Shown here in pieces: positions 1 to 64,000 of a stretch of 64,000 nucleotides of DNA. The stretch spans positions 30,604,488-30,668,487 of the forward strand of contig OZ024871.1 of assembly GCA_964017185.1 (NCBI GenBank), read 5' to 3'. Position 1 is the first letter of the stretch. Each line of letters begins with the position of its first letter. A model generated the notes under the pieces. The model was not told the DNA's origin, made no database searches, and saw only the letters and a program-made list of their open reading frames with translations. The position numbers and the translations under genes are program-made. Source of the DNA: Rugalucina vietnamica (taxonomy: Eukaryota > Mollusca > Bivalvia > Lucinida > Lucinidae).

Positions 1-271
1 GTTATTCTGGCTCAGATATATCATGAGAGTAAATTGCTCATTTAACTGAAATTTGTGAGATTTTCCAATCATTTAGCTAATTTCAACAAGATACTGACAA
101 AAAAGTGAGCCAATCTCTCACAATCTCCCCACAAAATAATCCCTGTATGGGTATTAACCATGGCAAAAAGCCAAGCTGAACTTAACATGACAGGTAGGAA
201 GGAAAAAAAATGTAATAAATGCAGCCACTCAAGTGTTTGAAATGGTCAGTTTTTGACCATATTAAATGTAC

Positions 272-3200
272 CTGTCATTTCTTCAATAAATTCAAAGTCA
301 TCTTCCTCTTCCTCCAGTGGACACTGCTTGATCTTGTAGAGCCAGTTCTGAATACTAGCATCAGTCGACATCCTCTCCAGGCCCTGCCCCTCTGGCCCCG
401 GGGCCGTGAGCCACTGGGACAGGTTGTAGGGTGGGTTGGAGCCCTGGTAGCTGGATCCCGGCTGACTGCAGTTGGCTGAGGAGCTCGGATACAGTAACCA
501 GTCCTCAATCCTGGTGGACAATTTGGGGATGTTTACATAAACCTGTAATTGGGACAAATTGTATTTGAATATATTCAGAATTTACACCACTCTTGGCAGT
601 CCTGGGACTTCAATAAGATGAGTACATTGTACATGCAGTTTTGCTACAAATATGATTTTTAAGTTTTCAAAAAGATTTGGCATAAATGTCTGATACATGT
701 ACAATAGTGCAAGCAATCTGCTCCTTGAACCTGTTCAATGACGAATGGTTTTAACAATTTAAAAATTGTATTTTCAGCATTCAAAAAAGCCAATTAGTTT
801 GAATTGTAAAGTGATAACACTTACATTTCGAACTGTTCTAAACCATTACGAAAACATGACCAAATAATATACAGATTTTTTAAGTTGTAAAAAAATAATA
901 ATTTTGATATCTTTTTTATATTTGATCAAAACACAGATTGTGGGAACATGTTAGAACTGTCTCGGAGGAGAACCCACAATCAATGTTTTGGACCAAAAAT
1001 AGAAAACATGATAGACACCTATACACCTCCGTTTTGGCTATATAAAGGTGGTGTTTAATGGGGTATACTTTTCATGGACATGATCTGATGATTAATCTAC
1101 TCAATACATACACAAGGTTGTTCTGTCCTGGCCCTGTTGATCTCCTCCACTGTCTTGTACAGTACATGATGTTCTGCATCCTCGTACTCCTCCAGATGCC
1201 TCGGCAGGCTAGGGGCCACATCCCCGGGGCCCAGGAAGGGAGACTGCAGGGGGCTCACGGCGTTAGAGACGACTTTACCAAATTCCATGATGGCTGAACG
1301 AAGTTTAGAGGGTTCACACTTGAAGTTGATGTGAGGTGTTTCTTCTGGTACAAGGTCACTAAGATCAAGCCTAAAATGTATGAGGAACACATGGGGTATG
1401 CGGCGATCATAACTGCTTATATTGCAGTCAAAGAAAGCAGATTTAATCCAATATAAACAAGAAAATTGGATTGCACTAAAAAGCTGTTGACTGCTTAGTC
1501 AGTGCACTTTGCAATCATGAATAATTTTTATATGTGCTAGGGTTTTTATATGAATTCTTTGATTGCTACCTACATAACATGAGGTGAACATAACCTAACC
1601 AGGGCCCGAGGTTATAAAACTTTTTTTCATGCTCAGCTCAGCTCAGCTGAGCTGGAAATTTAAAGTGCTCAACATTTCAGGTTTAGATCACCAAATCCTG
1701 CAATTTATCCTGCTGATAAATGTTAAAATGCCAACAATTGTTGGCATTTTAACATTTATGAGCAGGATAAATTTAAGTCTCAGCTGAGCTGAGCTTGAAA
1801 AAAGTTTTATAACCTCGGGGCCAGTAGGCTGTAGAATATACAAGGCAGTGTATAGAGGCCTAGGGGTACATTGTACTGTGTACTTCTGTTTTTCTGCCAT
1901 ATAAAAGAGCGAAAAAAGTTATCCATGTTGCAATCTAAAATAGAAACGAATAGTTGTAATTGTCAAGATGCCGCCACGTCAGAAAGTACAATGTGTATAT
2001 ATGAGCCGCCTCATGGGAAAACCAACAATCTGCATAGGCGAAAACAAAGACGCAGATCAGCTTCGCGGTAACCGCGAAGCTGATCAGCGTCTTTGTTTTC
2101 GCTACTCGGATAGTACAATTCCTCTTCTACTTAAATCCGAAATTTCAAGCTTCTAGCTCTTTCCTGTGCTTGTACAGGCTGGTTTGTGTCGGACCTGTTC
2201 GGAAACCACATTGTTGGTTTTCCCACGAGGTGGCTCATATTTTATTGCCTAACATTAATATGCATAAAAAGTTTAAGACTGTTTACTGAATTTACAAAAA
2301 GATTTTGATTTCAATGAACAAAACTTTAAAAAAGAACCTGACAAAATGACAACTTATAATGCATACAAAAAGATAACCATCGTTTCATCTTACCTTATCC
2401 TTGACTTTGAAAATACACAATGGAAAGATAGATGCACTGCAGCGAGTTTTACTGACAGACTGACTGATAATTTGAGCCGCTTCATAAGAAAACCGGATTT
2501 TCGCCTATGCGAAAACAAAAGCACAGATCAGCTTCGCAGTAACTGCGAAACTGATCAGCGCCTTTGTTTTCGCTACTCGGACAGTACAATTTCTCTTCTT
2601 CCCAAATCCGAAATTTCAAGCTTCTAGCCATCTTCTGAGCTTGTACAGCTCGGTTTGTGTCAGACCTGGTCGGAAACCCTGAAGACCGTTTTTCTCGCGT
2701 CACGGCTCATTTGATATGTAAACAAGGACTTGGGTCGATTTGGGACACATGGTTTTATCTATGTACCTATCTTCTATTTATAGGTATGTTTACATTCAAC
2801 TCTGATAACCTTCAAACCTTTGAGGATCACGTTTACAAAGATACCACCTGACTTTGCATTTATTTGACAACAGTACACTATTAAATGAGCCTTCACATTA
2901 GAAAACCAACAATGTGGGTTTCCAACCAGGTTCGACAAAAACCAGTCTGTACAGTCACGGAAGCAGGCTAGAAGCTTGAAACTTCTGACTTACCAAGAAG
3001 AGGGATTGTACTATCTGTGAGGCAAAAACTAAGATGCTGATCAGCTGTACAGTTACTGCACAGCTGATCTGCGTCTTTGTTTTTGCATATGCAGATTGTT
3101 GGCTCATATATAGACAATACAAAACACGAAGTCAAGTCCATAAGACATCTAGAATCAAATCAAGGAAAAAAAAACACAATTTTTACATCTGCAAACCCAA

Positions 3201-5984
3201 AAGTGCAGATTTATAACTAGAAAAAGTGCCTTGAGAGGCACGTATACCCCCGGCTGGTAGCTCCCCTTCACCCCTAGGCCCACTGCCCCCAACCCATATG
3301 CTCACTGACGCTAATACAATGAACCTGCATTCCCGAATAAAAGAGAGCAACCTAAACAAGTACCTTATAAATTTGTAATGCAAAATCACTGTCTAAAACC
3401 ATGGGGAGGAGAAGTGTAGTAGAATGACAGATCTATTTCATAACAGTATACAGAGCTGACTTGTATACTCAATCTAGGAGGGTCAGGTCCTCAGTCCTAG
3501 ATGGAAAATAGAATGTCATTCTTCAATAATATTAATTAATTAAAAAAAAAAAAAGAAGAAAAAAAAAAAAAAAAAAGAGATGTCCTAGATTTTGACCTCT
3601 AGCCCCACCCTGGGCATGACCCTAAAGTCTAATGTCATTAGGCACAAGGCAAACCTTATAGAGTACCTATGGTGCAAGTATGAATGATTTCTAAACATGG
3701 TGGTGAAGAAAAGTACAGAAAATAAAATATTTAAAGAAGTTCTAGATTTTGACCTCTAGCCCCACCCCCACACATGGACCCTAGAGTCTGAACCTTACAT
3801 GGTACCTATGTTCTAAGTATGAATGCTTTCTGACAAGACTTTGTGATCCTAGATGTCAAGAAAATAGAATTACAGAAAATTTATCATGGTATCTATCATA
3901 TTATAAATGTGTCCTAGATTTTGACCTCTAGCCCCACCCCTGGGGATGGTGACATGGAATATGAAAGCTAACCCTATCGGGTATCTATGAACTAAATAAG
4001 AGTACATCCCTATGATTGTGTGTTAAGATATGGACTAAAAGAAGAAACATTAACATTGTAAACAGCACATTTTAAAGGTGACCTAGATTTTGACCTCCAG
4101 CCCCACCCCTGGGCATGGACCCTGGGGTCCGAACTCATGGAAACAAAGCAAACCCTATAGGGTACCTATGGTCCAAATATGAATGGTTTCTGACCACTGG
4201 TTCATGAGATATACACCACTAGAGAAACTTTAACTAAAACTTTGACGTAAATTCTACGAACGTTCCGGAATTACGAACGAACTAACTAACTAACGAACAT
4301 AGGAACGGAAAAGCAAAAGCTATATACCTGTCGGCATAAATGCCGGGGGTATAATAATTGGTAGATACTGCTCAGGTGATCAGCACCTTTTGTTTCAACA
4401 TCCCTTTTCAATAACTTAAAGCCCCTAGGCAGTCTGTAATTGGATGACTACATCACAGCTTGAGTTGAATGGGCGAAGTCTGGTCAGCCCAAGATTTTCT
4501 CGTGTTGCTGCTCAACAGATAACAGCAGGGTGGTGAGATACTAGGCTAGTTTTGTTATCACAAGTGTTGACAACCTTTGGTAAGTACACACAAATTTATA
4601 TGAGCCGCCTCATGGGAAAACCAACAATCTGCATATGCGAAAACAAAGACGCAGATCAGCTTCGCGGTCACCGCGAAGCTGATCAGCGCCTTTGTTTTCG
4701 CTACTCGGATAGTACAATTCCTCCTCTACTTAACTCCAAAGTTTCAAGCTTCTAGCCTGCTTCGGTGCTTGTACAGGTCGGTTTGTGTCGGACCTGTTCG
4801 GAAACCACATTGTTGGTTTTCCCACGAGGCGGCTCATATATGGAAACACAACGATTGAACACGGGTACAATTTAGACAGCCAACTGAAGGTAAAGAACAC
4901 CAATCTTATTATTGGCTAGCTGACCAATAAACACTTAGTTTGACATGTATTTGATTTCCAAGCTGGTTACTGTCTGCAGACAATGGGATTTTTACCCGGT
5001 AACCCCCAAAAGGATCATTTATCATGTACCCCCAAAATTAAAGTAATATTCTTTATGCTGCACATTGAGGGTACAACAATAATGAAGAAAACTGTCAAAA
5101 TTAATGTACCCTCAATTTCGAAATGCAGTGCCACTAACTGTAGGAACCCTAATGAGTTAACGCACTGTGTCCTCATGTATGTCCAAAACGTAAATGACAA
5201 CTTGGTGAATATTTCCTTTACCTCTCAAACTTAGATGAGCTACTGCAGGACTCTGCGTCTTGTGGGTATGTCAAACTGCTCTGTAACACCCCCAACGTCT
5301 TGTTGAGCCTCGCGCTCTGTTCCTGGAGGATCTCTTCTTTAGCTCCGGACACCGTGTCAAGCTGATTCAGCAACCATACTTCACGATTTCTCAGAGCTTC
5401 CAACTGACGACTGATACTGCCCTGAATCTGGGACTTAGCCTGTCAATGAAACATTGAGCCATGTCATGAGAAAACTGTCTGTTTGGCCTCTGATATCAAA
5501 TCCACACAAACTAGCATGTACAGTCACAGAATAAGGCTATAAGCTTGAAATTCTGAATTTAAGTAGAAGAGGAATTGAACTAGCAATTTAGCAAAAACAA
5601 TGGCGCTGATCAGCTATAATGCAATTATTGCACAGCTGATCTGCGCCTTTGTTTTCGCATATGCAAAACCCCTGTTTTCTCATTAAGTGGCTCACATTGT
5701 TTTCAAAAGCTTAGACCTTATTTAGGTAACGTAAATTATCTATAGGTTAAATTTCAGGATTTTCATTGAAACCCTATTTATTTGTTTTAGCTGAATAACT
5801 GATACTGCTTTAAACATATAATGTAGAAATTTATCGAGACCAACCATCACAAAATGTGAAACAAGGTGAAGGTAAAAAGTCATGAAGAAGTGGTGAATAC
5901 CTCTCCTGTGTTTCTGGACAGCTGTCTCTTTGTTTGATCAATCTGTCGAAGGGCAGTCTCTAGTTTCTTGATGTTACTCTCCAT
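272..5984 (-). CDS. NCOA4: NCOA4-like ferritinophagy receptor (ARA70 family), 3' part outside window
   Basis: NCOA4 binds ferritin heavy chain and delivers ferritin to autophagosomes so that iron is released in lysosomes. Four coding exons are seen on the minus strand: 5984-5901, 5439-5222, 1370-1112 and 542-272, all with AG/GT borders and compatible phases (0, 2, 0, then 1 at the exit), giving about 277 residues. The N-terminal part reads as the family coiled coil: the stretch LEALRNREVWLLNQLD closely matches the vertebrate LECLRSREVWLYEQVD region, and a later segment, LVPEETPHINFKCEPSKLRS, fits the second conserved ARA70 block. The last visible exon carries the W-L motifs typical of NCOA4 (EDWLLYP, SQWLTAP, QNWLYKI) and an acidic run. 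The ATG at 5984 is chosen because an in-frame TGA lies just upstream. The human protein is about 614 aa, so the C-terminal ferritin-binding half should lie beyond position 1. Introns are full of MITEs. The family call is firm; the exon C donor has a near alternative (GTGTAT), settled by phase. Confidence 0.88.
841..1092. mobile_element. Family B palindromic MITE, copy 1
   Basis: Outer inverted ends (ATTACGAAAACATG and its partner CATGGACATGATCTG) surround a large central hairpin built on CAAAACACAGATTGTGG and CCACAATCAATGTTTTGG. It lies in the NCOA4 intron before exon D. Related copies: 30941-31198 and 62328-62604. Confidence 0.7.
1602..1823. mobile_element. Family C palindromic MITE, copy 1
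   Basis: The ends GGCCCGAGGTTATAAAACTT and AAGTTTTATAACCTCGGGGC are inverted. Inside is a hairpin of TGTTAAAATGCCAAC and its complement joined at AATT, plus AGCTCAGCTGAGCT palindromes. A second copy is at 58820-59053. Confidence 0.8.
2001..2238. mobile_element. Family A palindromic MITE, copy 1 (GCCGCCTCATGGG type)
   Basis: Inverted ends ATGAGCCGCCTCATGGGAAA with an internal perfect hairpin of CAGATCAGCTTCGCGGT. Lies in the NCOA4 intron between exons B and C. Family A shares the core CGAAAACAAAGRCGC...GCGCCTTTGTTTTCG and a length of about 238 bp. Confidence 0.9.
2472..2710. mobile_element. Family A MITE, copy 2
   Basis: Diverged ends (TTGAGCCGCTTCATAAGAAA and a CACGGCTCAT terminus) with the usual hairpin core. 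NCOA4 intron. Confidence 0.85.
2885..3107. mobile_element. Family A MITE, copy 3
   Basis: Starts ATGAGCCTTCACATTAGAAA and ends TTGTTGGCTCAT, having lost part of the right terminus. The core CTGATCAGCTGTACAGTTAC is variant. NCOA4 intron. Confidence 0.8.
3226..4356. mobile_element. T3 element: hairpin-ended unit with tandem 160-170-bp body
   Basis: A leading hairpin (GTGCCTTGAGAGGCAC) is followed by TATACCCCCGGC, and the right end is its inverse, GCCGGGGGTATA. The body holds four diverged repeats each containing CTAGATTTTGACCTCTAGCC (at 3582, 3740, 3913, 4084) and an A-rich run at 3540-3577. The same body unit recurs at 54950-55600. The architecture resembles the tandem-repeat MITEs and pearl elements described in bivalves. 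Confidence 0.7.
4600..4837. mobile_element. Family A MITE, copy 4
   Basis: Near-perfect full copy with ATGAGCCGCCTCATGGG and CGAGGCGGCTCAT ends; almost the same sequence as copy 1. NCOA4 intron. Confidence 0.9.
5455..5694. mobile_element. Family A MITE, copy 5, next to the NCOA4 exon B acceptor
   Basis: Ends TGAGCCATGTCATGAGAAAA and AGTGGCTCA. Its left end lies 15 bp from the first base of NCOA4 exon B (5439), so it forms the region where a branch point and pyrimidine tract should lie. Confidence 0.85.
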
Positions 5985-6033
5985 GCCCGTTCACATGTGT
6001 TTCTGTGCTTTTGTAGACTTTCCGATGATAAAC
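5985..6033 (-). promoter_or_regulatory. NCOA4 5' UTR segment with start-stop uORF (ATGTGA)
   Basis: A plausible splice acceptor (TTCTTCAG on the minus strand) ends at 6034, leaving 49 nt of leader before the NCOA4 ATG. Within it, at 5996-5991, is ATG directly followed by TGA, and the main ATG begins 6 nt after that stop. A minimal start-stop uORF of this kind can hold or discard scanning ribosomes. The motif is seen directly; the transcript boundary and the regulatory role are inferred. Confidence 0.5.
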
Positions 6034-7733
6034 CTGAAGAATCCTACGCAATTTAATGCAGATTATTTTAGTTTGTACTAACTGCCATGATGCAAGATAA
6101 AATTAAGTCAGATGTGTTGCTGCAATAAGAATCTTCTTTTCTGTTTTGTATATGCAAGAAGACAATAACATCAATAACAGGAATTCAGCTTTTTGCAGGC
6201 AATTTGCATACAAACTTTGTTCATCTCTGGTTGCATTATTATCAGAAGTACGAAATTGAAATTTTCAGCCATTATCAAGGTCTAATACTTGACTCGGATA
6301 AACTTTGAAAATTTAAAAAATCGTCCACCAATTTCGTTATTTTGTTCGTTAGAAATTGGCATTGAAACCGGAAGTGTGCGGCAGCCGTGACCTGCTTGTC
6401 CTCGAAAATAGTCTAAAATAGCTCATCCGGATTATATCTCTCATTGCCAGGCCTCACCAAGTGAATTCAACAGGGATTAACATGTTTAAGAGGCACATTG
6501 ATGAATTTTTCAAAAAATCTCAAAAATAGCGATTTTTAAAAATGTGTTAAAAGTCTACCGGTAGAGAAAATTCGAATGTTTGATGTTTTTCGAAGCCGAA
6601 AGGGCCCATTTGATAACACCCGTACCTAATTTCAATAAATGTTGCGCAATATCCAATTTTTTATTCAAAAAAATTGATTTTTGCATTTTCGCGTTTAGTG
6701 AAAGAAAATTATTTCTGAACACTTTGGAACTTTACTTACTTGAAAAACACGTCTTTAGGCAAAAAACGTGCAATTTTGAACATGGCTTAGACACAAGAAA
6801 TGAGTTTGAAAAGTGGCCTCTTATAACTTTTTTTCAGTGTAGTCAACTTTCCTACATTCAGAAAAAAGTCCCAAAAAGACTTCCAAGATTAAAATATTAA
6901 GATCAAGGCACTCTCATGGACAATAAGCCATTTGTCCACCATGACAGACATCTGGTGTCCTGCAGACTAAAGAAGATTTTACAACAACTGAAAATACCCT
7001 CAAGCTCCAGCAATTTACACCTCTGTAACATAAAGGAAGAAGGCATAAGGAGATGGAAACTAAGTCACTGTCCCTGCCACTAAATCTTGGTAAAATTTCC
7101 AAAAGGTTGAGCCAAAACAACTGGTCCCTGCAGTGTGGGGCTCAAATGTCAAAGTCCCAACAATGACTTGGAGCTGAGGCCTTAATAGAATGCTATCAAT
7201 TAGGGCTCTGCCTCAGTTGTAATCAACTTCACATTTGTTCATCTCTCATTCAAATATGATTGTTTCATCGGTCCTGAAGGCTAGACTAGGGACCTTAAAA
7301 ATGGATGCTTCAAATATGTGTAGTCAGTGTAGCCAGCAGTATCGATGGAACACAATCAATGGTCATCTCACATCCAAAATATTACTTAGTTTCTGAAAGA
7401 GCTATATTGGTACCAGGTTATTCGGCTAATGACCCCTAATGGTGCAATATGATCCAGAGATCATAGAACTGTCATAATAACGTAATTATCTCATCTCTGC
7501 AGGGGGTAATATAGTTGCAAAATCTCACTCCGCTATATCACACATATGTTCCATATCTCTTTTTCGTTTCGCTCCATTGAGACTGTACACATCAGCTGAG
7601 TGTGCGAGTCTAGGGGTAATAAAGAGGCCCCTAAAGGATAATACCAGTGATCCACTGTTTATTGATTTTATGGTCAATGGTAACGTGCAATAAAACTGTC
7701 TCCCTCTGCAATCAACATTGATTTTTCCTGTTT
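6034..7733. other. Unassigned DNA, probable NCOA4 5' intron
   Basis: No recognised gene or known repeat was seen here. An open frame at 6580-6900 (plus, 106 codons) is lysine/phenylalanine-rich, lacks any recognisable motif and lies in AT-rich DNA, so it is not called. If the upstream NCOA4 promoter proposed near 8.2-8.4 kb is right, this stretch is its first intron. Confidence 0.3.
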
Positions 7734-7840
7734 GGGCCCTACTAGTCTGGCGGGTCAGCCATCAAAATGAATTTTTGATAACTGATGAACCACTGGGTAT
7801 GATACTTCATTTTGACGGCTGACCAGTCAGACTAGGGCCC
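7734..7840. mobile_element. Family D hairpin MITE (107 bp)
   Basis: Arms of about 34 bp, starting GGGCCCTACTAGTCTGGC and closing with the inverse (GACCAGTCAGACTAGGGCCC), almost fill the element. No open frame. Confidence 0.75.
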
Positions 7841-7890
7841 CCTACCTGTATTCGGAGTTATTGTCAGGCCAATAGGTTTTCTAGTGTCCA

Positions 7891-7949
7891 TATCTATCTA
7901 TCTTCTGATACCGAGTCGATCAATTTCTGATCATCACCTCAATAAAATC
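7891..7949 (-). repeat. LINE 3'-tail stub
   Basis: On the minus strand the sequence TGATGATCAGAAATTGATCG followed by a GATA-rich end matches the last 50-60 bp of the LINE at 17680-17735. It is either an extreme 5' truncation or a SINE sharing the LINE tail. Confidence 0.7.
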
Positions 7950-8205
7950 CTGTCCCTTATCATTGATCAGCTAATGGTCCTCAATGACAAAAACAGGAAA
8001 TTTGGTGGTGATTTTTTTTCTTTTGTAAAAAGCTTGTACTTGTTTTCATAAAGACAAGACAATGACCTTTCCGAAAATGAATGTCAAAGAAGCATCGCTG
8101 GCCAAAAACGTCCCATTATTATTGAAAGTCAAAGAACAGTGTCTCTGTCTCATGATAAATTCATAATCTTTGACATAAAGAGAAAGAAAACAACAATATA
8201 TACCG

Positions 8206-8360
8206 TTTTTTCTGGCCGTCTCTGTCGATCTGTCACTCAGCCCTCACATTCGGGAAACTGACGTCATGAACTTATTTTTTTATTGACCAATCAGAACACT
8301 GCGAGTAGCTGAACTTGACCTTGATTTATTTAGAGGCACACGTGATCCGCCTTTCACGTG
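8206..8360 (-). promoter_or_regulatory. Candidate promoter: CRE plus two CACGTG E-boxes upstream of NCOA4
   Basis: A perfect palindromic CRE (TGACGTCA, 8259-8266) and two E-boxes (CACGTG, 8339-8344 and 8355-8360) lie within about 100 bp, together with a CCAAT-like CCAATCAG near 8288. On the minus strand a candidate donor (AACG then GTATAT) ends at about 8206, which could splice to the acceptor at 6034. CREB/ATF and bHLH-ZIP factors bind such sites. The alternative is that the block belongs to the 5' UTR promoter of the LINE that starts just to the right. Confidence 0.35.
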
Positions 8361-8494
8361 GGCGAAGTCTATACTTCGGCAATTTCCGTGAATATATTGA
8401 CCCAATTAGTGACACTCTTGATCCAATTTCGTATTCGTTCTACGTAGCGCACATGCACCAATAAGCACACAGTGCGCCCGGGACAGTGCGCGAC

Positions 8495-8749
8495 ATGGCT
8501 CACGTACCACACTTTTGCAGTGTCTCTATTCTAAGGGCTAGTCTCAGGTTTAAAGATCACCGCTCTGGTAAGCTCATTCATTTATACATTTTTACTCTTC
8601 TGATAAGTAACTCCTGGGACACCGAAACAAATCCTGGTCCAGAATCCCTTATTGACAATTCTCACTTTCCGTGTGGACTGTGTGATGTCAGTGTTGGATG
8701 GGATGACCGCGGGATTTGTTGCGACTCATGCAACATCTGGTACCATATC
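8495..8749 (+). CDS. LINE ORF, N-terminal part: 2A-like motif and PHD finger
   Basis: The ATG at 8495 opens a frame with a hydrophobic stretch (LIHLYIFTLLIS) followed by DTETNPGP at 8618-8641. This fits the DxExNPGP ribosome-skipping 2A consensus known from APE-type non-LTR retrotransposons. A PHD-type zinc finger follows (CGLC, then CDSC and WYH) and is cut at the W-Y-H step by the 5.45-kb insertion; the frame resumes at 14202. Family knowledge suggests that 2A would separate a short leader from the main protein; here this is inference. A GTG nine bases upstream is also in frame, but ATG is preferred. Confidence 0.75.
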
Positions 8750-11700
8750 ACGGTAGGTAACCAAAACGGATCCTTTCAGAGGAAATGTGCGTTGCCGGTT
8801 CCTTTCGGATGAAGGGACGGTTCCTTTCAGAGGAAATCGTCAATATCGTCGTCGTTGTGTTTAGAGAAACGATTTTTTGAGGTTTTATCGTGAACAATAA
8901 GTGCAAAACGTGTGTGCACGTAATGACGTTGTAATCAAGGTACAATCTCAGCGCTTTCTTTATGTGCACAACCATTTCGTAATTGCTTTCGAGATAAAAA
9001 TGTTGGCCGAGAACTGCTTTTTGTGACGACAGGCAGGCGAAAACCCTTAAATATTTGGGAAAATGTCATTGATCAAAACGTTTTAGCACTTCTTGTCCCT
9101 AGATATTGTATTTGCCAATCTGAAATTAAATGAATAAAGTGGTAATATACTTGTACTTGATAAATAAACGTGAAAAACAACTTCTGTTGGTGGTAACGGT
9201 TCCTCAAGGAGACAGACACAGGATCCTTTCGGAGCTGAGGCTATGGATCCTTCAGGAGGAAATGTGCTTACATGCATTACCTTCACATGATGATACCACT
9301 TCAGACGGTTACTATTCTTTCAATCACCGAAAATGATGACGGGTAACAAAATGTTTGGTCCCAGATAGCAAATATCATTGGGCCAACATTGCATATTGAT
9401 TGGGTAATTGGCATTTGGTTGCGGTCGCATGTACATGATTGGGCCAATGTTGGCGTGGTAGTGCATTCACATGCAATATTTGCCGACGTTGGCCCAACTT
9501 TGGCAAAGGATCTGTTACTGCAACGGATCATGAAAGTGATTTTCTTTCACAGAAACAAGAGTGGCCCAATATTTGTTAGCAATTATACCCAGCAGGCACA
9601 CAGCGCTCTTTGATGTTGTGTGCATGCTGGAATAGTATAGGATTTTTTCTTCTTTTCTTTTTATTTTTCTTTTCAATATAGTGTAGTAATTAATGCATAC
9701 TAGTTTAAGTTCGAATTGAGGGAAAGTGCTAACTGTAGTGACCATGTATGACAAGGCTCATACAAAGGAGCCTGAGAAAATAAATAAAAACTTGTCGTGT
9801 ACACTTTCCGTTGGCCGATGGTTGGCATATCATTGGCCGATTCGTATATGATTAAATACTGACCGGTGTTAATTTGTAATCGATTAATTACTGTCTTTAA
9901 ATCTTATTCAATAAAGAGACAGTCCGGTTTCCTCATAGTTTCAATTTATATATCAATCATAAATAATAATTATGATTTATATGTAAATCACCATCGATGA
10001 TTTTAAAACCATTATCTTAATTAGCAGTTACTTCCTTGATCAGGCCATTTAAACTTACAGTATATCTAATCTGTAAACATTTAGTAAGCAATGAGAGCAA
10101 AATTGAAGTTATTACCTTTTTCACTGTAACACGTCTTTTCATAATATTGTGGTTTATTATTTGCTTCGCTGCTCCAGCCAGAGTACAAGAGTACATCAGT
10201 TGTCATAGCAACGAGAAAAATTTCTCAGGCATGTGAGAATTATTAACAGGTGTTTCGCATGAAGTTTTAGAGAAGTCAGTTTTGCATGTTGGGAAATAGA
10301 CACACTGAGGTTTAGAAGGTAAGTTTTATTTATTTATTATTTTTTTTTTTTTCATTACAAAAGGCAGTTGCGTAAATATAATTGATTTTATATAATATAA
10401 TTCAATACAAGTATTTTATTTCCTTTAGCCATCACACTTCGTTGCAACAAAGAGGTTTTAGTTTTAACATGTATTTCTTAAACAGCTATTCCTTTATGAG
10501 ATAAAATGCACGCGTTAAAATGTTGCATAAATGAGGCTAGTTTATGTTTTTGTCATGGTGCTGTATTCATTCGTTTGTTTTCAGAAGACCAGTCGTCAAA
10601 GTTATCCAGCACAGAGAAAACGAAAAATGAAGAGTTTACCTTCTCCAAAGCCACGAGACCAAGCTCGACTGTCACCGTGGTGCTGCAGATCAAGAAACTG
10701 TACCGAGTGGACATGTGCGATTGAAATACATCGTCCATAGCTTGTAATAAGCACATTCAAACAGTGATGGGCCAACAAAAAATGCAAAACCTCCCGGCAT
10801 TGGCCCAATGTCGAACCAATGTTATGGGCCAAAGATGGGCCGATGAGCAAACGCTAGGTTGGCCCATTCAATATTTACAACCATGGGCCAATCGTGCGGC
10901 GTCCGATGGGCCAATGGAGGGCCAATGTATACGTGCTATCTGGGGTACTACAACTATGTACTGTAAATAACTTAGACGTGTAAAATTAAGAGTGTTTCTG
11001 CTAGTTTGTCAAAAATAAGGTCGGAAAAAAGAACACTTTATGATATTTTCATTACTCCAGATTCTTTTTAATACGTAAGCATTCCACATTGTAACAAACG
11101 AGTTTTTATTTGTAAACTTTAAGGACAAGAAGTAAATAAATAAGGTCCAGGAACTGCATATGTCTATAAATAGATCAGGGGAAACAATAGTAGAATTAGC
11201 GACTCAAAGCCGAAAATCGTTTGATTTTACTAGTTTTGTAGGCTATTTAATGTTTTTACTGGAAGTTTTTTGCTGCTGCTAAAATTTAATAAAAAAACAC
11301 ACGATTAACACGAAAATGATGCAGCTACAGGTAATGTTACAAAATCCACAATCGGTTCGACTTTTGTTTAAATGCAACTAAAGGAGCGAGGTCACGAAGT
11401 GCAGGTTTGCTAGACAGTGCAACTAGAAAATATGGCAATAAGACTAAACGCACAGCCCCTTAAATGTTTATTTTTCGGTACACAAGGAAGTAATTCTACC
11501 ATTTCATGGTTTTGATCAAGCCTTTCGTGGAGCATGCCTTAGGGACCCACTGGACGGTATTACTGGATTGTAGGTGTCTACACACAAATCACACAAATGA
11601 TTTGTTTTCTCCTTGATTGGCGCATTTAGGATTTTGCGGCAACTTGAATGGAATGACGGTATCAGTGGCTATAAAAGATCTTACAGAAAAGAATAGCTAG

Positions 11701-12268
11701 TCAATATGCCATCAAGATATGCTTTAGTGGTAAAATTTCTCCCAAAGGATCCGGTGCCAGATACTCTGATCACAGCCGGTGCCCAAAAAATACAACTTCA
11801 GGTGTGCTCCGAAAGGATCCGTTTCTACATGACTTTCTGGTGATAGTTAATATTTTACTTTTTGTGAGCGAATTAGTGTATTTTGATTGGGTTTTACTGT
11901 GTGGTAGTACAAAAAATATATTTCATATTGTATTTCGAAGACATTTCGTTGCAAATATCTTCATTTGCGATTAAAAAAGCGGTTTTGAGTGCAGTCTGTA
12001 CTGTCGCATTCTTAAAGAATGGTACTTATTTCATTTAAAACGGCGAAAACAAAGAAGCACATTGCGAATTTTCGCTTCAGCTACCAAATTCATTTTGTTG
12101 TGCATTACGTGGACTATTTATTTGAGGATATCACCCAACGGTTGATTATGTTTCTAGCGTCTAAAGGTCTTCGTCTACCAATTTCCTCTGAAAGGAACCG
12201 TCCCTTCCTCCGAAAGGAACGGGAAACGCATATTTCCTCTGAAAGGATCCGTTTTGGTTACCTACCGT
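8749..12268 (+). mobile_element. TIR element copy 1 (interrupted)
   Basis: This is the left member of the dimer. The motif GGATCCTTTC or GGTTCCTTTC recurs in both orientations near the ends, as subterminal transposase-binding repeats often do. A 1585-bp foreign element sits at 9360-10944. Short open frames here recur unchanged in copy 2 and have no recognisable domains. Confidence 0.8.
9360..10944. mobile_element. 1.6-kb TIR element with TTGGGCCAA-type subterminal repeats, GT target duplication
   Basis: The ends are a perfect inverted CCCAGATAGC, and the flanking GT (9358-9359, 10945-10946) is single in the uninterrupted copy 2 (ATGTTTGGTACTAC). TGGGCCAA/TTGGCCCA words recur through the outer 200-300 bp on both sides. 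The interior is AT-rich with no recognisable protein. The 2-bp duplication does not identify a superfamily. Confidence 0.8.
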
Positions 12269-14201
12269 ACGGTAGGTAACCAAAACGGATCCTTTCAGAG
12301 GAAATGTGCGTTGCCGGTTCCTTTCGGATGAAGGGACGGTTCCTTTCAGAGGAAATCGTCAATATCGTCGTCGTTGTGTTTAGAGAAACGATTTTTTGAG
12401 GTTTTATCGTGAACAATAAGTGCAAAACGTGTGTGCACGTAATGACGTTGTAATCAAGGTACAATCTCAGCGCTTTCTTTATGTGCACAACCATTTCGTA
12501 ATTGCTTTCGAGATAAAAATGTTGGCCGAGAACTGCTTTTTGTGACGACAGGCAGGCGAAAACCCTTAAATATTTGGGAAAATGTCATTGATCAAAACGT
12601 TTTAGCACTTCTTGTCCCTAGATATTGTATTTGCCAATCTGAAATTAAATGAATAAAGTGGTAATATACTTGTACTTGATAAATAAACGTGAAAAACAAC
12701 TTCTGTTGGTGGTAACGGTTCCTCAAGGAGACAGACACAGGATCCTTTCGGAGCTGAGGCTATGGATCCTTCAGGAGGAAATGTGCTTACATGCATTACC
12801 TTCACATGATGATACCACTTCAGACGGTTACTATTCTTTCAATCACCGAAAATGATGACGGGTAACAAAATGTTTGGTACTACAACTATGTACTGTAAAT
12901 AACTTAGACGTGTAAAATTAAGAGTGTTTCTGCTAGTTTGTCAAAAATAAGGTCGGAAAAAAGAACACTTTATGATATTTTCATTACTCCAGATTCTTTT
13001 TAATACGTAAGCATTCCACATTGTAACAAACGAGTTTTTATTTGTAAACTTTAAGGACAAGAAGTAAATAAATAAGGTCCAGGAACTGCATATGTCTATA
13101 AATAGATCAGGGGAAACAATAGTAGAATTAGCGACTCAAAGCCGAAAATCGTTTGATTTTACTAGTTTTGTAGGCTATTTAATGTTTTTACTGGAAGTTT
13201 TTTGCTGCTGCTAAAATTTAATAAAAAAACACACGATTAACACGAAAATGATGCAGCTACAGGTAATGTTACAAAATCCACAATCGGTTCGACTTTTGTT
13301 TAAATGCAACTAAAGGAGCGAGGTCACGAAGTGCAGGTTTGCTAGACAGTGCAACTAGAAAATATGGCAATAAGACTAAACGCACAGCCCCTTAAATGTT
13401 TATTTTTCGGTACACAAGGAAGTAATTCTACCATTTCATGGTTTTGATCAAGCCTTTCGTGGAGCATGCCTTAGGGACCCACTGGACGGTATTACTGGAT
13501 TGTAGGTGTCTACACACAAATCACACAAATGATTTGTTTTCTCCTTGATTGGCGCATTTAGGATTTTGCGGCAACTTGAATGGAATGACGGTATCAGTGG
13601 CTATAAAAGATCTTACAGAAAAGAATAGCTAGTCAATATGCCATCAAGATATGCTTTAGTGGTAAAATTTCTCCCAAAGGATCCGGTGCCAGATACTCTG
13701 ATCACAGCCGGTGCCCAAAAAATACAACTTCAGGTGTGCTCCGAAAGGATCCGTTTCTACATGACTTTCTGGTGATAGTTAATATTTTACTTTTTGTGAG
13801 CGAATTAGTGTATTTTGATTGGGTTTTACTGTGTGGTAGTACAAAAAATATATTTCATATTGTATTTCGAAGACATTTCGTTGCAAATATCTTCATTTGC
13901 GATTAAAAAAGCGGTTTTGAGTGCAGTCTGTACTGTCGCATTCTTAAAGAATGGTACTTATTTCATTTAAAACGGCGAAAACAAAGAAGCACATTGCGAA
14001 TTTTCGCTTCAGCTACCAAATTCATTTTGTTGTGCATTACGTGGACTATTTATTTGAGGATATCACCCAACGGTTGATTATGTTTCTAGCGTCTAAAGGT
14101 CTTCGTCTACCAATTTCCTCTGAAAGGAACCGTCCCTTCCTCCGAAAGGAACGGGAAACGCATATTTCCTCTGAAAGGATCCGTTTTGGTTACCTACCGT
14201 G
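12269..14201 (+). mobile_element. TIR element copy 2 (uninterrupted)
   Basis: This is the right member of the dimer and contains the empty site for the 9360-10944 element. Its terminal inverted repeats extend about 100 bp with a few mismatches. It lacks only the first base (C) of the ideal left terminus because of the fused junction. Confidence 0.8.
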
Positions 14202-16409
14202 CATATAGACTGTCAAGGCATGACTTCAACTATGTATGGGATTTACAATAAATCACTTAGCAAAAGTATAGCATGGGAATGCATACGTTGTGGAATGCCA
14301 AACTTTTCCACTTCGTTGTTTGACACTACAGCTTCTCTTGAGATATCCAACAGATTTGAGTCCCTTTCGTCCCTGTCCGAGCCTGACAGTCCGATACCAG
14401 ACAATATTGCCCCCCCCAATGCAGCTTCTTCGCCTATTGTGCAAACAAAAGAAGCAAAACCCAGGACCAAAAGGGCGGTCCTGAACCACCCCTTGAGAAT
14501 TTTGATCATGAATTGTCAGTCAATTAAAAATAAAAAGGCTGAAATTCACACTGTCATAGAATCGGCTAAACCTGACATCATATTGGGGAATGAGTCATGG
14601 TTAACCCCAGACATTAAAAACTCAGAGATTTTTCCAGATTCCTTTGATGCTATCCGGAAAGACAGAGCTAGTGATGCGCATGGTGGTGTCTTCATTGCTT
14701 TTAGGCGTGATCTTCTCTGTACTGATGCTCCGGAATTGGACACCAAGTGCGAAATAATTTGGTGTAAGTTGAACATTATTGGATGTAGGACTTTGTACCT
14801 TGGATCATTCTATCGTCCCCCTAGGTTCCCAACTCAGGAGCTTGAACTGAAATACCTTGAGGATTTTAATACTTCACTTTCTCGGATTATGTCAAATAAA
14901 AATGCCCATGTTCTTGTAGGCGGAGACTTCAATTGTGGTGATATTGAGTGGAGCACAATGCAGGTACCCGAGGGGGTCCCAAAGAGGCCAGTTCAGACTA
15001 AACTTGTGGAGATAATACAGGATCACTGCCTCTCCCAAATGGTAAATATACACACCCGAGAAGACAAGACCCTTGATTTACTCTTCACTAACTCGCCATC
15101 CCCAATTAACCGTGTTAAAGGGATGCCCCCGATCGGCAAAGCAGATCATGACATTGTCTATATTGAATATGACATAAAGGCTAAACGGGTTCAGCAGGCC
15201 CCGCGTAAGATTTTCCTATATAAACGAGCGGATATGGACGGTCTCCATGACCATCTAGCGCGCTATAGGGATTCGTTCCTTTCAACTGACCATAGTCAGG
15301 TGTCAGTCAATGACATGTGGGTCAGTTTTAAGTCGGAGGTTCTCTCGGCTATTGAAAGGTTTATTCCATCAAAAATGACCAAGACAAAATATAGCTTACC
15401 ATGGATCGATAGCTCGATCAAACGCTTGATAAGGAAACGTGATAAACTTTACTTTCGTGCTCGCAAGTCAAGCAGCCCTGACATTAAGAACCATTACAAA
15501 CGGTTCAGAGCACATGTTCAAAAGAGCATTAGAGATGCATATTGGAAGCATATTACCAATATCTTCTCCTTTGAAAATGATAACCCTGATCCCGATTGTC
15601 CCCGAAAAAATGAAAAGGCAAAAAAGTTTTGGTCATTTGTCAAGTCCCTAAAGAAAGACGCGTCTGGGATCAATACTCTTAGAGAAAATGGTATCTTGAA
15701 GACTGACACTTTGGATAAGGCTAATATTTGTAATAGGCAGTTTCAGTCAGCCTTCACTCGCGAATCAGATGATGAAATCCCCTCCAAAGGCACAAGTCCT
15801 TTCACCGCTATGGGTGAAATTACAGTTGACCCCAATGGGGTCATTAAACTGTTGAATAACTTGAATATACATAAGGCGCCTGGGCCAGATGGCCTGAGTG
15901 CTAGGGTGTTGAAGGAATGTAGTTCTGAAATTGCTCCTGTACTGACCTATATCTTCAATGAGTCGCTTGCTCAGGGTGCTGTACCAGACGATTGGCGACA
16001 GGCAAATGTAGCCCCGGTATTTAAGAAAGGTGAGAAATACGATGCAGCTAATTATCGACCGGTGTCGCTTACTTGTATCTGTTGCAAAACTCTAGAGCAT
16101 ATAATAGTCAGCAACATAAACAAACACTTGGCTCTTGAAAACATTCTTGCTGACTGTCAGCATGGGTTCCGAAGTCAAAGGTCTTGCGAAACCCAGTTAG
16201 TTCAGTTTTATCATGATTTGGTTAGTAATCTGGACCGAGCAGTGGGTCGTGGCCACAGGCAGACGGATGTGATTGTCATGGACTTCGCTAAGGCCTTTGA
16301 CAAGGTCCCACATAAAAGGTTATTATACAAACTTGACTTCTACGGGATTAGAGGATCTACACATAAGTGGATCGACTCGTGGCTCTCTGAGCGCTCTCAA
16401 AAAGTGGTA
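14202..16409 (+). CDS. LINE ORF, middle part: end of PHD finger, endonuclease, N-terminal reverse transcriptase
   Basis: The frame resumes at CAT-ATA (H-I) and runs 736 codons to the TA-MITE. After the rest of the PHD finger (WECIRCG) comes a linker, then the APE-like endonuclease: LRILIMNCQSIKNKK, the catalytic E in GNESWLTPD, GGDFNCGDIEWS, and the D-H pair in GKADHDIVY. The reverse transcriptase follows with HKAPGPDGLSARVLKE, DWRQANVAPVFKKG, YRPVSLTCICCK, QHGFRSQRSC and the first catalytic aspartate in MDFAKAFDKVPH. Endonuclease and polymerase residues look intact. The frame stops only because of the 209-bp insertion at 16410. Confidence 0.9.
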
Positions 16410-16618
16410 CTGTAAATCCGGAAATTTTCGCGAGAACTTAATTTTCGCTAATATTCGCGAATTCGTTGCCTCGCGAAAATAAAGTTATCGCTAATTATGA
16501 ATTACAATAAGCTTTATAGACGGTATGAGTACCCGTTCGCGAATTCAAAGTCTCGCTAATAATTAGGAAATCGAAAATTCGCGAAATAAAAGTCACGCGA
16601 AAATTTCCGAACTTACAG
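16410..16618. mobile_element. 209-bp TA-flanked MITE (mariner/Tc1-like)
   Basis: Termini CTGTAAATCCGGAAATTTTC and CTGTAAGTTCGGAAATTTTC (read from the right end) form inverted repeats. TA is duplicated at 16408-16409 and 16619-16620, and the second LINE copy shows the empty site (GTGGTATTAGATGG). TTCGCG words recur inside. TA duplication is the hallmark of mariner/Tc1 mobilisation. Confidence 0.9.
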
Positions 16619-17553
16619 TATTAGATGGCCGTGCCTCAGACCCAGTCCTGGTTCTTTCTGGTGTCCCACAAGGATCGGTCTTAGGACCGGTCCTATTTCT
16701 TATTTTCATTAATGATCTTCCTGACAACATCAGGTCATCTGTTCGGCTATTTGCTGATGATTGTGTATTATACAGAAATGTCAAGTCACCATTGGATTGT
16801 CAAATTTTACAAGATGTCCTGAATAGCTTGGCCAAATGGGAAATGGATTGGCAAATGAAATTCAATGTTAGCAAGTGTCATTCAATGAGGGTGACGCGGC
16901 TACATCCAAGCAGGCATATAGATTTCAATTACACACTGCATCAGCAAACATTAGAACAGGTTCAGTCCGCTAAATACCTCGGTTTAACTATCACAGATGA
17001 TCTTGATTGGGGTCAACACATTTCTGAAATTACATGCAAGGCAACTAAGTCTTTGGGCTTTCTTCGGCGCAATTTGGCACTGGCACCTAGGCATACTAAG
17101 GAAGTTGCATACAAAACATTGGTTCGGCCTCAACTTGAGTATGCAGCTCCTATTTGGCATCCCTATCATGAAACTCAGATTGAGATGGTGGAGAAGGTGC
17201 AGAGGACTGCTGCCCGGTGGACCTGCAGGCGATGGAGGAACACCAGTAGCGTCGGTGAAATGCTAGACGAACTTGAGTGGCCATCCCTGGAGTCTCGCAG
17301 GGAGCGGTCCTCCTTAACCTTCTTCTACAAGATACACTCCGGTACAGTGTCTCTTGATAAAGACAAATACCTGACCCCGGCACCCAATCTAAGGCATACT
17401 CGGGCATCACATGAATCACAATACACAAGACCATTTGCCTATAGTGATGCCCTGAAAAATTCCTTTTTCCCCAGAACTATTCAGGTTTGGAATAGTCTCC
17501 CTTCTTCAGTGGTCCTATCTAAGACCATTGAGGAATTTAAGGCTTCTATTTAA
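16619..17553 (+). CDS. LINE ORF, C-terminal part: reverse transcriptase catalytic core and thumb
   Basis: Across the MITE the LINE frame continues (V-V-L-D-G-R). It contains GVPQGSVLGPVLF, the catalytic FADDCVLYR, KYLGLTI, LGFLRRNLALAP and WHPYHETQIEMVEKVQRTAA, ending in IEEFKASI and a stop at 17551-17553. All reverse-transcriptase signature residues look present. Confidence 0.9.
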
Positions 17554-17967
17554 ATCATTGGCCCAGAGGCATGCGTTTTAGTATGCCTCTCATCTATATC
17601 TTGTAAATAGTTTTAATGGTCCACCCCAAATGTTAAATTTTCCCTTGACTAAATTCTAAATTTAGCCACCCACCCCACACCTGAGGTGATGATCAGAAAT
17701 TGATCGACTCAGTATCAGAAGATAGATAGACACACATATTTGCGTTGGAGTTACTTGTCCGTGGCTCTAAGTTGCAGGAATATGGCTAGCCAAGTGCACA
17801 GTTTTTTTGTTTTTTTTTTTAAACCAACGACCTGATTTCAAGTCAAAATGCATTAACCAGGGCTTAAAGTTTCAAACTGTGGTTTGAGCTGACGCGCACC
17901 ATCATAATACAAAAAATGACATATGAAAATTTATTCAGCACAAACACATTCACGCTCGATGGTTATG

Positions 17968-17974
17968 GCTGATA

Positions 17975-18060
<86 letters not shown>
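17968..18060. repeat. (CTAT)n microsatellite
   Basis: About 23 uninterrupted CTAT units form the 3' tail of the minus-strand LINE copy. The plus-strand copy ends in a short GATA run nearby. Confidence 0.95.
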
Positions 18061-18061
<1 letters not shown>

Positions 18062-18229
18062 CTGATACTGAGTCGATCAATTTCTGATCATCACCTCAGG
18101 TGTGGGGTGGGTGGCTAAATTTAGAATTTAGTCAAGGGAAAAGAAAACATTTGGGGTGGACCATTAAAACTATTCACAAGATATAGATGAGAGGCATACT
18201 AAAACGCATGCCTCTGGGCTAATGATTTA

Positions 18230-19360
18230 AATAGAAGCATTAAATTCCTCAATGGTCTTAGATAGGACCACTGATCGAAGAAGGGAGGCTATTCCAAACC
18301 GGAATAGTTCTGGGGAAAAAGGAATTTTTCAGGGCATCACTATAGGCAAATGGTCTTGTGTATTGTGATTCATGTGATGCCCGAGTATGCCTTAGATTGG
18401 GTGCCGGGGTCAGGTATTTGTCTTTATCAAGAGACACTGTACCGGAGTGTATCTTGTAGAAGAAGGTTAAGGAGGACCGCTCCCTGCGAGACTCCAGGGA
18501 TGGCCACTCAAGTTCGTCTAGCATTTCGCCGACGCTACTGGTGTTCCTCCATCGCCTGCAGGTCCACCGGGCAGCAGTCCTCTGCACCTTCTCCACCATC
18601 TCAATCTGAGTTTCATGATAGGGATGCCAAATAGAGCTGCATACTCAAGTTGAGGCAGAACCAATGTTTTGTATGCAACTTCCTTAGTATGCCTAGGTGC
18701 CAGTGCCAAATTGCGCCGAAGAAAACCCAAAGTCTTAGTTGCCTTGCATGTAATTTCAGAAATGTGTTGACCCCAATCAAGATCATCTGTGATAGTTAAA
18801 CCGAGGTATTTAGCGGACTGAACCTGTTCTAATGTTTGCTGATGCAGTGTGTAATTGAAATCTATATGCCTGCTTGGATGTAGCCGCGTCACCCTCATTG
18901 AATGATTTGCTGACATTGAATTTCATTTGCCAATCCATTTCCCATTTGGCCAAGCTGTTCAGGTCATCTTGTAAAATTTGACAATCCAATGGTGACTTGA
19001 CATTTCTGTATAAAACACAATCATCAGCAAATAGCCGAACAGATAACCTGATGTTGTCAGGAAGATCATTAATGAAAATAAGAAATAGGACCGGTCCTAA
19101 GACCGATCCTTGTGGGACACCAGAAAGAACCGGGACTGGATCTGAGGCACGGCCATCTAATACCACTTTTTGAGAGCGCTCAGAGAGCCACGAGTCGATC
19201 CACTTATGTGTAGATCCTCTAATCCCGTAGAAGTCAAGTTTGTATAATAACCTTTTATGTGGGACCTTGTCAAAGGCCTTAGCGAAATCCATGACAATCA
19301 CATCCGTCTGCCTGTGGCCACGACCCACTGCTCGGTCCAGATTACTAACCAAATCATGAT
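18230..19360 (-). pseudogene. LINE copy 2 reverse transcriptase C-terminal part, frameshifted
   Basis: Minus-strand frames carry DFAKAFDKVPH, GVPQGSVLGP, FADDCVLYR and the thumb region found in copy 1. The frame changes at about 18905, where AAGTGTC of copy 1 is shortened, and again at about 18277, near the C-terminus. A functional product is not expected. Confidence 0.85.
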
Positions 19361-20868
19361 GATAGTTCGTCTCTCACTAATGAGAAAGACCATCATTATT
19401 TCTTGAATAGTGCTGATGTGTGTTGGTGAGTTCTTTGATGGCTGACTAGGCCAATTCTGGCTCTAAACTGTCGGTTGCAAGTACAGCAAGTCAATGTCAT
19501 AGAGTCTGATGGTGCCACATTTGTTTTAGCTTTGCGCTCTCTTCGCTTTCTTTCAGCTTCACAGATTCTCTTCTTTTCATAAAGAGCTGCTCCTTTGTTG
19601 ATGAGACCTCGCCACTTTGATCGCTCCTGTGCAGTCTGTTCCCAGGACCCCATTGGTATTTCGAAATCCTTCAGAGAGGCTTTGAGGGTGTCTTTGTAGC
19701 GTTTCTTCTGGCCACCTTGAGAGCGCTTTCCCTCCTGTAGTTCTCCATAGAAAACTTTCTTTGGAAGTCGCGCATCAGGCATTTTTATAACATGGCCAGT
19801 CCATCTTAGCTGTGCTAGCTTTAAGACTGTATGCATGCTTTGCATCCCTGCTTTCGTCAGGACCTCTGTGTCTGGAATCTTGTCCTGCCACTTGATTTTT
19901 AACAACTTTCTCAAACAGCTTAAGTGGAAATGGTTAAGTCTCTTTGCATGGCGTTGGTATACTGTCCAGGTCTCACATGCATACAAGAGGGTTGGCAGTA
20001 CCACAGCCTTGTAGACTTTCAGCTTGGTGTCAAGCTTGATTCCATTTCGCTCCCAGACATTTGCACGGAGTCGTCCGAATGCCACACTAGCCTTTGCAAT
20101 TCTGGCAGTGATCTCATCATCAATATGCACTGCTCTGGAGAGAGTGCTTCCCAGGTAGGTGAACTTGTCAACAACTTTCAGTTTTTGCCCATTCACAGTG
20201 ATGGTTGGTTCATTATATGGCTTTCCGGGCGCTGGTTGGTGTACAACCTCTGTCTTTTTTGTGCTGATTGTGAGATCATAGTTATCACATGACTGTGAGA
20301 CTTGATCCATGGCTCTTTGCATTTTTGCCTCTGTGCTGGCATTCTTATCCATATCATCTGCATAGAGGAGCTCATCTAGCACATCAGTCTGGACCTTAGT
20401 TTTGGCTTGCAACCTTCTGAGGTTGAATATGTTGCCATCAAAACGGTACCTGATTGGAAAACCAGTGTCACTGTCCTGAAAAGCATCCATAAGCATGGCA
20501 GAAAACATCATGCTGAACAGTGTTGGTGCCAGAACACAGCCTTGTTTGACCCCATTTGTTACTTCAAATGGTTCAGAGAACTCTCCATCATTTTGCACAC
20601 GTGCCTGCATGCCATCATGAAACTGCCGCACCATTGCTATGAATCTGGGTGGACAGCCAAACTTGGCCATGATTTTCCAGAGTCCATCACGACTAACAGT
20701 GTCAAAAGCTTTGGTGAGGTCAACAAACGTCATGTATAGATCTACATTCTGTTCTTGGCATTTCTCCTGAAGCTGTCTTGCTGTGAATATCATGTCTATT
20801 GTCCCTCTGTCTTTTCTGAATCCACATTGACTTTCTGGGATAAGTCCCGTCTGATCAAGATGAACATT
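19361..20868 (-). mobile_element. 5'-truncated LINE of a different clade nested in LINE copy 2
   Basis: LINE copy 1 is continuous where this block interrupts copy 2 (between CATGAT and AAAACTGAAC), so the block is an insertion. Its 5' end lies inside the reverse transcriptase, and a very short 3' UTR ends in ATCATC, a simple-repeat tail. No clear target duplication can be read because the flanks are similar AT-rich words. Confidence 0.85.
19396..20868 (-). CDS. Partial LINE reverse transcriptase with C-terminal C2H2 finger
   Basis: The frame is open from the truncation point (GLIPESQCGFRKDRGTID) to the stop at 19396; an internal ATG lies at 20793. It shows VDLTKAFDTVSRDGLW, GVKQGCVLAPTLFS, LLYADDMD with the catalytic aspartates, FTYLGSTLSR, YACETWTVYQRH, RWTGHVIKM and GGQKKRYKD. 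It ends with a zinc finger CCTCNRQFRARIGLVSHQRTH. This pattern is shared by a widespread invertebrate LINE group; I cannot fix the clade. The endonuclease and N-terminus are missing, so the copy is dead despite the open frame. Confidence 0.85.
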   Translation of the reverse strand, partial: NVHLDQTGLIPESQCGFRKDRGTIDMIFTARQLQEKCQEQNVDLYMTFVDLTKAFDTVSRDGLWKIMAKFGCPPRFIAMVRQFHDGMQARVQNDGEFSEPFEVTNGVKQGCVLAPTLFSMMFSAMLMDAFQDSDTGFPIRYRFDGNIFNLRRLQAKTKVQTDVLDELLYADDMDKNASTEAKMQRAMDQVSQSCDNYDLTISTKKTEVVHQPAPGKPYNEPTITVNGQKLKVVDKFTYLGSTLSRAVHIDDEITARIAKASVAFGRLRANVWERNGIKLDTKLKVYKAVVLPTLLYACETWTVYQRHAKRLNHFHLSCLRKLLKIKWQDKIPDTEVLTKAGMQSMHTVLKLAQLRWTGHVIKMPDARLPKKVFYGELQEGKRSQGGQKKRYKDTLKASLKDFEIPMGSWEQTAQERSKWRGLINKGAALYEKKRICEAERKRRERKAKTNVAPSDSMTLTCCTCNRQFRARIGLVSHQRTHQHTSALFKK

Positions 20869-21679
20869 AAAACTGAACTAACTGGGTTTCGCAAGACCTT
20901 TGACTTCGGAACCCATGCTGACAGTCAGCAAGAATGTTTTCAAGAGCCAAGTGTTTGTTTATGTTGCTGACTATTATATGCTCTAGAGTTTTGCAACAGA
21001 TACAAGTAAGCGACACCGGTCGATAATTAGCTGCATCGTATTTCTCACCTTTCTTAAATACCGGGGCTACATTTGCCTGTCGCCAATCGTCTGGTACAGC
21101 ACCCTGAGCAAGCGACTCATTGAAGATATAGGTCAGTACAGGAGCAATTTCAGAACTACATTCCTTCAACACCCTAGCACTCAGGCCATCTGGCCCAGGC
21201 GCCTTATGTATATTCAAATTATTCAACAGTTTAATGACCCCTTTGGGGTCAACTGTAATTTCACCCATAGCGGTGAAAGGACTTGTGCCTTTGGAGGGGA
21301 TTTCATCATCTGATTCGCGAGTGAAGGCTGACTGAAACTGCCTATTACAAATATTAGCCTTATCCAAAGTGTCAGTCTTCAAGATACCATTTTCTCTAAG
21401 AGTATTGATCCCAGACGCGTCTTTCTTAAGGGACTTGACAAATGACCAAAACTTTTTTGCCTTTTCATTTTTTCGGGGACAATCGGGATCAGGGTTATCA
21501 TTTTCAAAGGAGAAGATATTGGTAATATGCTTCCAATATGCATCTCTAATGCTCTTTTGAACATGTGCTCTGAACCGTTTGTAATGGTTGTTAATGTCAG
21601 GGCTACTTGACTTGCGAGCACGAAAGTAAAGTTTATCACGTTTCCTTATCAAGCGTTTGATCGAGCTATCGATCCATGG
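20869..21679 (-). pseudogene. LINE copy 2, N-terminal reverse transcriptase segment
   Basis: The minus strand repeats copy 1 from MPWIDSSIKRLIRKRDKLYF to QRSCETQLVQF almost without change. It is bounded by the nested LINE on one side and the 178-bp element on the other. Confidence 0.85.
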
Positions 21680-21857
21680 CATGCGCGGATCCAGAGGGGG
21701 GGACCGGGGGTCCGAACCCCCCCTGGAATTTGGAAATTTTACCTAAAAAAAAGGTAATTTCGGGATTTTTTGGGGGGTTGGACCCCCCCTCGTCTTTGAC
21801 CAAAAATTACCATTTTCTTTGGACCCCCTCTCATGAAAATTTCTGGATCCGCGCATG
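21680..21857. mobile_element. 178-bp MITE with CATGCGCGGATCCAGA ends, in LINE copy 2
   Basis: Perfect inverted termini CATGCGCGGATCCAGA are flanked by CATGG on each side (21675-21679, 21858-21862), and copy 1 has one CCATGGTAAGC at this site. The interior has G-runs and C-runs. A second copy is at 29903-30078. Confidence 0.85.
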
Positions 21858-22149
21858 CATGGTAAGCTATATTTTGGCTTGGTCATTTTTGATGGAATAA
21901 ACATTTCAATAGCCGAAAGAACCTCCGACTTAAAACTGACCCACATGTCATTGACTGACACCTGACTATGGTCAGTTGAAAGGAACGAATCCCTATAGCG
22001 CGCTAGATGGTCATGGAGACCGTCCATATCCGCTCGTTTATATAGGAAAAACCTGCTGAATCCGTTTAGCCTTAATGTCGTATTCAATATAGACAATGTC
22101 ATGATCTGCTTTGCCGATCGGGGGCATCCCTTTAACACGGTTAATTGGG
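21858..22149 (-). pseudogene. LINE copy 2, endonuclease C-terminal remnant
   Basis: The minus strand carries copy 1 text from the KADHDIVYIEY region to ERFIPSK, with a small deletion after IQQ (near 22052) that breaks frame. The truncation point is at about 22149. Confidence 0.75.
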
Positions 22150-22499
22150 GATTTGAGCAAAAACATTAGAACTATTTTAAAATGATCTTAAATTTTTTAT
22201 GATGAAATTTTCAATTTTTACAGTTGACAAAAACCTCTGCATATTGCATGGGCAAGTTCTCGTAATGCCACACCAGACACAGCGGTGAGATGATCGAGTG
22301 ATCGAGTGCAACCTTATAGATATTCCCCTAATAAAAGACTTGTGTTTGACCATAGATTCTGTGAAGAGAAACAGTAACCCAGTTTCTCCGTGTGAAAAAA
22401 AAAATGGGATAACTTCCAAAAGTCCTCAGAAAGAAAAAAAACAGTTCGACCCAATGAAGCGTTATTTAGTTTCAGTTTTGTTGCACACAGTCACTTGCT
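22150..22499. other. Unassigned stretch with a degenerate SINE scrap
   Basis: At 22268-22312 the words CACACCAGACACAGCGGTGAG and GATGATCGAGTG match the reversed head-to-body part of the tRNA-derived SINE seen at 36090-36130. Nothing else was recognised. Confidence 0.4.
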
Positions 22500-22502
22500 T
22501 GG

Positions 22503-22645
22503 TATCGGCACCGTGTTGTGTCCTTTAGCAAGACACATTAACTCCCTACAGAACTGGTTAAACCCAGGAAGCGTTGGCTCCGTCCCGACATGACTGAAAA
22601 GTTGTTGACTGGGACGTTAAGCCCGAACAAACAAACAAACAAAAA
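22503..22645 (+). repeat. SINE family S2 copy with (AAAC)n tail
   Basis: The body TTAGCAAGACACATTAACTC and CCCGACATGACTGAAAA, then an ACAAACAAAC tail, form a SINE 3' half; a relative is at 48669-48783. No tRNA box is visible in what remains. Confidence 0.6.
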
Positions 22646-23078
22646 ATCAGTATGTGGTTGCATGACATTTTTCGATTTCACATAAGTTTAGCTCTAAAAG
22701 GAGAATTGCAATCTAAACAAGCAGACCCCCATTCGAAATTTCACTGTGATAAAGGAGATAAGCGTCCATGTATATATATACATGTAATTCTTAAACAGAA
22801 TCGAACTCAAAACCACGGTTTGAAATTTAATATTATTTAACACTGTAGAACAAAATAGATTGTACTTTTTCAAACCAGGGTTTTAAAGAGTTTCAGTCGG
22901 CCAGGGTTTTAAGTAGCCAAGTGCACATTAATTGCTTGACTTAGGTTTGGGTTACTTCAAAGAGGGCTTTCAACTAGCCAAGTGCAGCGGCATTAATTGT
23001 GCAAAAACTTGGTTTGGTATTCAGACTCAGGTTTGTTTAGGAATAATGTATTTGGCTATCTGAAAGCTGAAACCCTGG

Positions 23079-23300
23079 TAATAATAATAATAATAATAAT
23101 AATCTTTATTTAAAGTCGCTTCATATTTCAACAATCAACATAAGCTCTGTAGAGCTTTTTATTGCGACTATTTTAAGAACATATGTACACTATACATTGA
23201 GCTTGCTCAAGGACATAACAGACGACGCACCGGACGGGGATTGAACCAGGGACCCCTCGGCCTAAAGTCCGATGCGCTACCGACTGCGCCAGTCCGCTCC
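23079..23300 (-). repeat. tRNA-derived SINE (family S3) with (ATT)n tail
   Basis: On the minus strand a tRNA-like head starts at 23300: box A TGGCGCAGTCGGTAGCGC and box B GGTTCAATCCC. The body ends GACTTTAAATAAAG and an ATT-repeat tail. An 18-bp tandem duplication of the head end follows at 23301-23318. It is not a functional tRNA: no paired acceptor stem follows. Confidence 0.8.
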
Positions 23301-23317
23301 ACTGCGCCAGTCCGCTC

Positions 23318-23318
<1 letters not shown>

Positions 23319-23361
<43 letters not shown>
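23319..23361. repeat. (TG)n microsatellite
   Basis: About 20 TG units directly after the duplicated SINE head. Confidence 0.95.
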
Positions 23362-23364
<3 letters not shown>

Positions 23365-23937
23365 ATAATGATCACATTATTCTGTATGTGGTCACAATTT
23401 AGACTTTAGAGCCTGATAACTGTTATCGTTATGCCATGAAAGAACTGATATATGAACCAGTTTGTCAGTCGGTTTGACCGGATTGTGCAAAAAACATTAA
23501 GATCTACACTGAAAAGCTTAAAAAAGGCAAATGTTTAGTAATTTGCATATCTTAAGTGTTTCGAATTCGATAAAATTTGGCAGAAAAAAAAAAAAACATA
23601 GATATATTCGAAAATCATGGAGTTGTATATTAGAGCAGCGGTCTTTTAAATAGCAATCGCTAACACCCGGGTTATAGCAATGCATTGCCTATATGTATGC
23701 AGCGAATCGCCATCTCGGTGAAACACAAGATTTCCCAGTCCGACTGTTAGTCTGGCATCGCGAGACAAGTTTGTCTGAATGGACCTGGTTGACTTACATT
23801 GTGTCCTTGACGTGATATGGCGTTTTGACATGAGTCTCTACTAGCGTTGCTAGCGTTCTGGCGTTACAGTTTGGCTGACAATTCCGGTATGGTTGCCGGC
23901 ATAGTTATATCTGTCACTGTCCCAATAGCCTGTTAAA

Positions 23938-24150
23938 TGTCAATTGTTAATTGCATTTTTCGCCGATCCGTCATGCTAATTTTAAAATGTTAAATGTTAA
24001 ATGTAAAATGTTTATCGAATTTTACGACGGTCCGTCATGCTTATTGTAAAATGTTAAATGTAAAATGTTTAAAAATGCTATTTGTTAATTGTAAATCGCA
24101 TTTTTCGCCAATCCGTCATGCTAAGTGTGAAATTAACATTTAACATTTTT
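23938..24150. repeat. Short tandem repeat, about 70-bp unit, three diverged copies
   Basis: Units share TTTTTCGCCGATCCGTCATG or close variants, followed by AATGTTAAATGTAAAATGTT. No coding potential. Confidence 0.7.
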
Positions 24151-24227
24151 ACATATGATACGGAACATATGTGTAATATAGCGGAGTGAGATTTCGCAAC
24201 CAATGTATTTCTATTTGTATCACTAAA

Positions 24228-24362
24228 ATTCAGTTTTACGTTCCTTTCAAGATTATTTCAGCTCATATTAGACGAGCCAATCAGTAGCTGGGCGAATACG
24301 GGAGAACCCCGAGAAAAACCACCTGGCACACCCGCAAGCAGAACTTGGCTTGTCTCACAAAA
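24228..24362 (-). repeat. SINE family S1, body only
   Basis: The reversed S1 body (CTTTCAAGATTATTTCAGCTC to GCAAGCAGAACTTGGCTTG) is present; the tRNA head is missing. Confidence 0.75.
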
Positions 24363-24576
24363 GGATTAGCCAGTACTAATGCCGAAAATTGGGTCCCGGA
24401 TTATTGGTGTAGTTCCTGGTCTTTGGTGTCGGTACCGGCTTTTAGTTATTTATTTTTTTCATTGCAGTTGCAGTTATCAAAATTCAATGAATAGTTGCGT
24501 TCCCTTTACGCCGGTTCATTATCATTACCAGTGATTGTATTTATTTTCTTTTATTATTTTTTTTTATTATTATTTA

Positions 24577-24948
24577 ATTCAGTTTTACGTCCCTTTCAAG
24601 ATCATTTCAGCTCATTTGAGACGGGCCAATCAGTAGGTGGAGTACTCCCATAACATGAGAAATCGGGTATTTCTGATATTTTTGGTTTTGACCTGTTGAC
24701 ATTTATTTGGCTGTCAGAAAAATGAAAATATAAAAGTCCAAATATAAAAAGAAAATGAAAATATCAACTGCCAAACGGTCTATATTATAGATCTATAGGT
24801 GGGGCTGAATTAGAGAACCACGAGAAAAACCACCTGGCAAACCCGCAAGCAGATCTTGGCTTGTCTCATATATGGCCAGCGCGGGGCTCGAACCCACACC
24901 AGACACAGCAGTGAAATGATCGGGTGATAAATAGCTTGGCCATGGGGG
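24577..24948 (-). repeat. SINE family S1 with internal insertion
   Basis: The reversed S1 tail and body are split by about 130 bp of unrelated AT-rich sequence (about 24661-24790). The tRNA-like head is still seen as GGGGCTCGAACCCACACC and CTTGGCCATGG. Confidence 0.75.
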
Positions 24949-25305
24949 CCCGCAGTATTGATTTTATAAATCTTATTTCCTTCTTTTAAAAGTTTAAATA
25001 AAGTTAAGGGTCCTCATGGTAAATCTATGCATTTGAATAAAAAAAAAATAACTGTTTTTTAAAAGCCTTTTAATAGGTAAAGTTAGGTAAAACAGGTTAA
25101 AGATCCATACACAGGTTCTATCCTCATGCATGTAGGCTTGTCCTGCAAACACACTGGAGTGTACAATGTACACCTCTGAATAGTTTACTGGTGACACGCC
25201 AAATGACATTATTTCACCAGGGGGGAAATAAGAAATTGATTAATGAGTGTAACAAGAAAAGAAAATTGAAATAAAACACAAAAATGATTGAAGTTTATGT
25301 ACAAA

Positions 25306-25370
25306 TCGCCTGAGGTGATGATCAGAAATTGATTGACTCAGTATCTAAAGAAAAAGAAAGAAAGAAAGAA
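25306..25370 (+). repeat. LINE 3'-tail stub with AAAG tail
   Basis: CTGAGGTGATGATCAGAAAT followed by TGATTGACTCAGTAT matches the LINE 3' end; the tail here is AAAGAAAG rather than GATA. Confidence 0.7.
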
Positions 25371-25407
25371 ATGATGTCAATTTAAAAAGTAAACAATTAG
25401 AATTGTT

Positions 25408-25889
25408 TATCTCACTTCAGCCAACGACTGATAAGGTGAGCTTATAGTATATCCATGGTCTATCATCATCGGCAGTCCACAATTTCAAAGATCTTCGACA
25501 TTAAGGGCATAACCAGAGTCTTCTCTGGCTGCAAACCTATACTGGTGCTTGCAGCCATCAATAGCCTCCATTCTAAACTAATAGAAGGCTATTTTTGTCA
25601 GAGAATTCTCTAATTTAGAGTGCAGTGCTCAAAATAGGTCGGCCCAACCATTTGTACAAAATTCCTCTTTTCTTGACTTGACATTCCTGCTCATTCTATC
25701 TTTTTATGGCACACACTGCCTGGGTAATTGTGCTCAAAAATGCTAGTGGGCCAATTTTCATGATACTTGGTATACCTGTTGTGTTTGCGACTTTAGACCA
25801 TCATAGTTTGTCAAATGATAACCCCAACTTAAGATAACTAGCAGGTAGCTCTAAGGTGAGTGTTTACAGGTGCATTGGTCTTCTGGTTT
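25408..25889 (+). mobile_element. T1 element, short diverged copy
   Basis: The left end (TCTCACTTCAGCC to AAGGTGAGCTTATAGTAT) and right end (GGTGAGTGTTTACAGG, then TTGGTCTTCTGG) match the T1 family, but the body is unique and has no tandem repeats. Confidence 0.65.
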
Positions 25890-26156
25890 GAGTTTGTGGC
25901 AGAAATTGTCCAGATTCCTTTGGCTGCTTGTAAAGTGGGTGGGGTATGAAAGGCCAGGCTGAGTCTGAGCTGCCAAGGAAGGTTGTTGACTAATAATCAA
26001 CAGTTTAACTAGTTAAAATTTCAAAATGAATGTGTAACGTTTCAAAGACAAGACCGAGCACTGTACTTTTGTATATCTTAAATTATGAAAACTATGATGC
26101 TTGAAAACGTACCAAGCGAGATGCTATTTAAGCGATTATAATGATGTTGAACGAGA

Positions 26157-26266
26157 TGAGCCACACCAAGAGCACCGCCTTGGAACGGTTAGTAATACAA
26201 TTACTAGGGGGCTTAAACCGGTTTTATGGGATCCCAACCCTCGCCCTAGGTCTTGGTGTGGTTCAT
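26157..26266. mobile_element. 110-bp MITE with ATGAGCCACACCAAGA ends
   Basis: ATGAGCCACACCAAGAGC at the left and GGTCTTGGTGTGGTTCAT at the right are inverted. Only one copy is in the window. Confidence 0.6.
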
Positions 26267-26479
26267 ACACCTTGCATTAAAAATGATGTCTGACTATGCT
26301 GCATAATAATTCTAATGCAATACTTGATATGTGACTGAATGGTTTCAAACCAAATCTACGTCCAGGAACTCATAATTCAAAAACGCCATTGCTCAACACT
26401 GGCAGGCTTGAAACCCCTAAGGTTTCGTTGGCTATCCCACTATAGCCTAAATCACTGGCTTCCCAGGAACTTCTATTTG

Positions 26480-26710
26480 AGACTCCATATTGGTCCAGCT
26501 ATCGCAATGATCTCTGTGACCAAGGTCCAGCTATCGCAATGATCTCTGCGGCCAAAGTCTCAAATGTTCGTTCAGTACTAAGAGGTTCAACACTAGGGGA
26601 TAAGAGCTATCGCAATGATCTCTCGTTATCCCAAAGCCTGAGCTCCGTGCCACGAAGCCTATCTGCCTGCAGTCTCTCTCTCTCTCTCTTCCATCTAAAC
26701 CGTCCGACTT
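26480..26710. repeat. Short repeats: AGCTATCGCAATGATCTCT x3 and (CT)n
   Basis: The 19-bp word occurs at about 26498, 26527 and 26607, and a (CT) run of about 18 bases lies near 26673. No gene is supported although an open frame crosses them. Confidence 0.6.
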
Positions 26711-27055
26711 CTTTCACAATAATGACTATCACTGCCTCGCTTGCTCCTTTTATACCCATCCAGTCACGTGCAATATCCGGGTTGTTCCATTATAACGGGA
26801 AAGTCCATTCTAGAAAACTAAGTAGGTGAATCAGGTGCGAAAGCGATTTCCATGTAAAACACGACACACATTGATTTTAATCGGGAAAACTGACAAAGTT
26901 GTGCGATTTTACATGACGAATATCAAACTATGAGTTTTTTAAAGAAATTCTAATAGAAACTATGGATTTTAAACGGATATTCGTCACAAATGGTTTCATA
27001 TTTTGAAACAGATAAAATGGAAAAGGTGTTAAAATTTTTATTTCTATGGCATATT

Positions 27056-28240
27056 TTAGCTCACCTGAGCCAAAGGCTCACCAGGTGAGCTTAAAGTATA
27101 CCCATGCTCCGTCGTCTGTCGTCTTTGTCCACAATTTCAAAGATCTTCTCCTCTGAAGCCACTGGACCTATCAAAGCCAAACTTCATGTGGAGCATCCTT
27201 AGGAAGGGGGAATGAAAGTTTATATAAATGGTCAAGGTCACATGACCAAGATGGTCGCCATGGCTATAAACAGCAAAAACCTTTAAAATTCTTCCTCTCC
27301 AGAACCAGAAGGCCAATGATTTTGAAACTTGGCATGAAGCTTCAGACAATGGAGGTCTACAAAGTATACCGGTATATAAATCATCACTTTGGGATGACCT
27401 TGACCTATTTTATGGCACGGTCAACATAGGTCACCTATGCATTAAATTTGAATGTGAAAAATTGTCAAAATGTAATTTGAAGGGAAATGGGCAAATTGAC
27501 TGAAGATTTATGATTCTGAAAAACTTTGGACCCCAGGGGCTGGTCTACCCCCACCCTGGGGCAATATACATGTATATTACCATAATATTCAAAGATCTTC
27601 TTCTCTAAAACTACTCGGCCAATCAAAGCCAAACTTCATTTGGAGCATCCTAAGGAAGGGGGAACAAAAGTTTATATAAATGGTCCAGGTCACATGACCA
27701 AGATGGCCACCATGGCTGTAGATAGCAAAAATCTTCTAAAATCTTCTCCAGAACCAGAAGGCCCATGATTTTAAAACTTGGCATGAAGCACCAGGGAGAG
27801 GAGCCCTACAAAGTTGATAAAATCATGACCCTGGGACGACCTTGACCTATTTTACAGCAATGTCAACATAGGTGGCCCATGCATTTCAATGGGGAAAATT
27901 GTCAGAATGTCATTTGAAGAGAAAAACTTGAAGGAAACGGGTAAATGGACTGAAGATTTATGATTTTGAAAAATTGGACCCAGGGGCCAGTCTGCCCCCA
28001 CCTACGGGCAATACACATGTATGTCACCATAATATTCAAAGATCTTCTTCTCTGAAACCACTTTGCCAATCTAAGCCAAATTTGATATGAAGCATCTATA
28101 GGAAGGGAGAATCAATGTGTATGTAAATAATCCAGGTCACCAAGATGACCACCATGTCCATATATGGTAAAAAGCCTTCAAAAATCTTCCTCTCCGGAAC
28201 CGGCGGACTAATTTCAACAAAACTTGTTGTACTCTACTAT
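27056..28240 (+). mobile_element. T1 element, 3'-truncated copy with about 440-bp tandem body
   Basis: It begins with the T1 terminal hairpin (AGCTCACCTGAGCC with AGGTGAGCT) and carries diverged repeats of the unit containing TATACATGTATATTACC (27567, 28007) and AGATGGCCACCATGG. It runs up to the PDRG1 start and lacks the usual right end. The 5' UTR of PDRG1 may be spliced across it. Confidence 0.7.
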
Positions 28241-28251
28241 GCAGGTGATAT

Positions 28252-29861
28252 ATGATGGATGAGCAGTATACTAGCAGAGTTATTGAGCAGCTGACAGATC
28301 TAGAAGCTGTAGCGGAAGACATATTGACAGATAAACAGCAGCTGATAGACCTTGATCGACGGAGACAGAAGACCAGAGAAGCTGTTAGGTACTTATATTG
28401 CTGTTGACATGGTAGCTAACGTTTTGACAGCATTTAAAGTCTTTGTCATTGGTTAATCACTTAGCAGTAAAGCAGACTTTGCCATAAATTAAGTCGTTGC
28501 TAATTTAGTTTTTCAATTATAAAAATGTCATTTCTAAGAAAACATGACACAGTATAAAATTTTTAATGGCAACAGATTCATTTTGAACATTTACCATATC
28601 CTTTGTCATAAATTGCTACAAACTTAATTAGTTTAGATTTCAAAATTTAGCCACCCACCCCACACTTGAAGTGATGATCAGAAATTTATCGATTCAATAT
28701 CTGAAGAAAGAAAATTCAAATGCATTACAAAAGCCGATAATAATTTTGCCAGATATTATTTTGTTTTTGGTATTTTTCTATTCATTTCAGGGCTATAAAC
28801 AAAGATAAGAAGGCAAAAAAGACATGGGTTTGCTTCGGTAATATGTTCCTCAAACTGGAGAAGACACAGACAGCTCAGATGCTGGAGAAAGGTATCATAT
28901 GAGCCACCTCGTGGGAAAACCAACAATGTAGTTTCTGAACAGGTTCGACACAACCCGGCCTGTACGGTGAGAGAAGCAGGCTAGAAGCTTGAAATTTTGG
29001 ATTTAAGTAGAAGAGGAATTGTACTATCAGAGTAGCGAAAACAAAGGCGCGTCTTTGTTTTCGCATATGCAGATTGTTGGTTTTCCCATGAGGCGGCTCA
29101 TATGATTACAAAAAATATATGAGCTTCCAGTTTGCTTTATCTTCGAATCCTAAATAAACCAAAATGTCACTAAACATTACCAGTTTATACACATTATTTG
29201 CAAAAGCAGGTCATATATAGCTACTTTTTACATCAGATTCTATAAAGCAGAGCATATAGGATCTTTCAAGATTCTCTAGGAAATTATCCTAGATTCTACA
29301 CTGCCAGGTATACTATTTTCAGCTATGTGTATTGTCTGTCAACCTTGTGTGTGCTAATTAGAATGATTTAAAAAAAAAATGATTGTATGCTTTTTGGAGT
29401 ATATGACATAATTAGAACAAATGAGCCGCCTCGTTGGAAAACCAACAATGTGGTTTCTGATTAGGTCCGACACAAACCAGGCTGTACAAGCATAGAAGAT
29501 GGCCAGAAACTTGAAATTTCGGATTGAAGAAGAAGAGAAAGTATACTATCCGTGTAGCGAAAACAAAGGCGCTGATCAGCTTCGCGGTAATCTGCGTCTT
29601 TGTTTTCGCATATGCAGATTGTTGGTTTTCTCAAATACTGTAAGTCCTGTCTGTCCGATAAGAAACATGGAACTGATTTTAACAGAAAATATCCTATTTT
29701 CAGACTTTAATCAGCTCGACAAGGAGATCTCTACCATCAGAACTAATCTCAAGCCGAAAGTGAATAAACTACGAGATCTTGAACACAGAGAAGATATTAA
29801 AGGGTTTGATTTGAACCCACTCAGCCAAGAGGAACTAAAAACTATCGACACCTTTATCTGA
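28252..29861 (+). CDS. PDRG1: PDRG1 (p53 and DNA damage-regulated protein 1), prefoldin-like, complete
   Basis: PDRG1 is a small beta-prefoldin-like subunit of the prefoldin-like module that works with R2TP (PAQosome) in assembling RNA polymerases and other large complexes, mainly in the cytoplasm. Three coding exons, 28252-28388, 28791-28891 and 29704-29861, join with AG/GT borders and phases 2 and 1 into 131 aa; the human protein is 133 aa. Matching features are DLEAVAEDILTDKQQLIDLD, WVCFGNMFLKL and FDLNPLSQEELKTI, the last very close to the vertebrate FNLNPLNQDEMKAL ending. Two coiled-coil helices flank a short beta segment as in prefoldins. The start is ATG-ATG; either may serve. A possible acceptor (TACTATGCAG) lies 7 bp upstream, so a non-coding first exon may exist further 5'. 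Intron 2 holds two family A MITEs, and a 178-bp MITE sits 41 bp after the stop. Confidence 0.92.
28644..28706 (+). repeat. LINE 3'-tail stub in PDRG1 intron 1
   Basis: TTTAGCCACCCACCCCACAC and GTGATGATCAGAAATTTATC match the LINE 3' UTR end near 17660-17715. An AAAG-like tail follows. Confidence 0.7.
28899..29101. mobile_element. Family A MITE, copy 6, beside the PDRG1 exon 2 donor
   Basis: Starts 7 bp after the last exon 2 base (28891), so the donor GTATCAT runs straight into the terminal repeat ATGAGCCACCTCGTGGG. The internal hairpin is partly deleted. Confidence 0.85.
29421..29634. mobile_element. Family A MITE, copy 7, right end missing
   Basis: Full left end ATGAGCCGCCTCGTTGG; ends at TTGTTGGTTTTCTC about 70 bp before PDRG1 exon 3, so the terminal GAGGCGGCTCAT is lost. 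Confidence 0.8.
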
Positions 29862-29902
29862 TTATTCAGGACTTGGTTGTTGAAGAATTTTCAAAATCCG
29901 TC

Positions 29903-30078
29903 CATGCGCGGATCCAGAGGGGGGGACTGGCGGACCGGACCCCCCTTGAATTTGAAAATTTTACCTAAAAAAAAGGTTATTTCGGGATTTTTTGGGGGTT
30001 GGACCCCCCCTCGTCTGTGACCAAAAATGAACATTTTCGTTGGACCCCCTCTCATGAAAATTTCTGGATCCGCGCATG
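29903..30078. mobile_element. 178-bp-type MITE (CATGCGCGGATCCAGA ends) in the PDRG1 3' flank
   Basis: Flanked by TCCGTC on both sides (29897-29902, 30079-30084). Length 176 bp and very similar to 21680-21857. Confidence 0.85.
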
Positions 30079-30257
30079 TCCGTCTGATATAAAAAGTGTT
30101 TGAATGACCCAAATATTCAAATCAAGACAAGAGCTGTTTCTGAGGTGTTATAGGTGTTGCAGCTTGTAATACATAAAGATTCAAATGAAGTAATTATCAC
30201 CAATGTCAAGCCTGACACTGGGCAGTTCAGAGGCATTTGAGTACGACAGTACTGCAG

Positions 30258-30371
30258 GTGGTTTTTCTTGGTGTACTCCTGTTTTTGGCCTATCTACTGT
30301 ACAGACTACTGATTGGTCAATCTCATTTGAGTGAAATAATTTTGAAAGTGATGTAAAACTGAATAAACAAT
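30258..30371 (+). repeat. SINE family S1, degenerate 3' body
   Basis: GGTGGTTTTTCTTGG, ACTGATTGGTC and GTAAAACTGAATAAAC follow the S1 body order at reduced identity. Confidence 0.55.
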
Positions 30372-30380
30372 GACAAATAA

Positions 30381-30618
30381 ATGAGCCACCACATGGGAAA
30401 ACCAACAATCTGCATAGGCGAAAACAAAGGCGCAGATCAGCTTCGCAGTAACTGCAAAGCTGATCAGCGCCTTTGTTTTCGCTACTCGGATAGTACAATT
30501 CCTCTTCTACTTAAATCCGAAATTTCAAGCTTCTAGCCATCTTCTGTGCTTGTACAGGTCGGTTTGTGTCCCACCTGTTCGGAAACCACATTGTTGGTTT
30601 TCCCACGAGGCGGCTCAA
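30381..30618. mobile_element. Family A MITE, copy 8
   Basis: Full copy; ATGAGCCACCACATGGG and CGAGGCGGCTCA ends. Its target directly abuts the degenerate S1 SINE tail. Confidence 0.9.
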
Positions 30619-30686
30619 ATGACAGTTTGTAGCTATGATGGGTTTCTTTAATACAGCTGCCTCAAAAGAAGCAATCTGCTATGCAT

Positions 30687-30925
30687 TTGAGCCTGTGCGT
30701 GAGAAAACCAACAATTTGGGGTTCCGACCAGGTCTGACACAAACCGGGCTGTACAACCACAGAAGATGGTTAGAGGCTGGAAATTTTGTATTTAAGTAGA
30801 AGAGGGATTGTACTATCCGTGAAGCGAAAACAAAGGCGCTGATCAGCTTCGCGGTTACCGCGAAGCTGATCTGCGGCTTTGTTTTCGCCTATGCAAATTG
30901 TTGTTTTTCTCATGCACAGGCTCAT
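30687..30925. mobile_element. Family A MITE, copy 9 (GCCTGTGCGTGAG type)
   Basis: Ends TTGAGCCTGTGCGTGAGAAA and TGCACAGGCTCAT, a terminal variant shared with copies 15 and 16; the central hairpin CTTCGCGGTTACCGCGAAG is perfect. Confidence 0.9.
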
Positions 30926-30940
30926 TTGTGATGTTCAGCC

Positions 30941-31198
30941 ATTACGAAAACTTGTCCATGCAATAAACAGAGATTTTCTGAGCTTTAAAAATTGAAAATT
31001 TTCAGCTGAAAAATTTTGATAATTTTCTTATTTTTGCTCAAAACATAGATTGTGGCCGAGGCGGTTCTAACGAGTACCCACAATCTATGTTTTGGAGCAA
31101 AAATAAGAAAAATAGGTAAACCCCTGCATACCCAACTTTTACTATATAAAAGTGGGGTTTAAGGGGGTATTCATTGCACGGACATGTTTTCCTGATGA
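30941..31198. mobile_element. Family B palindromic MITE, copy 2
   Basis: ATTACGAAAACTTGTCCATG and CACGGACATGTTTTCCTGAT are the outer ends; the centre pairs GCTCAAAACATAGATTGTGG with CCACAATCTATGTTTTGG. Starts 15 bp after family A copy 9. Confidence 0.8.
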
Positions 31199-31319
31199 TA
31201 GCCTGAATTCACAATAGGGCCTCATTACAAGAAGAAATATTCTTAGACAAGCCTTAGGGGTGCATTTACAAGCATTGAGTGTCCACTCTTTTGCTAGTAA
31301 ATGACATCTTTCTCAAAGT

Positions 31320-31481
31320 GAGCTGGGTCATGAAAAAATCTTTCTTTGGGGTTTCACACAAACCAGGATGTACAGTCACAGAAGAAGGCTAGAATCTTGA
31401 AAGTTTCAAAAAGAGAGATAGTATTATACCTGAAATTTCTGATGATGTTACTCAATATATGTTTGCTTTTGACATGGCTCA
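31320..31481. mobile_element. Family A MITE remnant, copy 10
   Basis: Only decayed ends and the AAACCAGGATGTACAGTCAC segment remain; the central hairpin is deleted. Confidence 0.5.
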
Positions 31482-32655
31482 GATTTTTCTTAGTTGGTTA
31501 ATGGTTCCAACAGTATTTATGTGCTCTTAATACTGTTCCTACATGGTAGAACATAAAAATAATGAAATCAAAATTCATAATTTAATTTTGATTTGAATAA
31601 ATTTATGTGAAACTGACATGTTTTGTTGTGACTTGCATCAACCAATTTTGATTAAGTTTTTTGCATGACAGACTGGAATGCACCAAATGGAACAAGCAAG
31701 TTTAAATGCCTAAAATCACTTAGTACACTTGTTGTAGCCATTGCGGATCTGTAGATGATCCGGATCAAAATAATTTTCAAAAGAATTTTACAAAGATATA
31801 AAACAAAAATTTTTAAAACGAACTTGGCCACTTGACTCTTGATTCAAACCTGTTTCATTCCATCGCCCAATGATCGTAGATAATGACGTCAACATCTTGT
31901 TCGCGTCAATGGTTCCCGGCTCATATACAGAAACAGGATGGGGAAAGCTTTCTTTTATCAAAGGCGGTTCGCCGAATTTCCCGAAAATGAAAGGTGTCCT
32001 GTAAGTTATCTTTCGATTTTGGTTGCTAATATGTTTTCCAATTATTTTCTGTCATTTTGACGGAGTTTCCGTCCAAAAATCGAATATTACGACAGATTTA
32101 ATTAGAAACTTTGTAACGGTGTCATTGTAGTTACTCCGAATCACGTTAACCGCATATTGTCATTTTATGCTATAAAATGACTTGGATTGTTTGATGTTTG
32201 GAACTAAAGGTATATTTTCACATTCTGGGTGTTTATGTTATAAAATTAAGTGTTAACAATGAAATAATCTGCGGTTTTAACAAGCATCATATAACATTCC
32301 CACGTTATTCGGATCATCCATGGAACATCGTGTGTTTGGTGGGGTGGGGTTGAGCAAACATGGCTATGGGAAAATACCGCCGAAAAAGGCATATGTTTTG
32401 GTCCTCGGAATATTTCATAAGGTTCAATGTATGACTACATGCACAGAATTTGAAGGATAAACCCATCTGTGGTGATATATAGTCCGTGATTCGGATTACC
32501 TCCAGTTGATTCGCTTTGACTTCAATTATGCATAGGCTTTCACGCTCCAGTGGCCACAGCCGCGTGCTTGATCAAAAATCAAAACCATTTCAGTTGATGA
32601 AGAACTAAATTGGCTTCAAGATAATACTAAGGTTATAATACTCAAATCATTCATA
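31482..32655. other. Unique DNA with a CRE and a possible first exon
   Basis: No repeat was recognised. TGACGTCA lies at 31884-31891, and at 31938 an ATG opens 21 codons (MGKAFFYQRRFAEFPENERCP) ending exactly at a strong donor GTAAGT (32001). No matching downstream exon was found, so this is only a candidate promoter and first exon. Confidence 0.25.
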
Positions 32656-32667
32656 TGCGCATGCGCA
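32656..32667. promoter_or_regulatory. Palindromic NRF1-type site
   Basis: TGCGCATGCGCA is a perfect match to the NRF1 consensus. It stands alone, 0.65 kb downstream of the candidate exon donor at 32001 and 4.1 kb before LUC7L; a role is not shown. Confidence 0.3.
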
Positions 32668-32819
32668 GCGATTTTCATGAACTTGATCCGGAATGGGTTG
32701 AATAATTGTACATTTCTGTTTTGGGTAAATTAGTATGCCATGATTGTATAATTTTTATCAGTGACATTGAAAGTTCAGTTGCTTGCAATATTTCATTATT
32801 TTTTTATTTTCATTTTTTT

Positions 32820-33058
32820 GGGATTCAGTTTAATGTCCCTTTCAAGATTATTTCAGCTCATATGAGATGGGCCAATCAGTCGGTGGGGCGAAAATGAGAG
32901 AACCCCGAGAAATACCACCTAGCACACCTGCAAGCAGAACTTGGCTTGTCTCACATGTGCCCTGTTTGGGGCTCGAACCCACACCAGACAGCGGTGAGAT
33001 GATTGAATAGTTAAGCACGGTAACGAAATATCAGCACTCTTAACCACTCGGCCATGGG
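32820..33058 (-). repeat. tRNA-derived SINE family S1
   Basis: Minus strand: head ATGGCCGAGTGGTTAAGAG (box A) and GGGTTCGAGCCCC (box B), then GCAAGCCAAGTTCTG-like body, ending TTAAACTGAATC. The class II (Ser/Leu-like) head is typical of a widespread molluscan SINE. Confidence 0.85.
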
Positions 33059-33475
33059 GTTTTGAATAATTAATTGTGATTTATATGCCATAAAATTTAC
33101 AAAATGATAGAAGAGTAAAACAACAATGTTTACAACTAAATAAGACTTTCACTTGCAAAAGTTGGGTGTAAGATGTGATTTGCACAAACTTGCTGTTCTG
33201 GAACACAGAAGGGATAGAAGTTTTACCGTTTAGAAAGAAGATAAATTGTAGAGAACTGAAATAATTGTTTTCTGATGACGCAGCATGTTATTTTAACAAT
33301 TTCATTTATTAGTGTTGCTCCATGTCTCAGTAAACAGTATGTTCATGTAGAGCTGATATTGTGTCCACACCTGATATTAGTGTTAATGACATTCAGATCT
33401 GTCATCCAAGTTTAAGTGTATGAATAGCCATGCATAATCTTTTTGACTGGAAAGGCTCAGACAGCAGCTCTGTGT

Positions 33476-33526
33476 GTATGCATGTGTGTGTGTGTGCATG
33501 TGTGTGTGCATGTGTGTGTGTCTTGG
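33476..33526. repeat. (TG)n-type microsatellite
   Basis: Imperfect TG/CATG repeats within otherwise unremarkable AT-rich DNA (33059-33904), where no gene was seen. Confidence 0.8.
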
Positions 33527-33904
33527 GTTTTAGGGGCCGTTGCATGTATTGACCATATAGTGTTACTTGTATTGACTAAACTTCTACTCTACTGAGCTTC
33601 TTTGAAGTAGCTTTAATACTTACCCAATCGATCAGTCCAATTTCATCTGATTATTTTCCTGGGAAGGTGACTGGAAGGCTATATTGAAAAATAGATACAG
33701 CCCCTTTCACTTGAGCTTTCCATTTGAGCATTTAGGACAATCAAGCTTGTGTGTAAATCAAGCAACTTTATTCCATTTTAGAACTGAAACAGTGCCCCAA
33801 GTACCAGATGTTCTTAAAATCTATTCAGCATTTATCATTCTTTAGGTTATGATGTCACATCTTCTAATAAAAACATTGTAATCGTTTGGTTAAAGTGACT
33901 AAAG

Positions 33905-34740
33905 TACATTTTTATGCCACCGACTAACTTGGAAGAAGTTGATGGGGCATATGGGAGGAAGTTGATGGAGCATATTGGTTTGGGTCTGTCCGTCCAGTCC
34001 TGTGAGTCCAGTGCGTGAGATATGCTTAGCACTCTGTCAGGAATGGTTAGAGCTAGGATCTTGAAATTTGGTATGTTGTTTGTATATGAAAATTAAGAGG
34101 ACACATATTTTTTCTTTCAGGTAAATAGGGGCTTGGGGCCCATTCTGTGAGAGTTATGTCCATTTTTAGTTCTTGATAAAGTGAATGGATAGTGGGTACC
34201 TAGACTGGCTCCAGTCCTTAAAACATTTTTTTCATTAAGTGTTTTAGTGCTAGTCTATTTCAAGTACTTGTAGCTAATCTACTTCTGATGGCTCAGTTTT
34301 AAGACCTACAGTTTCATGCTAATTCTTTTAAAACTTTACATGTGTTATGGGCATGGTCTGAAGATATGCATGTGGTTTGGATATAATCCTCAGATTATTT
34401 TTTGTCATTTTTTTCACAATTTTAACTTTATATATAGTCATTTTTTCAGGCATTTTAGTGAATGGATAGAGGGTACCTTGTGTGTGCAACTCCTCCTACA
34501 ATTTAATTCCGATACTTTTGAAACTTTACAGACATTGTGACCATGCTTTGAAGATATACATGTGGTTGGGATATACTCCTCAGATTAATTTTTTCCTTTT
34601 TTTTTTTTTTTTTTTTTACTATTTGAACTTAGGCATTTATCGGACATTTTCACATCTTGAAAGTGACGTACCAGTTGGGGGCATAGTGTTTCATAAACGC
34701 ATTTTCTAGCTATATCAAAATTCTTTGCCCAACATATACA
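33905..34740 (+). repeat. Dispersed repeat with two about 240-bp internal units
   Basis: AGTGAATGGATAGTGGGTACC recurs as AGTGAATGGATAGAGGGTACC, and GAAACTTTACAGACATTGTG with ATATACATGTGGTTGGGATA recurs nearby. Text such as GCTAGGATCTTGAAATTTGG is like other hairpin/minisatellite elements here. Open frames inside are not coding. Confidence 0.55.
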
Positions 34741-35129
34741 ATGCTGTCAATGCATATCAAGAACATGTATTTGAAATAGGATAGGGACAAAAGCAAAATT
34801 TTATCAATTTTAGCAGCTACCTATATATCAGTATCTACATGGCCAAAATTCCACATAGTAAGATAAAAAATTCACTTGAGTTTGCCATTTTAAAGGTCAT
34901 TTAGTTTCAAAACTGTCACTCAAATCAGCAAATCAAACAATCCAGATGTCTTTGTAGACAACATGAAAAGAAACTCAGATCTTCAGAATACATGGTCTTC
35001 TTGTGTAATGCAAATGCTCAAACAGCAAGCTCAAATGAGCAGAGCTGTATGTGCCACATTACCAAGATAGGGGCCATGTGATCCACAGTAAGGCCATGCT
35101 GTTGAAGCTTGACCTGTAGCATTGGCGAC

Positions 35130-36400
35130 ACTAGCTCTAAAACATTTATTAAAATATAGCAGACAACAAAGATAGAGAGACCAAAGAACAATGGAACAAA
35201 TAGGGGGACTGATAAGCAATATGTGGCTGACTATTTAATACAAAATACATGCCATTATCAAGCATCAAGAAAATAGAAAGACTAAAGAACAATGGAACAA
35301 ACAGGGGGATTGATAAGCAATATTTGGCTGACTGTTTAATACACAGTGCAACATGGCACATGTCATTATCAAACTTCCTACAAACTATATCTATTGTACA
35401 AATTTCCATATCATTATATAGGAGTGACAGATGGGAAAATAACAAAATGAAAAATAAAACAAAAATAAAAATAAGCAATTTCCCTTTCATAGACACATTA
35501 CAATTGCATATCCTCTAGGTACATACCAAAGTTGAAGATGCTACTTCAAACATGAGCTGAGAAATATGGAAAAGAAAACTTTATCAGATAGAAAGAAAAT
35601 TTGACAAATAAAGGGACTGATAAGCTGGAGGTGGATCATTACCTTATACACAATACAACTTACTATACCTGATTGTTTAACATTTCAAAATCCTTAGTCG
35701 AGTAGTTGCTGAAAAATCTTCGACAAATTTTCCATATATTATGTTATGGTACCTAGAGTGACAGATTGAAAAATAAGAAAATTGAAAAAGAAAGCAAAAA
35801 TAAGAATAAGCATCTTCCCCTTCATATACATAATACTTTTGCACATCCTCTAAGCTCATACCAAACTGGAAGATGCTAACTCAAAATCTGTTTCAAATTT
35901 TTTTATTGGAGAGACAGAAAAATGTACAAATAAAGATTTTTAATCATTTTTATGTCCCTTTCAAGATTATTTCAGCTCATATGAGTTGGGCCAATCAGTA
36001 GGTGGGGCGAAAATGGGAGAACCCAGAGAAAAACCACCTGACACATCGGCAAGCAGAACTTGGCTTGTCTCACTTGTGGCCAGAGCGGGGCTTGAACCCA
36101 CACCAGACACAGCGGTGAGTCTGATCAAATGGTTGTTTGGTAATGAAATATCAGCGCTCTTAACCACTCGGCTTAAGGGGGACAAATAAAGAGACAGATA
36201 AGCAGTATGTGGCTGATTGTCCTATACACAGTACAGCTCAGCATACCCAAGCTTTGGACCAAATTTCAAAATCCTAAGTTCCTAAGAAACCGTTGACAAA
36301 AAAAAAAAAAAAAGTTTACAGACACACTACACAGAAACATTGTTACAAAAAAGGCAAAACCTATATAGCCCCTATATGCTTCGCATGCCGTAGGTATACT
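35130..36400. repeat. Dispersed repeat region, about 120-220-bp diverged units
   Basis: AACAATGGAACAAAYAGGGG, ACTGATAAGCAATATGTGGCTGA and CATACCAAAGTTGAAGATGCT recur in order, at roughly 35170, 35290, 35610 and 36190. It ends ATAGCCCCTATATGCTTCGC. A SINE is inserted at 35936. Confidence 0.55.
35936..36181 (-). repeat. tRNA-derived SINE family S1 with 11-bp target duplication
   Basis: The target duplication ACAAATAAAGA is at 35925-35935 and 36182-36192. The head (CCGAGTGGTTAAGAGCGC) and box B are present on the minus strand. The duplication proves retrotransposition into the older repeat. Confidence 0.9.
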
Positions 36401-36699
36401 CATTAACTTTGGATGACCTTGACCTATTTTATGGCAAGGTTAGTCACCTTTACATTAACATACGGGAAGCCTTGTGCTTATGGATAGAATATATACAATG
36501 TTTGTCCTTTTAAATACAAAGGAGTGAACACACGCCCCACTCCCTTGTTCTTTGTTTCATTTCGTAACACCCGTAAACTATGATTCAGATGATAACGCTA
36601 GGGATAAAATTGGGAGCGCCGAAAAGAAACGGCGGAACGCTACAAAAGTAGGTAGCGAAACGGCTCGAATGGAAGTTTCGGTATGTCGTAATACTGAAC

Positions 36700-36779
36700 A
36701 CGAAGCAAGACGGCCATTTTGTTGTAAATTGAGAAAAAATATCGTATATTTAATATAGCTGAGCACACAATTTCTGAAA
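36700..36779 (+). promoter_or_regulatory. LUC7L 5' UTR/promoter-proximal YY1-type motif
   Basis: CGGCCATTTTG at 36711-36721 (reverse complement CAAAATGGCCG) fits the YY1 site often found near housekeeping gene starts, about 60 bp before the LUC7L ATG. The transcription start is not determined. Confidence 0.35.
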
Positions 36780-39700
36780 ATGTCGGCGCACGACCAGATG
36801 CGTGCAATGCTCGACGAACTTATGGGTACATCAAGAGATGGTGAGTATCGTTCCTTATTCAGCGCATTTCTGTTTTTTTACTTCCTGTTTCAAGTCAAGG
36901 TCGGCTCGAAAAACTAAAGAAATTGTGATTTTCCATGCTGTTCGAGTGTTGTCAAATCATTAAGTGGGCCCTATTAATCATCATATTTCTTACTTACCGA
37001 AGAAATTAACGAAACGCGCTATAAGGCCCTCGAAAAACGAAATTTATTGTTTCGGCCTGTTTTAGATTCGCGCCAACAACGTTCGGCCATAGGTGAATTT
37101 TCAATTTATATAAGTTGTGCATTTTGGAACTCACAAATGGACAATGGTTATTCAAGGAAATATTGTATGCTGGCACTTAGTGTTTCCAGTGTACTTACGC
37201 TTCAACAATCAGTATAAAACAAGAAACATAACAGACAAACCATGTTTAAATTATCGAACCTTTCTTATCATTCTTTCGCAAGAACCCGCAATATTATTTT
37301 GGATTTCCATGGTGTTTCGCTTTGTCAAAACCTGTTTACACCGTGAATATGAAGCCAACAAGAATACGGAGTCCAAGTATACAATTTCTTCTTGATACTG
37401 ATGTAGAAATGTATTATACTGACAGCCACAAACAAAGTGAATATTGAACAGTTGCAACAGCATTTTTTATTTCAGGCAGTGCAGTTTAAAAGGAAATGTA
37501 GCGGGTCAAGTTAGCCTACCATATATGCACTCTGATCTTAATTATTTTGCATTGATATCAAAATTTTCACCATTGTGAAATTTTGACGTTTATGAAATTT
37601 TTCATTACAAAATGAATTTTTTAAGAAATTCCTAACCTACTTTATTGTATATTCCTGTCTCTACCCTTTTATTGGGAAGTTCAGCAAGGGAGCTGCCAGT
37701 GCCAATTTAATACCTTTGGTATGTCGGGATGTGAGACCAGGACCTACCACTCGTGAAGCAGATGCTCCAATCTCCTAGAAAATCTTGTGCAAATTGATAT
37801 TTTTAAAATGACAATTATTTGAAAACATTTTTTCTCAGTGTAGATGCTATCATTTGGGAATTAATAAAGAGCTGATGTGTCATCATCGTAAGCATTTGCT
37901 ATTTTAACCAATATCCTCTGTCTGCTGTGAAATTATTTTTTGTTTTTGCATATTAAGCACCTAAATCTCAAAATCAAAAATTACTATCAAATTTAAGACA
38001 TCAGAGAAGTCTTGAATTAAAATTTTTACATAATGAGTAAATATATATATATATATATATCAAAACCCTTGAATTTTTTCTGAAACAGCCCTTCCATTAG
38101 TTCATTTCAATGGTTTGCAGGTACACATTAGCTTATGATAATTATGACCAGAATTGTTTATGAACCAATTACATTCACATAAACTCATATTGGACTTCCA
38201 ATCTTACTCAGTTCACCCTTGTTATTTTTCATCTTATAAAATTTCACTATGACTTTTGGTATATGTTAAAGAATATGTTGGCTAGTATGGCTACAGATGG
38301 GGGTATTTTGTTTTATGAACACCATTTCTAGATGTTGTCCTTTGTACCAGCTGATTTTTGGTGATATGTTTTGTTATACCGTTTGCTGTCATATTCAAGG
38401 GTATTTATGATTTTTATCACTCATTTTTAAGGGAGCTATCATACGTGGTGTAGCCCAGACTTATTAGAAAAGGGGATGAAAAAAGCCGAGCCGTGAGTTA
38501 AACTATAACCTTTTTATTTCAGCCATGATCTTTTTCTGTGTGATTTAAATGTTATTTTTTAAAAATCAAATTTATAATAGTTGCAGAAGGATAGATTTAC
38601 TTGCAAAGGTGGTGTATAATATTTGTTTTAATATTCTTAATTTGTTTAAACATAATTAAGAAGTAATTTCAAACTTTAAAAGTAGATAAAACATGTTTGT
38701 TTTTGTGTGAAGAAAAAAAAATGCATGTACATGCCAAATGAAAATGCTCATGGATCGTACTTGATGTAGAAATTACTTGTATGCTTGCTGATTTTATTGA
38801 AACTAAAAGCTGTTTACTTCACTCATGGGTATCTGCAAATGCATGTACTCAGCTTGCCTTATAAATTACATCTGAGTAAACATAATGACCTAAGGGAGTC
38901 CCTTACTAGCTGCTCACAGTAATTTGGGCAGTTCAATATTTGCTATGAACGTTGCTTTTCAGGAAACATATAGAACCATATAAACATTTGGTGGATGGGT
39001 GAGTTTATATTTTATGTAATATTTAACTTCTCTAGCTTAATGAAAGGGATTGTGTAAGTGGCCATTTTTGCAGGATTTCCCTTACCGTGGATGGTGTGGC
39101 AGATGATTTACAGTGACGTTCCAGATTATGTTCGCAGTGTGTATGCTATCATAAATTTCCCATATGATCTATATGTTGTATTCATTTTAAACTTGTGTAT
39201 AATGAAATTATGTATGGGGGAATAGTCATATGCTCTTTTTTGGCCTGAACATTTTAATCATTTCTAAATTTTGATAAAGAAACATTCACATGTATTTCTC
39301 TTCCCCCATATAAATTCATTAAGAAGGTTGGACAAAATAATAAAATATGCAACTTCCATCATTGACTTTGGGATCCTGCCAAGGGTACGTATGTTTGTGG
39401 GTAGAGTAATTGTTCTCAGCCCCATTGAAAAGTGAACGAATGCCATTTCATGACGACTTTGTACACCAACCTGTAAGTAATCTATTTCTGTAGGCATAAA
39501 ATTTAGTTTAGGTTCCTCACTATTTTTTTTTTTTACCAGATTGAAAATATCATTTTCATGCCGTACAGACCAGTCAAATAATTTCTTCAATTTATAAGGC
39601 AAGGTCAATTTGAGATTAATACTTGTTTTGAGTAAAAGCAAAATCTGTATTCATAAGTTCATATAATGATATTATACGTTTAAACATTCTTGTACACCTT

Positions 39701-42700
39701 GAAAAATGAAAATTATTGCAAGATTCTTACCAGAAATTCCGAAGAATAAAGATTTGAATGCAGAATTCGTCATTTGGTGAGTAAACCCAAGATATGTGAT
39801 TTAACATAATCATCTAGATGAATCTATATAAGGGACCTGTGATATTGTTGGAGAAAATTGTGAGTAGAAATAGATACCCCTTAAAACCAGAAAATGTTGC
39901 TTTTCTTTCAAACAATATTACATTTGAGTATTACATTTCAATTTGAGTCCTTGGTTATGTATATGTTTTGTGAGAAAATGCCAGATAGTTGATCATTGCC
40001 CAATATGACTGATTTTCAAATGCTTTGGATTATGATCTGTGATATTAAAATCAAAAGTTATCTTGATATTTAGTAGAGGAAGTGTATTTTGACATTAAAT
40101 GCAGTTAGGTATGGTGATAGGTGATTTAATTACACTGCTTAATTGGCGTTTTAACCAGTGTCAATTTTCACGGTTGTCAAAATCTTATCCTAGTCTTTAA
40201 ATGCAATGTAATCTAACATGGTTGGTTGATATTTTGGCTGTATTTATTAAGCTGATTATCCTTCATTTTGAGCAAAGGCTTTGCTGTAATTTTCTACTGT
40301 TTTGAGAGACAGGCCTGGCCTGGGCAAACTGCAAATGCAGGGTCTTCATTGTTTACAGTTTCATCTCAAGTTTTGATAGCTGTATTCCTGGCTGTATTTA
40401 AAGCAGGTCTACAGGTGATGCAAATAAGGCTTGTGGAGATTTTTTTGTCCAACCTTACCCTGCCAGGAGGCAGCTTTATAGCCTCCGCTCAGTTTTTCCT
40501 TGATGTGTATATTATTTTTCGATGACTGCATATTTTTAGGGGACACTGGTCGAAGCCGAATCAAGTTTGACGATGCCCGGACATGTAAGAGTTTCCTTCT
40601 AGGATGCTGTCCCCATGATATTCTCTCAAGCACGGTCAGTATTCCTTTGTTTAATGCTTTGGTAAATAACAGATGAAAAGCATTATTTGTTTGGAATGGA
40701 GTTGGGTACGTCAGTTTTATAATTAAGGACGATGTTTTGTGAGGATTGAAAGGCAAAACTTTTATTACTTATATGAGCCGCGACGCGAGAAAACCGGTCT
40801 CCGGGGTTTCCGACCAGGTCCGACACAAACCGGCCTGTACAGTCTCAGAAGCAGGCTAGAAGCTTGAAATTTCGGATTTAAGAAGAAGAGAAATAGTACT
40901 ATCCGTGTAGCGAAAACAAAGGCGCTGATCAGCTTCGCGGTTACCGCGAAGCTGATCTGCGCCTTTGTTTTCGCATAGGCAAAAATCCAGTTTTCTCACG
41001 ATGCGGCTCATATAAAAAAAACATGTGAAAGAGATTTGTTAGGTCCTTAGTACATAAACCTACAGAACAGTATGGATTAAAAGCAGGAAACTTAGTTCTT
41101 CCTCACAAAATATCCACCTTAGCTAGGATAAAGTGCATCAGTGACTGTGTGTTTAATATGTTAATGTTTTTTGAAAAGTTCTCTCATTATACTTCTACAT
41201 GTATATATCAATTCCATAAGAGTATTTTTGGTGGTATACTAACTACATGTAGTTCAAATATAATATTACTCTGGTGCTGTGTTAACGTGTAGCATTTATT
41301 TAAGGATGCCTGTTTAGTTTTAAATATTTGTTGAGCATTAAGAGTTTCTTATTAGGCCTATAGGTACATGTATGTATACCGGTACATTGTATTGTTATTC
41401 TTTATCTTGTATTATTATGATCAATTTTTATTTTGTATTGTTTCACAGAGGATGGACCTAGGAGACTGCCCAAAGCACCATGACTTGGCACTCCGAGCTG
41501 ATTTCGAGTTGGCATCCAAAAAGAAAGATTATTACTATGACATTGATGTAAGTTTAATATAATGTAGCGATACAGATATATACCTGTTTGCTGCTTTAAA
41601 ACAAATAAATTGGGTCATGGAAGTACACAATTCTTTAAGATATAAGCGGCCCCACAAGAAAACATGCCTTTGGGGTTTCCAACTTGGTCTGACACTGATC
41701 AGATTGTACAATCACAGTGTAGGACTACAGGCTTAATTAAGAAGATGACCTTAATTTCCGCTAATTTTGATAAATGTCATAAATAGAAATTTCAAAGTTC
41801 TCTTTTATAAAGTTAAAGAAGCTTTTAGGAATCCATGAGTCTCTCTCATGTATTCAAGATCTTGCTAAGAATTATTCATAATAAAAAGTCGAAGAAAAAA
41901 ATCCAAATTTACATTAAAGATTTTGTTTCCTGCAACCTTCAGGCCATGGAGCACCTGCAGAGTTTCATCCAGGACTGTGATGCTAGGACTGAGATAGCCA
42001 AGAAACGACTCAAGGAAACTCAGGAGGAACTCAGTGAGGAGGCCAACTCTAAGGTGGGTACCTAGCGTAGACTGTTTCTTAAAAAATATTGGCCATAGTC
42101 ATTCATTTCCTAAAGGACCATTTTCCATAAATTATGAACTCGTTGCTACCAACTTCTTTAGAAGCTCGTGTAAGCCTTGTTAATCAGGAGTGACAAGTTC
42201 GGACCTGGGCTTCTTCAGTCTTTCGGATGCAACATTAAACCAGATTTCTCTTCCCATATAGTGTTTGCTGTTGAGTGGGGTGTAAAACATGAACATTACC
42301 GCCATGTTCTGTAGTTTAAAAAATGTAAAAAAAAAAAAGAAGAACAACACCGCAATTTCATTAATATCAAAATTGAAGATTTTCAAATGTATTTAAAGTA
42401 TAGAAGCGAAATGTTTAATCCACTTGCCTTGTAAACCAGGGGTCATGGATTATATCCCAGGCTTCTATACTATATCATTTGAGACTTCAAACGGAGGTTC
42501 TGTCTCAGTATGACCTTAATTGCAGAGTAAGACGTAAAACATAAATCTACCATACAAGCATAGCAACACTTATAAATGGATATTGACTTTGTTGCAGGCC
42601 GATGCTATCCACCAGTTAGGAGAGGAGATAGGGATTAAGCTGGCTAACTCAGAGCAGATGGGGGCCGAGGGGAAAGTAGAAGAGTCAATGAGACTGCTGG

Positions 42701-45700
42701 AAGAAGTAGAGGAATTGAAGAAGAGGAAGGCTCTGGCAGAGGTAAACTTTAACCCGCTTGTGATGAATGGGCTTCCCCATAATAATCATTTGGATGAGTC
42801 CAATTTCAGTTTTAGGAACACCATGGGTCATTTTAACTTTTTATTCCATTTTCCGGCAAAATTCCTGTAAGCAAACAGAATAATAATTCCAGATAGAATG
42901 CCACAAAATGCCTTTGTCCTATGTCCTATGTGGCATTTGTCTTCAAATTTTAGAAAAAAGAGATTTTTAAAGATCTCTTTTTTCTAGTGTTTTTGCTAAT
43001 ATTGTTAAAGATTCTTTAACAATATTAGCAAAAACACTAGTGCTGTTGAGCTGCATGGTTACTTTGTAGCTTATCTGCCCCATTTCACATCTACATTCAT
43101 GACATCTCATTACAATCATATAAATTAAATTAAAACTGTAAATTTCAGCAAGAGTATAAGAATTCCATGCCAGCATCTAACTACCAGCAACAGAAGTTAC
43201 GTGTTTGTGAGATCTGCTCCGCCTACCTTGGTATCCATGACAACGACAGACGATTGGCCGATCATTTTGGTGGGAAACTACACCTGGGGTTCATCAAGAT
43301 ACGAGAGAAGCTTGAAGATCTTAAGGTATTAAAATGGCTGTGAATTTCCGCAACATTTTAAAAATGTGCTATTATTGCTTGAGTAGCGACATGAGAAAAC
43401 TGGTCTTTGGGGTTTCCAACAAGGTCTGACACTAACCAGCTTGTACCATCACAGAACAAGGCTAGAAGTTTGAAATTTGGGATTTATGAAGAAGGAATGT
43501 ACAGAATGTAGCAAAAACAAAGGGGCTGCAGTGACTGCACAGTTGATCTGCGCCTTTGTTGTCGCATAGTCGAAAATCCAGTTTTCTCATGAAACAGCTA
43601 TCTTTAAAACTGAAATGGAGAAATTTTACTTTGTACTGACCTCCTGAAAACAGACAACATAAAAATGATGTCACATCGTTCATAAAGATATTAGAAACTG
43701 GTAAACAGTTATCTTCTGGTATTGGAAGTGTCCGAATTGTGATGCATGCTGTTGAAAAAAAAGGAGTTTTCTGAGACAATATAAAGTATTTTTTAGCTCA
43801 CCTGAGCCGAAGGCTCATAGGTGAGCTTATAGTATGCCCATGCTCAGGTGTCCGTCCGTCGTCCACAATTTTAAAGATCTTCTCTGAAACCGCTGGGCCG
43901 ATTGTTCTCGTATTTCACATACACCATCTACAGGTAGGGTAAAGAATAATTGTGTTTTTTGTTTTGATCGGATAAGAACTCTGGTTGCTATGGCAACTTA
44001 TGCTTCCCATAGACTTATAATGGAAAAAAGTGAAAATTGCTAGTTTTTGCTGTCTTGTTGGAGATATTTGAATTTTGTTTTTGCAGAAATGTTTATTGAG
44101 TAGTCCTCTACGTTTCATGTGACTTTTGTCCTAATCCTTTTAATATTTTGATCGGTTGCAGGGGCCCCATATAGGGCAAAATTTCGAAAAACATTCAAAA
44201 ATCTTCTTCTCAGAAACTGTCATGGGGATTAAGCCTATACTTTGTATACATGTTCCTGACAGTGGCCTCTACATAATTTGTGTTTTTTTATTCCAGGCGG
44301 ACAAGAACTCTGGTTGCTATGGCAACTAAAAGTTTCCATAGACTTATAATAGGAAAAGTGGAAATCGGCTATTTTTCCGCTTTTTAGTTGCCATAGACTT
44401 AAAGTAGGAAAAGTGGAAATCGGCTATTTTTCCGCTAAAATTGCAGACATTTGAATTTTGTTTTTGCAGAAATGTTTATTGAGTAGTGGTTGACGTTTCT
44501 TGTGAGTCTTTATTTTGATTGGTTGCTGGGGCCCCATAAAGGGCAAAATTTTGAAGAAAAAAAAAACATTCAAAAATCTTCTCCTCAGAAACTGTCAAGT
44601 GGATGAATCTTGTACTTTGTATACATGTTCCTGACAGTAGCCACTACATAATTATGTCTCCCCCCGACAGGGTCGGGAGACATATTGTTTTTCCCCGTGC
44701 GTCTGTCTGTCTGTCCGTCACAAATCGTGTCCGCTCTATAACTTGAAAACCGTTAAAGATTTTTCAATGAAACTTGGTACACTTGTAGACCACGACGAGA
44801 CGATGGTCATGCACAAGAACCATAACTCTAGCTTGAGTATTTTTGGAGTTATTTCCCTTTGATTATTTTCGATACAATTTCGTGTCCGCTGTATAACTTG
44901 AAAACCGTTAAAGATTTTTCAATGAAACTTGGTACACTTGTAGACCACGACGAGACGATGTGTCATGCACAAGAACCATAACTCTGGCTTGAGTATTTTT
45001 GGAGTAATTTCCCTTTGATTATTTTCGATACAATTTCGTGTCCGCTGTATAACTTGAAAACCGTTTAAGATTTTTCAATGAAACTTGGTACACTTGTAGA
45101 CCACGACGAGACGATGTGTCATGCACAAGAACCATAACTCTGGCTTGAGTATTTTTGGAGTTATTTCCCTTTGATTATTTTCGATACAATTTCGTGTCCG
45201 CTGTATAACTTGAAAACCGTTTAAGATTTTTCAATAAAACTTGGTACACTTATTGAGCATGATCAGACAATGTGTCATGCACAAGAACCATAACTCTGGA
45301 TTGAGTATTTTATGAGTTATTTCCCTTTGATTATTTTCCATACAATTTCGTGTCTGCTTTATAACTCGAAAATCGTAAGAGTTATTTCAATGAAACTTGG
45401 TACACTTATAAAGCACGATGAGATTACGTGTCATGCTAAAGAACCATAACTCTTGCTTGCATATCTTTGGAGTAATTTCCCTTTGATTATTTTCCATACA
45501 ATTTCGTGTCCACCCTATAACTTGAAAACCGTAAAAGAAATTTCAGTGAAACTTGGTACACTTATAAAGCATGATGAGACGATGTGTCATGCACAAGAAT
45601 TATAACTCTTACTTTCATATCTTTGGAGTTATTTCCCTTTGATTATTTTTTCCATACAATTTCATGTCCACTATATTACTTGAAAACCATAAGAAATATT

Positions 45701-48029
45701 TCAATGAAACTTGGTTCACTTATAAAGCACGATGAGATGATTTGTCATGCTAAAGAACCATAACTCTTGCTTGCATATCTTTGGAGTTATTTCCCTTTGA
45801 TTATTTTTCATTCAATTTCGTGTCTGGTCTATAACTCAAAAACCATAAGAGATTTTTCAATGAAACATGGTACACTTATAAAGCATGATGCACAAGAATC
45901 ATTACTCTTGCTTTCATATCTTTGGAGTTATTTCCCTTTGATTATTTTCCAAACACTTTCCTGCCCCCTCTATAACTTTAAAACCGTAAGACATATTTCA
46001 ATGAAACTTGGTACACTTATAAAACAGAATGACAGGATATGTGATGCACAAGAACTATAACTCTTGCTTGCATATTTTGGACATGCACGTAGAAAGGGGG
46101 GAGACATAAGTTTTCACATAGAAAACAAATTCTAGTTTGTGTTTTTTATTCCAGTCGGATAAGAACTCTGGTTGCTATGGTTTCCATAGACTTATAATGG
46201 GAAATGTGGAAATTAGCTATTTTTTCTGGACCATTTGTAGGTATTTGAATTTTGTCTTTGCAGAAATATTTATTGAGTATATCTCTATGTTTCATGTGAC
46301 TTTTTTCCTAATCCTTTATTTTGATTGGTTGCTGATGCCACATAAAGGGTAAAATTTGGAAAAACATTTTAAAATCTTCTCCTCAGAAATTGCCTATGGC
46401 ATGAAGCCTGTACTTTGTATACATGTTCCTGACAGTAGTCTCTACATAATTTGTGTTTTTTATTTCAGTTGGATAAGAAATCTGGTTGCTATGGCAACTT
46501 AAAGTTTCAATTGACTTAAAACGGCAAAAGTGGAAATTGGCTATTTTTTTCTGGTCCAATCGCAGATATTTGAATTCTATTTTTGCAGAAATGTTTATAG
46601 AGTAGTCCTCTACAGTTTGGTTGACTTTTGTCCTAATCCTTTATTTTGATTGGTTGGTGGGGCCCCATAAAGGGCAAATTTTTTAAATAAATATTTGGTT
46701 AATATAGCAGATCTCAGGTGAGCGTTTACAGGACCATTGGTCCTCTGGTTGATAGCCTGCCATCACATGTACATCCTTGGTTTTAATTTAATAAAGTTGA
46801 AATACTCGGTGAATACTTATTTTAGGCTAAAGTAGCGGACAGAATCAAACAGCGTGGTGAAGAGAGAGAGGCTCAGCGGAAGAAGCGGGAAGAGGACAGA
46901 CTGAAGGAAGAGGAGGAGAGGACCCGGAGGAGGAGTAGAAGCCGTAGCAACAGATCACGCAGTCCCAGTAGGAGTCGGAAAAGGCGCTCACGATCTAGGA
47001 GCAGGAGTAGAAGGTATTTGTGAGTCATTGCTAGAAAGCTTAAGGTCTAGAAATATGAAACGGAAGAATTTAAAGAAGAAGAGTGATTGCACTTTAAGTA
47101 ACAACAAAAATAAAAGCAGCTTTCAGTTATCGCCCAGTATGATTTACCATTAAAAAAGAAAATGAAAACATTTGGAAATGTCTCTAGTATACTTGAAGAA
47201 ATGTCAGACCCAGGGAACTATAGAAGTGTTTTTAATTTTTTATCAATAATTAACTTTCTCAAATATTAAGCTACAATCACATTCTTGCAGACAGGTGCTT
47301 TATGACCAAAAAGATTCATATTGTATTTTTATGCTTCAGGAAAAAGTCTCGTTCCCGATCAAGGTCGCGATCTCGACACTCTAAGAAATCCAGAAGAAGG
47401 TCAAGATCACGCTCCAAGAAAAGGTCAAGGTGAGATCAAGCAATTTTTCAATTGCAATCTGAATTTTGAATCTATTAAATGCCTTTCGTTATCACTACTT
47501 TATGCCGGTTGACTTGCATCTATTCTGTTTACTCAGGTTTAGGAATCTCTACAGAATGTTTATACCAAGATGATTAAGTTCAAACTATTATGATTCACTG
47601 ACAAGAAAGAGTTTCACGTTTCCACTCTTAAACTACTAATCTGGTGACAGATAGTGTCATCAGTTGAGTAAGTCATATAACTCCTTGTAGTGTAGTACTG
47701 GTAATTACCCAGGAATCTGTAACTTTGTCCCAACATGACAAAATCTTGTTGACAGGAATAAAAGAATAAACATATTTTTCCCCAGGAGATCCCGTTCGAG
47801 ATCAAGATCCAGATCTAGGCGACACCGACGTAGCCGATCTCGCAGTCGAGGTTCACGCAGCAGGTCTAGACGGAAACACAGGTCACGCTCCAGGTCAAAA
47901 TCACGACGTAGCAAGAGTCAAGAGGTTAAAAATGGCACTGATTCTCCCCCACCACTTGTACAACAAGATTCTGTTGCTCCTAATGATGGTGGGGACTTTA
48001 CCCGTGAATTGGGAGAAGTTGACGATTAG
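36780..48029 (+). CDS. LUC7L: LUC7L/LUC7L2-type U1 snRNP-associated splicing factor, complete
   Basis: LUC7-like proteins bind U1 snRNP and tune 5' splice-site choice in the nucleus. Nine coding exons are seen: 36780-36840, 40540-40634, 41449-41547, 41943-42053, 42598-42741, 43149-43325, 46826-47013, 47340-47429 and 47786-48029. All have AG/GT borders and phases fit, giving 1209 nt and 402 aa. The start MSAHDQMRAMLDELMGTSRD matches the vertebrate MSAQAQMRALLDQLMGTARD. Zinc finger 1 is CKSFLLGCCPHDIL to DCPKHHD (C36, C44, C59, H63); zinc finger 2 is CEICSAYLGIHDNDRRLADH with GGKLH (C190, C193, H209, H215). A helical coiled stretch lies between. Residues 255-365 are an RS domain, and the tail ends LGEVDD. 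RMDLGDC and the finger spacing place it with LUC7L/LUC7L2 rather than LUC7L3. Intron 1 is 3.7 kb; intron 6 (3.5 kb) is mostly mobile elements. Confidence 0.95.
40773..41011. mobile_element. Family A MITE, copy 11 (GCCGCGACGCGAG type), LUC7L intron 2
   Basis: Ends ATGAGCCGCGACGCGAGAAA and CGATGCGGCTCAT; the terminal variant CCGGTCTCCGGGGTTTCC is shared with copies 14 and 17, while the hairpin core is the same as in other types. Confidence 0.9.
41645..41734. mobile_element. Family A MITE fragment, copy 12, LUC7L intron 3
   Basis: The left half only: AGCGGCCCCACAAGAAAA, TTTGGGGTTTCCAACTTGG and TTGTACAATCACAG. Confidence 0.6.
42952..43040. repeat. Double palindrome in LUC7L intron 5
   Basis: A 13-bp stem (42952-42964 with 42973-42985) abuts a 57-bp near-perfect palindrome with 28-bp arms (42984-43011 and 43013-43040) and one central base. 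It lies 108 bp before exon 6. It matches no other repeat in the window. Confidence 0.85.
43381..43598. mobile_element. Family A MITE, copy 13, LUC7L intron 6
   Basis: Decayed ends (AGCGACATGAGAAAAC and GTTTTCTCATGAAACAGCT); the central hairpin is shortened. It begins 55 bp after the exon 6 donor. Confidence 0.8.
43791..46750 (+). mobile_element. T1 element, full ends, in LUC7L intron 6, split by a T2 element
   Basis: The left end TTAGCTCACCTGAGCCGAAG (hairpin) and right end GGTGAGCGTTTACAGGACC, then TTGGTCCTCTGG, are complete. The body has repeats of about 300-380 bp with GGTTGCTATGGCAACT and CATGTTCCTGACAGT, different from the body of the copies at 55.7 and 59.8 kb. The T2 element lies inside at 44653-46134. 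Confidence 0.8.
44653..46134 (+). mobile_element. T2 element: hairpin-ended unit with nine about 156-bp tandem repeats
   Basis: The left end TATGTCTCCCCCCGAC folds with GTCGGGAGACAT; the right end is the inverse, GGGGGGAGACATA. The body units start with CAATTTCGTGTCCGCTRTAT at 44875, 45031, 45187, 45343, 45499, 45657 and 45813 and contain TCAATGAAACTTGGTACAC. Divergence rises to the right. Inserted into the T1 element. Confidence 0.85.
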
Positions 48030-48302
48030 TTTGCCATTTTATGTTGTTATGGAAATCAGCAATATTAATGTGACAGTTTTAAGAAAGTTGTTTTAAGAAC
48101 AGTGCATGCTTGAGTCGTGAAGATGTTTCAGGACCGCTTGTTTGTATTGAAATAGAGATAAATGTAGCAATATCACAAGAAAAAACCATAGAAACTACTG
48201 AATATGTCGGACACAAACGAGGCTTTACAGTCAAACATGGCGGCCCATGTTAGAAGATTGCAAGATTGTTTTCAATGATTCAGTTTGATGTAAAAGTGCT
48301 AT

Positions 48303-48541
48303 TTGAGCCGCGACGCAAGAAAACCGGTCTTCGGGGTTTCCGACCAGGTCTGACATAAATCGGCCTGTACAGTTACAGACAAGGGCTAGAAGCTTGAAAT
48401 TTCGGATTTAAGAAGAAGAGAAATTGTACTATCCGTGTAGCGAAAACAAAGGCGCTGATCAGCTTCGCGGTTACCGCGAAGCTGATCTGCGCCTTTGTTT
48501 TCGCATAGGCAATAATCCCGTTTTCTCACAATGCGGCTCAT
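48303..48541. mobile_element. Family A MITE, copy 14, just downstream of LUC7L
   Basis: GCCGCGACGCAAG-type ends with a perfect core hairpin. A polyadenylation signal AATAAA lies at 48577-48582 after it, so the hairpin may lie inside the LUC7L 3' UTR. Confidence 0.9.
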
Positions 48542-48668
48542 TTCATTCAAGTCAAATTATTGAAGGTAGTACATTTAATAAACAATCATAGTAACCTTTT
48601 TTAATAACTCTAACAGCAAGAAGAGTATTTGTCAGTTATTGGTGATAGAAATGTACCCAAAGTGCTGG

Positions 48669-48783
48669 TAACCTGCCTCTGTGAGACTTGCCCAGGAACA
48701 ATGTAGCTAGGATGAGTGACCGTCCTGACATGACCTTAGCTGTTGACTGTGGACTGAAAGAACTAGAACAAACAAACAAAAGA
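48669..48783 (+). repeat. SINE family S2, 3' part
   Basis: GTCCTGACATGACCTTAGC, GTTGACTGTGGACTGAAAG and an AACAAACAAAC tail match 22503-22645. Confidence 0.55.
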
Positions 48784-48788
48784 TAAAT

Positions 48789-49027
48789 TAGCCTGTGCAT
48801 GAGAAACCCAACAATTTGGTTTCCGACCAAGTCCGACACAAACCGGACTGTACTGTCATAGAAGATGGTTAGAGGCTGGAAATTTTGGATTTAGAAAGTA
48901 CAGGAATTGTACTATCTGGGTTGCGAAAACAAAGGTGCTGATCGGCTTTGCAGTTAATACTGCAAAGCTGATCTGTGCCTTTGTTTTTGCCTGTGCAGAT
49001 TGTTGGTTTTCCCATACGGCAGTTCAT
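48789..49027. mobile_element. Family A MITE, copy 15 (GCCTGTGCATGAG type)
   Basis: Starts at the end of the S2 SINE tail. The core carries a variant hairpin (CTTTGCAGTTAATACTGCAAAG). Confidence 0.85.
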
Positions 49028-49168
49028 ATGCCTGTCAATCCTACATCATATCAATAGGTTAGAACTTTGCAAATAAACAGCACAGACTTATCTAGTTTGC
49101 GCTTTTGACAGGCAGCAACATGTCTTACCCATTGAAACATGTTAAGGTTAATTCAGCTCAAACTCACC

Positions 49169-49422
49169 CCAGTGGCCAAGCGGTTAAGAGCGCTGTTTCT
49201 TAATCACTCGATCATGTCATCGCTGTGTCTGGTGTGGGTTCGAGCCCCGCTCTGGCCACATGTGACACAAGCCAAGTTCTGCTTGCAGGTGTGCCAGGTG
49301 GTTTTTCTCGGGGTTTTCCCGTTTTTGCCCCACCTACTGATTGGCCCGTCTCATATGAGCTGAAATAATCTTGAAAGGGACGTTAAACTGAATCAAAAAC
49401 AAAACAAAACAAAAAACAAAAA
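49169..49422 (+). repeat. tRNA-derived SINE family S1, full, with 9-bp target duplication
   Basis: Head CAGTGGCCAAGCGGTTAAGA, box B GGTTCGAGCCCC, conserved body, tail AAACTGAATC then (AAAAC)n. AAACTCACC is duplicated at 49160-49168 and 49423-49431. Best S1 example in the window. Confidence 0.9.
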
Positions 49423-49431
49423 AAACTCACC

Positions 49432-50169
49432 AACATCTGCTATTGTCTAGGTGTATCTCGAGCTTTCTTTTGCTTTTCATGTTAAAATGGTTGTAAAAAT
49501 TCAATAAAATACTGTTAGTGTTCTTTCTCTACCAAGACTGTTTCAACAATCGACAGAACAATATACAATTACATGAATTTAAGGAGCTTTCTTTTTTTAC
49601 TGCATCTACAATTTATTTTGTGATACATTTTTCTCTCCTTTTTCTTAAAACCTCTTGCATGCCTCATTTATTTGTACATGAATCATTTACATTAAATTGT
49701 AGACTCAATCATTGACAAGTTTAGACCAGATTGAAGAAAGATGGATTGCATTTGTTATGTTTGATACAAAAAGCATTCTTGCATGTGTAAAAGTCAAGTC
49801 AATGATTAATTCATTTAATTGCATGCTAAATGTACTGTTCAGACTGTACAAATCTGCAGAAAATCTACACCATTTTCGTATGCAACAAGCTTAGAATGGG
49901 TGATATACATGTATTGCTCAATAATGGCTTTTTGAGTTTCAAGAACAACATTTAAAAGCCATTATTGAGCAGAAAGTTGATTGTTCATAGGTTAACTATG
50001 TATTAAAGGATGTTTTTACTCACTGGTTATGTCAGAAGACAATAATGAGAACAACTAATGCAGATAATATCAAATAAGGCTGTTGGATGCAACTACCTGT
50101 CTGGAAACAACTTGCCACAAATGATCTATGGTATGTTGTTGCTATAAAACAGATACTTGCTTTCAAATT
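49432..50169. other. AT-rich DNA, no gene seen
   Basis: Only a small inverted repeat (CTCAATAATGGCTTTT with AAAAGCCATTATTGAG at 49917-49970) stands out. Short open frames lack any sign of coding. Confidence 0.4.
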
Positions 50170-50383
50170 TTAGCCTGTGCTTGAGAAAACCAACAATTTG
50201 CAGGTTCGACACAAACCGGGCTGTACAGTCACAGGATGGAAATTTCGGATTTAGAAAGTAGAGGAATTGAACTATCCGTGGCGAAAACAAAGGCGCTGAT
50301 CAGCTTCGCAGTTTCTGCAAAGCTGATCTGCACCTTTGCTTTTGCTTATGCAGATTGCTGGTTTTCCCATGCGGCTGCTCATT
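50170..50383. mobile_element. Family A MITE, copy 16
   Basis: GCCTGTGCTTGAG-type left end, GCGGCTGCTCAT right end; slightly shortened. Confidence 0.8.
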
Positions 50384-51339
50384 TGTTTTATCTGTATTAT
50401 TTGTTCCAAGTCATGTTGGTTGTTGCTGAATACCCAGTGTGTTTTAGGGGACCAGAGTTAGGCTTGGAATCCATATCTTTGTTAATTTGAAGAGAGTCAA
50501 GATTTCACTTGGGCACTGTTAATGACCTTTAATCGTCAGTTGTTGTATTAGAGAAATTGTTGAATCATGTTAGCTGTGAAAGAAGGCTGTCACAATAATT
50601 GAATAAATTTATGCCTGATATTTGTTGTTTTTCCTGTAAACCTGTGGCCAGTTTTCATAGACTGTATGGAGAAGATGCTGATCAAATATTCCATACTAGC
50701 AAAGAGCAATGACACGCATATGAACTAGTTATTTAATAGCTACCATTGTGTGGTTGAAAATCCCTTAAATCCCTTTATGTCCATGATTTTTACAGCACAG
50801 ATTGATGCAGCATCACAACGTCAGAATGCAGCATGATGATTGGAAGCCTGATCAATTGGGTTTCAACCTATCACATTGCCTTGAAGTAGGTATGTGCAAA
50901 ATTGATATACATCAGTATTGCTTTGCTGTAGGTTGCAGCCAAATCAACCGGGCTTCTTTCATGTCACCACAATCCATTTTGTCATGTGTAATGTTGCATT
51001 TATCTGCGAAATAAGAAAATTGGCAGCAGCACGGGCATACAGGGTGATAATGGGGGACATACTGTCCGCTTATAAACTTTGTTTAAAAAAAAATCAGAGA
51101 ACCAAGATAAGTACAAGAGGATGAATGAGAAATTCTGCCTGATCCTACCACACTCAGGAAAGTGACGTGTCGCGGCAAAACTAATACTGATACTCTACCA
51201 CACTAGGTAAAAGCCAACTTGTGCAGTATATCTTAATCAATCGACATTTACCTACACCAAATTGCAGAACACTGATAATTTGAATGAAAATACTACAAAG
51301 ACGACTAAGAATGACATGAAAAGGTTTTCTCCCTTGATT

Positions 51340-52890
51340 AGACAAGTCTGAGAATGCACATCCACAATTGTTTTCTAGAAATGCAACTACATTCAAGATG
51401 GTCCCTTGTTCAATCTTTGAGAGTGACTTCCCTTGCACCACAGAAGGGAAACCACCCTTAAATATTTTTTGTTTTTCTAAAAACACAACTGCACTTGAAT
51501 GAGTTCCATCCCTTGTTCAGGGCAGGCAACCACCTTAGTCTTTGGGGGTGACTTCCCTTGCACCACAAAAGGGAAACAATTCTTACCAATCCTTTTTTTC
51601 CTCTATAAATGTAACTGCTCTTAAAAGAGTTCCGTCCATTGTTCAGGGTAGGCAACACTTGCACAAAGAAGGGAAACAACCCTTACACAATTTTTGTTTT
51701 CTAAAAATGTAACTGCACTTGGAAAAGTTCTGCCCTTGTTCACAATAGATAACCACCTTAATTAATCATTGAGAGTGACTTCCCTTGCACCACAGAAGGG
51801 AAACAACCCTAACACTATTTTGCTTTTCTATAAACACAGCTGCACTTGGAAGAGTTCTATCCCTTGTAGGCATCCAGGGTAGGCATCCACCTTAGTCTTT
51901 CAGAGTGACTTCCCTTGCACCATAGAAGGGAAACAACCCTAACACTATTTTGTTTTTCTATAAACACAACTGCACTTGGAGTTCTATCTCGGGTTCAGGG
52001 TAAGCATCAACCTTAGTCTTTGAGAGTGACATCCCTTGCATCACAAGGGAAACAACACACAATTTTTGTTTGTCTATAAACATAACTGCACTTGAATGAG
52101 TTCCATCCCTAGTTCAGGGCAGGCAACCACCTTAGTCTTTGCACCTTGCACCACAAAAGGGAAACAACCCTAACAATTTTTTTTTCTTCTTTAAATGTAA
52201 CTGCTCTTAAGAGAGTTCCGTCCATTGTTCAGGGTAGGCAACCACCTTATTCTTTGAATGACTTCACTTGCACAAAGAAGGGAAACAACCCTAACACTAT
52301 TTTGCTTTTCTATAAACACAGCTGCACTTGGAAGAGTTCTATCCCTGGTTCAGGGTAGGCATCCACCTTAGTCTTTGAGAGTGACTTCCCTTGCACCACA
52401 GAAGGGAAACAATACATACACAATTTTTGTTTTTCTATAAACATAACTGCACTTGAAAGAGTTCCGTCCCTCTTCCAGGGCAGGCAACCACCTTAATCTT
52501 TGAGGGTGACTTCCCTTGCACCACAAAAGGGAAACAACCCTTACACAATTTTCGTTTTTCCATAAATGCAACTGCACTTGAAAGAGTTCTGTGCCCTGTT
52601 CCGGGTAGGCAACCACCATAGTCTTTGCGAGTGACCTCCCTTCCATTGCAGAAAGAAAACAACCCTTGCATAATTTTGTTTTCTATAAACACAACTGCAC
52701 TTGAAAGAGTTTCATCCCTTGTTCAGGGTAGTGACTTCCCTTTCACCACAGAAGGGACAATTTTACACAATATTTGTTTTTCTATAAACACTAATGCACG
52801 TGAAAGAGTTCTGCCCCTTGTTCAGGGTAGGTAACCACCTTTGTCTTTGATAATGACTTCCCATACCCCACAGTAGGGAAACAACCCTTA
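51340..52890. repeat. Minisatellite, about 120-130-bp unit, about 12-13 copies
   Basis: Each unit holds GTGACTTCCCTTGCACCACA, AGAAGGGAAACAACCCT, TTGTTTTTCTATAAACACAA and CTGCACTTGAAAGAGTTC, with steps near 51427, 51552, 51779, 51909, 52385, 52508, 52633, 52734 and 52855. Units vary 10-20%. No coding or terminal structure was recognised, so it may be the body of another hairpin element. Confidence 0.85.
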
Positions 52891-53142
52891 CAAAATTTTT
52901 GTGTAAGCTACCTCATTGGGAAAGAGCTACGGTACTCATCTTGTTCTTCATAGTGTCGGTACACTTTTATGACATTTTGTGCTGTACTTTCTTTCCAGCC
53001 TGGAGTCTGGCTTGTGATTGTTAATTTAACTGTGTGTCCCATTCTCTGAATTATATTTTTACCTCACAATGTGAGCTTAAAGGATAGGCTTTGTCTGGTG
53101 TCTGCAGGTTGATGAAGATCAAACTTTAGCAGAGACTAATAT

Positions 53143-53371
53143 ATGTGCCGAAACACGAGAAAACCGGTCTTCGGGGTTTCTGACCAGGTCTGACACAAAC
53201 CAACCTGTACAGTCTCAGAAGTAGGTTAGAAGCTTGAAATTTCTGACTTAAATAGAACCCAAGAATTGTACTATCCGAGTAGCGAAAACAAAGAAGCTTT
53301 TTACTGCACAGCTGATCTGCATCTTTGTTTTCACATAGGCAAAAAGCTGGTTTTCTCATGATGTGGCTGAT
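53143..53371. mobile_element. Family A MITE, copy 17
   Basis: CCGGTCTTCGGGGTTTC-type left end; the core hairpin is partly deleted (TTTTTACTGCACAG remains). Confidence 0.85.
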
Positions 53372-53919
53372 ATGGTGGGGGTTTGTTTGTATAAGGTTGG
53401 AAGCAGATTGGATCAGACAGCTCCCATAGACTTTGTACAGAGTAAATAGTGTCCATGCATTTTCTCCACTGTTTTTGATTGGATCTTTACTATACTTACT
53501 AGCTCAGAACAAGGACACCCTTATACTGTGTGGAACTAGAAACTTAAGTTTTTTTTAAAAATTGTGCCCTGTAAAAATCAATTAAGCCCTCCAGTATTGT
53601 TTTACTGCAAAATAAAGATTATTCTCAAAAGCACCACCTTAGAAAAATCTGTAAAGAAATTACTGGAAGGTTTAAATACATTGTACAGGACCCATGTCCA
53701 AAGTATTGTACGTTAAAAACTTTCTAGTTCCTCTCAGTATAGGGGCTCAGATGAGTTTGTAATTCTGCCAGATCCTAGATGCCCTTGTGCATTTGAAAAC
53801 AACAGCTGTTGCAGGACAGCGTGCTCGACTGCTTCTGACCTTTGTGACTTTGTCAAACGTAAGGCCAAACTCAACCTGTAAGTTCTGTAAAGCAAAGCAT
53901 TATGCTCACACATCGTTTT

Positions 53920-54870
53920 GCGTTGATGCTATAAGGCAAAATCACTGAACCATGACAATTAACTATAACTACATAAGGTTTAAAGGTCAGACTCGTATTG
54001 TGAAAGAAGTATGTTCAAATACCATCTGAGTGCCGAGATACAAGGCAGCAAAATCGCTGAACCATGAAATAAGGTCACATAGACCTATAAGTACTTTGGG
54101 GTCAAAGGTCCAATCATACTTATTCACAATGTGAAAGAAATATGATCATATACACAGTGAGTGTTGAGATATAAAGCAAAATCACTGAACCATGAAATTA
54201 GGTCATAGTGACCTATAAGTATGATTGGGTTAAAGGTCTGGTCTTACTCATTCATAATCTGAAAGACGTTTGAAAAAAAAAAACCAACTGAGTGTTGAGA
54301 TATGAGGCAAAATCACTGAACCATGAAAAAAGGTCACAGTGACCTAGGACTACTTTAGGGTCAAAGGTCCTGTCTTACACAAACATACTGAGAAAGAAAT
54401 ATGTTCATATACCAAATGAGTGCCGAGATATAAGACAAAATCACTGAACCGTGAAATGAGGCCACAATGACCTAGGACTATTTTAGGGTCAAAGGTCTTT
54501 TGTCATGATATGCAAACATAGTGGGAAAGAAAAATGTTCATAAACCATTTGAGTGCAGAGATACAAGGCAAAATCACTGCACCATGAAATTAGGTCACAG
54601 TGACCTATATGTACATGTATATTGGGGTCAAAGGTCTGGTCATACTCACGCATAATCTGAAAGAAGTATGAAAATATACTAATTGAGTGTCAAGGTATAA
54701 GGCAAAAATCACTGAACCATGAAATAAGGTCACAGTGACCTATAAGTATATTGGAGTCAAAGGTCTGGTCATACTCATTATCTAAAAGAAGCACGAAAAT
54801 ATACTAATTGGGTGTCAAGATATAAGGCAAAATCACTGGACCTTTGATAGTAGGTCAGCCCACCCTTACA
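53920..54870. repeat. Minisatellite, about 128-bp unit, eight copies
   Basis: Units carry GGCAAAATCACTGAACCATG (53938, 54048, 54177, 54308, 54437, 54569, 54703, 54828), AGGTCACAGTGACCTA and GGGTCAAAGGTCTGGTC. AGGTCACAGTGACCT is a palindrome that looks like an estrogen-response element; here it is just the repeat consensus. Confidence 0.85.
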
Positions 54871-54939
54871 CACAAGTCAGTGTCACAAAGTTAAAAGATG
54901 AATGACCAACCATCATCCTAAGTTGTTTCTATCTGGAAA

Positions 54940-55600
54940 TAAAAAGAAAAAAATATTTCAGAAAGTTCTAGATTTTGACCTCTAGCACCACCCCCTAACG
55001 CCGACCCAGAGTTCATGTCATGGAACCTAAAGTGTAAGAGATATGAATGCATTATGATAAGTTGTTGTCAAGATATGGACTTTTTGTAAAAGTTACACAG
55101 CAGAAAATCCTAGATTTTAACATCTAGCCCCTCCCCAACCCCCCCCCCCCCCCGGCATCCGATGCCATGAAATAAAACTCAATCCCACAGGGAACTTATG
55201 GTCCAAGTATGAAAGCTCTATGATAAAAGGATTTCAAGATATAGACTTCTAGAATACTATATCATAGAAATGCCATTATTAATGGTGTTCTAGATTATAA
55301 CCTCTAGCCTCACCCCCCTGGCATGGACCCAGGGATACGATGCCATGGAATGAAAGTCAACACTACAGGGTATCAATGGCCTAAGTATCAATGCTTTCTG
55401 ATGAGTTAAGATATGGACTTCCAGAAAACTTTACCACAGAAAAACATTTTTGAAGGTGTTCTAGATTTTAACCTCCAGCCCCACCCCCTGGCCTGGACCC
55501 AGGGGCCCGATGCCATGGAATGAAAGCTAACCCTACATGATATCTATGGTCCAAGTATGAATGCTTTCTGATGAGTGGTTGTCAAGATATGGACTTCTAG
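54940..55600. repeat. T3-type body repeats (140-180-bp units)
   Basis: CTAGATTTTGACCTCTAGCM recurs at 54966, 55107, 55289 and 55459, with ATGCCATGGAATGAAAG between. It is the same unit family as inside 3226-4356, but the T3 termini are not seen here. A 14-C run is at 55140. Confidence 0.75.
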
Positions 55601-55686
55601 ATAACTATACAGCAAGTGTGATGAGCACGGGAACATGGACGACCAGAGTGACTACAATAGCTCTATGCATTTCGTGCAGTCAAGCT

Positions 55687-57175
55687 AACCAGAGGACCAA
55701 TGGTCCTGTAAACGCTCACCTGAGACCTGAGATATATACCAATAAACTTGTTTGACAAGAATGGTAATATACATGTATATAACCCCAGGGCAGGGTCAGA
55801 GCAACCTCTGGAGTCAATTTCTTTTTTAAATCGTACAGATTCAGTCCATTTGCCAATTTACTGCAAGTTTTGCCCTTCAAATGACATTGTAACAATTTTT
55901 CCCATTCAAATGCATGGGCAACCCAAGCTGACCTTGCTGTAAAAAAGGTCAAGGTCATCCCAGGGGCATGATTTATACAAACTTTGTAGAGCTCCATTGC
56001 CTGATGCTTCATGCCAAGTTTCAAAATCATAGGCCTTCTGGTTCTGCAGAAGAAGATTTTTAAAGGCTTTTGCTATATATAGCCATGGCGGCCATCTTGG
56101 TCATGTGACCTTGACCATTTATACAAACTTTCATTCACTCTTCCTAAGAATGCTCCACATAAAGTTTGGCTTTGATTGGCCAAGCGGTTTCAGAGAAGAA
56201 GATGTTTGAATATTATGGTCATACACATGTATATAGCCCCGGGGCAGGGGCAGACAACCATCTGGGCCAAAAGTATTTTCATAAACATAAATCTTCTGTC
56301 CATTTGCTCATTCCTAGCAAGTTTTTTGCCATTAATTGACATTTTCCTATTTTTTTCCCATTCAAATGCATGGGCAGCCTAAGTTGACCTTGCCGTTAAA
56401 AAGGTCAAGGTCATCCCATGGTCATGATTTATACAAACTTTGTAGAGCTCTATTGCCTGATGCTTCAGGCCAAGTTTCAAAATCATAGGCCTTCTTGTTC
56501 TGGAGAAAAGATTTTTAAAGGTTTTTGCTATTTATAGCAATGGCGGCCATCTTGGTCATGTGACCTGGACCATTTATATAAACTTTTTTTCCCTCTTCCT
56601 AAGGATGCTCCACATGAAGTTTGGCTTCAATTGGCCAAGCGGTTTCAGAAGAGAAGATGTTTCAATATTATGGAAATATACATGTATATAGCCCCGGGGC
56701 AGAGGCAGACAACCCCCAGGGGCCAAAATTTTTCCATAAACATTAATTTTCTGTCTATTTGCCTATTCCCATTAAGTTTTACCCATTTAATAGCATTTTA
56801 CCATTTTTCCCCATTCAAATGTATTGGCGACCTAAGTTGACCTTGCCGTAAAATAGGTCAAGGTCATCGCAGGGTCATGATTTATATAAACTTTGTAGAG
56901 CTTCTTTCTGTGATGCTTCATGCCAAGTTTCAAAATCATAGGCCTTCTGGTTCTGGAGAAGAAGATTTTTAAAGCTTTTTGCTATTTATAGCTATGGCGG
57001 CCGTCTTGGTCATGTGACCTGGACCATTTATATAAACTTTTGTTCCCCCTTCCTAAGGATGCTCCACATGAAGTTTGGCTTTGACTGGCCAAGCGGTTTC
57101 AGAGGAGAAGATCTTTGAAATTGTGGACGGACGGATGGATAACGGAGCATGGCCATCCTATAAGCTCACCTTGTC
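55687..57175 (-). mobile_element. T1 element, minus orientation, three about 455-bp units
   Basis: Begins with the T1 right end (AACCAGAGGACCAATGGTCC and AACGCTCACCTGAG) and runs to CCTATAAGCTCACCTTG, lacking the outermost hairpin. Units contain TATACATGTATATAGCCCCG at about 55768, 56225 and 56680, and GGCGGCCATCTTGGTCATGT. Its open frames recur in every copy and are not coding. Confidence 0.8.
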
Positions 57176-57184
57176 AGTCAACAT

Positions 57185-57228
57185 TTTTAGCTCACCTGAG
57201 CCGAAGGCTCACAAGGTGAGCTTATATC
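57185..57228 (+). repeat. Isolated T1 left-end hairpin
   Basis: TTTTTAGCTCACCTGAGCCG with its pairing half AGGTGAGCTTATA, 10 bp after the minus-oriented T1 copy and pointing away from it. It may be a duplicated or inverted end of that copy. Confidence 0.7.
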
Positions 57229-57550
57229 ACTGAGCCTCAACTTTACTATTTCACACAACAATTATGTAGTGTGGCTATCCATACTAATTCCATCAATGAT
57301 ACTTCCAAATTATTTGTTAGAAAAGTGACAGTATCAGGGATCAAAACATACTTAGTGTCAGTCTATAGATGCTCATATCATGACAATCGTTAAAAGCTGT
57401 GTCATGGGATCAACAAAACCCCACACACAGATAAACTGTAGTAAACAAAAGCTGATCAGTCCCTCTGTTTTCACTGTTTCCAACATTTAGAAAGCATACT
57501 TCTTGAACCACAAATTTGATTAACTGCACAAGTTTTGTGGTTATACAGCA

Positions 57551-57784
57551 TGACGAGCCATGTCATGAAAAATTGGATTTTTTGCCAATGCAAAAACTAA
57601 GGCGCAGATCAGCTGTGCTGCACGGCTGATCAGCATCTTTATTTCCACTACTTGGATAGTACAATTCCTCTTTTTCTTAAATCCGAAATTTGAAGCTTCT
57701 AGCCTTCTGTGACTGTACAGGCTGAATTTGTTGGACCTGGTCTGAAAGCCAAAAGAAGACCAGGTTTCTTGTGACATGGCTCAC
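57551..57784. mobile_element. Family A MITE, copy 18
   Basis: Old copy: GAGCCATGTCATGAAAAATT left and GACATGGCTCACT right; the hairpin core is reduced. Just 3' of the zinc-finger gene's stop. Confidence 0.8.
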
Positions 57785-57872
57785 TTTTGTCAGAATTGAT
57801 CAAAGACACCAAAGATATGAATTATTTGAAACATGGCTTTTATATTAACTACCTGAGACTGTTTGATAGTGT

Positions 57873-60800
57873 TTAATTCACCTTAAAAGTGGACAATTCT
57901 GCAATGTCTTTCACTGCACTAACTGTTTTGTCATATGAAGATGTCTTCACATGCTCAACTAAAACCTCATTTTTATCCATCGCATGCCCATGTACTTTCT
58001 GTAGATGTAACCTTAATGTCCGAGGCTGAATGAACTTTTTCGCGCAATATTTGCAGTCCATGCCTTCCCCAGTGTGGCTCCGTTCATGACAGCGTAAATT
58101 ACTCTTGTCATTAAATGATTTTCCACAGTAACCGCACGGGTACGGTTTCAAGCCTTGATGTATGAGATGATGCCGACGAAGGGATGTCGTGTCAGTGTAC
58201 AGCTTCTGACATAGCTCACAACTGTGAAGACGGATGGTAGTCCGGCGTTCTATATCCTCTTTCTGATCTGGATGAACTTTGATGAGGTGTGTTTTGTAGG
58301 ATTTGACGGATTGGGACTGGTGTTCACAGTACATGCAGGGCCATGTGTTTTTGCCCGTGTGACGTCGCCGATGGGCCGCGAGACTGTTGGTGTTTTTGAA
58401 AGTCTGACCACACTTATCACAGACGTAGCACTGGTCTTGATTGTGAGTTACACGGTGAACACGCAGGCCCATCAAGGTTGAGAAAAATTTACCACATTCC
58501 TGAAACAGATATGTGAAACCATGTTATAATAATGATGTTATTTACAATAGGAACTACAGGTAAATAACCATTTGGGATACATGAAATGTCCATGTTATAC
58601 TGAGAACAGTGTTATAGTAAGGTGAATTGTAATGTTGAACTGAAATTGATATGCCTATCTTTCTAGTTCCGACATTTTAATGTGACAAAAAAAATGAGTA
58701 TCTAAAATTAAAACTATTAAGCCTAAACCTGAGAGAATTCATACACAAGATACAACAGGAATCAAAGTGAAGACTCCTATCTGATTGTCTAAGGATCAGA
58801 ATGTTCCTCTGTCTGACCTGGTCCCGAGTTTATATAACTTTTTCATGCTCAACTCAGCTGAGCATGAAATTCAAACTGCTCATAATAACAGAAATTGGTT
58901 GAAATTTCGGGTTAAGATTGCCAAAGCATGTAATTCATCCTGCTTATTAATGTTAAAATGCCAACAATTGTTGGCATTTTAACATTTATGAGCAGGATAA
59001 AGTTTAGTCTCAGTCGAGCTGAGCATGAAAGAAGTTTTATAACCTCTGGACCTGGTCTGCACTTGCCAAGTCATACCTGTTGAAAATTTGTTTTCATATG
59101 ACTGCAAGTAAATATTCTAATAGTGAAGTTGGTATGTCTAATTAAGGATTGAAATTCACATTTTAGCTTTCACTGGATGATGAAAAACATTAGGCTGTTT
59201 TAATGTCTGTGAAGCCCGAAGGGCTTCTCGGAGACATTAAAACAACTAATGTTTTTCATCATCCAGTGAAAGCTAAAATCTGAATTTCAATACTTATATT
59301 TACATTTTATATTATCAATCAAGTATCAGATTTTTAATTGCACATATCATCGCTCATTTTCATGTTATTTGACATTTAATCCTACTTAACGTAATTTGGG
59401 AACAGCCAAAACGTCAATTTTCGCGCTTAACATCATGGCGATATGCGACCGACGTCACGTCAACAAGAGCAAACAAACAATGTCACTGGCTGGGTTTGAC
59501 GTCGCCCCGCCCATAGGTGTGGCTTCTAGATCACGTGACTTAATGTTTTTCATTGGGAAATGAAGAACATCAAGAAAGATACTTTCATCTAGGGCGACTG
59601 CAATGAAAATGTAAATATTCATAATTGAGCAGCATCATGAGAAAAATGGATTTTGCTTCTGCAAAAACCAAAGCTCAGATCAGCTGTGCAGTATCTGCAC
59701 AGCAAGTCAGCACCTTTGTTTTCTCATTACAAATAGTTCAAGATCTCTTCTACTTATATAAACCAGAGGACCAATGGTCCTGTAAACGCTCACCTGAGAT
59801 CTGCTGCATATACCAATAAACATGTTTGAATATTATGGTATTTAACTCCAGTGCAGGGGCAGATGAAGCCCTTGGGCCATTTTCTTTTTTCAGAATCTTC
59901 AATATTCTGTCCATTTGCCAGTTTCCTGCTGGCTTTTCCCTTCAAATGACATTTTAACAGTTTTCCCAATTCAAATGCATAGGCAACCCATGTTGACCTT
60001 GCCATAACTTGGTCAAGGTCATCACAGGGTCATGATTTATATACACATTGGAGTACTTTAGCCATCGATGCTTCACGCCAAGTTTCCTTGAAATCAGTCT
60101 ATTGGTTTCAGAGAAGAAGATTTTTGATGGGTTTTTACCATATATGGGCATGGCAGCCATCTTTGTCATGTGACCTAGATTATTTATATCCATTCTATAG
60201 ATGCTTCACATAAAATTTGGCTTTGTTTGGCCGAGCGGTTTCAGAGGTGAAGATGTTTGAATATTATGGAAATATACATGTATATTGCAGCGGGGTGGGG
60301 GCACATGAGCCCCTGGGGTCCAAATTTTTTTCAGAATCATTAATATTCAGTCCTACTGCCCATTTTCTGCAAGACTTTCACTTTAAATTACATTTTAAAA
60401 GTTTTCCCCATTCAAATGCATTGGCGACCTATGTTGACCTTGCTGTAAAATAGGTCATGGTCATCACAGGGTCATGATTTATATATACATTGTAGTGCTT
60501 GAGCCATCGATGCTTCATGCCAAGTTTTGTTGAAATCAAACCACTGGTTCTGGAGAAGAAAATTTTTGAAGGGTTTTTACCATATATGGGCATGACGGCC
60601 ATCTTGGTCATGTGACTTGGATTTTCTATATACATATTTGTTACCCCTTCCTATTGATGCTTCAGATAAAATTTGGCTTTGATTGGCCAAGTGGTTTCAG
60701 AGGAGAAGACATTTGAATATTATGGGGATATACATGTATATTGCCCCGAGGTGGGGCCACATGAGCCCCTGGGGTCCAAATTTTTTCAGAATCATTAATA

Positions 60801-63800
60801 TTCAGTCCTACTGCCCATTTCCTGCAAGACTTTCACTTAAAATCACATTTTAAAAGTTTTCCCCATTCAAATGCATTGGCGACCTATGTTGACCTTGCCG
60901 TAAAATAGGTCAAGGTCATCACAGGGTCATGATTTATATATACATTGTAGTGCTTGAGCCATTAATGCTTCATGCCAAGTTTCGTTGAAATCGGTCCACC
61001 GGTTCTGGAGAAGAAGATTTTTGAAGGGTTTTTACCATATAAGGGCATGGCGGCCATCTTGGTCATGTGACCTGGATTATTTATATACACATTGGTTCCC
61101 CCTTCCCATAGATGCTTCATGTAAAATTTGGCTTTGATTGGCCAAGCTGTTTCAGAGAAGAAGATCTTTGAAAATGGTGGACGACGGACGGACGACGGAC
61201 GGACGACGGAGCATGGGTATACTATAAGCTCACCTTGTGAGCCTGACGGCTCAGGTGAGCTAAAAATTCAAGCTTCTAGCCTTCTTCTGTGACACTGTAT
61301 AAGATACCTGGTCTGAAACACTGTAAAAAACTGTTTTTCTCGCATCATCATACAGCATTCAACTTACTGAGCAAGGGAAGGGTTTTTCCTTTGTATGTGT
61401 TCGAATATGTTCCGTAAGCCGCCATTTCTTGTAGAAGCTGACCCCACAGGTCTCGCAGATCCATGGTTTTACCCCCGTGTGGCGGTTCAGATGATCCCGG
61501 AGTCGACTTGGCCGATAGAACACGGCACTACACTGGTCGCAACGAAATACACGCTTTTCCTCATGGATTTTCTTCATATGTTGCTCGAGGTTACTCTCAC
61601 TGACAAGCTTTTGTCCACATTTCTATAATAACATTAAACACTTATATAAGAGATAACTGTTTTCAAAATGGGTATGTATAGCATTAGAAATTGCATCATG
61701 ATTTCAACCTAATAAAGCAAAACATATTAAAATGCCCAAGGAAATTTTAAATATGTCTATCCCTATTCTAATGTGCTTTCACTTTTATAAAACAGTATTT
61801 CACAGGCAAGGCAATGCTAATTTGCATAAAGAGCTTAGATTTTAACAAAAATGAGCAAAATTACCCATTACTGAAATCGTCATCATCACCATGATGAGTC
61901 TATGGACCTGAAAATATTTTGAGAGGACAAGACTCATATTTCCATAGTTTGGAATGTAGTTTATCTGCTAAAATTTCCAATGGTCAGGCCCAAACTACAG
62001 CATGTTCAAATACTTCCTCTATCTGGTTATCTGTAAATCTGCTACATATATGTACATGTACCATTATTCTTACCTTGCATTCAAATTTCTTTTCATCATG
62101 AGTTTTCATATGTATCAATAAAGCCATATTCTGTGCAAACACAAGCTCACACTGGTCACATTTGAAAGGCAAGTCTTCCTGATGGCTCAGTCGTTTATGT
62201 CTGGACAGTTTCTGTTTGGTTTGTGCCATGTATGGACACAGGTCACATGCATATGATGGCATTTCTTCTGAATGGTAAACAAGCTCATGGTCCTTTAGGT
62301 TGTATCTGCAATGGTCAATCAGATATATAACGAAAACATGCCCATGCAATATACAGAGATTCTTAAAGTTGTAAAAAATGAAAATTTTCAGTAGAATTTT
62401 TTCAATATTTTTCTTATTTTTGCTCAAAACATAGATTGTGGGTACACGTTAGAACCACCTCGGCGAGGCGGTTCTAACGAGTACCCACAATCTATGTTTT
62501 GGAGCAAAAATAAAAAAAATAGGTTTACCCCTGTATACCCCAGTTTTGCTATATTAAAGTGGGGTTCATTGGGGTATACTTTTCATGAGCATGTTTTCCT
62601 GATGTGAGCTAAATTACAAGAAAAACTGGGTCACATTATATCTGTTTCTGTGAAAGTAAGGGGTTTCCCACCAGGGCCACATTATACCATCTCTGAAGAG
62701 AAAACAAAGGCGCTGATCAGCTGTGCAGTTACTGTACAGCTGATCTGTAACCGCACAGCTGATCTGCGCCTTCGCTTTCACTGAGCAAAAATCCTCTATG
62801 ACTAGGCTAATATTATGGTCGTGATAAAGGAGTATTCCAATTGCAAAATTCTGTAACTTGGATTAAGGGAACTCTTCCTGGAATGGCATGTTATACAACC
62901 TTTAATTATGAATTACACCTGAAGCTGGTAAGAATGGAGAGAATCAACTGCATGCATTATCCCTTGACACCACTCATTCCCTAGCCATTATTCTTGCTAT
63001 TAAAGTAGAACTGTCAATTATGAGTCAGTTTTTGTGAATGGGCTCTGTTTTATGGATAAGCCAGTTATTCTCTTTACGAGACCAGCTGTCCTCTTTATGA
63101 GACATACACACAGATGTGACACCCCAACCCACAGATATCCTACAACATACCATCTGGAACTGTTCTGTTTGCTTTTACAGGGTTGCCACGCTTAGGCAGA
63201 AACAAAATTCCATGACATTTCCCTCAAACAGAACTTTATTCAACATAAAACGCCCTTCTGGATACCATCTGGCTTATGATTGCCCCAAAACCATTGATAA
63301 TGAATTCACTCGACAGTAACTGGACTTGAATCTGGTATTATCAAAATTCCCTGAAAATTGCCTGACATTTACCAAAAATTCCAAATTTCTCTGACAGTTT
63401 GCAAAATTCTCTGACAATACCCTGACCTTGAAAAGAAAAAAATAAATTTCCCTGACGCGTGGCAACCCTGTTTTACCCATTTCTGACAAATGTACTTTTT
63501 TAATTGTTATCATTTGGACCATCTATTTTGTTTTTTAGGGTCTTTAGGAGTACATGTAAAAGAATATTGATTTGTCATCTCACATGCTGCTATTTAAAGT
63601 AGCCATGACTTTGGTAACATTCTTCCAGAGATTGTTGAGGTCTCAACAGATAAGACAACGCCTTAAGCAAAGGTGCTGTTACAAGTAAATCTGGTAAAAT
63701 TTGAGCCACCAAAGTTGAAAAAGGCAGGTGCTTTTAACATAATGCGGGTCATACTTACTCAGATGTAAACTGACGTCCACAATCCTTGCAGATCAGGTCA

Positions 63801-64000
63801 GGTTTATCTTTCAGCTTCGTACACGTCATCTTGACATGATGCTCCCAGCGAGATTCCGTATCAAACTTAAAATGGCAGTGCTGACAGTGAAATGGTCGTT
63901 CATCATGTACTTTCAAATGTTTTTGTAGAACTTCGTCAAACTTGAAAGTTTTGCCACAGATAAAACAGGTAAATGCTCTGAAGTCTATGTGGGTCCAAAC
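57873..64000 (-). CDS. C2H2 multi-zinc-finger protein, last four exons (5' part outside window)
   Basis: Visible coding exons on the minus strand: 64000 (open) to 63759, 62305-62074, 61622-61368 and 58499-57873, with AG/GT borders and phases 2, 0, 0; about 451 residues. Fourteen C2H2 fingers can be read, starting with FTCFICGKTFKFDEVLQKH and ending with DCKYCAKKFIQPRTLRLH. Three fingers straddle splice junctions (GRQFTSE|YNL, FECK|KCGQ, FPCS|ECGK). Several use TGxKP-type linkers (HTGVKPW, HTKEKPF, HQGLKPY, HTGE). One finger has a C2HC pattern (FHCQHC to KMTC). The C-terminal 39 residues after the last finger are low in motifs. A nuclear DNA-binding role is expected from the family; the orthologue cannot be named, as any N-terminal domain is out of view. 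Confidence 0.88.
58820..59053. mobile_element. Family C palindromic MITE, copy 2
   Basis: Same inner palindrome ATGCCAACAATTGTTGGCAT and AACATTTATGAGCAGGATAA as copy 1; the outer ends GGTCCCGAGTTTATATAACT are diverged. In a zinc-finger gene intron. Confidence 0.8.
59148..59290. mobile_element. Family E palindromic MITE (143 bp)
   Basis: Arms of about 60 bp: ATTGAAATTCACATTTTAGC at the left pairs with GCTAAAATCTGAATTTCAAT at the right, and GAAGCCCGAAGGGCTTC sits at the centre. Single copy in the window. Confidence 0.8.
59625..61352. mobile_element. Family A MITE, copy 19, split by a T1 insertion
   Basis: The left half (59625-59760, ending CTCTTCTACTTATATA) and right half (61266-61352, starting TTCAAGCTTCTAGCCTTCTT) are consecutive parts of family A. 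The T1 element at 59761-61265 therefore inserted into a pre-existing MITE. Confidence 0.75.
59761..61265 (-). mobile_element. T1 element, minus orientation, complete ends, about 455-bp units
   Basis: Both termini are present: AACCAGAGGACCAATGGTCC at the left and TGACGGCTCAGGTGAGCTAA at the right, the latter folding with AAGCTCACCTTGTGAGCC. The body holds repeats containing ATACATGTATATTGCMSCG. Best full-length T1 with this body. Confidence 0.85.
62328..62604. mobile_element. Family B palindromic MITE, copy 3
   Basis: Perfect central palindrome (GTTAGAACCACCTCGGCGAG and its complement) inside GCTCAAAACATAGATTGTGG arms; outer ends CGAAAACATGCCCATGC and GAGCATGTTTTCCTGATG. In a zinc-finger gene intron. 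Confidence 0.85.
62604..62812. mobile_element. Family A MITE, copy 20, with duplicated core palindrome
   Basis: GTGAGCTAAATTACAAGAAA left, TGACTAGGCTAAT right. The core has two tandem palindromes (CAGCTGTGCAGTTACTGTACAGCTG then GTAACCGCACAGCTGATCTG). Confidence 0.65.
63178..63470. mobile_element. 293-bp MITE with CAGGGTTGCCACGC ends (hAT-like termini)
   Basis: CAGGGTTGCCACGC and its inverse GCGTGGCAACCCTG bound the element. TTTTA flanks both sides. AATTCCCTGACA-type words recur inside. CAGGG ends recall hAT elements, but the shared flank is 5 bp, not 8, so the superfamily is open. Confidence 0.75.

Follow-up and report, generated by a model that had tools for sequence, protein, structure and literature searches.

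The window, by which we mean the whole 64,000-nucleotide stretch of DNA analysed here, contains two direct (head-to-tail) copies of a single non-autonomous, non-coding DNA transposon at positions 8749-14201. The pair interrupts a LINE, whose left part lies at 8495-8748 and whose right part lies at 14207-16415, both on the plus strand. These parts were identified by comparison with other LINE copies, for the right part over 14207-15760, and an ORF at 14199-16415 has matches to endonuclease and reverse transcriptase. The target duplication, CATAT, is found at 8744-8748 and at 14202-14206, and the 40 host LINE copies that were scored all have the empty site with a single CATAT. A preliminary description of this DNA had proposed a head-to-tail dimer inside one target duplication, and this is indeed the arrangement found.

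Copy 1 occupies 8749-12268 and copy 2 occupies 12269-14201, both on the plus strand. The outer ends are intact (CACGG on the left of copy 1, CCGTG on the right of copy 2), while the inner right end of copy 1 is CCGT, with the G missing, and the inner left end of copy 2 is ACGG, with the C missing. Only copy 1 holds an insert, a 1585-bp repeat of another family at 9360-10944 with ends CCCAGATAGC...GCTATCTGGG. This is flanked by a duplicated GT (9358-9359 and 10945-10946), or by a 3-bp GGT if the insert is taken to end one G earlier. It has full-length relatives elsewhere, the nearest at 96%.

When the insert and its 2-bp duplication are excluded, the two copies differ at none of 1932 shared positions; the repeat comparison gives an identical prefix of 610 bp and an identical suffix of 1325 bp. 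The earlier observation of equal copy lengths without a mismatch is thus correct. The element length of 1933 bp given at the same time holds for each unit of the dimer but not for the full unit (CACGG...CCGTG), which has 1934 bp; the dimer units are shorter because one end of each is a shortened inner end.

The ends of solo copies were surveyed at 52 loci, 44 of which were scored as full-length. All 44 have terminal CAC...GTG. Seventeen of these were chosen with a pattern containing the terminal C and are not independent for that base, and the other 27 were chosen from matches beginning at ACGG and form an independent test of the terminal bases. Since solo copies end in CAC...GTG, the fused inner joint of the dimer, CCGT/ACGG at 12268-12269, lacks one base of each end, in agreement with the two missing central bases first described. 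There is neither a spacer nor a target duplication between the units. In the whole assembly this is the only joint of the element's ends that was found with two patterns, which allowed 0-30 bp between the ends.

The joined terminal inverted repeats form a 74-bp perfect palindrome with 37-bp arms at 12232-12305, the longest even-centred perfect palindrome of the whole window, and the 88-bp arms around the joint (12181-12356) are 95% complementary. The preliminary description regarded this palindrome as unusual in itself. That view is not upheld: any end-to-end joint of the 88-bp inverted repeats is palindromic, and the joint is a palindrome because inverted repeats were joined.

The target duplications of the 44 solo copies are 5 bp long in 39 cases, 6 bp in four and 7 bp in one. 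Solo copies with another length of duplication could have spoken against the proposed structure; they do not, though 5/44 have 6 or 7 bp. Among the eight unscored loci, L031, L032 and L049 retain both ends, flanked by a 5-bp duplication, L071 and L072 have CCATG in place of CCGTG together with 5-bp duplications (by eye), and L012, L020 and L064 have one end missing or altered. No second family with the exact 14-bp tip CACGGTAGGTAACC was found, the pattern for a following base other than A occurring at one place, equal to the reversed control per strand.

Two independent adjacent insertions would be barely credible here. The family has been recently active, with two identical copies at different sites, which would make such a double event conceivable; but insertion side by side leaves a duplication and full ends, and here two bases are gone and the units are not separated by a duplication. 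The joint excludes this origin unless a later deletion took away precisely the spacer together with the terminal base on either side. The preliminary description had also rejected independent insertions, and the missing duplication and spacer, the identity of the units and four substitutions that they share (see below) bear this out. It is very improbable that slippage during replication, or repair at microhomologies, gave a plain tandem duplication that had nothing to do with the transposon ends. Copying of a 1932-bp segment ACGG...CCGT would produce the observed structure, but only coincidence would place each breakpoint just 1 bp inside one of the two ends, and no microhomology is visible by eye at the breakpoint bases.

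An artefact of assembly or library, with a single real unit or with an extrachromosomal joint wrongly joined in, also has to be considered, as a perfect 74-bp palindrome with identical repeats of 1.9 kb is difficult to assemble. However, the units differ by a 1585-bp insert that has its own duplication, a false haplotype duplication would be expected to leave LINE sequence between the units, and the joint shows a specific loss of 1 bp per side. We therefore regard an artefact as distinctly improbable.

The age of the doubling can be judged from substitutions. Four substitutions, at 12505, 13494, 13927 and 14054 and at the equivalent positions of copy 1, are common to both dimer units but do not occur in 33 close solo copies; no substitution is private to one unit. 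The nearest aligned solo copy has 12 differences from the dimer unit (41 sequences were aligned, with 40 of 1062 candidates scored). Solo copies have a median of 9 private substitutions, and approximately 18 differences between the units would be expected at the median solo-copy age. The host LINE has three private substitutions in 1808 columns (seven LINE copies in all), and at its age approximately 6 differences would be expected. The observed number is zero. The four private substitutions are common to both units and neither has any of its own, which means that the doubling is recent or that the units were homogenised. Two other copies, L062 and L063, occupy separate sites but show no difference over 1937 bp, and identity alone is therefore no proof of local origin.

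On the basis of these observations, the dimer is most likely the repair scar of a failed transposition. In the best reading, to which we give a probability of roughly 45%, an element present on two chromatids was cut at the ends that face each other, and these were fused in place. A solo CAC...GTG transposon would first have been resident in the LINE, inside the CATAT duplication. Once the site had been replicated, or while homologs were paired, a transposase working in trans would have cut the element at its right end on one of the chromatids and at its left end on the second. The cut ends would then not have gone to a new site but would have been fused to each other by end-joining with the loss of 1 bp each, giving CCGT/ACGG. 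The product would be two identical head-to-tail units with intact outer ends on both sides and one target duplication around them. Here the identity of the transposase, the two-chromatid step and the end-joining are inferred parts. As in a joined-end product of cut-and-paste transposition, the ends are directly joined, the losses are small and no duplication lies between the units. Both units carry the four private substitutions and neither has one of its own, a pattern that fits an origin from one resident copy and would be consistent with a solo copy that was duplicated later.

Several points count against fusion in place. Cutting in trans is assumed, and a transposase of the element's family was not found. 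The hobo and Hermes tables examined (PMC2803484) contain no exact precedent for a symmetric loss of one base from each end. Gene conversion between the units could erase differences and so mimic youth. The 1585-bp insert, present in copy 1 and missing from copy 2, implies that there was time, or an allele, in which it could be gained. Finally, recombination of a circle with a resident copy gives the same structure.

This last route, in which an excision circle with its ends joined and 1 bp lost from each underwent a single crossover with a sister or homologous LINE-resident copy, is rather unlikely. It would yield identical units with intact outer ends, the transposase would not have to act on a joint without the terminal C and G, and circles with joined ends are easily obtained from both hobo and Hermes (PMC2803484). 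In the Hermes experiments reported there, in vivo integration of circles with 0-37 bp between the ends was not detected, so that recombination fits better than re-insertion of a circle. Nevertheless, a circle and a crossover make two events where fusion in place needs one, and no trace distinguishes this route from a direct joint.

An alternative that we consider unlikely is that the dimer was made elsewhere, by the chromatid or the circle route, and then moved as a composite from its outer ends into the CATAT of the LINE. In its favour, the outer CAC...GTG ends are intact and the 5-bp duplication is clean, and the four shared substitutions could come from an aged source. Against it, one extra step is required, and the two patterns find no other joint in the genome, although a missing second dimer is no objection in itself, as cut-and-paste leaves no source copy.

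Returning to fusion in place, the inner joint, without its terminal C and G, is predicted to serve the transposase poorly as a substrate, so that movement of the pair would be limited to transposition from the outer ends as one composite element. A more specific form of this idea is somewhat doubtful: it is a fusion of ends in trans between sister chromatids, resembling a signal joint, which was kept in a germline chromosome and in which loss of the CAC cutting site locked the centre.

The dimer can be compared with several known systems. Like the episomes of hobo and Hermes (hAT), it has a head-to-tail joint between a left and a right end, but those are extrachromosomal circles and here the joint lies between two chromosomal copies; the likeness is in the joint structure (PMC2803484). 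The episome joints described there may be perfect, may have small or large losses, or may have added bases; in the joint tables examined large one-sided losses are common and no joint has exactly one base lost at both ends (PMC2803484). In maize, the 5' and 3' ends of Ac/Ds on sister chromatids can be used together (PMC3744419). This sister-chromatid or alternative transposition likewise combines a 5' end with the 3' end of a different copy and leaves duplicated structures, but Ac/Ds ends insert into a target with 8-bp duplications, whereas in the dimer the two ends have been fused with one another and a single duplication encloses both units (PMC3744419, PMC4270019). The V(D)J signal joint, ProtoRAG and Transib share CAC-starting ends joined head to head and 5-bp duplications on insertion, and differ from the present case in that here one base is lost per end and the targets are AT-rich (PMC8355894, PMC8289069). 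The event proposed here resembles maize sister-chromatid transposition or an in-trans V(D)J signal joint, with the difference that its joined ends remain chromosomal. Tandem IS30 dimers also have two head-to-tail copies with joined inverted repeats, but their IR-IR joints are active copy-out-paste-in intermediates, whereas terminal bases are missing from the present joint, which is predicted to be inactive (PMC9333248).

Joined transposon ends are mostly known as circles in assays. Among the papers listed by a word-based search of the open PMC literature, no description of a comparable chromosomal dimer was found. Here a chromosomal joined-end event is roughly dated, and its empty site, family and ends are all known. 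It offers a rare but explicable view of how tandem repeats of such elements might begin, and a possible simple route from a dispersed DNA transposon to a tandem array or composite element. If the reading of fusion in trans is true, two mobile units became one composite, as a first step toward a tandem array. Its signature (joined ends, one or two bases lost, a single outer duplication) can be searched for in any genome and could show how frequently transposition ends in self-joining.

With regard to superfamily, the CAC ends and 5-bp duplications resemble Transib. Ends starting with CAC are present in 44/44 full-length copies, 27 of them chosen without the terminal base, and the duplication is of 5 bp in 39/44 and in the dimer itself (CATAT). 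A Transib transposase was not found: a 75-aa piece of the Transib transposase 6pqn matches two places, both of them in RAG1-like genes. PF12940 matches four places, and the listing of ends for a partner with matching ends covered 100 of 237, all on contigs 1-6. Transib target sites are GC-biased (PMC8289069), and the AT-rich targets of this element go against that, with G or C at 58/215 bases (27%) of 43 five-bp duplications. A Transib-like element with a 5-bp duplication appears in PMC1852546 and PMC4079207, whose content otherwise has no bearing on the dimer. The genome's own RAG-like transposon was set aside as the mover of the element, as the ends do not match: the RAG-like pair is bounded by ends of the CACATACAAA type and has an ATTTT duplication, and the element's ends do not agree with the protostome RAG-like TIR consensus, CACTWMCAAACKTYKBB (PMC7204232). 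A candidate transposase at C1:23729571, with a weak RAG1-like part, was also set aside, its inverted repeats being unlike those of the element.

A 5-bp target duplication is also characteristic of hAT5 (PMC12730594), and is again found in 39/44 copies. The hAT dimer domain matches 116 places (150 of 199 candidates scored), and none of these was seen by eye between paired element ends among the 100 of 237 ends listed in the search for partners with matching ends, all on contigs 1-6. Rfam gave no family at gathering score over 8000-15000.

Among the matches listed, eight end pairs besides the dimer are wider apart than a normal copy. In seven of them (L030-L036, 2.3 to 5.1 kb) no transposase was recognised by eye among the frames of more than 150 aa, none of which exceeds 178 aa. 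One frame in L034 resembles a reverse transcriptase. The eighth pair (C4:4624476-4649166), read at its ends, spans 24.7 kb with ATTAA on both sides. Four short ORFs of the element itself have PPR_3 as their sole match, below the curated cut-off (E 0.014). The extra DNA of L030-L036 is largely repeated inside or among those copies.

The window (contig 3, 30604488-30668487, of an assembly of 1.09 Gb in 47 contigs) contains one element twice in the same orientation at 8749-14201. In the first copy (8749-12268), positions 9360-10944 are a 1585-bp insert bounded by a 2-bp GT duplication; the second copy (12269-14201) is uninterrupted. With the insert omitted, the two units do not differ at any of their 1932 shared positions. 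The preliminary description of two head-to-tail units within a single CATAT target duplication was correct in structure. The terminal inverted repeats of the element are 88 bp long and 95% alike. No ORF inside the dimer exceeds 86 aa, a 108-aa frame entering it from the surrounding LINE, and the four short ORFs that were scanned gave a single Pfam match, under its cut-off; on these grounds we regard the element as non-autonomous. The insert is a member of a different repeat family, which has CCCAGATAGC ends; of its full-length relatives, the nearest is 96% identical among the 40 of 250 candidates scored.

The LINE split by the dimer (8495-8748 and 14207-16415) has an ORF matching endonuclease and reverse-transcriptase families. 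The empty site was reconstructed by fusing both flanks with a single CATAT, and this sequence matched at 122 of 122 bases in all 40 places scored (189 candidates at first look). The insertion point is therefore fixed, and apart from the CATAT duplication the outer ends show neither loss nor gain of sequence.

It had also been proposed that the inner joint (CCGT|ACGG, at 12268|12269) is two bases short, a claim that depends on the true end position of the element. A search of the genome with the end pattern, allowing up to two mismatches, gave 120 forward and 117 reverse ends; the 100 matches listed among these 237 are all from contigs 1-6. An end-scoring script was applied to 52 loci, of which 44 scored as full-length solo copies, and all 44 have CAC...GTG termini. 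Seventeen had been chosen by a pattern that includes the terminal C; the remaining 27 were taken from similarity matches beginning at ACGG, and so provide an independent test of the terminal bases. Among the eight unscored loci, L031, L032 and L049 combine clean ends with 5-bp duplications, L071 and L072 have a CCATG end, as judged by eye, and three have one end absent or altered. The terminal C and G thus belong to the element, and the joint is one base short of each end, as proposed. Of the 44 solo copies, 39 have a target duplication of 5 bp, matching the CATAT of the dimer in length, four have one of 6 bp (L018, L019, L025, L033) and L028 has one of 7 bp.

Other dimers were sought throughout the genome. 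The joint pattern (GGTTACCTACCG, 0-30 bp, CGGTAGGTAACC) occurs at one place, and a looser pattern (GTWACCTACC, 0-30 bp, GGTAGGTWAC) at only that same place, these patterns missing joints mutated within the 10-12 bp queried or with greater losses. Since both ends start alike, the patterns also catch inverted dimers and pairs with a 5-bp duplication between them. Reversed controls of both found no places. The palindrome had been considered unusual in itself, but the joint alone accounts for it. Another repeat, with two copies about 57 kb apart (1716-1759 and 58949-58986), has a central perfect palindrome, GCCAACAATTGTTGGC, with arms of 22 and 19 bp.

To produce this structure, the right end of one copy must be joined to the left end of another, identical one, while the outer ends and outer duplication stay untouched. 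The suggestion of joined ends is well supported. A random tandem duplication, independent of the transposon ends, would require each breakpoint to fall 1 bp inside an end, and the breakpoint bases have no microhomology by eye. The shortest and most likely route is that facing ends were cut on two chromatids (or homologs) and would then have been fused by end-joining, with 1 bp lost from each. Maize Ac/Ds is described as employing 5' and 3' ends that lie on sister chromatids (PMC3744419), although those ends, unlike the ones here, go into a new target. The main rival is that a circle carrying the joint recombined with the resident copy; joined-end circles are often found for hobo and Hermes (PMC2803484). 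There, of 38 hobo joints from injected embryos, 3 were perfect, 12 carried extra bases and 23 were without one or both terminal repeats, the losses spanning a range from a few bp to hundreds; an exact one-base loss from both ends, as in the dimer, is in no tabulated joint examined. Plain re-insertion of a circle is less likely, because in that paper no in vivo integration was detected for Hermes circles whose ends were 0-37 bp apart. The next rival is that the dimer formed elsewhere and then moved to its present site. With its joined ends, the dimer is a clean, roughly dated case of a self-joining transposition outcome, a variation on established processes and not a novel type of system.

The age of the doubling was estimated from an alignment of 41 sequences, including 33 solo copies within 4% of the dimer. 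Four substitutions (12505, 13494, 13927, 14054) are common to both units and occur in none of the 33, and no substitution is private to a single unit. Solo copies have 0-27 private substitutions (median 9, gap-rich columns omitted), the two with zero being a mutually identical pair. A separation of the units as old as the insertion of a median copy would predict about 18 differences. In the host LINE copy, set against six others over 1808 columns, 3 substitutions are private, an upper guess given the few copies compared, and about 6 differences would be expected were the doubling as old as the LINE. Given that none are observed, the doubling is recent and, by this rough measure, clearly postdates the arrival of the LINE, barring a loss of differences through conversion between the units. 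The identity of the units should not be over-read. Solo copies L062 (C9:42854786) and L063 (C4:69910066) are identical over 1937 bp with different duplications, AAGAA and AACTA, so the family moved recently and recently moved copies from one source can match fully. Apart from the dimer units, no copy exceeded 99% among the 40 of 1062 candidates scored in the genome search.

In its CAC...GTG ends and 5-bp duplications the element recalls Transib; in duplication length it also recalls hAT5 (PMC12730594). Across 43 target duplications of the family, 58 of 215 bases are G or C, and these AT-rich sites are unlike the GC bias of targets reported for Transib and RAG (PMC8289069). Domains of hAT type are abundant in the genome (116 places, with 150 of 199 candidates scored), and none was seen by eye between paired family ends among those listed on contigs 1-6. 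A 75-aa piece of the solved Transib transposase 6pqn matches at two places, both in RAG1-like genes. The best candidate location for the missing transposase of the family is C4:4624476-4649166 (L073, L074), a 24.7-kb stretch between family ends with ATTAA on both sides. Its left end matches just the first ~130 positions of the family, and its right end 583 bp at 93%. It is possibly a long or autonomous relative, or the product of nested insertions.

An apparently complete RAG-like transposon is found at C9:34092192-34104836 (L057, L050, L058). Its RAG1-like ORF of 782 aa has RING and RAG1 core domains, matches the amphioxus RAG1L chain 6b40 at 1.4e-194, and is convergent with a Kelch ORF of 501 aa that matches PHD weakly. 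Screening of 6760 CAC/GTG pairs around the locus gave two in which the 5-bp duplications agree and 9 or more of 16 end bases match. The better pair (12/16, CACATACAAA-type) has the ends CACATACAAAGTTGTA and CACATACAAACTTCCT, with ATTTT on both sides; they do not match the ends of the dimer's element. A second RAG1-like gene, at C11:21950802-21958850 (L051, L052), is broken into two pieces, one with an internal stop. The stretch C1:23724500-23734499 (L056) contains ORFs whose C-terminal part is weakly RAG1-like (E 0.0035 in hmmscan, below cut-off), lying between long inverted repeats rich in GGGACC.
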